A program made the translations under genes and the position numbers. Below, piece by piece: positions 1 through 33,023 of a stretch of 33,023 nt of DNA. The stretch is from Ardenticatenaceae bacterium (lineage in GTDB: Bacteria; Chloroflexota; Anaerolineae; Promineifilales; Promineifilaceae). A model generated the notes under the pieces. The model had not been told where the DNA came from, searched no databases, and saw only the letters and a program-made list of their open reading frames with translations. Position 1 is the first letter of the stretch. The number at the start of each line of letters is the position of its first letter. The stretch spans positions 1 through 33,023 of the forward strand of contig JALUPA010000258.1 in NCBI GenBank assembly GCA_027054335.1, in the 5' to 3' direction.

Positions 1-429
1 TTTTTGCAAACGGCGGCGGATGCTGACGCTCTGGGCAAAAAGATGCCCGGCGTCGTCGGCCAGCAGTTCCCAGGGCAGGCGCAGGACGCGGGGGTCGGTA
101 GCGTCAATGGTGATCTGCCGCTCGCCATCAGCGTCGAGGAACTGCTGCCAGATGCGGACGGCTTCCCGGCTGGTCAGGACGGCGTCGCGCAGGGCGCGGC
201 CCCATTCTTCCAGTTGGCTTTCGATGCGGGCGGCGCGGGCGTAGTCGGGGCCGGTGGGCCAGAGGGAGAAGGTTTCCAGGTACCAGCGGATTTCTTTCAG
301 TGCGGCGTCGTCCAGCGGCGGGGCAAAGGGGGCGGGTTCCGTGCTGACGCCGGTGTCGGGACGGAAGAAGGCGGCGCGCAGGGGGCTGTCTGCGCTTTCG
401 GCGGTGAAACGGATGGATAGTTCGGTCAT
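1..429 (-). CDS. CHAT-domain-type protein, N-terminal part (cut by window edge)
   Basis: Reading the minus strand from ATG at 429 (with an AGGA ribosome site just upstream) gives 143 codons that stay open to the window edge. The residues look like the N-terminal part of Chloroflexota CHAT (caspase-like) proteins: a segment ending in LRLPWELL, followed by an ADDAGHLFAQSVSIRRRL-like stretch. The PWELL element is what typically precedes the protease fold. The His/Cys catalytic dyad would lie outside the window, so activity cannot be judged. The gene is divergent from the GntR regulator at 567. The assignment to CHAT is by motif only. Confidence 0.6.
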   Translation of the reverse strand, partial: MTELSIRFTAESADSPLRAAFFRPDTGVSTEPAPFAPPLDDAALKEIRWYLETFSLWPTGPDYARAARIESQLEEWGRALRDAVLTSREAVRIWQQFLDADGERQITIDATDPRVLRLPWELLADDAGHLFAQSVSIRRRLQK

Positions 430-494
430 GGCGGGTTCCTTTTGGCTGGCGGGCGGGTTGGCCCTGGCTGTTTGGTTCATAGTAGCATATTGCC

Positions 495-516
495 GGTCAA
501 GTTGGCAAACTTGACC
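495..516. promoter_or_regulatory. 22-bp palindrome overlapping the -35 of the GntR gene
   Basis: GGTCAAGTT (495-503) and AACTTGACC (508-516) are perfect 9-bp arms around GGCA. The right arm contains the TTGACC -35 box used for the GntR gene. It lies between two divergent genes, so it is not a terminator. It could be an operator for a divergent promoter or a copy of a dispersed palindromic repeat. Confidence 0.55.
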
Positions 517-538
517 TACGGGGATAATTTGGTAAAAT
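511..538 (+). promoter_or_regulatory. Sigma70-type promoter of the GntR gene
   Basis: TTGACC (511-516), a 16-bp spacer and TAAAAT (533-538) precede the gene at 567. Transcription would start near 545. A short inverted repeat CATA-CGA-TATG (551-561) follows and could be the regulator's own operator. Confidence 0.5.
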
Positions 539-566
539 TTGTCATACAACCATACGATATGATGAT

Positions 567-1298
567 ATGATGTTAAAACGCGCCCCTTCCCTGACGGAAC
601 AGACCAAAAGCCACCTGAAACAGTTGATTCTGGCGGATGAATTTGAGGACGGCCGTATCCCCCCCGAAACCACATTAGCCACAGACCTGGGCGTCAGCCG
701 CACCACCATCCGGGACGCCCTGAGCCGGCTGGAGCATGAAGGGGTGATTTATCGCAAGCAGGGGGCGGGCACGTTTGTCAACCGGCCGGGGCTGCAAATC
801 AAGTCGCGGCTGGAGGAAATATGGTCGTATGAAGGGGCGCTGCGGGCGCATGGGTATACGCCTTCCACCCGTATTCTGGATGTTTCTACGGTGAGCGCGG
901 ATGAGGAAACGACCGTAGCCCTCAACATTGCGCCGGGGGATGACCTCCTGGTGGTCAAGAAGCTGTTTCTGGCCGATACAGAGCCGGTGATTCTGGCCCA
1001 CAACCACATCCCCCTGAGCCAGATTGCCGCGCCTTACAAGAAATCGGATTTGCTGCTGCCGGTGTATGCGTTTTTGAGTGAATACGGCCGTCAGCAGCTA
1101 AGCTACTACGTGTCCGACATCATTCCCATCACTGCTTCCCCTGAATTAGTCACCACCCTGCACATTCCCGCCCAAACACCGCTCCTTTCCTTGAGCGAAA
1201 TCGGCTACAGCGACGATCACCAACCCATCTTGAAATCCACGTCCTGTTTTCGGGACGATTTACTGCGCCTGAGGCTCATTCGCCGTTCCGTGCAGTAA
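567..1298 (+). CDS. GntR-family transcriptional regulator (HutC/UTRA type)
   Basis: The 243-residue protein has an N-terminal winged helix (about residues 8-73, with the typical LGVSRTTIRDALSRLEHEG core). A C-terminal UTRA-like ligand domain (about 93-238) ends in a DDLLRLRLIRR segment. Regulators of this class sense small metabolites and control adjacent catabolic operons. The gene sits directly upstream of the carbamoyltransferase/carbamate kinase cluster in the same direction, so it is the likely regulator of that cluster. No clear Shine-Dalgarno precedes the tandem ATGs at 567/570, and the promoter lies very close, so the mRNA may have a very short leader. Its ligand is unknown; a ureido compound or amino acid is an inference from context. 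Confidence 0.85.
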   Translation: MMLKRAPSLTEQTKSHLKQLILADEFEDGRIPPETTLATDLGVSRTTIRDALSRLEHEGVIYRKQGAGTFVNRPGLQIKSRLEEIWSYEGALRAHGYTPSTRILDVSTVSADEETTVALNIAPGDDLLVVKKLFLADTEPVILAHNHIPLSQIAAPYKKSDLLLPVYAFLSEYGRQQLSYYVSDIIPITASPELVTTLHIPAQTPLLSLSEIGYSDDHQPILKSTSCFRDDLLRLRLIRRSVQ

Positions 1299-1375
1299 CA
1301 AATTTTATTTTTATGTCAAGAGTTCTCTAAAGAACAACAAATTACGCGAATTGGCACACATTCCCTCAAATAAAA

Positions 1376-1402
1376 AATCTGTGTAATCTGCGCAATCTGC
1401 GG
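1376..1402 (+). repeat. Three tandem 9-nt words AATCTG(C/T)G(N)
   Basis: AATCTGTGT, AATCTGCGC and AATCTGCGG follow one another without gaps in the leader of the carbamoyltransferase gene. This is one of the intergenic word repeats seen throughout the window. The 145-nt gap 1299-1443 holds nothing else clear apart from a GGAGAG ribosome site just upstream of the start codon at 1444. Confidence 0.6.
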
Positions 1403-1443
1403 TTCTCAAGAAACTCAAAATATCCACAATAGGAGAGTAAATT

Positions 1444-2397
1444 ATGAGAAGCTTTTTAGGTCGAGATATTTTGTCCCTTAAAGATTTTGAACGCAGCGAA
1501 TTTTTCCGCGTCTTCGAAATCGCCGAAGATTTGGAGCCGATTGCCCGCAATCGCCAGAACACGGACTTGCTGCAAGGCAAGACCCTGGTGACAGCCTTCT
1601 ACCAACCCTCCACCCGCACCCGTCTGGCCCACGAAGCCGCCATGATCCGCCTCGGCGGACAGGTCACCGGCTTTTCCGACGCCAAGATGACCCGTGCCGG
1701 TGACTTCTACCAGGAATCCATCAAAGATACCGTCAAAATGCTGGAGTTCTATGGTGACGTCATCGTCATGCGTCACTTCCAGCAAGGCGCGCCGGCCGAA
1801 GCCGCCAAATGGGCTTCCATCCCGATCATCAACGGCGGCGACGGTTGGGGCGAACATCCCACCCAGATTCTCACCGACCTGTACACTGTCTACCAGGAAA
1901 AAGGGCGCATTGACGGCCTGAAATGGCTGGCGGTGGGCGATATGCGGATGCGCACCATGCACTCCCTGGCTTACGGCCTCACCCAATTTGACTGCCCCAT
2001 CACCTTCGTCTCCCCGGAAGGCCAGCGGTTGAGCGATGAGATGAAAGCAGATCTCAGAAACTACAGCCTGGACTTCAACGAAGTCGAGCATGTAGAACAA
2101 GCTATTGCCGACGCCGACGTTATCCTCGTCGAGCCGGTGGTGCAGCCCGACTACACCAAATCCCGCGACGAGCGCACCGGTGAAGTGGACTTAACCCCCT
2201 CTAATTACAAAATCACCCGCGAACTGCTGGAAAACAAGGCCAAATCGGATGCTATCCTCCTGCATTCCTTGCCGCGTATGGATGAAATCCCTCCCGACGT
2301 AGACATCACTCGCTGGTCCCGCTATTGGCAGGAGGCGTTCAATGGTGTGGTCATGCGTATGGCGCTGTTGGCATTGGTTTTGGGCGCGACTGAGTAA
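1444..2397 (+). CDS. Aspartate carbamoyltransferase-like enzyme
   Basis: The 317-residue protein belongs to the aspartate/ornithine carbamoyltransferase family. It shows the carbamoyl-phosphate motif STRTR (56-60), RH near 109, HPTQ (138-141), and near the C-terminus LHSLPRMDEI followed by an ATCase-like tail (VVMRMALLALVLG). The region that in E. coli ATCase holds the substrate-contacting 80s loop reads FSDAKMTRAGDFYQESIKD, unlike the usual K84 loop, and HSLP replaces HPLP. Substrate may therefore not be plain aspartate. It is not next to other pyrimidine genes but to a second transcarbamoylase and a carbamate kinase, which suggests catabolic use in the carbamoyl-phosphate-releasing direction. 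An AGGAGAG-like ribosome site supports the ATG. Confidence 0.75.
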   Translation: MRSFLGRDILSLKDFERSEFFRVFEIAEDLEPIARNRQNTDLLQGKTLVTAFYQPSTRTRLAHEAAMIRLGGQVTGFSDAKMTRAGDFYQESIKDTVKMLEFYGDVIVMRHFQQGAPAEAAKWASIPIINGGDGWGEHPTQILTDLYTVYQEKGRIDGLKWLAVGDMRMRTMHSLAYGLTQFDCPITFVSPEGQRLSDEMKADLRNYSLDFNEVEHVEQAIADADVILVEPVVQPDYTKSRDERTGEVDLTPSNYKITRELLENKAKSDAILLHSLPRMDEIPPDVDITRWSRYWQEAFNGVVMRMALLALVLGATE

Positions 2398-2407
2398 ATT
2401 AGTCAGC

Positions 2408-2518
2408 TAGTGTCTCATCAAGCCTGAAATGATGGGTAAGTTTGTAGTAACCGCTTCAGCGGTAGCACGGCTAAAGCCGTTACTACAAACCCATCAAAAT
2501 ACGCTTGACAAGACACTA
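2408..2518. repeat. 111-bp imperfect palindrome, MITE-like, with internal REP-type hairpin
   Basis: Terminal TAGTGTCT (2408-2415) matches inverted AGACACTA (2511-2518). Inside are TCAAGC/GCTTGA, GATGGGT/ACCCATC-like arms, and GTTTGTAGTAAC/GTTACTACAAAC enclosing a GC-rich core. It lies in the spacer between two carbamoyltransferase genes, beginning and ending with TA. No coding capacity is seen. It could be a small non-autonomous element with TA target duplication, or a dispersed palindromic repeat. Confidence 0.65.
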
Positions 2519-2544
2519 CTCGACTACAAGACAAGGAGACTATC

Positions 2545-3525
2545 ATGCAAACTGGATTACGTGGACGTGATTTTATTAGCGACCTTGACTTTTCTAAGGA
2601 AGAGGTCGAAACGATTTTAGATGTGGCCTGGGATTTGAAGATGAAGCGGGCCATGGGCATTTCTCATGCGTCCCTGCGGGATAAGGTGTTGGCGATGTTG
2701 TTCTTCTTCTCCAGTACCCGCACCCGGGGCAGCTTTGAGGCCGGGATGGCTCAATTGGGTGGTCATGCTGCTTTCATCGAGAGCCGCACCACCCAGGTTT
2801 CTCATGGTGATACGGAGAAGGAATTGGGCGAGATTTTCGGCCGTTACTTCGACGGTATCGCCATTCGTCACGTGGATTGGGGAATTGGCAACAAATATCT
2901 GAACAACGTCGCTTCCGCCTCCCGTGTGCCCGTCCTCAACATGCAGGATGAAATCTACCACCCGCACCAATGCCTGGCCGACCTGATGACCATTATGGAA
3001 AAGAAAGGGCGCAACCTACGCCGCAAGAAGATGGTCGTTTCCTGGGCTTACGCCTCCTCCTACCTCAAGCCCATGTCTGTACCCCAATCGCTCATCCTGC
3101 AAATGCCGCGCTTTGGCATGGATGTGGTATTGGCCCATCCGCCGGAGTTTAAGTTGATGCCGGAAATCATGGATCAGGCGCAGGCGATGGCTAAAAAGTA
3201 CAACGCCGGCTTTGAAGTGGTTCACGATATGCAGGAAGCTTGTCAGGATGCTGACGTGATCTACGCCAAATCCTGGGGGCCGCTGATGACGACCCATGAC
3301 CCGGACGAGGGCAAGAAAATCCAGGACATGTACAAGGATTGGTACGTCAATGACGAATTGATGGCGCTGGGCAAGGATGACGTGATTTACATGCACCCGC
3401 TGCCGGCCGACCGTGACATTGAAGTCGCCAGTTCTGTATTGGATGGCCCGCACTCGGTTGTGTTTGACGAAGCGGAAAACCGCCTGCACGCGCAAAAAGC
3501 CGTGATGGCCTTGACGATGTCTTAG
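2545..3525 (+). CDS. YgeW-like / ornithine carbamoyltransferase-family protein
   Basis: The 326-residue protein is a second transcarbamoylase, distinct from its neighbour. SSTRTRGSF (about 56-64) binds carbamoyl phosphate and HPHQCLADL (139-147) matches the OTCase-like class. The C-terminal MHPLPADR replaces the HCLP motif of true OTCases. The ending (DGPHSVVFDEAENRLHAQ) is typical of YgeW and related atypical carbamoyltransferases. In E. coli, ygeW sits with ygeX (a PLP lyase) and yqeA (carbamate kinase), the same logic as here. Substrate is probably a ureido-amino acid used for phosphorolysis (inference). An AGGAG site 6-7 nt upstream supports the start. Confidence 0.75.
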   Translation: MQTGLRGRDFISDLDFSKEEVETILDVAWDLKMKRAMGISHASLRDKVLAMLFFFSSTRTRGSFEAGMAQLGGHAAFIESRTTQVSHGDTEKELGEIFGRYFDGIAIRHVDWGIGNKYLNNVASASRVPVLNMQDEIYHPHQCLADLMTIMEKKGRNLRRKKMVVSWAYASSYLKPMSVPQSLILQMPRFGMDVVLAHPPEFKLMPEIMDQAQAMAKKYNAGFEVVHDMQEACQDADVIYAKSWGPLMTTHDPDEGKKIQDMYKDWYVNDELMALGKDDVIYMHPLPADRDIEVASSVLDGPHSVVFDEAENRLHAQKAVMALTMS

Positions 3526-3539
3526 ATAGAGTGTAGAGA
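3525..3539. repeat. Left arm of inverted word repeat flanking the S23-type gene
   Basis: GATAGAGTGTAGA (3525-3537) is exactly complementary to TCTACACTCTATC (3938-3950). Both arms are embedded in longer runs of TAGAGATAGAG and CTCTACACTC words. The left run supplies the GAGGAG ribosome site of the gene at 3563. Confidence 0.65.
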
Positions 3540-3562
3540 TAGAGATAGAGGAGTGCTATACG

Positions 3563-3922
3563 ATGAGTTTTAAGTTTGAGAAGTTGGATGTTTGGAAGCG
3601 GAGTATTGATTTTGCAGACGATTTGTTTCAGATTGCAGATGATTTACCGCAGAAATATCAGTTCTCATTAGGCGAACAACTGCGCCGCGCTGCCTTGAGC
3701 ATTCCCACCAATATTGCAGAAGGCAGCGGCCGAGACTCGGCAAAGTCGCGGGCCTATTTCTATCGAATTGCTAAAGGATCGGTTTACGAAACCGTTAGTT
3801 TGCTGGTTATGATAGGCAAACGCGGTATTTTGAGTCGTGAGACATATCGAAAATACTATAAGGAAGCAAACGAACTTGCCGCCATCCTGACAAAATTAGC
3901 TGATTCAACACCATCAAAATGA
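3563..3922 (+). CDS. Four-helix bundle protein (S23 / 23S rRNA intervening-sequence family)
   Basis: The 119-residue protein shows the conserved pattern of this family: FEKLDVWKRSIDFADDLF at the N-terminus, then LGEQLRRAALSIPTNIAEGSGR and a helical C-terminus. The family forms four-helix bundles that make pentamers. Some members are encoded in rRNA insertions, and others are scattered as solitary genes. Cellular function is not established. It interrupts a metabolic operon between the YgeW-like and carbamate kinase genes and is bracketed by an inverted 13-nt word repeat, which suggests it arrived as a cassette. Confidence 0.85.
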   Translation: MSFKFEKLDVWKRSIDFADDLFQIADDLPQKYQFSLGEQLRRAALSIPTNIAEGSGRDSAKSRAYFYRIAKGSVYETVSLLVMIGKRGILSRETYRKYYKEANELAAILTKLADSTPSK

Positions 3923-3937
3923 ACGCCCTCTCTACAC

Positions 3938-3950
3938 TCTACACTCTATC
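3938..3950. repeat. Right arm of inverted word repeat flanking the S23-type gene
   Basis: TCTACACTCTATC is the exact reverse complement of 3525-3537. It sits between the S23-type gene and the CCGGAGG ribosome site of carbamate kinase. Confidence 0.65.
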
Positions 3951-3965
3951 TCACCGGAGGATATT

Positions 3966-4922
3966 ATGAACGAAAAACTGGCCGTCGTAGCCATTGGCGG
4001 CAATTCATTGATTACTGATAAAAGACACCCGGACGTACCTCACCAGTGGGATGCTGTACGGGAGACGTGCCGTCATCTGGCGGACATGATTGAGGATGGC
4101 TGGACACTGGTTGTGACGCATGGCAATGGGCCGCAGGTGGGCTACATCTTGCGCCGCAATGAACTGGCCTCCCCGGAAGTTCACGCGACGCCGCTGGACA
4201 TTATCGTGGCTGATACGCAGGGTTCAATTGGCTACATGCTGCAACAGGCGTTACGTAATGAACTGTACAGCCGGGGCGTGAGAAAACCGGTGGTGTCGGT
4301 GGTGACGCAGGTGTTGGTAGACAGAGATGATCCTGGCTTCCAGAATCCGACCAAGCCGATTGGCAGCTTTTTGGAAGAAGCGGAAGCCCGTGAGTTTGAG
4401 AAGGAAGGCTGGCAGGTAGTGGAAGACGCCGGTCGTGGTTGGCGCCGGGTGGTGGCTTCCCCCATGCCTTTGCGAGTGATTGAGCAGGACGCTATCCAAT
4501 CGCTGACGAGGAACGGGGATGTGGTCATTGCGGTAGGCGGCGGCGGGATTCCGGTGGTGCATAATACCAAAGGAGAACTGCGCCAATTGGGTGGCGTGAA
4601 TGCGGTGATTGACAAGGATCGGGCCAGCAGCGTTTTGGCCAGAGAAATTAAGGCTGATTTGTTGTTGATTAGCACGGCCGTAGAAAAAGTAGCCCTTAAC
4701 TTTGGCAAACCGAACGAGGAATGGTTGGATCACATGACCCTGGCCGAAGCCAAACAATACCTGGCGGAAGGTACTCATTTCGCTCCCGGCAGTATGGCCC
4801 CCAAGATGGAAGCGGTTATCAGTTTCCTGGAAAATGGCGGTAAAAAAGCTTTAATTACCGATCCGCCCAATATTAAGCGGGCGCTGGCTGGTGAGACAGG
4901 GACGGTAATTGTCGTCGAATAG
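3966..4922 (+). CDS. arcC: Carbamate kinase
   Basis: The 318-residue amino-acid-kinase-fold protein starts with VVAIGGNSLI, contains THGNGPQVG (about 50-58), AVGGGGIPV in the middle, and a C-terminal APGSMAPKMEAVISF and GTVI ending, all typical of carbamate kinase at its usual length. It converts carbamoyl phosphate and ADP to ATP, carbamate then falling to CO2 and ammonia. With two transcarbamoylases immediately upstream it forms an energy-yielding module like arginine deiminase or the E. coli yge/yqe cluster. No arginine deiminase is present, so the carbamoyl donor is another ureido compound (inference). CCGGAGG upstream supports the ATG. Confidence 0.92.
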   Translation: MNEKLAVVAIGGNSLITDKRHPDVPHQWDAVRETCRHLADMIEDGWTLVVTHGNGPQVGYILRRNELASPEVHATPLDIIVADTQGSIGYMLQQALRNELYSRGVRKPVVSVVTQVLVDRDDPGFQNPTKPIGSFLEEAEAREFEKEGWQVVEDAGRGWRRVVASPMPLRVIEQDAIQSLTRNGDVVIAVGGGGIPVVHNTKGELRQLGGVNAVIDKDRASSVLAREIKADLLLISTAVEKVALNFGKPNEEWLDHMTLAEAKQYLAEGTHFAPGSMAPKMEAVISFLENGGKKALITDPPNIKRALAGETGTVIVVE

Positions 4923-4992
4923 TCGGTTAGTCTGGTAGTCAATAGCCAAGACTGCCCGACTACCCGACTACAAGACTACCCGACTAGAGGAC
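4923..4992 (+). repeat. GACTACCCGACTAC word-repeat tract
   Basis: The entire spacer consists of variants of GACTAC(C/A)(C/A)G: GTCGGTTAGTC and GGTAGTC in one orientation, then GACTGCCCGACTACC, GACTACAAGACTACC and GACTAGAGGAC in the other. They can pair as a hairpin. The same word is at 2518-2533 and 28131-28159. Confidence 0.6.
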
Positions 4993-4998
4993 TAAACT

Positions 4999-6261
4999 AT
5001 GGATCACGTAAAATATTTGAAATGTCTTATTTGCGGCAAAGAGTATGCTCCGGATGAGATTGAATATATCTGTCCCGACCATGGCAACGAGGGTATTGTG
5101 GATGTGGTGTACGATTATGATTTAATCAGACAGCGCATCAGCCCAGAAAGCCTGGCCGCGAATGATGATTACACCATCTGGCGCTACAAACCGCTGCTGC
5201 CGATTGAGGCGGATGCGAAAGTACCGCCGCTCTCCATCGGCTGGACGCCGCTGTATGACGCGCCCCGACTGGCGGAAAAGTTGGGCTTGCAACAGGTGTG
5301 GGTGAAGGATGACGGCCGTAACCCCACTGCCAGTTTCAAAGATCGGGCCAGCGCCATCGCCGTGGTTAAAGCGCAGGAACAGAATGCCGACACCATCACC
5401 ACAGCCAGCACCGGCAACGCGGCCGCTGCTCTCAGTGGCATCTGCGCCAGTGTGGAACAACCCAACGTCATCTTTGTCCCCGAAGCGGCCCCGCCGGCCA
5501 AAATTGCCCAACTGCTGGTCTTTGGTTCTACGGTGATGTTAGTAAAGGGGACGTATGACGACGCCTTCGAGTTGTGTCTGGAAGCGGCAGCCGAGTATGG
5601 CTGGTACAACCGGAATACGGCTTACAATCCATACATGACCGAGGGTAAGAAAACGGCCGTCTACGAAATTTGCGAGCAGTTAGACTGGAAGGTCCCCGAC
5701 GTCATCTTCGTCAGCGTGGGCGATGGCTGCATCATCGGCGGGCTGCACAAAGGGCTGAAAGATTTGCTGGCGCTGGGCTGGATTGACCAGATGCCGCGTA
5801 TCATCGGTGTGCAGGCGGAAGGCAGCGCCTTTATGTATGAAGCGTGGCGTGATGGTGAGGATGTATTGACCAAAGCCCCCGTTTCCGGCGTCACTGTGGC
5901 CGACTCTATCAGCGCCGGACTGCCGCGCGACCGGATTAAAGCGCTGGCTGCCGTGACGGAAACCAACGGCGCTTACGTCCGCGTCAGCGACGACGAAATC
6001 CTGGAAGCGATTCCCGCTCTGGCTCGCGGCGTCGGCGTCTTTGCCGAACCGGCCGGCGCGACCGCTTACGCCGGTCTCATCAAAGCTGTGGCCGATGGTC
6101 TGGTCAACAGCAATGACCGCATCGTCGTCCTCAACACCGGCAACGGCCTGAAAGACATCAAAAGCGCCATGAAGTCGGTAGAGATGGTGGGCACAACCGC
6201 CAACCGCGTCGCCCCCAATCTGGACGATCTCAAACGGGTGATGGCGGAACTATCCTCTTGA
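4999..6261 (+). CDS. Threonine synthase-like PLP-dependent enzyme
   Basis: The 420-residue fold-type II PLP enzyme opens with a zinc-ribbon-like segment (Cys9, Cys12, Cys25, pattern CLICG...YICPDHG) as in archaeal/bacterial threonine synthases. The PLP lysine is Lys114 in NPTASFKDRAS, followed by TTASTGNAAAAL. Length and motifs fit threonine synthase (O-phosphohomoserine to threonine). No homoserine kinase or other threonine gene is nearby, while carbamate kinase lies 76 nt upstream. A lyase role analogous to YgeX (diaminopropionate ammonia-lyase) in the cluster is therefore possible but not shown. Its TGA is within a TTGACC that may be a -35 for the next gene. Confidence 0.75.
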   Translation: MDHVKYLKCLICGKEYAPDEIEYICPDHGNEGIVDVVYDYDLIRQRISPESLAANDDYTIWRYKPLLPIEADAKVPPLSIGWTPLYDAPRLAEKLGLQQVWVKDDGRNPTASFKDRASAIAVVKAQEQNADTITTASTGNAAAALSGICASVEQPNVIFVPEAAPPAKIAQLLVFGSTVMLVKGTYDDAFELCLEAAAEYGWYNRNTAYNPYMTEGKKTAVYEICEQLDWKVPDVIFVSVGDGCIIGGLHKGLKDLLALGWIDQMPRIIGVQAEGSAFMYEAWRDGEDVLTKAPVSGVTVADSISAGLPRDRIKALAAVTETNGAYVRVSDDEILEAIPALARGVGVFAEPAGATAYAGLIKAVADGLVNSNDRIVVLNTGNGLKDIKSAMKSVEMVGTTANRVAPNLDDLKRVMAELSS

Positions 6262-6280
6262 CCGGCCGCGTGTCGTTTTA

Positions 6281-6289
6281 TGCTACAAT
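6281..6289 (+). promoter_or_regulatory. Extended -10 promoter for Uma2 gene
   Basis: TGCTACAAT is an extended -10 (TGnTACAAT) 35 nt before the start codon. A TTGACC at 6258-6263 is too far (20 bp) for an ideal -35. The same TGCTAxAAT form precedes the genes at 9296 and 31947. Confidence 0.4.
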
Positions 6290-6323
6290 GCGGGTATAAC
6301 GAACCAGGTAGAAGAGGTGGATT

Positions 6324-6884
6324 ATGAGCGTGCAATTTGTTCGTCGCCGATTTACCGTTGCCCAGTACAATCAGATGGCGGCGGCCGGCGTGTTCCAGGA
6401 AGATGAGCGTCTGGAGTTGATTGCAGGAGAAATTATTGAAACGAGTCCGATAAGTATGGTTCATGCAGCTTGCGTTAAAAGATTGAATCGTATCTTTACT
6501 CGCAAGCTGGGCAACGACGCGATCATTGGTATTCAGGACCCCATTCACCTGGACGAGCATTCCGAACCGGAACCAGACGTCGTTTTACTTCATCCGCGGC
6601 CGGACTTTTACGTGGCCGGCCACCCTGAACCGGAGGACATTTTCCTGCTGATAGAAGTCTCAGAAACGTCCCTGGCCTATGACCGGGAAGTAAAACTACC
6701 CCTGTACGCCCGCGCCGGGATCATGGAGGTGTGGTTGGTAAACGCGCGTGAAGAAGTTGTGGAACTATATCGTCAACCAACGCCTGACGGATTTACCGAA
6801 ACCCGCCGATATAGAAAGGGAAACAGCATATCGCCCCTGGCTTTTCCTGATCTGAACATAGTTGTAGAGCAAATTACCGGATGA
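6324..6884 (+). CDS. Uma2-family (DUF820) putative PD-(D/E)XK endonuclease
   Basis: The 186-residue protein matches Uma2 proteins, which are abundant in Chloroflexota and cyanobacteria. It has the FTVAQYNQMAAAGVFQEDERLELIAGEI opening block, then PEPDVVLL, LLIEVSETSLAYDREVKLPLYARAG (acidic residue, Glu and Lys of the nuclease-like core) and EVWLVN. Family function is uncertain; restriction-endonuclease fold is known, and expansion by transposition is common. An AGAGGTGG site upstream and an own promoter suggest independent expression inside the metabolic cluster. Confidence 0.88.
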   Translation: MSVQFVRRRFTVAQYNQMAAAGVFQEDERLELIAGEIIETSPISMVHAACVKRLNRIFTRKLGNDAIIGIQDPIHLDEHSEPEPDVVLLHPRPDFYVAGHPEPEDIFLLIEVSETSLAYDREVKLPLYARAGIMEVWLVNAREEVVELYRQPTPDGFTETRRYRKGNSISPLAFPDLNIVVEQITG

Positions 6885-6914
6885 TAAAGTCAATCTTTAC
6901 AACGAGGGCGCTTT

Positions 6915-6943
6915 GTTATACGATGTTAATACAATCGTTATAC
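6915..6943 (+). promoter_or_regulatory. Direct repeats GTTATAC upstream of RHH antitoxin
   Basis: GTTATAC (6915), GTTAATAC (6925) and GTTATAC (6937) are spaced by 10-12 nt, about one helical turn, just before the AAAGGAGAC ribosome site. This is a plausible autoregulatory operator for a ribbon-helix-helix antitoxin. Confidence 0.4.
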
Positions 6944-6957
6944 AAAGGAGACTAAAA

Positions 6958-7212
6958 ATGAAAACGGCCGTTGTAACAACCCGAATTGAACCAGAGTTGA
7001 AACAAGAAGTAGAAAATGTATTGCGAGAATTAGGTCTGACGACGTCACAAGCTGTCTTACTCTATTTCAAACAAATCGCCTTACAAAAAGGACTGCCTTT
7101 TTCTGTAAAAGTTCCCGATAAACAGAATACATTTATCGATCAACTTTTGGCAGATCCACTTAAGATCGAAACATTTCAACCCTTGACACGAGAAGAAGTT
7201 CATGAGCGGTAA
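6958..7212 (+). CDS. RelB/DinJ-type ribbon-helix-helix antitoxin
   Basis: The 84-residue protein begins MKTAVVTTRIEPELKQEVE, followed by LRELGLTTSQAVLLYFKQIALQKGLPF, the RelB/DinJ signature, and a C-terminal tail that would wrap a toxin. The start at 6958 is chosen because AAAGGAG lies 8 nt upstream; an earlier in-frame ATG-like extension has no ribosome site. The next ORF starts 11 nt before this one ends, giving a translationally coupled toxin-antitoxin operon. The DinJ-like antitoxin is paired here with a PIN toxin rather than YafQ. Confidence 0.85.
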   Translation: MKTAVVTTRIEPELKQEVENVLRELGLTTSQAVLLYFKQIALQKGLPFSVKVPDKQNTFIDQLLADPLKIETFQPLTREEVHER

Positions 7213-7624
7213 GCAGCGCGGTTTCATTGACTCCAACATCTGGCTATACGCCTTTATCGAAACAGATGACCCTGTTAAAACAACCCTCGCCCGGAACCTG
7301 ATTCAGACAGTTGAACCAGTTATTAGTACCCAGGTGATCAATGAAGTCAGTGTAAATCTGATCCGGAAAGCAGGGTTTTCCGAAGAACAGATACGTTTGC
7401 TAATTCATTCCTTTTTTGCCAAGTATGACGTATTACCAGCAACGCAAATGCTGCTGTTAAATGCTTCTCAATTAAGAGACCGGTATTCCCTGTCATTTTG
7501 GGACAGCCTTATTGCGGCTTCTGCGTTAAGCGCGTCTGTTTCCTATTTATATTCAGAAGATATGCAAGATGGGCTGCTGGTAGCCGCCCAATTGCACATC
7601 ATAAATCCTTTCAAAAGTGAGTGA
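7202..7624 (+). CDS. PIN-domain toxin (VapC-like RNase)
   Basis: The 140-residue protein has FIDSNIWLYAF near the N-terminus (first acidic residue), Glu in VINEVSVNL, and SFWDSLIAASAL (third acidic cluster), then LYSEDMQDG. These are the four acidic sites of PIN ribonucleases. It overlaps the antitoxin gene by 11 nt. The pair is inserted between the two PLP enzyme genes of the metabolic cluster. Its stop overlaps a possible GTG start of the next gene. Confidence 0.87.
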   Translation: MSGKQRGFIDSNIWLYAFIETDDPVKTTLARNLIQTVEPVISTQVINEVSVNLIRKAGFSEEQIRLLIHSFFAKYDVLPATQMLLLNASQLRDRYSLSFWDSLIAASALSASVSYLYSEDMQDGLLVAAQLHIINPFKSE

Positions 7625-7629
7625 AAAAC

Positions 7630-9126
7630 ATGACCGATTTAATTGATTTAACGATTCACAACGAAGAAGCTCTGGAACACGCCGTGCAGCGTGCCCGCGA
7701 GCGCAATATCATCATTCCCACCTTCAAGCAGCAGCGTAACCCGGAACTGATTCCCGACGTTATCAAGGAGAAACTGGCCGACGTGGGCTTGTGGGATTTG
7801 AACCCGCTGAACCTGTTCCGCATCACCTGGCATAACGAGCCAAAAGAGTCTGGCGGCGGCTTCAATGGCGTCAACTACATCGAGTTTCCCCCGGAATTGA
7901 CCGGCGTTGAGGCCCGCATTGTTATGATCATTGGCAAATGGTTCCCCACCGGGGCGCATAAAGTAGGGGCGGCCTTTGGCTGTCTGGTTCCCCGGCTGGT
8001 CACAGGGCAATTTGACCCTACCACGCAAAAAGCCGTCTGGCCCAGCACCGGCAACTACTGCCGCGGCGGGGCTTACGATTCCAACCTGTTGGGTGCAGAA
8101 TCTATCGCCATCCTGCCCGAAGGCATGAGCCAGGAGCGGTTTGATTGGCTGGCTTCCGTGGCCGGTGAAACCATCAAAACCCCTGGTTCAGAAAGTAATG
8201 TGAAAGAAATTTTTGACAAATGTTGGGAATTGCGCGAATCTGGTGAGGATTTGGTCATTTTTAACCAGTTTGAGGAATTTGGCAACTATCTGTGGCATTA
8301 CGAGATCACCGGCCCGGCTATGATGGAAGTGCTGGATGAGGTAATGGGGCCGGATGACAGATTCCGGGCCACCGTTTCCAATACCGGCTCCGGTGGTACG
8401 ATTGCCTGTGGCGACTACATGAAGGAACAATTCCCCACCAGCAAGATTGTGGCCAGCGAGGCGTTGCAATGTCCCACCCTGCTCAACAACGGCTTTGGGG
8501 CGCACCGCATTGAAGGCATTGGCGACAAGCACGTGCCGTGGATTCACAATGTCAAGAATACAGACGTGGTGACAGCCATTGATGACAATGATCCCATGGC
8601 TTTGATTCGCCTCTTCAACGAACCGGCCGGGCAGACATATCTGATCGAGCAAGGCGTTCCGGCCGAATTTGTAGAGAAGCTACCATTGTTGGGTATTTCC
8701 AGTGTGGCGAATCTACTGGCAGCCATCAAAACAGCTAAATACTACGAAATGAATGGCAATGACGTAATCATCACGGTGGCTACGGATTCGATGGAAATGT
8801 ACCAGAGTCGTTTGGTGGAATTAACGGCCGAAGAGGGCGAATTTACACCGCTGGCTGCGGCGGCCGCTTTTGCTCGGAGTTTGCAAGGTATCGCTACCGA
8901 TTCTATGCAGGAGTTGACTTATGTGGACCGCAAACGTATTCACAATTTGAAATATTTCACCTGGGTTGAGCAGCAAGGCAAAACCTTTGAAGAAATTCAG
9001 GCGCAATGGTATGATGACGATTACTGGACGAGTATTCACGGTCACGTAGATGAGATGGATGCTTTGATTGATGCTTTTAATGAACGGGTAGGGTTGCTGC
9101 CAAAGTTACTGGCGGAATCTGAATAA
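7630..9126 (+). CDS. TrpB-fold PLP-dependent enzyme of unknown reaction
   Basis: About 498 residues, longer than TrpB or cysteine synthase (a GTG at 7621 would add three). Lys111 in FPTGAHKVGAAFG is the likely PLP lysine, and SNTGSGGT forms the phosphate cradle, so the protein is fold-type II. STGNYCRGGAYDSNLLG replaces the usual SxGNxG motif. An acidic, aromatic C-terminal extension (QAQWYDDDYWTSIHGHVDEMD) is unlike tryptophan synthase. It closes the carbamoyltransferase/carbamate kinase cluster and is followed by a strong terminator. A role as a lyase or desulfhydrase-type enzyme acting on the amino-acid product is an inference. I do not recognise a named gene. Confidence 0.7.
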   Translation: MTDLIDLTIHNEEALEHAVQRARERNIIIPTFKQQRNPELIPDVIKEKLADVGLWDLNPLNLFRITWHNEPKESGGGFNGVNYIEFPPELTGVEARIVMIIGKWFPTGAHKVGAAFGCLVPRLVTGQFDPTTQKAVWPSTGNYCRGGAYDSNLLGAESIAILPEGMSQERFDWLASVAGETIKTPGSESNVKEIFDKCWELRESGEDLVIFNQFEEFGNYLWHYEITGPAMMEVLDEVMGPDDRFRATVSNTGSGGTIACGDYMKEQFPTSKIVASEALQCPTLLNNGFGAHRIEGIGDKHVPWIHNVKNTDVVTAIDDNDPMALIRLFNEPAGQTYLIEQGVPAEFVEKLPLLGISSVANLLAAIKTAKYYEMNGNDVIITVATDSMEMYQSRLVELTAEEGEFTPLAAAAAFARSLQGIATDSMQELTYVDRKRIHNLKYFTWVEQQGKTFEEIQAQWYDDDYWTSIHGHVDEMDALIDAFNERVGLLPKLLAESE

Positions 9127-9162
9127 CTCGTTTTTGTTGCCGATAAGAAATAAACTCAATAG

Positions 9163-9203
9163 CAGATTGTCGGCATGACATATGTGCCGGCAATCTGTTT
9201 TTT
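9163..9203 (+). terminator. Rho-independent terminator of the carbamoyltransferase cluster
   Basis: CAGATTGTCGGCA (9163-9175) pairs with TGCCGGCAATCTG (9185-9197), a 13-bp stem with one G-U, followed by six T. It ends the long plus-strand cluster. Confidence 0.85.
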
Positions 9204-9227
9204 ATACAGCAGTTCACCCTCAAAATA

Positions 9228-9236
9228 TGCTACAAT
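9228..9236 (+). promoter_or_regulatory. Extended -10 promoter
   Basis: TGCTACAAT, identical to the element before the Uma2 gene, precedes the small gene at 9302 by about 65 nt. No good -35 is visible. Confidence 0.4.
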
Positions 9237-9301
9237 GTGCCTGCGTCAAGGTTAATCTGGATAGCGGCGTCTGTTGAAATAATTTTACTGAGGGTTTGTT
9301 G

Positions 9302-9691
9302 GTGGTAATGGGTGATTCTGAGTCTTCGATAGGCCTGCACCCGGATGGCTATATTGAGATTGTTTTTAGAGGGGTGGTGCGTTCGACGCGCCTGGCGGAG
9401 CTTATTGAGGAGGCGCGGCGTTTGTCGGAGGAGTATGGGCCGGTTAATGTATTGGTTGACGGCCGTAACGGTTCCACCAGTCGCACTGCCCGCAGTTTTT
9501 CTACTTTGATGCGTATGGGGCGCTTCCCTAAAGTACTCCAACTCATCGTTCTGACCACAGACGATCCCGCCAGAATAGATGCCATTCGCGGGCCAGGTGT
9601 TGTTACTTCTATTTTGACGCCGATACTCGGTGTTCGCCCTATCTACACCAGTGATGAAGAGGAAGCCCGCCACCTGGCGGCTATGAGATAG
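9302..9691 (+). CDS. Small STAS/SpoIIAA-like protein, function unknown
   Basis: About 129 residues. Likely start is GTG 9302 (GAGGG 7 nt upstream) or ATG 9308. The pattern GYIEIVFRGVV...NVLVDGRNGSTSRTAR...RFPKVLQLIVLTTDD resembles STAS/SpoIIAA-like proteins, which are alpha/beta folds with a central strand ending in a DGR-type loop. There is no membrane segment. It is a single gene between two terminators, so it is independently transcribed. Partners are unknown. The family assignment is by overall strand/helix rhythm and is tentative. Confidence 0.55.
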   Translation: MVMGDSESSIGLHPDGYIEIVFRGVVRSTRLAELIEEARRLSEEYGPVNVLVDGRNGSTSRTARSFSTLMRMGRFPKVLQLIVLTTDDPARIDAIRGPGVVTSILTPILGVRPIYTSDEEEARHLAAMR

Positions 9692-9729
9692 AAAAAGGTT
9701 CCCCTCTATCAGAAGTGGAACCCTTTTCT
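9690..9729. terminator. Bidirectional terminator between convergent genes
   Basis: AGAAAAAGGTTCC (9690-9702) pairs with GGAACCCTTTTCT (9717-9729). The stem is A-rich on one side and T-rich on the other, and sits between the plus gene ending 9691 and the minus moeB-like gene ending 9736. Confidence 0.75.
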
Positions 9730-9735
9730 ATTTTA

Positions 9736-10950
9736 CTAATAAACAGGCAGCGACTTGTCTATCTCTTGCGCCCAGCGGTTGATGCCGCCTTCCAGATTCC
9801 ACAATTTTTGGAAGCCGTGCTGCTGTAATTGGCGCACAACGGCCGCGCTGCGCGCCCCGCTGCGGCACTGCACCACAATTTCTTTGGCCGTATCCAGTTC
9901 GTTCATACGTTCCAGCACCTGCCCCTGGGGGATGAGAATGGCTCCCAGCGGTTCCAGGTTGGAAATGTCCCATTCGTGCGGCTCACGCACGTCCAGGATG
10001 AGCAGGTCGTCCCCGGCGTCCAGCCTGGCTTTGAGTTCCTGGGGGGTGATTTGGGGTACGGCCGTGCCATTTCCCGTATCGGCTCCGGCGTACAAGCTGT
10101 GATCGTGAGCCGGCATCCCGCAAAACTGCTCGTAATCAATTAATTCTGTGATGGAAGGGTTCTCGCCGCAAACGGGGCAGTGGGGATTTTTGCGCAGGCG
10201 TACCTGGTCAAATTCCATATTCAGGGCATCGTACAGGAGCAAACGGCCAATCAGCGGTTCGCCAATGCCCAGGATGAGCTTGATTGCCTCGGTAGCCTGA
10301 ATGGCCCCAATCGTGCCCGGTAAAACGCCCAACACGCCACCCTCGGCGCAGGAAGGAACCAGCCCCGGCGGCGGTGGTTCGGGGAAGAGGCAGCGGTAGC
10401 ACGGCCCTTCTTCGGCGTAAAAGACGGAAGCCTGCCCTTCAAAGCGGAAAATACTGCCGTAAACGTTGGGCTTGCCCAGCAGCACGCAAGCGTCGTTGGT
10501 CAGGTAACGGGTGGGGAAGTTGTCTGTGCCGTCAATGATGATGTCGTAAGGCTCGAACAGTTCCAGGGCGTTGGCTGAAGTGAGGGGAATTTCGTAGGCG
10601 TCTACCTGGACGTGGGGGTTGATGTCCAGCATCGTTTCTTTGGCACTTTCCAATTTGGGCCGGCCGACGTCTTTGGTGCCGTGAATGATTTGTCGCTGGA
10701 GGTTGGTGTAATCCACTACGTCGTAATCCACCAGGCCGATGCGCCCCACCCCGGCAGCCGCCAAATACATCGCCAGGGGCGATCCCAGCCCGCCGGCGCC
10801 AATTAACAGGACGCTGGCGGCTTTCAGTTTTTTCTGCCCGGCCATGCCCACTTCGGGCATGATCAGGTGGCGGCTGTAGCGTTGTACTTCTTCGTGGGAC
10901 AAGGTGACGTCAGCTACGGCCGTAGGGTCTATCAACTCTTTAATACTCAT
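9736..10950 (-). CDS. moeZ: MoeB/MoeZ-type adenylyltransferase-sulfurtransferase (ThiF + rhodanese)
   Basis: The 404-residue protein has an E1-like ThiF domain (GAGGLG at 51-56, acidic strand DYDVVDYTNLQRQ, zinc pairs Cys184/187 and Cys258/261, CAEGGVLGVLPG). This is followed by a C-terminal rhodanese domain (from about 303) with LDVREPHEWD and catalytic Cys362 in QCRSGARS. Such enzymes adenylate the C-terminal glycine of a MoaD/ThiS/CysO protein and load sulfur as a thiocarboxylate. The gene overlaps the CysO-like gene by 4 nt (ATGA), so they are coupled. With the JAMM protease and CysM-type synthases nearby this fits the mycobacterial CysO-CysM route to cysteine. Confidence 0.92.
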   Translation of the reverse strand: MSIKELIDPTAVADVTLSHEEVQRYSRHLIMPEVGMAGQKKLKAASVLLIGAGGLGSPLAMYLAAAGVGRIGLVDYDVVDYTNLQRQIIHGTKDVGRPKLESAKETMLDINPHVQVDAYEIPLTSANALELFEPYDIIIDGTDNFPTRYLTNDACVLLGKPNVYGSIFRFEGQASVFYAEEGPCYRCLFPEPPPPGLVPSCAEGGVLGVLPGTIGAIQATEAIKLILGIGEPLIGRLLLYDALNMEFDQVRLRKNPHCPVCGENPSITELIDYEQFCGMPAHDHSLYAGADTGNGTAVPQITPQELKARLDAGDDLLILDVREPHEWDISNLEPLGAILIPQGQVLERMNELDTAKEIVVQCRSGARSAAVVRQLQQHGFQKLWNLEGGINRWAQEIDKSLPVY

Positions 10951-11225
10951 ATTAGTCTCCCTCCCGCAATCGAAGGAATAATCATCAAGGTATCATTCTC
11001 GCCAATCTCGGTGTCTGCCCCATCCAGGTAGCGCACGTCTTCCTGGTTGAGGTAGATGTTGACGAAACTGCGCAGTTCATCACCCTCAAAAAGGTGCTGG
11101 CGCAGGTCGGGGTACTGTTCTGTCAGGTTGCTCAAGGCCGCGCCGACGGTACCGCCATCGGCGTTGACGGAAGCGTTGTTGCCGGTATACGGCCGTAATG
11201 GGGTAGGAATACGAATTGTTGCCAT
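10947..11225 (-). CDS. CysO/MoaD-like sulfur carrier protein with GG-RLI tail
   Basis: The 92-residue ubiquitin-like protein (MATIRIPTPLRPYTG start, NIYLNQEDVRYLDG, DTLMIIPSIAGG) matches CysO/MoaD carriers. The activatable GlyGly (88-89) is followed by three extra residues, RLI. Known carriers with a blocked tail, such as QbsE (GG-CF), need a JAMM protease to expose GlyGly, and a JAMM protein is encoded 76 nt upstream in the same operon. The Gly codons and tail also form the GGGAGGGAGA ribosome site of moeZ. AAGGAG upstream supports the ATG. Confidence 0.88.
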   Translation of the reverse strand: MATIRIPTPLRPYTGNNASVNADGGTVGAALSNLTEQYPDLRQHLFEGDELRSFVNIYLNQEDVRYLDGADTEIGENDTLMIIPSIAGGRLI

Positions 11226-11242
11226 TATTATCTCCTTGTGTG

Positions 11243-11316
11243 GGAGATTAGAGATTGGAGATTAGAGACTACCAGCGGTATACGGCCAATCTCCAATCTC
11301 TCAATCTCCAATCTCC
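11243..11316. repeat. GATTGGAGATTAGA word-repeat hairpin
   Basis: GGAGATTAGAGATTGGAG and following words (11243-11269) face CAATCTCCAATCTC words (11287-11316), giving a long imperfect hairpin between the CysO-like and JAMM genes. The end of the JAMM reading frame (EIGD-stop) is encoded within the repeat. Related tracts are at 14199-14243 and 15985-16042. Confidence 0.75.
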
Positions 11317-11735
11317 AAAATATTTTCTTCAACAAAACCAGACCGATCCTCGGCTAACTGCCAGGACTGGCTGTAGGTAGGTTCTCCGTTAAGAACCTGG
11401 GTAATCAAATAGGAATATCCCGGCCAACTGGCCCAGGCCAGGTCGCGGGGTGAGGCTACCGGCGCGTCGTCCGGGTGGCTGTGGAAGATGCCGACAACGT
11501 CCAGGCCGTTCAGCATCGCTTCCAGTTCCACCTGTTGCCACGCCTGCGGGTCAATGCTGAAGCGGACCGGTTTTTCCGCCTCGTTGGGCCACACATTTTC
11601 CAGAGGGCGAATATCGGTTACGATGTTGTTTCCATTTTCCACCTGTCCCAGGAGCAGCCCGCAGCCTTCATACGGGTACGAAGCCGCACCGTGGGCTTTG
11701 ATTTGATTGTGGATTTGTTTTGTCAGTTTTAGCAT
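11301..11735 (-). CDS. JAMM/MPN+ metalloprotease (Mec-like)
   Basis: The 144-residue protein has the zinc JAMM motif: Glu23 in YPYEGCGLLLG, then HSHPDDAPVASPRD with His85, His87, Ser95 and Asp98. In mycobacteria, Mec (such a protein) releases cysteine from CysO-Cys. In QbsD it trims a carrier tail. Either or both roles fit here, since the carrier next door ends GG-RLI. The start at 11735 is preferred: an upstream extension to 11867 would read through word repeats and the riboswitch terminator. It is the first gene after the SAM riboswitch, followed by the CysO-like and moeZ genes. Confidence 0.9.
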   Translation of the reverse strand: MLKLTKQIHNQIKAHGAASYPYEGCGLLLGQVENGNNIVTDIRPLENVWPNEAEKPVRFSIDPQAWQQVELEAMLNGLDVVGIFHSHPDDAPVASPRDLAWASWPGYSYLITQVLNGEPTYSQSWQLAEDRSGFVEENILEIGD

Positions 11736-11743
11736 GGTTTCTC

Positions 11744-11797
11744 GTGATGCGTGATGCGTGATGCGTGATGCGTATTTTACGTATCGCGCATCACGTT
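11744..11797. repeat. GTGATGC x4 (period 7) with complementary end
   Basis: GTGATGC is repeated four times exactly (11744-11771), followed by GTATTTTAC and GTATCGCGCATCACG, which fold back on it. It lies in the untranslated leader between the riboswitch terminator and the JAMM start codon. Confidence 0.75.
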
Positions 11798-11805
11798 TCA
11801 CGCAG

Positions 11806-11837
11806 CAAAAACGCCTTCCCGAAAGTTGAGAAGGCGT
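11806..11837 (-). terminator. Riboswitch-controlled intrinsic terminator
   Basis: On the minus strand ACGCCTTC (from 11837) pairs with GAAGGCGT (to 11811) and is followed by a run of T. A second hairpin (GTCTGACTG/CAGCCAGAC, 11836-11856) lies just upstream and overlaps its base, so the two may compete. Together with the aptamer this is the expression platform. Confidence 0.85.
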
Positions 11838-11859
11838 CTGGCTGATACAGTCAGACCCG

Positions 11860-12029
11860 GTTCTCATCTTCCAGAGATTTGTTATTTCTCTGCCGGATTT
11901 AGCACCATTTCCTTTTTGGGTAATTAGTAATTAGGTAATTATGAATTACCATTTATCAGTTACCAATTACTATAAAGGCGGTTGCTGAGGCGTCATCGGG
12001 CCGGTCCCTCGACCTCTCTTGATAAGATG
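11860..12029 (-). promoter_or_regulatory. SAM-I (S-box) riboswitch upstream of the JAMM-CysO-moeZ operon
   Basis: Minus-strand reading gives the S-box landmarks in order: CTTATCAAGAGAGG with its kink-turn, GAGGGACCGGCCCGATGACGCC, CAGCAACC, then GGTGCTAAATCC, GGCAGAG/CTCTGGAAGATGAG closing P1 (CTTATC pairs GATGAG). High SAM would favour the downstream terminator and switch the operon off. The P3 arm is enlarged: CCTTT (+ 11911-11915) pairs AAAGG (11974-11978) around a TAATT word repeat, instead of the usual short hairpin. Confidence 0.92.
11921..11972. repeat. TAATTAGTAATTAGG word repeat inside riboswitch P3
   Basis: TAGTAATTAGGTAA (11925-11938) pairs with TTACCAATTACTA (11960-11972). A second short pair (GGTAATT/AATTACC) lies inside. 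The same word family occurs at 12091-12149 and 15147-15205. Confidence 0.75.
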
Positions 12030-12057
12030 GGTTTGCATTATTTTGTTGTTGGCCGTC

Positions 12058-12086
12058 ATCTTAACAAAAGAGTGGGGGAACGTCAA
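12058..12086 (-). promoter_or_regulatory. Promoter of the SAM riboswitch operon
   Basis: On the minus strand TTGACG (+ 12081-12086), a 17-bp spacer and TAAGAT (+ 12058-12063) stand about 30 nt before the aptamer. Confidence 0.7.
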
Positions 12087-12090
12087 TAAT

Positions 12091-12149
12091 TTGTAATTTG
12101 TAATTGAGTAATTGGGTAACCAGGTAATTACTCAATTACTCAATTACCC
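12091..12149. repeat. TAATTGAGTAATTGGG word-repeat hairpin
   Basis: TTGTAATTTGTAATTGAG and GTAATTGGGTAA (12091-12119) face TAATTACTCAATTACTC words (12125-12149). The stop codon of the cysteine synthase ending at 12144 is part of a repeat word. Confidence 0.75.
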
Positions 12150-13097
12150 ATCCCAAAAAGGATCGCTCAAATACTTGAAGCCGTTATCCGGGAGGACGGT
12201 GACGATGACGCCTTCATCAATCTGACGGGCGACGTGGATCACGGCCGTAACCGCCGCCGCTGCCGAGATGCCCGCAAACAACCCTTCCTGCCGGGCCAGA
12301 AAGCGGGCCATTTCGTAAGCGTCTTCTGTGCGCACGGTGATTTGCTCGTTGGCTGCGGTTTCATCGTAGATGCCGGGTTGGATGGAGGTGGCCATATGCT
12401 TAAGACCTTCCAGGCCGTGAAAGGGGCCGTCCGGCTGCATGGCGATGGTCTGAATGGCCGGGTTGTAGGTTTTCAGGCGGCGAGCTGTGCCGGTGAAGGT
12501 GCCGCCTGTGCCTAAACCGGCGACGAAATGGGTGATACGGCCGTAACTCTGCTGCCAAATCTCCGCGCCCGTCGTATGGTAATGCGCCTGCCAGTTGGCC
12601 GAATTGTTGTACTGGTTGGCGTAAAACAACGTGGGGTCGTCTGCCGCCAGCCGCCGCGCTGCCAGGATGGCCCCGTCCGAGCCTTCCAGAGGATCGGTGA
12701 AGATCAGTTCCGCGCCGTAGGCCTTGAGGATGGCGATGCGTTCCGGGCTGGCGTTGGCCGGCAGGGTGAGCATGACGTGGTAGCCCCGCACCGCGCCCAG
12801 CATGGCGTAGGCGATGCCCATGTTGCCGGAGGTGGAGTCCAGCAGAGTCATGCCGGGGCGCAGTTGGTCGTGCGCTTCGGCGGTGAGGATGATGTTGAGG
12901 GCAGCCCGGTCTTTGACGGAGCCGCTGGGATTGTACCATTCTGCTTTGGCATAAAGCTGGATGGCGTCGGGAATGTCGTGGGCCACGGCCGTGCGCCGCA
13001 GCCGCAGTAAAGGCGTGTGGCCTACCTGACTTTCCAGACTGTCAGACAAAATTTGCTGAGGAGCAAAGGGAGTACGTTTTTCGATTGTAGATAACAT
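12144..13097 (-). CDS. cysM: Cysteine synthase family protein (CysM/CysK type), copy 1
   Basis: The 317-residue fold-type II PLP enzyme has the PLP lysine Lys62 in NPSGSVKDRAA, the STSGNMGIAYA loop and the GTGGTFTGT phosphate cradle. All are typical of O-acetylserine or O-phosphoserine sulfhydrylases. The start at 13097 is chosen because an upstream extension reads repeats. It has its own promoter and a leader with a Cys-containing peptide and attenuator. The neighbouring CysO-like carrier, MoeZ and JAMM protein suggest it may use carrier thiocarboxylate as sulfur donor, as mycobacterial CysM does. A second homologue lies at 14246. Confidence 0.9.
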   Translation of the reverse strand: MLSTIEKRTPFAPQQILSDSLESQVGHTPLLRLRRTAVAHDIPDAIQLYAKAEWYNPSGSVKDRAALNIILTAEAHDQLRPGMTLLDSTSGNMGIAYAMLGAVRGYHVMLTLPANASPERIAILKAYGAELIFTDPLEGSDGAILAARRLAADDPTLFYANQYNNSANWQAHYHTTGAEIWQQSYGRITHFVAGLGTGGTFTGTARRLKTYNPAIQTIAMQPDGPFHGLEGLKHMATSIQPGIYDETAANEQITVRTEDAYEMARFLARQEGLFAGISAAAAVTAVIHVARQIDEGVIVTVLPDNGFKYLSDPFWDG

Positions 13098-13109
13098 ATT
13101 GCAAGTGTT

Positions 13110-13139
13110 CCTGATTGACGATTCACGATTGACGATTAG
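13110..13139. repeat. GATTGACGATTCAC word repeat
   Basis: GATTGACGATTCACGATT is followed by GACGATTAGG in the leader of cysM copy 1, between the attenuator terminator and the start codon. It is a direct repeat of 7-nt words. Confidence 0.6.
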
Positions 13140-13146
13140 GGCAAAC

Positions 13147-13214
13147 AAAAAACGGCCGTACCCGAAGGTGCGCCAGACTGCAATCTTGCGACTGCGAGGG
13201 TGGCTACGGCCGTT
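13147..13214 (-). terminator. Attenuator terminator before cysM copy 1
   Basis: On the minus strand AACGGCCGTA (+ 13205-13214) pairs with TACGGCCGTT (+ 13151-13160), extended by GG/CC pairs, and is followed by six T (13147-13152). The loop is about 44 nt. The left arm alternatively pairs with 13241-13267, so formation is conditional. Confidence 0.7.
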
Positions 13215-13267
13215 TGTCTTTGTTCGTTATCGTCTCAGGAATAGAACAACGGCCGTTAGCGCCCTCG
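13198..13267 (-). promoter_or_regulatory. Putative antiterminator helix
   Basis: On the minus strand GCGAGGG and GCTAACGGCCGTT (+ 13248-13267) pair with AACGGCCGTAGC and CCCTCGC (+ 13195-13214), an almost continuous helix of about 19-20 pairs. It includes the stop codon of the leader peptide and sequesters the left arm of the terminator, so the two structures exclude each other. Confidence 0.6.
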
Positions 13268-13297
13268 CTCCATACACCTGCAATATTGTCCATTCAT
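13256..13297 (-). CDS. Leader peptide MNGQYCRCMERGR (putative cysteine attenuator)
   Basis: A 13-codon ORF starts with ATG at 13297 about 28 nt after the predicted transcription start, preceded by a weak CAGG site. It encodes Cys at positions 6 and 8 and stops inside the 5' arm of the antiterminator. This is the arrangement expected for ribosome-mediated attenuation. With enough Cys-tRNA the ribosome reaches the stop and masks the arm, letting the terminator form. Stalling at the Cys codons leaves most of the arm free. Cys is a rare amino acid, and two codons in 13 just before a cysteine synthase is unlikely by chance, but expression is unproven. Confidence 0.5.
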   Translation of the reverse strand: MNGQYCRCMERGR

Positions 13298-13331
13298 AAG
13301 AAAAAACCTGTTATCAAATCGTTATAAATCC

Positions 13332-13359
13332 AGTATAGCAACGCTTTTTGGCGCGTCAA
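13332..13359 (-). promoter_or_regulatory. Promoter of the cysM copy 1 leader
   Basis: On the minus strand TTGACG (+ 13354-13359), a 16-bp spacer and TATACT (+ 13332-13337). Transcription would start near 13325, giving a leader of about 228 nt. Confidence 0.7.
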
Positions 13360-13414
13360 GGCATCTATCTTACAAAATAGGATGAGATGAGCTTAGATAT
13401 TCTTACCAAGTGGC

Positions 13415-13442
13415 AAAAGGCAAAGTAGCCAGCAGCTTTGCC
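13415..13442 (-). terminator. Weak terminator after lysoplasmalogenase gene
   Basis: On the minus strand GGCAAAG (from 13442) pairs with CTTTGCC and is followed by TTTT, just downstream of the stop at 13451. Confidence 0.5.
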
Positions 13443-13450
13443 AGCCTGCA

Positions 13451-14185
13451 TCAGAGCAGAAAACGAATGGCTGCGCTAACTGAGTAAACAATAAGCATCT
13501 GGCCGGGGCCGTAGGTGAGCCAGACCACATCGCCGATAGATTTGAATTTGAGGCCGCTGAATAGTTCGCCGGCCAGAACCAGATCGCTGAAAAGGAAAAG
13601 GGCCGCGCCGGCGGCCAGGCCGGTGAATAGAGAAGATTGCCACGCCAGGCCGGTAGCCAAACCGGTGGTGGCGGCCAGCAGGAGGGCGTAGGGCAAGGCA
13701 GCCCAATGGAGTTTGCTGGCCGCCTGCCCGCGAAAGACGATGAAGTACCAGGCGATGGCGGCAATGACGAGCCAGATGGCGAGTGAACCCCAGCGGGTGG
13801 CGGGATTATCCAGGCCGGTCTGATTACCGTAGCGCAGGATGGCGACGACGTAGAAGATGTGCCCTGAACCAAAGGCGGCGATGCCGCCCATTACGTTACG
13901 GCCAAATGGCAGCAGGCCGGACAAGGCTAAATCCCCCAGAAAGCCAAAAGTCATGCCGATAGCAGTGAGGAGAGCATAAGATTTGGCTGCATTATCCGGG
14001 CTGACGAGGAACCAACTCCAGCCGGCCAGCGCCAGCGTAACGGAAGAAGCCAGCCGCGCCCGGACGGGAATGCGGTGCGTCTCGCTCTCCCGGCCGAAAA
14101 TGAAGCCGCCAAACAGCAAAACAGCCCACAGGAGCCAAAGCCCCGTGAGCCAGTAACGAGGAACGCCGGGAAGATAGTTGAGCAT
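13451..14185 (-). CDS. Lysoplasmalogenase family membrane protein (YhhN/TMEM86)
   Basis: The 244-residue protein is almost entirely hydrophobic with about eight membrane segments. It shows the YhhN-family marks: FGFLGDLALSGLLPF, FGSGHIFYV, LFLFSDLVLAG and TYGPGQMLIV, with the conserved acidic and His residues in those segments. The family hydrolyses the vinyl-ether bond of lysoplasmalogens, which would fit an organism with ether lipids. It follows the second cysteine synthase, separated by an 18-bp word-repeat hairpin, and may share its transcript. Confidence 0.88.
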   Translation of the reverse strand: MLNYLPGVPRYWLTGLWLLWAVLLFGGFIFGRESETHRIPVRARLASSVTLALAGWSWFLVSPDNAAKSYALLTAIGMTFGFLGDLALSGLLPFGRNVMGGIAAFGSGHIFYVVAILRYGNQTGLDNPATRWGSLAIWLVIAAIAWYFIVFRGQAASKLHWAALPYALLLAATTGLATGLAWQSSLFTGLAAGAALFLFSDLVLAGELFSGLKFKSIGDVVWLTYGPGQMLIVYSVSAAIRFLL

Positions 14186-14198
14186 CTGAGTCTGTCCA

Positions 14199-14243
14199 GA
14201 GATTGGAGATTGGAGACTCGGTTAATCTCCAATCTCCAATCTC
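14199..14243. repeat. Perfect 18-bp word-repeat hairpin (GATTGGA)
   Basis: GAGATTGGAGATTGGAGA (14199-14216) is the exact reverse complement of 14226-14243, with a 9-nt loop. It lies between the stop of cysM copy 2 (14246) and the start of the next gene (14185). No T-run follows, so it is not a standard terminator, but it could stabilise or process the mRNA. Confidence 0.8.
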
Positions 14244-14245
14244 AA

Positions 14246-15169
14246 TCACATTTGACTCAGATATTTTAGTCCATTATCGGGCAAAACGGTAACGAGGACG
14301 CCACGATCCAGGGTGCGGGCCACGTTGACGGTGGCGGCCACGGCCGCAGCCGCGGAGGGGCCGACGAGCAAGCCTTCCTGCCGGGCCAGGATGTGGGTCA
14401 TTTCTTCCGCTTCGGTGCGGGTAACGGTGACGTTGGCGTCGGCGGCCGTTTCGTCGTAGATGGCCGGTTTGACGGCCGTCGCCATATGCTTCATCCCTTT
14501 GATGCCTTCGTGGGCGGTGGCCGGCTGAATGGAGATACACTGCACGGCCGGGTCTTCCTGCTTCAGCCAGAGGGTCGTCCCCATAAAGGTGCCGGCCGAA
14601 CCCAATCCCGTGACGAAATGGGTGATACGGCCGTGCGTTTGCTGCCAGATTTCCGGGGCCATCGTGTGGTAATAGGCCAGCCAGTTTGCCATGTTATCGT
14701 ACTGGTTGGCGTAAAAGAGGCCGGGGTCGGTCTGGGCCATCTGCCGCGCCAGACGCAGCGCGCCGCTGGAGCCTGCCTGGCCGTCGGAGAAGACTAAATC
14801 CACCCCGTACTGGCGCAGGATAGCGATCCGTTCCCGGCTGGCGCTGTCCGGCAAGACCAGCTTGATTTTGTAGCCGCGCGGGATGCCCAGCATGGCGTAG
14901 GCAATGCCCATGTTGCCGGAGGTGGAGTCGAACAGGGTCATGCCCGGCCACAGTTTGCCCTCTTCTTCGGCCGTCTGCATGATCCACAGGGCCGCCCGGT
15001 CTTTGACGGAGCCGCTGGGATTAAACCATTCCGCCTTGGCGTACAGTTCTACCGTGGCGGGCAAGCCGCAGGCTACGGCCGTGCGCGTCAGGCGCAGCAG
15101 AGGGGTATTGCCGACGTGAGTTTCCAGGGTATGGGCGGTTTGGGGGTGAGTTAATTGAGTAATTGTCAT
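14246..15169 (-). CDS. cysM: Cysteine synthase family protein (CysM/CysK type), copy 2
   Basis: The 307-residue protein is clearly a paralogue of the gene at 12144. Marks are PLP Lys56 in NPSGSVKDRAA, TSGNMGIAYAML, and GLGSAGTFMGT in place of the copy 1 GTGGTFTGT cradle. The first codons after ATG (ACAATTACTCAATTAACTC) continue the upstream TAATT word repeat, so the N-terminus TITQL is repeat-derived. No Shine-Dalgarno is visible. Its leader lacks the Cys peptide and attenuator found before copy 1. The two copies probably differ in sulfur donor or in when they are used. Confidence 0.9.
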   Translation of the reverse strand: MTITQLTHPQTAHTLETHVGNTPLLRLTRTAVACGLPATVELYAKAEWFNPSGSVKDRAALWIMQTAEEEGKLWPGMTLFDSTSGNMGIAYAMLGIPRGYKIKLVLPDSASRERIAILRQYGVDLVFSDGQAGSSGALRLARQMAQTDPGLFYANQYDNMANWLAYYHTMAPEIWQQTHGRITHFVTGLGSAGTFMGTTLWLKQEDPAVQCISIQPATAHEGIKGMKHMATAVKPAIYDETAADANVTVTRTEAEEMTHILARQEGLLVGPSAAAAVAATVNVARTLDRGVLVTVLPDNGLKYLSQM

Positions 15170-15205
15170 TTTTGTAATTGGTAATTGGGTAATTGGATAA
15201 TTATG
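15147..15205. repeat. TAATTGGTAATTGGG word repeat spanning a start codon
   Basis: GTTAATTGAGTAATTGTCAT, then GTAATTGGTAATTGGGTAAT and TGGATAATTATGGG. The tract runs across the start codon of cysM copy 2 at 15169. Confidence 0.7.
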
Positions 15206-15256
15206 GGCAGTATAGAGGAAGAGGATCGAGGGTGTCCAGAAGTATGTTGATTATCG

Positions 15257-15292
15257 ATAAAATCTATTATATTTATAAATAAAATCTATTAT
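15257..15292. promoter_or_regulatory. AT-rich direct repeats between divergent genes
   Basis: ATAAAATCTATTAT occurs at 15257-15270 and 15279-15292, exactly 22 nt apart (two helical turns). The flanks TGATTATC and TTATCA are inverted. It lies in the 248-nt gap between cysM copy 2 and the sigma factor gene and may be a regulator binding site. Confidence 0.45.
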
Positions 15293-15305
15293 CAGGCATC
15301 CTACA

Positions 15306-15363
15306 CACCCCATCACCCCATCACCTTGTCACCCTTTCACCTTGTCACCTTGCCACCTTGTCA
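15306..15363. repeat. CACCTTGT / CACCCCAT word repeat
   Basis: CACCCCATCACCCCATCACC, then TTGTCACCCTTTCACC, TTGTCACCTTGCCACC and TTGTC: 7-8-nt words each starting CACC, about seven units, upstream of the sigma factor gene. A following GCAACTTTTT (about 15371) could be an ECF-type -35, but no clear -10 is seen. Confidence 0.65.
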
Positions 15364-15417
15364 GTTCACTTTGCAACTTTTTCGCCTCAACCCGGTACTT
15401 TGTTGTAGGATTAGCAT

Positions 15418-15987
15418 ATGACGCCGGACGATGAGCGTGAATGGGTGCGACGGGCAAAGCAGGGCGATACGGCCGCTTTTGGCGAATTGGCGCGGCGGCA
15501 GCAGACGGCCGTGTTTAACGTTGCCTGGCGCATGTTTGGCCGCCGCGAAGATGCGGAAGACGCGGCGCAGGAGGCGTTCCTGCGGGCGTACAAGGCGCTG
15601 GACAGATTTGACGACTCACGGCCGTTTGCTCCCTGGGTTAAGCGCATCACCGTTAATTTGTGTCTGAACCGGCTGGAAGCGGAAAAGGCGCGCCCCCAGG
15701 TATCGGCAGCGGACATGGGGGCAGCAGGGGAAGACGCCCCGGACATGGACGCCTGGCGGCACGAAACGCCGACGCCGGAACAGACGATGGTACGGCAGGA
15801 ACAAAGCGTCAAATTGCGGCAGGCCATTTTGCAGCTGCCGCCCCACTACCGCGCCGTCATTGAATGTCGCCATTTTCAGGAGATGCGGTATGATGAAATG
15901 GCGGAAGCCCTGGCACGGCCGTTGTCCAGCATCAAGAGCGATCTGTTTCGGGCGCGGAAGATGTTGAAGAAGATGTTGGAGGATTAG
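15418..15987 (+). CDS. ECF (RpoE-like) RNA polymerase sigma factor
   Basis: The 189-residue protein has sigma region 2 (about 8-80, with GDTAAFGELARRQ, DAEDAAQEAFLRAYKALDRFD and FAPWVKRITVNLCLNRL). An acidic linker follows, then region 4 (about 130-185, LPPHYRAVIECRHFQEMRYDEMAEAL, SSIKSDLFRARKML). It belongs to the group-4 sigma factors that direct stress or envelope regulons. The anti-sigma-like membrane protein starts 63 nt downstream, so the pair is a typical sigma/anti-sigma operon. TAGGAT precedes the ATG. Confidence 0.93.
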   Translation: MTPDDEREWVRRAKQGDTAAFGELARRQQTAVFNVAWRMFGRREDAEDAAQEAFLRAYKALDRFDDSRPFAPWVKRITVNLCLNRLEAEKARPQVSAADMGAAGEDAPDMDAWRHETPTPEQTMVRQEQSVKLRQAILQLPPHYRAVIECRHFQEMRYDEMAEALARPLSSIKSDLFRARKMLKKMLED

Positions 15988-16042
15988 AGATTGGGAGATT
16001 AGAGATTAGAGATTGTGGTAAATCTCCAATCGCCAGTCTCCA
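15985..16042. repeat. GAGATTAGAGATTGG word-repeat hairpin
   Basis: GATTAGAGATTGGGAGATTA and further words face TCTCCAATCGCCAGTCTCC (16024-16042). It fills the spacer between sigma and anti-sigma genes and starts on the sigma stop codon. Confidence 0.7.
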
Positions 16043-16050
16043 AAAACCTT

Positions 16051-16596
16051 ATGTTTGACGATACGATTTTACAGGAATATCTGGATGGCGAGCTGGATGA
16101 GGCGCAGCGGCGGGAAGTGGCGGCGCTGCTGGCCGAATCGGCAGAGGCGCGGGCGCAGTTGGCGGAATGGCAGGCGCTGTATGCCGCCTTTACCGAAGTG
16201 ACGGACATACCGCTGACGACAGATTTGGCCGGGAAAGTTGTAGCGCAGCTTGAGGGGCGGGTCACGGCCGTATCTCCTGCCCCTTGGCTGCGTTGGCTGC
16301 TGCTGGCGCAGGCGGCGGTGGTTGGCCTGCTGGTCTGGCAATTTTTGCCTTTGCTGGAGACGTGGTGGGGATACGGCCGTAGCGCCTTCACCGTGCCCCA
16401 ATTCCAACTGCCCGCCTTTGCCGTATGGCAGATGATGACGGGCTGGGGCGCCGCCCTGCTGGCGCGGCTGGACGACTTACCCACATTCAGTCTCCCCCCC
16501 AGCCAATGGTTTCTGGTTTTGGCCGTCGTTTTGATAATCTGGCTGGCCGGCAACCGCCTGCTTTTTACCGCTCAGAATGGAGGTTCTCATGGATGA
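16051..16596 (+). CDS. Putative anti-sigma factor, membrane-anchored
   Basis: The 181-residue protein begins with an anti-sigma-like helical segment (LQEYLDGELDEAQRREVAALL, about 7-47). The His/Cys residues of zinc-binding anti-sigma domains are absent. Two hydrophobic segments follow (about 79-102 and 153-172), with an extracytoplasmic region between. Start 16051 is preferred over an upstream GTG at 16015 that reads through the word repeat. The position right after an ECF sigma gene supports the role. It overlaps the next gene by 8 nt. Confidence 0.75.
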   Translation: MFDDTILQEYLDGELDEAQRREVAALLAESAEARAQLAEWQALYAAFTEVTDIPLTTDLAGKVVAQLEGRVTAVSPAPWLRWLLLAQAAVVGLLVWQFLPLLETWWGYGRSAFTVPQFQLPAFAVWQMMTGWGAALLARLDDLPTFSLPPSQWFLVLAVVLIIWLAGNRLLFTAQNGGSHG

Positions 16597-17077
16597 AATC
16601 ATCGGTCTTGTTTTATTGTTCACCGCCAGCACGGGGGGGACTATTGCCCTGTTGACGCTGCTGCCCTTTTTGCTGCCGGGTAAAACAGAGCGCAGCCGTC
16701 AGGTGATTGGCGCCACGCCGGGGCGGGCATTTATTATCGGGTTGGTTAACTTCCTCTTTTTTGGCGTCATCGCCGCTATTCTGGCCCAAGGCGGGGAGGT
16801 GGCGGGGTTGCTGGCTATTTTTATTTTGCTGGTATTGGCTGCCTTAGCCGCTGTGGGGTTGGGGGGATTGGTCATTTTGCTGCGGGGACGTATTTACCCG
16901 GAGACGTCTGCCGGCCTGCGCCATATGGTGTGGACGGCCGCGTTGCTTACCCTGGGGACGCTGCTGCCATTTGTGGGCTGGTTTATCTTTGCCCCCATTT
17001 TGCTGCTGATCAGTTTGGGGGCGGCCATCATGGTGTTGGTGCAGCGCAGGAAGGGAGCCGCGGATTTGACGGATTAG
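16589..17077 (+). CDS. Small polytopic membrane protein of the sigma operon
   Basis: The 162-residue protein has four or so hydrophobic segments (around residues 3-30, 48-68, 70-98 and 115-155) separated by short basic loops, with no recognisable catalytic motif. ATG 16589 has a GGAGG site 6 nt upstream and overlaps the anti-sigma gene, so the three genes are coupled. It may sense or export something under control of the sigma factor (inference). I do not recognise the family. Confidence 0.7.
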   Translation: MDEIIGLVLLFTASTGGTIALLTLLPFLLPGKTERSRQVIGATPGRAFIIGLVNFLFFGVIAAILAQGGEVAGLLAIFILLVLAALAAVGLGGLVILLRGRIYPETSAGLRHMVWTAALLTLGTLLPFVGWFIFAPILLLISLGAAIMVLVQRRKGAADLTD

Positions 17078-17185
17078 GAGGATTTTTACGAATGAGTGGG
17101 TTGAACCGCACATTCCGGCGGAACTGCGGGGAACCAGACTCGGCAAAGCGGCAGAGGCGAAAATTCTGGGATACGGCCGTGCCGC

Positions 17186-17674
17186 TCAATCAGCCGCCGC
17201 CAGTTCCGGGAATGGATCGCGTTGTGATTTTGGAGGAGGTGAGATTGACGCTTGTCCGTTTTGTTCCCCGGATGGTGCAAAAAACAGCGCGTGGGGTAGT
17301 TGGAAATAGTGCGCCAGTTTATCAATATGTTCTACTGTTAAGCGGCGTTTCCCGTGCAGTACAGCCGAGGCAATGGAATCGGTTTTGAAGATTGGTTGCA
17401 CCAAATCGCGCTGCCGTAATCCTTGTTCTGCCATCAAAGCACGAACCAGGGCGACGCCGCGCAGTTCCATGTCCGGTTCGTGTTCTTCTTCGTACCGTTC
17501 CACCATCATGCCCAGCGTAGTCAGGTAATCCTGTTCGTCCGGCGTCAGATTTCCTTTGTCAATTAACTCGTCAATCTGCGCCACAGTAGCCCAATACTGC
17601 TCATCTGAACTGATGGGGCGGGGCGGGAATACATCTAAAAGTTGTTCATACGTCAACTTAATACCAATCGTCAT
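17186..17674 (-). CDS. higA: HigA-type antitoxin (XRE helix-turn-helix)
   Basis: The 162-residue protein has a C-terminal HTH (about 75-135) with VRALMAEQGLRQRDLVQPIF and HGKRRLTVEHIDKLAHYFQLPHALFF, the typical long HigA form. The N-terminal half (YEQLLDVFPPRPISSDEQYWAT) would bind the toxin. It overlaps the toxin gene by 17 nt, with the toxin first, the characteristic higBA order. An ORF with a good AGGAGG site on the opposite strand (from 17092) lies partly under it. Confidence 0.88.
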   Translation of the reverse strand: MTIGIKLTYEQLLDVFPPRPISSDEQYWATVAQIDELIDKGNLTPDEQDYLTTLGMMVERYEEEHEPDMELRGVALVRALMAEQGLRQRDLVQPIFKTDSIASAVLHGKRRLTVEHIDKLAHYFQLPHALFFAPSGEQNGQASISPPPKSQRDPFPELAAAD

Positions 17675-17957
17675 TTTTCCAAAAACCCTTGCTATAATCC
17701 TTGTGCGTCAAAATATGCCGAATGTAAATGGTTTGCCGCTCGTATTCTATTCGGACAATAAGTCTGTATTTGTTTCCACCGATATTAAAAACAGTCAAAC
17801 GGCTTACCTTATCCGCAGCAGGGTATATCATTCTGACTTCGGAGATGTTTTTCCAGGAAGCATGTTTTGCTCTGGTGTACCATAATTGCAATGTTTGTTG
17901 CGCATCTGGATGTTTTTCCCCGAATTGTCTCAAGGTCACCCGTTTTATGATACGCAT
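17658..17957 (-). CDS. higB: HigB-type toxin (RelE superfamily mRNA interferase)
   Basis: The 99-residue basic protein starts RIIKRVTLRQFGEKHPDA, contains LWYTRAKHASWKNISEVR, VFNIGGNKYRLIVRIEY and YIRHILTHKDYSKG, all HigB markers, with basic catalytic-type residues in the last two segments. HigB toxins cleave mRNA on the ribosome. The perfect palindrome upstream is the probable autoregulatory site. Confidence 0.9.
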   Translation of the reverse strand: MRIIKRVTLRQFGEKHPDAQQTLQLWYTRAKHASWKNISEVRMIYPAADKVSRLTVFNIGGNKYRLIVRIEYERQTIYIRHILTHKDYSKGFWKNDDWY

Positions 17958-17975
17958 GATGATACATTATTGGCA

Positions 17976-18000
17976 AAAGTTTCGCAATTTGCGAAACTTT
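17976..18000. promoter_or_regulatory. Perfect 25-bp palindrome, probable HigA operator
   Basis: AAAGTTTCGCAA, one central T, TTGCGAAACTTT, 19 nt upstream of the higB start codon. The perfect dyad matches binding by a dimeric XRE protein. Confidence 0.75.
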
Positions 18001-18048
18001 TTGCAAGCCTAAAGCAAAACGTTAATTTTTCATCGCCAATGTCCTCAT

Positions 18049-18702
18049 CTAAATCGGGCCAGTGAATCCCGGAACCACCTCTTGATACGTCAGCGTGGTA
18101 ATCGGGATGATTTCTGTGGCGGACGGCGTATAAGCGGAAATTTTCAGGTACTCATTGACGGGACTGCTCTGCAAAATTTGCAAAATCATTTCCCGCGCTT
18201 CGTCAGATAAACCGGCCAGACCTGACAAAGGGAAGCTGCGGAATCCCATTTCCGTTTTTTGCGCCAGCAGAGAGTATTCAAAGAAAATCAGCCCAACCGC
18301 CTGGCGACGTTTTCTATCTACCCGCAGTAAGATATGGTCGTTTAACTCAATTCCTGTCCCTTTTGCTGCCGGGTCAAAGGAGATGTGTAAAGTGTCGCTT
18401 AATTCATCATAGTTTGATGTTGCTTTATTGTTTCTTTTTGATTTGCTATAAAATCGCTGAAAAAATTTATCAATCTGCACATCTTTTGCCTTCCAATTCT
18501 TGCCCCGCGCTTCAATAAGTTTTGCTAATCCCAAGACCGTGCATGGATCAAGGGCTGATAATCGAATGCCATCTTTCCCCGCCGACCAGTATTCTTCTGG
18601 GCCAACAAATCTATTGGAAACAGTGTAATCCATTTCTTCAAGTAATAGCACGCATGGTACTGTAGTATTCCCCGATGCGCTGATATGAATTTTCTCATTC
18701 AT
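18049..18702 (-). CDS. Hypothetical protein with DUF2283-like segment
   Basis: The 217-residue protein has in its middle (about 97-145) a DUF2283-like stretch: NYDELSDTLHISFDPAAKGT, then DHILLRVDRKRRQAVGLIFF. The N-terminal part (residues 1-80) and the C-terminal 60 residues are unassigned. It starts 3 nt after the icmF stop, so it is the last gene of that operon. DUF2283 proteins often accompany small toxin-like or regulatory genes, and no function is known. Codon use resembles neighbouring accessory genes more than icmF (lower GC). Confidence 0.6.
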   Translation of the reverse strand: MNEKIHISASGNTTVPCVLLLEEMDYTVSNRFVGPEEYWSAGKDGIRLSALDPCTVLGLAKLIEARGKNWKAKDVQIDKFFQRFYSKSKRNNKATSNYDELSDTLHISFDPAAKGTGIELNDHILLRVDRKRRQAVGLIFFEYSLLAQKTEMGFRSFPLSGLAGLSDEAREMILQILQSSPVNEYLKISAYTPSATEIIPITTLTYQEVVPGFTGPI

Positions 18703-18705
18703 AAT

Positions 18706-21700
18706 TTACATATTCCGCCGGTACTGGCCGCCCACCTCATACATCGCCTGCGTAATCTGGCCCAGGGAGCAGTACTTGACCGCTTCCATGAGGGACTCGA
18801 ACAGGTTTTCCTGGCGCACGGCCGTATCCCTTAAATCTTCTAACGCCCGCGCTGCCTTCTCCGGGAACCGTTCCTGCAATGCCCGCACCGCCGTAATCTG
18901 CCGCTCCTTCTCCACCTCCGTCGCCCGAATCACCTCTTTGGGGATGATGGTGGGCGAACCTTCGTCCGAGAGGAACGTATTCACGCCCACAATCGGCAGG
19001 TCACCCGAATGCTTCAACTGCTCGTAATAGAGCGACTCCTCCTGAATTTTGCCCCGCTGGTACATCGTCTCCATCGCTCCCAGCACACCGCCCCGCTCCG
19101 TGAGGCGGTCAAACTCCAGCAGGACGGCCTCTTCCACCAGATCGGTTAACTCCTCAATGATGAAAGAGCCTTGCATCGGGTTCTCATTCTTGGCCAGGCC
19201 CAGCTCCTTGTTGATAATCAGCTGGATAGCCATCGCCCGGCGCACCGATTCCTCCGTCGGCGTGGTGATCGCTTCGTCGTAGGCGTTGGTGTGCAGGGAG
19301 TTGCAGTTGTCGTAGATGGCGTAGAGGGCTTGCAGGGTGGTGCGGATGTCGTTGAAGGCGATTTCCTGGGCATGCAGGGAACGGCCGCTCGTCTGGATGT
19401 GGTATTTCAGCTTTTGCGCCCGCTCGTTGGCCTTGTACTTCAGCTTCATCGCCTTGGCCCAGATGCGCCGCGCCACCCGGCCAATCACCGCGTACTCCGC
19501 ATCCTCCCCGTTGGAGAAAAAGAAGGAGAAGTTGGGGGCAAATTTGTTAACGTCCATTCCCCGCGACAAATAATACTCCACAAAAGTAAACCCATTCGCC
19601 AGCGTAAAAGCCAGTTGGCTGATGGGATTGGCCCCCGCCTCGGCGATGTGGTAGCCGGAGATGGAGACGGAGTAGAAGTTGCGCGCGTTGTGGTCAATGA
19701 AATATTGCTGCACGTCCCCCATCAGGCGCAGGCTGAACTCGGTGGAGAAGATGCAGGTGTTTTGCGCCTGGTCTTCTTTGAGGATGTCGGCCTGGACGGT
19801 GCCGCGCACGGTGGACAGGGCGCGCGCCTTGATTTCTTCGTATACGTCGCGGGGCAGCACCATGTCGCCTGTCAGGCCGAGGAGCATCAAGCCCAGGCCG
19901 TCGTTCCCTTCGGGCAGGTTGCCATGGTAACGGGGGCGTTCCAGGCCGCGATCATCGTAAATTTCTCGCAGTTTGGCCTCGACGAGGTGTTCCAAACCGT
20001 GTTCCCGGATGTATAGTTCGCATTGCTGGTCTACGGCCGTATTCATAAAAAACGCCAGCATCGTCGCCGCCGGGCCGTTAATCGTCATACTCACTGAGGT
20101 CGTCGGGTCGCACAGGTTGAAGCCGCTGTAGAGCTTCTTTGCGTCGTCCAAAGTGGCAATGGAGACGCCGGAATTGCCCACCTTGCCGTAAATGTCCGGC
20201 CGGTACGCCGGGTCTTCCCCGTACAGCGTCACCGAATCAAATGCCGTGCTGAGCCGTTTGGCCGGCATCCCCAGAGAGACGTAATGGAAGCGGCGGTTGG
20301 TGCGTTCCGGGCCGCCTTCCCCGGCAAACATGCGCGTCGGGTCTTCGGCCGTCCGCTTGAACGGGTACACCCCGGCCGTGTAAGGAAACTCGCCCGGCAC
20401 ATTCTCCTGCAAATTCCAGCGCAGCACGTCCCCCCAGCCCGCGTACCGGGGCAGCGCCACCTTGGGGATGCGCGTGTGCGACAGCGTCTCCGTCTGCGTC
20501 GGCACGCGAATCTCCCGGCCACGCACCTTGTAGACGAACTCGTCCGCTGCGTAACGCGCCTTTTTCTCCGGCCATGCTTCCAAAATGGCTTGATTGCGCC
20601 GGTCTAATTCCAGGCTGACGTGGTGGTACAGTTCCTCCATCTGCTTGACGAGCCGATCCCTGTCCTCCCAATCTCCCGCCTGCAAGGTTTCGATGGCCTG
20701 CCGGATGCCGTACAGCCGGTTGGCCGTCTTTGCCTGGTCTTCTGTCCACTCATTGTACTGGCGGATTTTCTCCGCGATTTCGCTCAGGTAGCGCGCGCGG
20801 CGGGGCGGAATGACGTAAATTTTCTCCGACGCCTCGTCCGTCGCTTCCAGATGGGGCTGCAAATCCGCCCCCGTGCGCTCGGCCACCGTTTCCATCACCG
20901 CCCGGTACAGCCGGTTCACGCCGGGGTCGTTAAACTGGCTGGCAATTGTGCCGTAGACGGGTAACTCGTCCTCGGCCGTTTGCCACAGGCCGTGATTCCG
21001 CTTGTACTGCTTCTTCACGTCCCGCAGCGCGTCCTCCGCCCCCCGTTTGTCAAATTTATTGATGGCGATCAGGTCGGCGTAATCCAGCATGTCAATTTTT
21101 TCCAGTTGGGTGGCCGCGCCATACTCTGGCGTCATCACGTAGAGCGACACGTCGGAAAAATCCACAATTTCCGTGTCCGACTGGCCAATGCCGGACGTTT
21201 CCAGGATGATCAGGTCGAATTGAGCGGCTTTGAGGATGTTCAACACTTCGGGGATGTGGCGGGAGAGGGCCAGGTTGCTTTGCCGGGTAGCCAGAGAGCG
21301 CATGTAAACCCGGTCATTGTTCACGCTGTTCATGCGGATGCGGTCGCCCAGGAGCGCGCCGCCGGTTTTCCGCTTGGACGGGTCTACGCTGACGATGGCG
21401 ATGCTTTTGTCGGGGAAATCCAGCAGGAAGCGGCGCACTAACTCATCCACCAGCGAGGATTTGCCCGCGCCGCCGGTGCCGGTGATGCCCAGAACGGGGG
21501 GATGGGCCAGCCCTTCCAGGCGCAGATGCACTTCGTCCATGATCGGTTCGACTAAATCGGGCGCGTTTTCTACGGCGGAAATCAGCCGGGCCAGCGCCCG
21601 GTCCGTCACCCATTGATGCACCTGGGGCATGATGGCTGCGCCGCCGTTGCCGTTGCCTCCCATGAAGCCGCCATACGCTTCGTGGATGGCCTGCCGCCAT

Positions 21701-22161
21701 TTGTCCACGTCCAGCCGGCCGGTGGGGAAGTCGGCTTGTTGCAGCAGGTCGTTGATCATCCCTTGCAGGCCCATTTCACGGCCGTCGTCGGGGGAGTAGA
21801 TGCGGGCAATGCCGTAAGCGTGCAGTTCGGCAATTTCGTCCGGCAAAATCGTGCCGCCGCCGCCGCCGAAAATTTTGATGTGGCCGCAGCCTTGTTCCTG
21901 GAGCAGGTCATACATATATTTGAAGAATTCCATGTGCCCGCCTTGGTAGCTGGTGACGGCGATGGCCTGGGCGTCTTCCTGTACGGCCGTGCGCACAATT
22001 TCCCGCGCGCTGCGGTTGTGGCCCAGATGGATTACCTCTGCGCCGGACGCCTGCAAGATGCGGCGCATGATGTTGATCGCCGCGTCGTGCCCGTCAAAAA
22101 GGGATGCGGCCGTGACGATGCGGATTTTGTTTTGCGGTTTGTAAGAGGGGATTTGGTTCAT
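18706..22161 (-). CDS. icmF: IcmF: isobutyryl-CoA mutase fused to B12 domain and MeaB-type GTPase
   Basis: The 1151-residue protein has an N-terminal B12-binding domain with DGHD at 23-26 and FGGGGGT near 98. A G-domain follows with P-loop GTGGAGKSS (228-236), DPSKRKTGG and NKFDKRG, then a linker. The C-terminal mutase TIM barrel contains [19 protein letters not shown] and [16 protein letters not shown]. This order is diagnostic of IcmF. It interconverts isobutyryl-CoA and butyryl-CoA (some pivalyl/isovaleryl-CoA) with adenosylcobalamin, the GTPase guarding cofactor loading. The start codon overlaps the hepT stop by 4 nt, tying it to a toxin-antitoxin pair. A glycine-rich stretch near 164-174 ([11 protein letters not shown]) lengthens the linker. 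Confidence 0.95.
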
Positions 22162-22502
22162 TTTTCAGCTTCTTCCAACATCTGGGAAACAACTTCGTAA
22201 AGGGGCATTAAATCTCGCTCAATGGTTTCCCAAACTCTTGTCAAACTAACAACGTGGTAGCCATGAATGAGTTTGTCGCGCATTCCGGCTACGGCAATCC
22301 AGGGAATTTGAGGGTAACGGGCGCGTTCTGATTGAGGGATATGTTTTGTGGCTTCGCCAATAATTTCCAAAGCGCGGATAACGGCGTATGTTTTTTCATC
22401 GTCACTCTGGAAAGTATCAAAATCCACGCCGGCAACGAATTTCTGTATTTTTTCAATGGAATCCAGAATATCACGCAAATAATCGGTGAACAATCTCGTC
22501 AT
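22158..22502 (-). CDS. hepT: HepT-like toxin (DUF86, HEPN RNase)
   Basis: The 114-residue helical protein has the HEPN motif RDKLIHGY (Arg-x4-His-x-Tyr), plus [14 protein letters not shown] upstream, both characteristic of HepT. Family members are RNases neutralised by MntA through AMPylation of the motif Tyr. It overlaps mntA and icmF by 4 nt each. Confidence 0.92.
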
Positions 22503-22810
22503 ATCGCTTTGGCCTCAGCCAGAATACGTTTGCCAATATCGGGTTTGAGCGTGTCCCGTTCTACCAGGTCCACCTTGACGCCCAATAAATCACTTAACTC
22601 ATATTCCAACTGGATAAATTGCAGTAAGGTAAGATGAGGATTGTCAAACGTTACCAGGATATCCAAATCGCTCTCGCCGTCTTGCTCGGCGCGGACGTAG
22701 GAACCGAAGAGCCACAAGTCGCGCACGCCGTATTGCCGGCGCAGTTCCGGCAAGGCATTTTGGATGGTACGGGTGATCCCCGTCAGTGATTTTTCGTTTT
22801 GTTTGTCCAT
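22499..22810 (-). CDS. mntA: MntA-type nucleotidyltransferase antitoxin
   Basis: The 103-residue minimal nucleotidyltransferase has GSYVRAEQDGESDLDILV (GSx10DxD) and a third acidic residue in VKVDLVE. It AMPylates HepT in characterised pairs. GGAGG 9 nt upstream supports the start. Confidence 0.92.
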   Translation of the reverse strand: MDKQNEKSLTGITRTIQNALPELRRQYGVRDLWLFGSYVRAEQDGESDLDILVTFDNPHLTLLQFIQLEYELSDLLGVKVDLVERDTLKPDIGKRILAEAKAI

Positions 22811-22871
22811 GGTTGCAGCCTCCAGCTAATAGGGGTTTATTTTGTGGGAGATAAAAGTGCGGCTTGTCACT

Positions 22872-22900
22872 TCTATAATTTATACAGGCTGTTCTCACAA
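22872..22900 (-). promoter_or_regulatory. Promoter of the mntA-hepT-icmF operon
   Basis: On the minus strand TTGTGA (+ 22895-22900), a 17-bp spacer and TATAGA (+ 22872-22877), about 60 nt before mntA. Confidence 0.5.
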
Positions 22901-22922
22901 TTCTTTGGCGAAGCTTATTGCA

Positions 22923-23174
22923 CTATGCAAATATGGCAACTGGAACCGAGCGCGGTTCGGCCATTGATTGCCGGTGCAGCTTGATGCGCTCGATTTCATG
23001 TAGAGTTTCTGCTGTCAGATAGCTTTCGCCGCAATGGGGGCAGCTTATCACGGGAACATTCTCGATAACGAGCAGATTTTCCCCTTCTCCGTAACTGCGA
23101 GAAATATAGTGCATTTCTGCCCCTTCTTGGCCACAAATGTCACATATAAGTGTTGAATTTTTTGTTTGATTCAT
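22923..23174 (-). CDS. YgiT-type zinc-finger protein (orphan antitoxin-like)
   Basis: The 83-residue protein has two Cys pairs (CDICG and CPHCG) spaced as in the N-terminal zinc domain of MqsA/YgiT proteins, and a short C-terminal helix without the HTH domain of full MqsA. GGAAGG upstream supports ATG 23174; a longer start at 23249 lacks a site. YgiT-type proteins usually follow a toxin such as a DUF4258 protein. None is seen next to it, so it is an orphan or remnant. Confidence 0.8.
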   Translation of the reverse strand: MNQTKNSTLICDICGQEGAEMHYISRSYGEGENLLVIENVPVISCPHCGESYLTAETLHEIERIKLHRQSMAEPRSVPVAIFA

Positions 23175-23308
23175 TATACCTTCCAGAGACTTTCTTGTTT
23201 GCCTGTGCATTTTGTAACCATCAGATGTTACGAGGTTATTGTAGCACAACTTTAGGGGAGGTTACGGCCGTTGCCTAAGCAGCTTCTCAGTCCCATTGAT
23301 TATTCTTC

Positions 23309-23328
23309 TGGTATTATATAAAATACCA
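23309..23328. promoter_or_regulatory. 20-bp palindrome at the PIN/RHH operon start
   Basis: TGGTATT, spacer ATATAA, AATACCA, ending 2 nt before the start codon. It contains a TATAAAAT -10-like element and is probably the antitoxin operator. Little room is left for a ribosome site, so the toxin may be poorly translated. Confidence 0.55.
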
Positions 23329-23330
23329 TT

Positions 23331-23756
23331 ATGTCGTTATTGCAAGTTGTTATTGATACCAATGTCATCATTGCCGGTTTACGTTCCACAAAAGGGAGTT
23401 CATACCGGCTGCTTCAACTTATTGGCAAGGGCTTATTTGACATAAATATATCGGTACCGCTTATTTTGGAATATCATGACGTTTTGTTACGCCAATTACC
23501 GCATTTAAAGTTATCCAAAACTGATATTGAAGACTTGATAGATTATTATTGTAGCGTGGGACAACAACACGAGATTTTTTATCTTTGGCGGCCTGTTCTG
23601 CGTGATCCAAGTGATGAAATGTTACTGGAATTGGCAGTAAAGGCGAGGTGTGATTTTATTATCACTTTTAACAAACGTGATTTTCGAGGCGTAGAAAAGT
23701 TTGGTCTTGTCGTCGTGACGCCGCAAGAGTTTCTTGTACAAATAGGAGCGCTATAA
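23331..23756 (+). CDS. PIN-domain toxin (COG1569 type)
   Basis: The 141-residue protein has VVIDTNVIIAGLRS at the N-terminus, Glu in LEYHDVL, and LRDPSDEMLLELAVKARCDFIITFNKRDF near the C-terminus, the classical acidic centres of COG1569 PIN toxins. The partner antitoxin starts 2 nt after its stop. Confidence 0.9.
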   Translation: MSLLQVVIDTNVIIAGLRSTKGSSYRLLQLIGKGLFDINISVPLILEYHDVLLRQLPHLKLSKTDIEDLIDYYCSVGQQHEIFYLWRPVLRDPSDEMLLELAVKARCDFIITFNKRDFRGVEKFGLVVVTPQEFLVQIGAL

Positions 23757-23758
23757 CT

Positions 23759-23998
23759 ATGAGTACGTTAAGTTTAAGATTACCCGATTATTTGCACGAC
23801 AGTGTACGTGAGCTGGCTGAACAGGAAGGGGTATCTATCAACCAACTGATTACGTTGGCTGTAGCAGAAAAAATATCAGCCTTAAAGACGGAAGATTATT
23901 TGGAAAAACGGGCCAAACGAGGCAGCCGCACCAAATACGAAGCGGTGCTGGCAAAAGTGCCAGACGTGGAACCGGAAGAATATGACAGGTTGGACTGA
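23759..23998 (+). CDS. Ribbon-helix-helix antitoxin
   Basis: The 79-residue protein starts STLSLRLPDYLHDSVRELAE and continues with EGVSINQLITLAVAEKISAL, a ribbon-helix-helix DNA-binding motif. The charged tail is a typical toxin-binding extension. The toxin gene lies immediately upstream. Confidence 0.88.
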   Translation: MSTLSLRLPDYLHDSVRELAEQEGVSINQLITLAVAEKISALKTEDYLEKRAKRGSRTKYEAVLAKVPDVEPEEYDRLD

Positions 23999-24079
23999 AT
24001 ATCCAGACACAAAATGAACCGGATTGGATGTAACACTGTTTTGTAATTTTTCTTTGGCCTGACTTTTCTGCTGGTAGCT

Positions 24080-24493
24080 GTGGACGTGTTCTGGTTGGGC
24101 GTTACCACTGTCAGAAACGCCTCCGTCAGCCAGGACTGGCCGGCCGTACCCGGTACAATCACTGTTTCCCAGGTGACCATTTCTACTGACGAAGACGGCG
24201 CGACTTATTACGCCGACGTGCAGTACAAGTACGTGGTCAATGATCGCTGGTATACGGCCGATACCGTCAATTTCGGCGAATATGGTTCCAGTAACCGCAG
24301 CCGGGCAGACAAGATTGTGGCTCGCTATCCGCCGGACAGTCAGGTGACGGTTTACTATAACCCGGATGATCCAGACACGGCCGTACTGGAACCCGGCCTT
24401 TCCTGGGGCAGTTATTTTGGCTTTCTCATGTCTCTGGCTTTCTTCATCGTTCCTGGGATCATGTTGTTCTCCTTTATTCGCAAACGACGCTGA
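24080..24493 (+). CDS. DUF3592 membrane protein, N-terminus apparently damaged
   Basis: The 138-residue reading frame has the extracytoplasmic DUF3592 core (SQDWPAVPGTITVSQVTIS, YYADVQYKYVVNDRWYTAD, VTVYYNPDDPDTAVL) and a C-terminal membrane segment. The first membrane helix (GLTFLLVAVDVFWLG) is partly upstream of the only standard start (GTG 24080). An in-frame TAA at 24044 leaves no ATG or ribosome site. A mutated or lost start codon is likely, so it may be a recent pseudogene. Function of the family is unknown. Confidence 0.7.
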   Translation: MDVFWLGVTTVRNASVSQDWPAVPGTITVSQVTISTDEDGATYYADVQYKYVVNDRWYTADTVNFGEYGSSNRSRADKIVARYPPDSQVTVYYNPDDPDTAVLEPGLSWGSYFGFLMSLAFFIVPGIMLFSFIRKRR

Positions 24494-24505
24494 GCGGGTT
24501 GTTTT

Positions 24506-25120
24506 ATGATTTGGCTGCAACTTGTTTTGCTGGGTTTGCTCTTGTTGGCGCTGCTGACGGGGGTGTATGCGGCCGTAGCCAACCAACGCCGCCACAAAGA
24601 ACGCGCCCGCCAGGCCAACGAGCGCGGCTGGCGTTACGCCCCCGGCGGCTGGCAGCCCATCTTCAAGACTAACTACCGGTTGACTGGCTCTACGATGCGG
24701 GGCATTGTTTGGGAACTGGATAGGGTGTGGCGGGACGGCCGTCTGGAATTTATCTGGCGGGCGGCGAAGGCGCCGCTGCCTTACGGCGCGTTGGTCATTT
24801 TACCGGCTCAGACGGAGAAAAACCCCGATCCATTGGTAGCGCCTTTCAACTTGCACCGGGTACGGCCGTTACCTCCCCATTGGCCCCCTGATTACGAACT
24901 GTTTGCCACCCACAATGCGCTGGCGGAACGTTGCCTGGATACGGCCGTTACCCAAATCCTGCACCAATATCCCCCCTGGCCGCAGCCCGGCTCCCTGGGC
25001 CGTATCGTCTGGCGGCAAAAATCCCTCATCATCGTTGGTTGTTACGAAAACGATTGGGTTGCTCTAGATCGCATCGTGGCTTTAGGTACTGCTTTGACGG
25101 CAGTGACAGGCACGGGGTAA
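24506..25120 (+). CDS. Hypothetical membrane-anchored protein
   Basis: The 204-residue protein has one N-terminal membrane segment (about 5-26) then a soluble domain: WRYAPGGWQPIFKTNYRLTG and WELDRVWRDGRLEFIW, rich in Trp and Arg, and a C-terminal QKSLIIVGCYENDWVALDRI. It follows the DUF3592 gene by 12 nt and may work with it. The C-terminal residues TAVTGTG come from the left arm of an inverted repeat, so the true ending may have been altered by it. I do not recognise a family. Confidence 0.6.
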   Translation: MIWLQLVLLGLLLLALLTGVYAAVANQRRHKERARQANERGWRYAPGGWQPIFKTNYRLTGSTMRGIVWELDRVWRDGRLEFIWRAAKAPLPYGALVILPAQTEKNPDPLVAPFNLHRVRPLPPHWPPDYELFATHNALAERCLDTAVTQILHQYPPWPQPGSLGRIVWRQKSLIIVGCYENDWVALDRIVALGTALTAVTGTG

Positions 25121-25163
25121 ACGGCTCTGGTCATATAGAAGTTTACACCCCGTGCCTGTCACT
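25102..25163. repeat. 17-bp inverted repeat AGTGACAGGCACGGGGT
   Basis: AGTGACAGGCACGGGGT (25102-25118) and its exact reverse complement (25147-25163), spacer 28 nt. It covers the end of the gene ending 25120 and lies just before the convergent gene ending 25167. No T-run is present. It could act as a bidirectional terminator or be a dispersed repeat. Confidence 0.75.
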
Positions 25164-25166
25164 ACA

Positions 25167-25499
25167 CTATCCCGGCCAATCCGCCCCGTCATAATAGCGC
25201 GTGCCGCGATGCCCTTTGCGGGGGATGGGCGTTTCCAGCCGCTCGCCAGGGCAGGCCACGATGATGAGGGTACGCGGTTTGCCGGAGTCCGGGTTGATGG
25301 CGCCGAAAATTAGTTCCTTGATGGGCAGACGGCCGACTAACTGATCGTTGTAAATGGTGTAGACGTAATCGCCTACGTTTAATTTGGATGGCTTGCCGGC
25401 CATGTGAAACTCAAATTCGTCCAGCGTGCCATCGTACAAAGCGTCTACTGCATCCTGGCCTCGTTTGGCCGGGATGGTTTTGGTAATGCCAAAGCTCAT
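25167..25499 (-). CDS. Conserved small hypothetical protein (ASCH/PUA-like?)
   Basis: The 110-residue protein has KLNVGDYVYTIYNDQLVGRLPIKELIF, a beta-strand pattern like the ASCH/PUA barrel, and a basic C-terminus (RKGHRGTRYYDGADWPG). GAGGAGG 5 nt upstream supports the start. No partner is obvious; it diverges from pgm. A role in RNA binding is speculative. Confidence 0.55.
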   Translation of the reverse strand: MSFGITKTIPAKRGQDAVDALYDGTLDEFEFHMAGKPSKLNVGDYVYTIYNDQLVGRLPIKELIFGAINPDSGKPRTLIIVACPGERLETPIPRKGHRGTRYYDGADWPG

Positions 25500-25628
25500 G
25501 TTTCCTCCTCAAAAACAGTGTTTTCGCGGCAAGGATACCGCGGCGGCAATTGACGGGGCAAGTATAGCCCAAAATTGCCGATTTGTTGACAACGGGGAGA
25601 ATTCGCCCACAATAAGCGAGTGACAATT

Positions 25629-25653
25629 TGTAGGGCGATTTGCCAAATCGCCC
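25629..25653. repeat. Palindromic repeat TGTAGGGCGATTT...AAATCGCCC, left copy
   Basis: GGGCGATTT (25633-25641) pairs with AAATCGCCC (25645-25653). The same element returns at 27335-27388, on the other side of pgm. Confidence 0.75.
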
Positions 25654-25686
25654 AACGGGATTGAGATATTGACGAGGGAGAAAATC

Positions 25687-27330
25687 ATGTCTTTGCATCC
25701 ACTGGCCGGGCAACCGGCCCCCCGCGACATGCTCATCAACGTGCCGCGTTTGATTTCGGCTTATTACACATACAAACCTGATCCTGCCAACCCGGCGCAC
25801 CGCGTCTCTTTTGGCACGTCCGGACATCGCGGCCAAGCGCTGGCATACAGTTTTAATGAAGACCATATTCTGGCAATTTGTCAAGCTCTGGTGGAATACC
25901 GGCAGGCAGAAGGGATTACGGGGCCGTTGTACCTGGGGATGGATACGCACGCCCTCTCGGAACCGGCGCAGGCCACGGCCGTAGAAGTCTTCGCGGCCAA
26001 CGAGGTCAATCTATTCATCCAGGCTGGATTGGGTTACACGCCGACGCCGGTCATTTCTCACGCCATCTTGACGTATAATCACGGCCGTAAAACCGGCTTG
26101 GCTGATGGCGTCGTCATTACCCCCTCCCACAATCCGCCCCCTGATGGCGGCTTCAAATATAATCCTCCGGCAGCCGGGCCGGCCGGCGCCAGCATCACCA
26201 ACGCCATCCAACAACGGGCCAACGAGATATTGGCCGACGGGTTGAAGGACGTTAAGCGACGGCCGTATCCCCAGGCCCTCAAAGCCGATACCACCCATCA
26301 TTACGACTACATCACCCCCTACGTCAACGATTTGGGCAGCATCATCAACATGGAGGTCATCGCTGCAGCCGGTATCAGAATAGGTGTAGACCCGCTGGGC
26401 GGTTCCGGGCTGGCCTACTGGGAACCTATCGCCGCGCGGTATGGTCTGGACATTGAATTGGTGAATCCGGTCATTGATCCCACTTTTTCCTTTATGACTG
26501 TGGACAAAGACGGCAAAATCCGCATGGATTGCTCCTCGCCTTACGCCATGGCCAGCCTCATCGGGCTGAAAGACCAGTTTGACATCGCCTTTGGCAACGA
26601 CCCCGATTATGACCGGCACGGTATTGTCAGCCGCAGCAGCGGACTGCTTAACCCCAACCATTATCTGGCTGTGGCTATCTGGTATTTGTTCCAAAACCGC
26701 CCCGGCTGGCGGGCAGAAGCGGGAGTGGGCAAGACGGTGGTTTCCAGTTCCATGATTGACCGGGTGACGGCCAGCCTGGGGCGGCGTCTGGTGGAAGTAC
26801 CTGTGGGGTTTAAATGGTTTGTAGCTGGTTTGCTGGACGGCTCTTACGGTTTTGGCGGCGAGGAGAGCGCGGGAGCGTCCTTTTTGCGGCAGGATGGCGC
26901 GGTGTGGACGACGGATAAGGATGGCTTTATCATGGATTTGCTGGCGGCGGAGATGACGGCCGTGACCCAACAAGACCCTGGCCAACTTTACCAAAATCTC
27001 ACCGAGCAGTTCGGCAATCCCGTTTACGAACGTATTGACGCCCCGGCCAACGCCGCCCAACGCGCCGCCCTCAAGCAGCTTTCGGCGGCACAGGTGACGG
27101 CCGTAGAACTGGCTGGCGAACCCATTTTAGCCAAACTGACTCACGCGCCCGGCAACAATGCCCCCATCGGCGGCTTAAAGGTGGTGGCGGAGAATGGCTG
27201 GTTTGCGGCCCGGCCGTCCGGCACCGAAGCCATCTACAAAATCTACGCCGAAAGCTTCATCGGTGAAGCCCATTTGCGTCAGATTCAGGCCGAAGCCCAG
27301 GAAATTGTGTCTTCTGTTCTGCCTGAGTGA
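25687..27330 (+). CDS. pgm: Phosphoglucomutase (alpha-D-glucose-1-phosphate specific)
   Basis: The 547-residue protein, the same length as E. coli Pgm, has FGTSGHRG near the N-terminus, the phosphoserine loop [11 protein letters not shown], the metal loop DPDYDRHG and the sugar loop GGEESAG. It interconverts glucose-1- and glucose-6-phosphate, linking glycogen or polysaccharide synthesis to glycolysis. Start 25687 has a GAGGGAG site 7 nt upstream; a TTG at 25669 is less likely. The gene is bracketed by copies of one palindromic repeat. Confidence 0.95.
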
Positions 27331-27334
27331 TGAC

Positions 27335-27388
27335 TGTAGGGCGATTTTGTAAATCGCCCAAAGAGACGATTTGCAAAATCGTCCTACA
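27335..27388. repeat. Double palindromic repeat, right copy flanking pgm
   Basis: Outer TGTAGG/CCTACA (27335-27340, 27383-27388) encloses two hairpins: GGGCGATTT/AAATCGCCC (27339-27359) and GACGATTT/AAATCGTC (27365-27383). It may also serve as terminator for pgm. Confidence 0.75.
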
Positions 27389-27504
27389 TGGCCGAAACGG
27401 CGACCGTTTTCTCGAATTGCATTCGGCGACAATTTGGAGTAAAAAGAAAGCAGGATTACTGTAACGCTTTCCTGATTCGTTGTAACCTGAGGGAGAGAAC
27501 CCCA

Positions 27505-27783
27505 ATGAAAGTAAACTTTTACGCCACTTTACGCTCGATTGTCGGCCAAAAAACGGTGGAACTGCCCATTGAAGATGGCGCTACCGTTCAGGCTGTTCTG
27601 GAGATGATTGTGGACCGTTACCCGGATTTGCGAGCGGAACTGATGGATGAAAATGGGCAGCTTTATGGGCACGTTCATTTGTTCATTAACGGCCGTGACG
27701 CTCCCTACCTGGAAAACATGATGCAAACCAAAATAAAGCCAACCGACAAGATAGACGTATTCCCCGCTGTCGGGGGAGGATAA
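27505..27783 (+). CDS. moaD: MoaD-like molybdopterin/tungstopterin sulfur carrier
   Basis: The 92-residue ubiquitin-like protein starts MKVNFYATLRSIVGQKT, has YGHVHLFINGRDAPYLENM, and ends DVFPAVGGG. The intact Gly-rich tail is right for thiocarboxylation. It would supply sulfur for the pterin cofactor, in line with the adjacent (convergent) tungsten aldehyde oxidoreductase. GGGAGAG upstream supports ATG 27505. Its final Gly codons double as the ribosome site of the following ORF. Confidence 0.9.
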   Translation: MKVNFYATLRSIVGQKTVELPIEDGATVQAVLEMIVDRYPDLRAELMDENGQLYGHVHLFINGRDAPYLENMMQTKIKPTDKIDVFPAVGGG

Positions 27784-27786
27784 ACC

Positions 27787-28044
27787 GTGACCCAACAAAT
27801 CGAGGAAATACACGCCATTCCTCTCTGGCTTTTGCGGGAGTATCTGGAAGAGATTGGCGGCACGGCCGTAAGCGATACCCGTGTTGAGGGAGATGGCTGG
27901 ACGGCCGTCCTGATGAAACTGGAGCCGCGCCAGGTCGGGTCATTGCGCGTCGGTCAGGTAAAAGTAGAATTTACCGGTGAGCCGGACACCCTCGGCCCAT
28001 TACAAATCCGGTTTTCCCAAAAAACAATGCGCGCCGGGGCATAA
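27787..28044 (+). CDS. Small protein linked to MoaD (MoaD-related C-terminal domain-like?)
   Basis: The 85-residue protein starts at GTG 27787, 3 nt after the moaD stop, with GGGGGAGGA as ribosome site. The sequence (HAIPLWLLREYLEEIGGTAV, GWTAVLMKLEPRQVGSL, VKVEFTGE) is a compact alpha/beta protein. It may correspond to the domain that in Thermus is fused behind MoaD (DUF1952-like); this is recalled from family knowledge and not verified. Tight coupling suggests a role in sulfur-carrier function. Confidence 0.6.
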   Translation: MTQQIEEIHAIPLWLLREYLEEIGGTAVSDTRVEGDGWTAVLMKLEPRQVGSLRVGQVKVEFTGEPDTLGPLQIRFSQKTMRAGA

Positions 28045-28090
28045 TCCCTGACACAACAAAAAAGTAGCCGTTCAGTCTCAGAGGTGACAC

Positions 28091-28119
28091 AAAAAGGAAC
28101 GGCCGTTTACGGCCGTTCC
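28091..28119 (-). terminator. Terminator of the aldehyde oxidoreductase gene, built from two ACGGCCGT copies
   Basis: GGAACGGCCGT (28096-28106) and ACGGCCGTTCC (28109-28119) form an 11-bp stem. On the minus strand it is followed by TTTTT (28091-28095). Each arm contains one ACGGCCGT octamer. Confidence 0.8.
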
Positions 28120-28130
28120 TCCAACAATCA

Positions 28131-28159
28131 GACTACTCGACTACAAGACTACCCGACTA
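28131..28159. repeat. GACTACCCGACTAC word repeat at stop codon
   Basis: GACTACTCGACTACAAGACT and ACCCGACTA, the same words as at 4923-4992. The stop codon of the oxidoreductase (TAG) is inside the last word. Confidence 0.7.
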
Positions 28160-29980
28160 AATAATCTCCAGTTCCTTCAATTTCTCTTCCGGAACCACGC
28201 CATTTTCCCAGCCGCGCACCGCATAATACTCTTCCAGCATTTTGTCTAGCTCGCAGACCTGCCCTTCAGAACCGGGCGAGGTTGAAGGTTCATCTGTAAA
28301 CCGTTTGGGCAAATAGTCGCTGCCTTCACCAAGACCGGCCAGATTATTGTAATACCGTTCCAGGTTATAGATGCGTTCACCAGTCTTCAGCGCATCGTCC
28401 GCCGAAATCTCAACGCCTGTCATCGCCGAATACTGGGCAGCGTATTCATCCATGCCCATAGCAAAAGCGCTGAACTTGCACAAATCCATGCTGTCAGAAA
28501 AAGCGTGAACGTCCTGGAAAATCTTGGTCAGTTCACCCTTGCCTTTCCAGGCCAGCGGATCGGCGCTCAGAGATTGGAAGGGCATGATGTTCAGTTCGGC
28601 TGCCGGTGTGTAGGCCCGCAGATGGCAAGCGCCCCGGTTGCTGGTGGCGTAGGCAATGCCCATCCCCTTCAGGCCGCGCGGGTCGTAAGCCGGGATTGCC
28701 TGACCTTTTACCGCCATGCCAATTTCCGGATGGCCGAAATGCTCTGCCGCCCGCGCCGCACCGCCGGCCAGCGCGTCGCCAACACCTTCCCGGTGAGCGA
28801 TCATGTCCACAATTTCTACCATGCGCTGCCAATCACCCCAGGACAGCGAGCCGTCCCCGTTTGTATACTGGTTTTCGCTGGCTTCCATGTAAACGGAAAG
28901 TGTATTGCCCAACTCGATAGTGTCCATGCCGTAATCATTACACTGGTCAATCATCTTGGCTACGGCGTCAATGTCGGTGAGGCCGCAGTTGGCGCCCAAA
29001 GCCCAGGCTGACTCGTACTCTACGCTTTCCATGTGCAGTCCCTTGAATGGGCCTTGCGTAATTTTCACTTCCTTCTTGCAGGCTACGGGGCAGGCATGGC
29101 ACGTGGGGTCATTGACCAGGATATGCTCGTTGACGTATTCACCACTGATGTTTTCCGCGCCTTCCAGCGAGGTAACTTTACTGTTGAGACAAGGCAAGGC
29201 GCCCATTGTGTTGGTGATATTCATCAGCACGTTGGTGCCGTAGACGGAAAGACCGCCTTTGCGCGGGCTGGTGATGTTGGCCTCGTCCATGATGACAGCC
29301 AGCGCCCGTGAATGGGCTTCCTTCCAGGCGTCCTTGTTGGCCGGTTTGGGGAAGCTTTTCTTGGCTTTAATGACGATGGCTTTCAGGTTCTTGCTGCCGC
29401 CTACACAGCCCGTGCCGCCCCGGCCGGCTGCCCGGTCGTCTTCGTTGAGCCAACCGGCAAAACGCACCTGATTTTCACCGGCCTGACCGATAGCCATCAC
29501 GCTTAAATCTTTCTCGCCGTATTTTTCCTTAAAATGTTTGATGGTGTCGTGAATGCCCAGGCCCCACACTTCGGAAGCATCGCGCAGTTCTAATTTGCCA
29601 TCTTCCAGATAGGCGTAAACCGGTTTTTCAGACGCGCCTTTGAAGATGAGGCCGTCAAAACCGGCCCAACGCATCCGGGCCGCCGACCAGCCGCCCATAT
29701 GGCTGTCCGTGACGGTACCGGTGAGAGGGGATTTGGTGACGACGGCAATGCGCCCACTCATGTTGGCCGCTGTGCCTGTCATGGGGCCGTTCATAAAACA
29801 TAAAATGTTGTCGGGTGATAAGGGGTCTACTTCGGGGCCGTTTTCAAATACGTAGCGCACTCCCAGGCCGCGCGCGCCAATGTATTTTCTGGCCCAATCT
29901 TCAGGAATTTCGTTGTATGCGACTGTTCCCGAAGTCAGATCAATGTGAGCCATGTTATTTGCATATCCACCTAAATCCAT
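28157..29980 (-). CDS. aor: Aldehyde ferredoxin oxidoreductase (tungsten, AOR family)
   Basis: The 607-residue protein starts MDLGGYANNMAHIDLTSG and contains YIGARGLG, GPMTGTAANMSGR, and the bis-pterin binding GRGGTGCVGGSKNLKAI. Iron-sulfur Cys294, Cys297 and Cys301 lie in CHACPVAC, with a further Cys in DLCKF near the C-terminus. These mark tungsten AORs, which oxidise aldehydes to acids using ferredoxin. Start 29980 has GGAGGA 6 nt upstream; the longer frame to 30019 lacks one. No ACGGCCGT octamer lies in the gene. Upstream in the same direction is the protoglobin-MoaD fusion gene; moaD lies convergently downstream. Confidence 0.93.
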   Translation of the reverse strand: MDLGGYANNMAHIDLTSGTVAYNEIPEDWARKYIGARGLGVRYVFENGPEVDPLSPDNILCFMNGPMTGTAANMSGRIAVVTKSPLTGTVTDSHMGGWSAARMRWAGFDGLIFKGASEKPVYAYLEDGKLELRDASEVWGLGIHDTIKHFKEKYGEKDLSVMAIGQAGENQVRFAGWLNEDDRAAGRGGTGCVGGSKNLKAIVIKAKKSFPKPANKDAWKEAHSRALAVIMDEANITSPRKGGLSVYGTNVLMNITNTMGALPCLNSKVTSLEGAENISGEYVNEHILVNDPTCHACPVACKKEVKITQGPFKGLHMESVEYESAWALGANCGLTDIDAVAKMIDQCNDYGMDTIELGNTLSVYMEASENQYTNGDGSLSWGDWQRMVEIVDMIAHREGVGDALAGGAARAAEHFGHPEIGMAVKGQAIPAYDPRGLKGMGIAYATSNRGACHLRAYTPAAELNIMPFQSLSADPLAWKGKGELTKIFQDVHAFSDSMDLCKFSAFAMGMDEYAAQYSAMTGVEISADDALKTGERIYNLERYYNNLAGLGEGSDYLPKRFTDEPSTSPGSEGQVCELDKMLEEYYAVRGWENGVVPEEKLKELEII

Positions 29981-30077
29981 TTTATTCCTCCATTCTGCTA
30001 CGGGACAGTTGTCCCTCATTGAAATATTACTGGTTGGGTTGATGATCTAAACTGATTTGTACTTTTAATGCGAGTAA

Positions 30078-30090
30078 ATCACCTCCTTTT
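30078..30090 (-). promoter_or_regulatory. Super-Shine-Dalgarno in the aor leader without an obvious start
   Basis: On the minus strand AAAAGGAGGTGAT is a full match to the 16S anti-Shine-Dalgarno, about 100 nt before the aor start. No ATG, GTG or TTG ORF of meaningful length begins at the right distance. The surrounding frame reads KGGDLLALKVQISLDHQPNQ, then stop. It may be a translation-linked control element, an ATT-start small peptide, or chance. Confidence 0.35.
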
Positions 30091-30162
30091 GTGGGCAGGA
30101 TCGGTGTAGTTTGAATTGATGATTGGTTTCCCGGTACGCGGCTTGTTGGGGGCAATGCTTTG

Positions 30163-31056
30163 TTATCGTCCGGGAGGAAAGATGTTAATCTCGTCGTTTT
30201 TGTGGAGGGGTACGGTGAAGCCGCCGTTGTAGGCCAGGTCACGGCCGTTCAGCAATACGCGCCAGCCGCCCCGAGGAATGTAAGCCGGGAATACTTCCAC
30301 CCAGGCTGAATCCGGTTTTTCATGGGAATGCCAGACTTGTTCCAGAGCTTCGGTGCGGGTCTGCGGATAGTAGTTGAAGAATTTACGTAAGGCGTCGGCT
30401 ACAATGCTGTTCTGCCGTACAGGGATTTCTATTTGACGCCGGCCGACTAACGGCCGTATCCGGCCAAATAGCGTTACGGGGATGGTGAAGTCGCCGTCAT
30501 CATACTCCCTGGCAATTTCATAGCCGTGCTGCATTAGGTGGAGCTGGACGGAAAGGTACTTGTTCCAGCCAACCATGGCGGAGGCGATCACCTCGCCAGA
30601 CAGGTGGGCGTCCTGCATGTAGCTGGCAAAGGCGGCCCCGGTCATACCGACGGCCGTGGTGATGTAAGCAGGCGGGGTGTGGATGTGGCGCGGGCCGTGC
30701 CCGGCGTGGTATTTGCCTGCTTTGAACAGGTAGTAGGCCATCTCGTCGCTGGTATCCAGGCCCAGGGTGCGGGCCAGCCAAACAGTGAAGAAGCGGCGGC
30801 GTTCTTCCAGATGTTCTTCGTCTGCGCCCGTCTCCCACCCCAGAATAGCAGCCGTTTCCGGTACGGACAGTAAGTAGTCATACGTACCGACGACTAACTC
30901 CACGGCGCGCCGCATCAGCGTTTCCACAGAGCGGGACATGGCCAGCTTGTCGTCTTCCGTCAGACCGGCAAAGCGCAGCATACGTTGCCACTCCTCATCC
31001 GGAGCGGCTGCCAGATTGTTTATTTCCAGGTTTTGGGGAATTGTTTTTGCTATCAT
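30163..31056 (-). CDS. Putative protoglobin-like domain fused to MoaD-like domain
   Basis: The 297-residue protein has an N-terminal all-helical domain (about 10-180) with LEERRRFFTVWLARTL and YYLFKAGKYHAGHGPRHIHTPPAYI. The His cluster (117, 120, 124, 126) before PPAY resembles the heme-ligand helix of protoglobins and globin-coupled sensors. The C-terminal part (about 190-297) is ubiquitin-like: FTIPVTLFGRIRPLVG, RVLLNGRDLAYNGGF, HKNDEINIFPPGR. Unlike active carriers it ends PPGR, not GG. An AAAGG site supports start 31056. It is upstream of the tungsten AOR, so it may sense O2/NO/CO and act on cofactor maturation or AOR (inference). Confidence 0.6.
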   Translation of the reverse strand: MIAKTIPQNLEINNLAAAPDEEWQRMLRFAGLTEDDKLAMSRSVETLMRRAVELVVGTYDYLLSVPETAAILGWETGADEEHLEERRRFFTVWLARTLGLDTSDEMAYYLFKAGKYHAGHGPRHIHTPPAYITTAVGMTGAAFASYMQDAHLSGEVIASAMVGWNKYLSVQLHLMQHGYEIAREYDDGDFTIPVTLFGRIRPLVGRRQIEIPVRQNSIVADALRKFFNYYPQTRTEALEQVWHSHEKPDSAWVEVFPAYIPRGGWRVLLNGRDLAYNGGFTVPLHKNDEINIFPPGR

Positions 31057-31090
31057 AACTATGACCTTTGTTCCCCCGGCTACGCTTAAA

Positions 31091-31119
31091 AGTATACTTA
31101 AAATCTGCCAGTTCCGCAA
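31091..31119 (-). promoter_or_regulatory. Promoter of the globin-MoaD/aor unit
   Basis: On the minus strand TTGCGG (+ 31114-31119), 17-bp spacer, TATACT (+ 31091-31096), about 35 nt before the start codon. Confidence 0.6.
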
Positions 31120-31194
31120 TTTATAATTTGACACAGGTTTTGAACATTCATACAATCTTGCCTGAATTTGCATAGTTTTGCACAGGATTTAAGG

Positions 31195-31200
31195 TATACT
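31195..31200 (+). promoter_or_regulatory. -10 box of the MerR-type regulator gene
   Basis: TATACT lies directly before the 36-bp palindrome; no well-spaced -35 is visible (TTGCAC at 11 nt, TTGCAT at 21 nt), suggesting activator dependence. Confidence 0.45.
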
Positions 31201-31236
31201 GCCTATTTCGTACTAAAAGGCATTTACGAAATAGGC
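31201..31236. promoter_or_regulatory. 36-bp operator: 12-bp inverted arms
   Basis: GCCTATTTCGTA (31201-31212) and TACGAAATAGGC (31225-31236) are perfect arms with a 12-nt spacer. It sits between the divergent AOR unit and the MerR-type regulator and covers that regulator's transcription start. It is the best candidate for its binding site. Confidence 0.7.
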
Positions 31237-31253
31237 CATACGAAGAGTTGCTG

Positions 31254-31874
31254 ATGACAAATGAATTGCAGCCAGGTGAAACATGGTTATCGCTGACGCA
31301 GGCTGCCAGGCAATTTAATGTCCATCCGACAACGCTGCGCCGGTGGGCGAATAACGGGCAAATTCCCTATATTTTGACGCCTGGCGGGCATCGTCGTTTT
31401 GCTTTGTCTGACATTGAGGCGTTTTTTAAGCGCCAGCAAAGGGGCAGGCAGTCGGTACCGCAAGTCTGGGCGGATAAGGCGTTAACCCATACCCGGCAGG
31501 AAATGGGCCAATATTCGGACTCATCCTGGATGATGGCGATGAATGATCATTACCGGGAAGTTCACCGTCACCTGGGGCAAAAGCTGCTGGGTCTGACGCT
31601 GCAATATATTTCGGGCAATGGAAAAAGTGAGCAGCTGCTGGAGGAGGCGCGGCATATTGGGCATGAATACGGCCGTATCAGCCAGGAACTCAATCTCCCG
31701 CTCACCGTTCCCCTGCAAGCCTCCCTCTTTTTCCGCGACCGGCTGATTGAAGCCGCTTTGCAACTCCCCGATTCCACCCGCATTAAATCTAATGAAAACC
31801 TGTATTTGCTGGAACGAATCAACACGCTTATCAATACCGTCCATCTGGCTATTGCGGAAATGTATGCGGCGTGA
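31254..31874 (+). CDS. MerR-type / excisionase-fold DNA-binding regulator
   Basis: The 206-residue protein has an N-terminal HTH (about 11-60): WLSLTQAARQFNVHPTTLRRWANNG, then TPGGHRRFALSDIEAF. These are the signature of MerR/BldC-like domains. The C-terminal 130 residues are helical (RHIGHEYGRISQELNLP, LERINTLINTVHLAIAEMYA) and may be a ligand-binding or oligomerisation domain. It is divergent from the globin-MoaD/aor unit with a shared palindrome, so it probably controls it. ATG 31254 is preferred over TTG 31248. Confidence 0.8.
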   Translation: MTNELQPGETWLSLTQAARQFNVHPTTLRRWANNGQIPYILTPGGHRRFALSDIEAFFKRQQRGRQSVPQVWADKALTHTRQEMGQYSDSSWMMAMNDHYREVHRHLGQKLLGLTLQYISGNGKSEQLLEEARHIGHEYGRISQELNLPLTVPLQASLFFRDRLIEAALQLPDSTRIKSNENLYLLERINTLINTVHLAIAEMYAA

Positions 31875-31909
31875 TGTTGTAATTTGTGAAAGTGGAGTGT
31901 CACATATTA

Positions 31910-31918
31910 TGCTATAAT
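31910..31918 (+). promoter_or_regulatory. Extended -10 promoter
   Basis: TGCTATAAT is a textbook extended -10 (TGnTATAAT) 29 nt before the DUF433 gene. Confidence 0.6.
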
Positions 31919-31946
31919 GACGTAACGAAGAACACGGAGGATGTCC

Positions 31947-32228
31947 ATGTTACAAGTTACCAGGCACCGTTATATTGTTACTGATGGTCGGATTCTTGGC
32001 GGCGAACCAATCATTGAGGGTACACGCACGCCGGTCAGAGCCATAGTGGAAATGTGGCGGCAAGGTATGCTGCCGGAAGAAATCTCTCAACAATTGCCCC
32101 ATCTTACATTAGCTCAAGTATTTGACGCATTGAGTTTTTACAGTGATCATCAGGAAGAAATTAACGAATATATTGAACGAAACCGTATTCCTGACGAATT
32201 GATCGACTCGTCTGCCGCTTTGTTGTGA
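31947..32228 (+). CDS. DUF433 antitoxin
   Basis: The 93-residue protein has the DUF433 pattern: RYIVTDGRILGGEPIIEGTRTPVRAI, MLPEEISQQLPHLTLAQVFDALSFYSDH, an HTH-like fold of VapB-type antitoxins. GGAGG ends 6 nt before ATG 31947, so this start is preferred to 31941. It overlaps the next gene by 4 nt. Confidence 0.88.
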   Translation: MLQVTRHRYIVTDGRILGGEPIIEGTRTPVRAIVEMWRQGMLPEEISQQLPHLTLAQVFDALSFYSDHQEEINEYIERNRIPDELIDSSAALL

Positions 32229-32572
32229 ACCGTTTGTTTATTGAATTGTATCTGGATGAAGATGTTAGCGTTCTTGTGGCCGACATTTTACGCAGCCGAG
32301 GATTTGCGGCTTTGACCACAAGGGATGCCGGAAATCTGGGGAGTTCAGATATTGATCAGTTGGCTTATGCTGTACAGCATAACAAGGCGCTGTTGACGCA
32401 TAACCGGGCTGATTTTGAGCAATTGGCTGAACAATATCGGGTGGAAGGCAAAATGCATTATGGTGTTGTTCTGGCAGTGCGTTATCCACCTTATGAATTG
32501 GTACGACGACTTATGCGGATTTTGAACCAGATTACCGCCGATGAAATGCAAAACCAAGTGCGTTATATCTAG
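32225..32572 (+). CDS. DUF5615 PIN-like toxin
   Basis: The 115-residue protein begins (GTG) with LFIELYLDEDVSVLVADILRSRG, then LTTRDAGNLGSSDIDQLAYA and LLTHNRADF, the DUF5615/Mut7-C PIN-like motif set. The DUF433-DUF5615 pairing is a common toxin-antitoxin module. The GTGA overlap implies coupling. Confidence 0.88.
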   Translation: MNRLFIELYLDEDVSVLVADILRSRGFAALTTRDAGNLGSSDIDQLAYAVQHNKALLTHNRADFEQLAEQYRVEGKMHYGVVLAVRYPPYELVRRLMRILNQITADEMQNQVRYI

Positions 32573-32687
32573 TTTTGCTTGTGTCTGTGCAGTAAAGATA
32601 CTTTAACGTAGGTATAGCGTCCCCTGAACATCATTGGGCAGTTGTTGCCCGCCCTATGGCAATCCCATACAATGCGCTTTCAATTCA

Positions 32688-32721
32688 AGACCTGACAGAT
32701 TTCTGAAAAACCTGTCAGGTC
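32688..32721. repeat. Inverted repeat AGACCTGACAG...CTGTCAGGTCT
   Basis: Perfect 11-bp arms (32688-32698, 32711-32721) with a 12-nt spacer, just before murJ. It may be a dispersed repeat or a terminator for the upstream pair, but no T-run follows. The remaining gap 32573-32739 has no gene. Confidence 0.65.
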
Positions 32722-32739
32722 TGCCGCAGGTAAAAGCTC

Positions 32740-33023
32740 TTGATTGAACCCACAGATACATCTGAGGTAACAGAACAGCCGGTGGTTACGGCCGTAGCTC
32801 CCCCGCCCAAAAATCTGGGCGAAGACCGGGGCGTGATTAAAGCGGCTACCGTCCTGGCGATTGGCAACGTTACCAGCCGCGTGTTGGGCCTGGGGCGGGA
32901 GATTGTCAAATCCAACCTGTTTGGCGCGTCTCCCCTGTTGGCGGCGTACACGGTGGCGGCGCTGGTTCCCATGACCCTGTTCAACCTGATTACCGGTGGG
33001 GAGATGGTCAGTTCTTCCCTGGT
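32740..33023 (+). CDS. murJ: MurJ/MviN lipid II flippase, N-terminal part (cut by window edge)
   Basis: From a TTG at 32740 (AGGT 8 nt upstream) the frame runs open to the end: an acidic, Pro-rich N-terminal tail (EPTDTSEVTEQPVVTAVAPP), then ATVLAIGNVTSRVLGLGREI, and a membrane segment with LAAYTVAALVPMTLFNLITGG. This is the first part of MurJ, which flips lipid II across the membrane for peptidoglycan synthesis. The start codon is uncertain because no ATG is available upstream in frame within the visible region. Confidence 0.82.
   Translation, partial: MIEPTDTSEVTEQPVVTAVAPPPKNLGEDRGVIKAATVLAIGNVTSRVLGLGREIVKSNLFGASPLLAAYTVAALVPMTLFNLITGGEMVSSSL

Follow-up and report, generated by a model that had tools for sequence, protein, structure and literature searches.

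The window analysed here is a stretch of 33,023 nucleotides from an uncultured Chloroflexota genome of Anaerolineae type, G000, of 5.85 Mb in 761 contigs, one of a family of 52 genomes among which G023 is the only other member of its genus (g1). On its minus strand lies an operon whose first gene encodes a JAB/MPN metallopeptidase of the Prok-JAB type (11301-11735; PF14464, 6.2e-19; start set by orthologue comparison), followed by genes for a ThiS-type sulfur carrier (10947-11225; PF02597, 9.1e-14) and a MoeZ-like protein with ThiF and rhodanese domains (9736-10950; PF00899, 1.5e-85; PF00581, 7.3e-17). The upstream neighbour on the same strand is a PLP-dependent enzyme of the cysteine-synthase type by domain (12144-13148; PF00291, 8.2e-70; start uncertain), and four such PLP-dependent (PALP) enzyme genes lie within about 10 kb of the window (4999-15169). 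Fourteen loci of the family, that of the window at 9736-13148 included, have a SAM-I riboswitch leading into the JAB-ThiS-MoeZ sulfur-carrier operon beside a cysteine-synthase-type gene, and gene order in G023 is the same as in G000. Of 80 JAB loci outside the family set, 20 were checked and none had a SAM riboswitch at the gathering threshold, so that no P3 comparison could be drawn from them.

The riboswitch occupies positions 12028-11861 on the minus strand and matches Rfam RF00162 over its full length (model positions 1-108 of 108) with 80.4 bits against a gathering threshold of 44.4 (E 1.3e-17); it is the sole Rfam match of the window at gathering threshold. The first-pass annotation had placed a SAM-I riboswitch here and proposed the Rfam search, and both the class and the location are borne out, with the strand, which it did not give, now added. 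A Rho-independent terminator, consisting of a hairpin and a T run, lies 3' of the aptamer (11807-11838, minus strand; -17.8 kcal/mol) and is retained in the orthologous leaders: a script finds it in 12 of 14, and in the other two, where an earlier T run was picked up instead, it is visible by eye. Between the terminator and the start codon there is a hairpin of the word CGTGATG (11743-11807), at a spot where G023 has a different hairpin. In the S-box scheme, SAM stabilises P1 and the terminator forms. The 3' strand of P1 in G000 is predicted to pair with the 5' arm of the terminator (-8.9 kcal/mol) as an antiterminator; this pairing could form in the absence of SAM, and stabilisation of P1 by SAM would then allow the terminator to form. 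Both the terminator and the downstream JAB-ThiS-MoeZ operon, with a sulfur role assigned by domain family, are as expected of the SAM-I class. The element thus has the appearance of a working riboswitch of the transcription-termination type ahead of this operon, and the G000 leader probably binds SAM and switches.

What sets the aptamer apart is its P3 arm, which runs from GCAACC to GGTGC and measures 84 nt (11902-11985, minus strand) against 27 nt in G023. Within it, at the site of the 7-nt P3 loop of G023, is a 64-nt hairpin built of GTAATTNN units and their complements (11913-11976, minus strand). The G000 and G023 aptamers can be aligned over 52 + 52 nt flanking the P3 loop with one substitution, the P3 of G023 is free of repeats, and P3 is the sole difference between the two predicted folds. 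The insert folds as an imperfect hairpin (-12.9 kcal/mol; relative to 100 dinucleotide shuffles, z is -2.9), the direct-repeat statistic for the aptamer is p = 0.001, the minimum reachable with 1000 shuffles, and the window holds eight copies of GTAATTNNGTAATT with at most one mismatch where 0.09 would be expected. A P3 of about 68 nt made of a self-complementary TAATT repeat had been described from the sequence: the arm is indeed long, repetitive and folded on itself through the complementary strings quoted, but its length and unit need revising, the 8-nt word GTAATTNN describing the repeat better. The further copy noted upstream is likewise present, in the form of another array of this word (TAATTTG, GTAATTGA and complement) at 12087-12147, on the 5' side of the riboswitch in the transcript sense, which G023 matches only partly. 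We rejected the idea that the P3 array derives specifically from this upstream one, the word being found throughout the genome. Words of 7-8 nt, as hairpins or in tandem, are also found in many of the window's intergenic gaps (11743-11807, 15306-15363, 15147-15202, 4947-4994 and 14199-14247), the words being CGTGATG, TCACCTTG, GTAATTG, GACTACCC and GAGATTG.

The family contains 137 SAM riboswitches in 51 of its 52 genomes, and word positions were counted in 133 of them. Thirteen carry two-unit words inside the aptamer, in P3 in all 13 cases, in agreement with the earlier proposal that the repeat sits in a tolerant loop. It can be seen from the distribution of array nucleotides that P3 holds 364 of 4024, while the counts elsewhere in these 133 aptamers are 0 of 6533 in P1-P2, 0 of 2093 in the P3/4 core, 0 of 2018 in P4 and 0 of 1596 in the 3' strand of P1; the flanking 150 nt hold 0 of 19847 downstream and 130 of 19840 upstream. 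Seven genera are represented among the 13 word-bearing riboswitches, which make about nine combinations of genus and operon, G003:C10 standing outside the operon assignment. The P4 arms of G004 and G006 look word-built by eye and are missed by the search patterns, so P3 is not the sole tolerant place. One cluster of 44 riboswitches (e.g. L002, L119), which we take from its sequence to be the metK group, never has words or a long P3, in which other operons differ. Words occur in 0 of these 44 against 13 of the 89 others (Fisher p 0.0048), and within word-rich genomes in 0 of 18 against 12 of 40 (p 0.011); P3 length perhaps matters more in metK-like riboswitches. Given the wordless metK group and the retained terminator, the core and the platform are kept and one arm changes freely.

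We next consider where else these words occur. The count of three tandem GTAATTNN units, with at most one mismatch, is 307 in G000 and 117 in G023, with at least one copy in 18 of the 52 genomes; the backward-word control with three units gave 0 in each of the 52 family genomes. As in STRRs, the arrays consist of 7-8-nt tandem units in many copies, mostly intergenic: a 178.5-kb sample of G000 holds 37 short-unit arrays in 20.9 kb of non-coding sequence against 52 in 157.6 kb of coding sequence, the coding share being crude calls from greedy ORFs. The words CGGTAAT, GACTANNN and CAGTAGT are distributed among the 52 genomes differently from GTAATTNN, and patchily. In genus g16, three of the four words are absent from all eight genomes (G032-G039), as are word-bearing RNAs; CAGTAGT is near background there.

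Words in the RNA arms match words that are abundant in the same genome. CGGTAAT occurs in RNAs of nine genomes with 65-749 copies each, above the other 43 (rank test p 2e-7), and carriers also rank high in their own abundance for GACTANNN (p 0.0019, one chance tmRNA match in a genome without copies included) and CAGTAGT (p 0.0022); the test is weak for GTAATTNN (p 0.058) because a single RNA, that of G000, carries this word. Of word-rich genomes 15 of 19 have a word-bearing RNA, of word-poor ones 1 of 33. These comparisons are to be read with the knowledge that the four test words were picked after the inserts had been seen, that some of the copies counted are the RNA elements themselves (e.g. 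in G042), and that the Fisher and rank tests treat genomes as independent despite their kinship. The question of a genome-specific vocabulary was decided by these whole-genome word patterns after work with shorter strings. A 9-mer test was dropped as uninformative because random expectation about equalled the counts. By 12-mers some inserts are enriched over shuffles (G000, 16 against a mean of 2.6 and a maximum of 14 in 200 shuffles), the matches of the inserts of G009, G043 and G042:C303 are not above shuffles, and the G000 insert has one match only in the 165 kb of its own sequence sampled.

Other structured RNAs were scored with a pattern-free direct-repeat statistic against dinucleotide shuffles (cut p <= 0.004). 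It flags 9 of 137 SAM riboswitches, 10 of 48 cobalamin riboswitches and 2 of 46 RNase P RNAs, and 0 of 30 TPP riboswitches (30 of 47 matches) and 0 of 30 tmRNAs (30 of the 45 full-length matches listed). With the cut between word-rich and word-poor set at 20 copies, as chosen by the analyst, 19 of 118 RNAs over all classes are flagged in word-rich genomes against 2 of 173 in word-poor ones (p 1.3e-6); for cobalamin alone the figures are 10 of 18 and 0 of 30. In the RNase P RNA of G019 (L144) a stem close to the 5' end holds a clear ACCGATTACGG array, and the congener G020 lacks one at this place. That of G013 passes the statistic and shows no array by eye, so only G019 was counted in this class; G007 has an array by eye and does not pass the statistic. 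Two-unit GACTANNN matches in three tmRNAs were rejected as arrays, being single one-mismatch matches at about the level of the backward control (four elements), and were left in the rank test.

In the cobalamin riboswitches the arrays occupy a peripheral arm immediately 5' of the conserved AAGTC element, except that G042 uses another arm. Within genus g1 the two riboswitch classes are reciprocal: the cobalamin arm is long and wordy in G023 (L182:1501-1747) and short in G000 (L179:1501-1662), and for the SAM riboswitch the reverse holds. Midway along its array, the long arm of G023 still carries the tip of the G000 hairpin (GAGGCA-NN-ATTGCCA, 13 specified nucleotides), which occurs in 0 of 200,000 shuffles. 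Words were therefore gained (or lost) to either side of this old tip, and the pair suggests two-sided growth of the array around a retained hairpin tip. No retained old tip was seen in the P3 of G000.

Taken together, these observations make it very probable that the P3 loop of this SAM-I riboswitch expanded into a hairpin of the genome's own intergenic word, and that such arrays are tolerated in peripheral stems. The repeat process would act on non-coding DNA at large, most likely by replication slippage of 7-8-nt units together with hairpin-templated copying, the latter making the two arms complementary. Purifying selection on the aptamer core would remove arrays except where they only lengthen a peripheral stem, these stems being P3 in SAM-I and a single peripheral arm in the cobalamin class. 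Lengthening of P3 would not necessarily upset the SAM-dependent termination switch, and the extra arm is probably near-neutral. There is good support for growth of repeats under structural selection, and with it for the earlier reading of the locus as repeat invasion under such selection, given a congener with a repeat-free P3 and a word abundant elsewhere in the genome. Slippage and template copying as the source of the arrays we infer. A more specific version, which we put forward tentatively and consider somewhat less probable than its negation, is that peripheral RNA arms in this family are born from palindromic word arrays of the genome by two-sided stem growth beneath a retained tip, the core only filtering the outcome; with words added in both strands under the tip, hairpin-templated copying would supply ready-paired arms.

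The direction of change in P3 rests on parsimony. Orthologues in genera g8, g12, g13, g14 and g17 have a wordless P3 of 28-34 nt; those of genus g2 have a short to middle-sized P3, which in three of them (G004, G005 and G006) contains a different word, CGGTAAT. The short wordless P3 of five other genera makes gain the simpler reading, and we favour a recent expansion of the apical loop from about 7 to 64 nt. That the long P3 is ancestral and the repeat-free relatives lost the arm would fit the presence of both states in genus g1 and meets little opposition from the weakly resolved JAB tree, in which support within the group is weak, but is most improbable when the short P3 occurs in G023 as well as in these five genera, and when the long arms of g1 and g2 are built from different words. 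The first-pass annotation would have given up its interpretation without an RF00162 match, or had all relatives shared the long P3 without related repeats elsewhere; with that match present, a short P3 in G023 and the five genera, and 307 copies of the word in the genome, the opposite is found. The genomes are fragmented and MAG-like and tandem repeats are prone to misassembly, yet an assembly or binning artefact can be almost wholly discounted, since an identical 91-nt P3 is common to three g2 species, the flanks are clean and the pattern is present in many separate assemblies.

If gain is accepted, the arm might still have arrived as a block or have been kept for a use. Small mobile elements of the REPIN, MITE or SDR kind, one of which landed in the P3 loop, would explain why the words are dispersed, palindromic, patchy by lineage and present in hundreds of copies, and the G000 genome has five PF01797 Y1-transposase matches, two of them above the cut-off. 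We regard this as unlikely: of three Y1 loci read for a link to a RAYT gene, only L298 has a short word array (CGGTAAA); units vary within one array and the two arms of a hairpin can differ in word, as in the cobalamin arm of G023; and no target-site duplication is visible at the P3 junctions in the G000/G023 alignment. Moreover, a block landing in a loop would not leave the old tip in mid-array, and growth in place is favoured because the G023 cobalamin arm keeps the G000 tip there. Less probable again is an adaptive P3 that tunes how fast the leader folds, its pausing, the stability of its RNA or its binding of proteins. The folding stability of the arms does exceed that of shuffles (z -1.8 to -7.6 across 23 folded sequences, 22 of them word inserts or extended P3 arms and the other a GC-rich control) and arrays persist in the same cobalamin arm of three g8 species, but bare tolerance would also leave a hairpin; words, lengths and operons differ, the congener G023 does without the long arm, and the words track genome abundance rather than operon.

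Vioque reportedly described in 1997 STRR sequences in the RNase P RNA (rnpB) of heterocystous cyanobacteria. As here, short tandem words found genome-wide lie inside a structured RNA gene; the phylum and RNA are others, RNase P being rarely affected in our set with one clear genome (G019), and the likeness of the Chloroflexota arrays to cyanobacterial STRRs is a resemblance only. A close precedent is the group I intron of cyanobacterial tRNA-Leu(UAA), whose P6b stem in Nostoc consists of heptamer repeats with whole-unit indels (PMC4476775). There too 7-nt words form both sides of a peripheral stem, with side stem-loops and a repeat class that changes repeatedly among relatives, and the family riboswitches share with it a conserved core, a word-built stem and repeat-free relatives. 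That case concerns a self-splicing intron of Nostoc and its relatives and two word classes (TDNGATT and NNTGAGT), whereas the Chloroflexota case concerns riboswitch aptamers and many words that follow the intergenic vocabulary of each genome. According to Barrick and Breaker (2007; PMC2258182), many riboswitches put up with long stem-loops of non-conserved sequence inserted at particular sites, though in the portion available of that article the source of the inserted sequence is not traced, unlike here. A pneumococcal BOX element sits between two T-box riboswitches (PMC3049150) and is alike in being a repeat in a riboswitch leader that seems still functional; it is a larger MITE-like block between riboswitches and not words in an aptamer arm. 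The intergenic TAACTGA heptamers of Beggiatoaceae (PMC4679880) are also 7-nt direct repeats, patchy among lineages, and differ, in the sections available, in being a single word, mostly before start codons, with almost no inverted sets; riboswitches have 0 mentions in the text of that paper. A literature search covering few subscription journals returned no report of word repeats in riboswitch aptamers or in Chloroflexota. The evidence for recurrence is strong, and riboswitch aptamers and Chloroflexota extend the known range of repeat-built RNA arms.

Most differences between structured RNAs lie in peripheral arms whose origin is unknown, and here the source of an arm is traceable, its words matching those of the host genome with repeat-free orthologues alongside. 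The family offers a natural insertion-scanning experiment on which riboswitch loops, in which operons, survive; so far P3 does, with none seen in P1/P2, the junctions or metK riboswitches. The case is also a warning that, where a genome is rich in repeats, covariance searches, like length filters, may misjudge its riboswitches. It shows from where structured RNAs can obtain their spare parts; if two-sided growth is true, riboswitch arms would keep a record of how the repeat vocabulary of each genome has changed.

Follow-up and report, generated by a model that had tools for sequence, protein, structure and literature searches.

A protoglobin domain fused to a MoaD-like domain recurs beside tungsten aldehyde oxidoreductase or N-oxide respiration genes in Chloroflexota and on Thermus plasmids

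The outputs described for globin-coupled sensors, such as HemAT, AfGcHK and GsGCS, are methyl-accepting, kinase, cyclase or other domains, and protoglobins proper, such as the Pgb of M. acetivorans, have no second domain at all. The sulfur carriers MoaD, SAMP1 and ThiS, together with ubiquitin-like modifiers, adopt a beta-grasp fold, and the C-terminal Gly-Gly of the sulfur carriers is adenylated and thiocarboxylated. A MoaD gene adjoining aor, the gene of aldehyde oxidoreductase (AOR), and an AOR-MoaD fusion in Azoarcus are both known and have been read as part of W-cofactor synthesis, in a study where globins go unmentioned (Iyer et al. 2006, PMC1779556). Clade 83 of the WORs has members in aerobic haloarchaea and also comprises BmWOR, an enzyme that works in air (PMC13328260, PMC9424855). 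As for nitrate respiration in Thermus, PMC6282519 presents DrpA and DrpB as regulators that respond to nitrate and need DnrT for their expression. In strain NAR1, drpAB has been reported as bicistronic.

The stretch of DNA analysed here, the window, is a contig of 33,023 nucleotides from an Ardenticatenaceae bacterium. Near its end lies a gene that joins a sensor-type globin to a MoaD-like domain, surrounded by the following features:

30163-31056 (-): fusion gene, sensor/protoglobin domain plus MoaD-like domain, 297 aa (ORF, Pfam/NCBIfam, homologues, AF2 model)
30511-30996 (-): Protoglobin domain, residues 21-182 (PF11563, conserved Tyr59/His117, Foldseek)
30166-30489 (-): MoaD/SAMP1-like beta-grasp domain, residues 190-297 (NCBIfam SAMP1, profile matches, Foldseek)
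30166-30177 (-): C-terminal tail PPGR (same ending in 73 of 75 homologues)
28157-29980 (-): tungsten aldehyde oxidoreductase, WOR clade-83-like, 607 aa (AFOR_C E 8e-130, AFOR_N E 4e-75)
27505-27783 (+): stand-alone MoaD, tail ...FPAVGGG, convergent to aor (ThiS 7.8e-13; SAMP1 above cut-off)
27787-28044 (+): DUF1952 protein, MoaD companion (PF09189 1.6e-10; recurs with MoaD)
31248-31874 (+): MerR/BldC-like HTH regulator, divergent (HTH_17 E 6.5e-13)
31201-31236 (no strand): perfect 12-bp inverted repeat (GCCTATTTCGTA / TACGAAATAGGC) with a 12-bp spacer, between the fusion and HTH genes (sequence)

The 297 aa are counted from an ATG at 31056, near which most homologues start as well; initiation at an in-frame ATG at 31173 would give a protein 39 aa longer. 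An earlier note, made from the letters alone, had proposed a protoglobin-like N-terminal domain on the strength of a His-rich segment, YHAGHGPRHIHTPPAY, and a MoaD-like C-terminal domain ending in PPGR, encoded ahead of aor and divergently from a MerR-type gene. All of these proposals are borne out. Specifically, residues 21-182 match Pfam Protoglobin (PF11563) with E 2e-12 and 47.8 bits, the cut-off being 25. The matches of the C-terminal part stay under the curated cut-offs, that of ThiS (residues 194-295, E 3.8e-4) slightly, at 21.4 against 22.5, and those of the NCBIfam models SAMP1 (E 5.5e-9) and moaD_arch (E 9.7e-8) at 36.4 against 60 and 32.4 against 49.5, respectively. When 13 homologues were compared with Pfam, Protoglobin was found in all 13 (best E 1.5e-16) and ThiS in 12 (best E 2.4e-9), and their joint profile retrieved the solved MoaD/SAMP1 proteins 2m19, 1vjk, 1v8c and 2l52 as well as the globin domain of Tlr1989. 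An AlphaFold2 model built from the alignment of these 13 homologues (mean pLDDT 86.9, pTM 0.83) returns a predicted globin fold, the point on which the earlier proposal could have failed, next to a predicted MoaD/SAMP1 fold. In Foldseek comparisons, with TM values normalised by target, the modelled globin part resembles AfGcHK (0.84), GsGCS (0.83) and M. acetivorans Pgb (about 0.68), Tlr1989 being matched too, and the modelled C-terminal part resembles SAMP1/MoaD (0.72-0.87). His117, at the end of a predicted helix spanning residues 104-117 and aligned with the equivalent His stretch in Tlr1989, is the putative proximal heme ligand, and Tyr59 is predicted to lie on the distal side. The protein itself ends in FPPGR, and aor follows 182 bp downstream on the same strand.

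The fusion is not confined to the window. A pattern search across the genomes of GTDB, covering all species and sensitive to close relatives only, retrieved 12 full-length homologues, 46-93% identical and all from Chloroflexota. A profile search found the fusion in 62 of the 396 host-class genomes examined (a count that includes the window's genome and two incomplete copies), while seven further genomes of the class hold the globin part alone within longer ORFs. A phylum-wide sample added five fusion genomes outside the host class, another Chloroflexota class included. Beyond Chloroflexota, a tblastn search of plasmid records yielded 15 Thermus plasmid records with a homologue, sharing 36-37% identity with the query along about 95% of its length, most of which NCBI labels merely as 'protoglobin domain-containing protein'. 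In all 75 sequences, drawn from both phyla, Y59, W74, R86, R87, W93, D101, G114, H117 and W252 are invariant, and the PPGR ending is kept in 73, the exceptions being a variant tail (locus L096) and a truncated gene (locus L103). On this sequence evidence a chance origin of the fusion is excluded, because both domains and the tail persist in full-length homologues of two phyla, even at 36% identity. The fusion is a real and old family.

The tail of the MoaD-like domain bears directly on its function. Where the charged tail of MoaD reads PPVAGG or PAVGGG, the fusion has PPGR, and a C-terminal Gly-Gly occurs in none of the 75 fusions. The stand-alone MoaDs in the neighbourhood end in VGGG or VAGG, or carry a few residues after GG(G), with one tail (locus L089) not clearly resolved. 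Since PPGR is conserved in the fusions while the adjoining stand-alone MoaDs retain the glycine tail, the C-terminal domain, judged by its residues, can almost certainly not be charged as a sulfur carrier. The fusion has thus given up the chargeable tail and kept the MoaD fold, with the replacement tail conserved as well. Accordingly, the role in sulfur supply to the pterin cofactor that the earlier note had entertained is disfavoured by the tail.

Concerning the genomic setting, the link with aor, the second point on which the earlier proposal could have failed, reaches well beyond the window. Of 65 distinct fusion loci, 31 have an AOR gene in the flanking sequence covered (up to 8 kb), 26 of them at less than 1 kb (relative arrangements, n=31: d> 17, d< 11, u> 2 and u< 1), for which a rough chance model with four AORs per 4.5 Mb gives about 1e-38, related loci not being independent. 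Some AOR is present in all 62 fusion genomes versus 242 of 334 others (p 3e-8). More specifically, an orthologue of the window AOR (62-100% identity, other AORs reaching at most 43%) occurs in 39 of 43 fusion genomes versus 40 of 255 without the fusion (Fisher p 3e-22, ignoring phylogeny; counts read by hand from tables), and it is present in most genomes whose fusion is located elsewhere. MoaD, DUF1952, MoeA and TupB-like permease genes recur in these AOR/fusion loci. The association of fusion and aor is thus strong. As 40 genomes carry the AOR orthologue without the fusion, the latter is not needed for AOR maturation. By comparison with the PDB, the best solved relative of the window AOR is the Haloferax volcanii structure 9q1t, 'WOR83' (743 bits, the next at 485). 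The WOR83-type AOR of two haloarchaeal plasmids has neither a globin nor a MoaD annotated in its neighbourhood. Exposure of the hosts to O2 was considered as the reason for the fusion and set aside: a heme-copper oxidase is found in 72 of 79 genomes with the AOR orthologue and does not separate those that have the fusion from those that lack it. The divergent MerR-type regulator does not qualify as a conserved partner either, since only the window and its closest relative (L002) have it; the inverted repeat between the fusion and regulator genes is a possible operator.

A second recurrent setting, which the earlier note did not mention, is made of nitrate, nitrite and N2O respiration genes. 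Denitrification-type or associated membrane genes accompany the fusion in 13 other loci, and NosZ, NosL, NosY or NrfA are found in seven, NosZ being of the Sec-dependent type (TIGR04246, 855 bits). CRP/FNR-type regulators, cupins and membrane proteins without an assigned family recur in these loci. Neither setting is seen in 18 of the 65 loci, eight of which have a membrane protein without assigned family, and no locus combines the two, which are interleaved in the tree with at least eight switches. The recurrent fusion-adjacent membrane proteins without a Pfam match (L072:5158-6282, L059:3394-4644, L146:12861-14012) may represent new families associated with N-oxide respiration. The idea that a downstream membrane protein (C4) might be NnrS was given up, as it has no match in Pfam or NCBIfam.

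The Thermus copies belong to this second setting. In T. thermophilus SG0.5JP17-16 and JL-18 the gene row reads dnrT-dnrS, narC-G-H-J-I-transporter, drpA, drpB, a gene for a 144-aa COX1-like membrane protein and, 3 bp further on, the fusion, followed by genes for a 383-aa membrane protein and for an Fe-S assembly protein. Homologues of the 144-aa protein adjoin the fusion in Chloroflexota too, and a DrpA homologue 66% identical is encoded in the Chloroflexota locus L062. In strain NAR1 (L151:6590-9810) a transposase gene stands between drpB and the fusion, which would suggest that the drp operon, bicistronic in that strain according to the literature, may be longer in other strains. Among the Thermus sequences searched, namely plasmids, those with the fusion have no close clade-83 AOR (best about 28%), so that AOR is probably not the sole client. 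What both settings share is exposure to O2 or nitrogen oxides and the presence of pterin-metal enzymes, with W in AOR and Mo in NarG.

The reading to which we tentatively lean, and which is quite possibly correct, is that of a heme-based, gas-responsive accessory protein whose uncharged MoaD-like domain serves for docking or as a decoy, acting on a MoaD-handling partner or on a W/Mo pterin enzyme. The N-terminal domain, of the globin-coupled-sensor type, would bind heme via His117 and take up NO or O2. The MoaD-like domain would keep the sulfur-carrier fold and, because PPGR stands in place of Gly-Gly, would undergo neither adenylation nor thiocarboxylation. Most likely a docking or decoy module, it would transmit the heme state to a protein whose usual ligand is MoaD, such as MoaE (MPT synthase) or the MoeB/ThiF activating enzyme; alternatively, the target may be the tungsten or molybdenum pterin enzyme itself. 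In the window genome the likely client would be the downstream clade-83-like tungsten AOR, while elsewhere the fusion would act within modules of nitrate, nitrite and N2O respiration. Heme occupancy, the gas, the partner and the direction of the effect are all points that we infer. A doubtful elaboration is that of a gas-gated pseudo-sulfur-carrier, in which the dead-tailed MoaD look-alike would compete with real MoaD and throttle W/Mo pterin sulfuration or cofactor loading under NO or O2.

Nearly as good as the heme-sensor reading, although unlikely in its own right, is a detoxifying globin whose heme would remove NO, nitrite/peroxynitrite or O2 near sensitive metal-pterin and Fe-S enzymes, the MoaD-like part merely tethering it. 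The recurrence with nosZ/nosL/nrfA and nar speaks for it, as does the higher frequency of NosZ in genomes with both fusion and AOR (17 of 39) than in those with AOR only (7 of 40, p 0.015); moreover, a protoglobin shows nitrite-reductase and peroxynitrite isomerisation activity in vitro, according to PMC4020757. However, no obvious reductase partner adjoins the gene, the two settings never meet in one locus, and detoxification alone leaves the fixed PPGR tail unexplained. The tight phyletic coupling to one AOR orthologue, often adjacent, would rather bring to mind a subunit or redox partner of AOR, with electrons passing from the enzyme to the globin heme and the MoaD-like domain providing the contact. 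This is improbable, given that the clade-83 enzyme BmWOR is reported to be monomeric and to use a 4Fe ferredoxin (PMC13328260, PMC9424855), that half of the genomes with the AOR orthologue have no fusion, and that the Thermus plasmid copies come without a close AOR.

The MoaD fold and the MoaD, DUF1952, MoeA and TupB-like permease genes nearby are also what a working sulfur carrier for W- or Mo-pterin synthesis would display, if it were charged on its single Gly once the last Arg is lost; still, the terminal Arg is conserved equally with that Gly, Gly-Gly is lacking throughout, and an intact GGG MoaD is encoded in the same locus, so that we consider this highly improbable. Finally, globin-like domains without heme exist, and heme ligation by His117 is here a prediction; a heme-free globin acting as a pure scaffold is nevertheless the least probable reading, as the predicted proximal His, invariant in all 75 sequences, closes the helix predicted for residues 104-117 and lines up with the His segment of Tlr1989.

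Other parts of the window deserve a brief record. MoaD and DUF1952 are separate adjacent genes at 27505-28044(+), and T. thermophilus 1v8c, a MoaD-related protein of 168 aa, appears to join both. A ThiF-rhodanese E1-like gene, a JAB protease gene and two cysteine-synthase-like genes cluster at 9736-10950(-), 11301-11735(-), 12144-13148(-) and 14246-15169(-), resembling the clusters of E1, JAB and cysteine synthase genes in PMC1779556. The overlapping DUF433 and DUF5615 (PIN-like) pair at 31941-32572(+) is toxin-antitoxin-like. The 1151-aa ORF at 18706-22161(-) looks like a B12-dependent acyl-CoA mutase fused to a GTPase chaperone domain.

As the earlier note had supposed, no published description of a globin-MoaD fusion was found, nor, in the literature searched, any paper containing both 'protoglobin' and 'MoaD'. 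No globin or MoaD partner of clade-83 WOR is mentioned in PMC9424855 and PMC13328260, and no description of the fusion was found in the accessible portions of the Thermus element papers (PMC6282519, PMC7694296). The fusion extends the sensor globins by a MoaD-like output, and together with its gene settings it suggests a hitherto undescribed link between gas sensing and AOR or N-oxide respiration enzymes. It offers a candidate route by which NO or O2 could be coupled to pterin enzymes of tungsten and molybdenum. WORs of clade 83 that tolerate air are a recent finding, and the fusion may bear on how their hosts protect or regulate them. Since the Thermus homologues adjoin a nitrate-respiration element that has been studied and is genetically tractable, the idea can be tested in an organism that is harmless.

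Compared with the known systems, the fusion has in common with globin-coupled sensors and protoglobin the N-terminal family, the fold and the conserved His; it differs from the sensors in its MoaD-like output and from protoglobins proper in possessing a second domain. With MoaD, SAMP1, ThiS and ubiquitin-like modifiers it shares the beta-grasp fold and profile, and it departs from the carriers in its PPGR end, the conserved Trp252 and Trp265 and an enlarged loop. In comparison with the clusters of PMC1779556, its locus has an additional globin-fused MoaD-like domain without a chargeable tail, beside an AOR whose closest solved structure is that of WOR83, and in the Thermus nitrate-respiration element with drpAB (PMC6282519, PMC7694296) the homologue takes its place in the gene row after drpB in SG0.5JP17-16 and JL-18.
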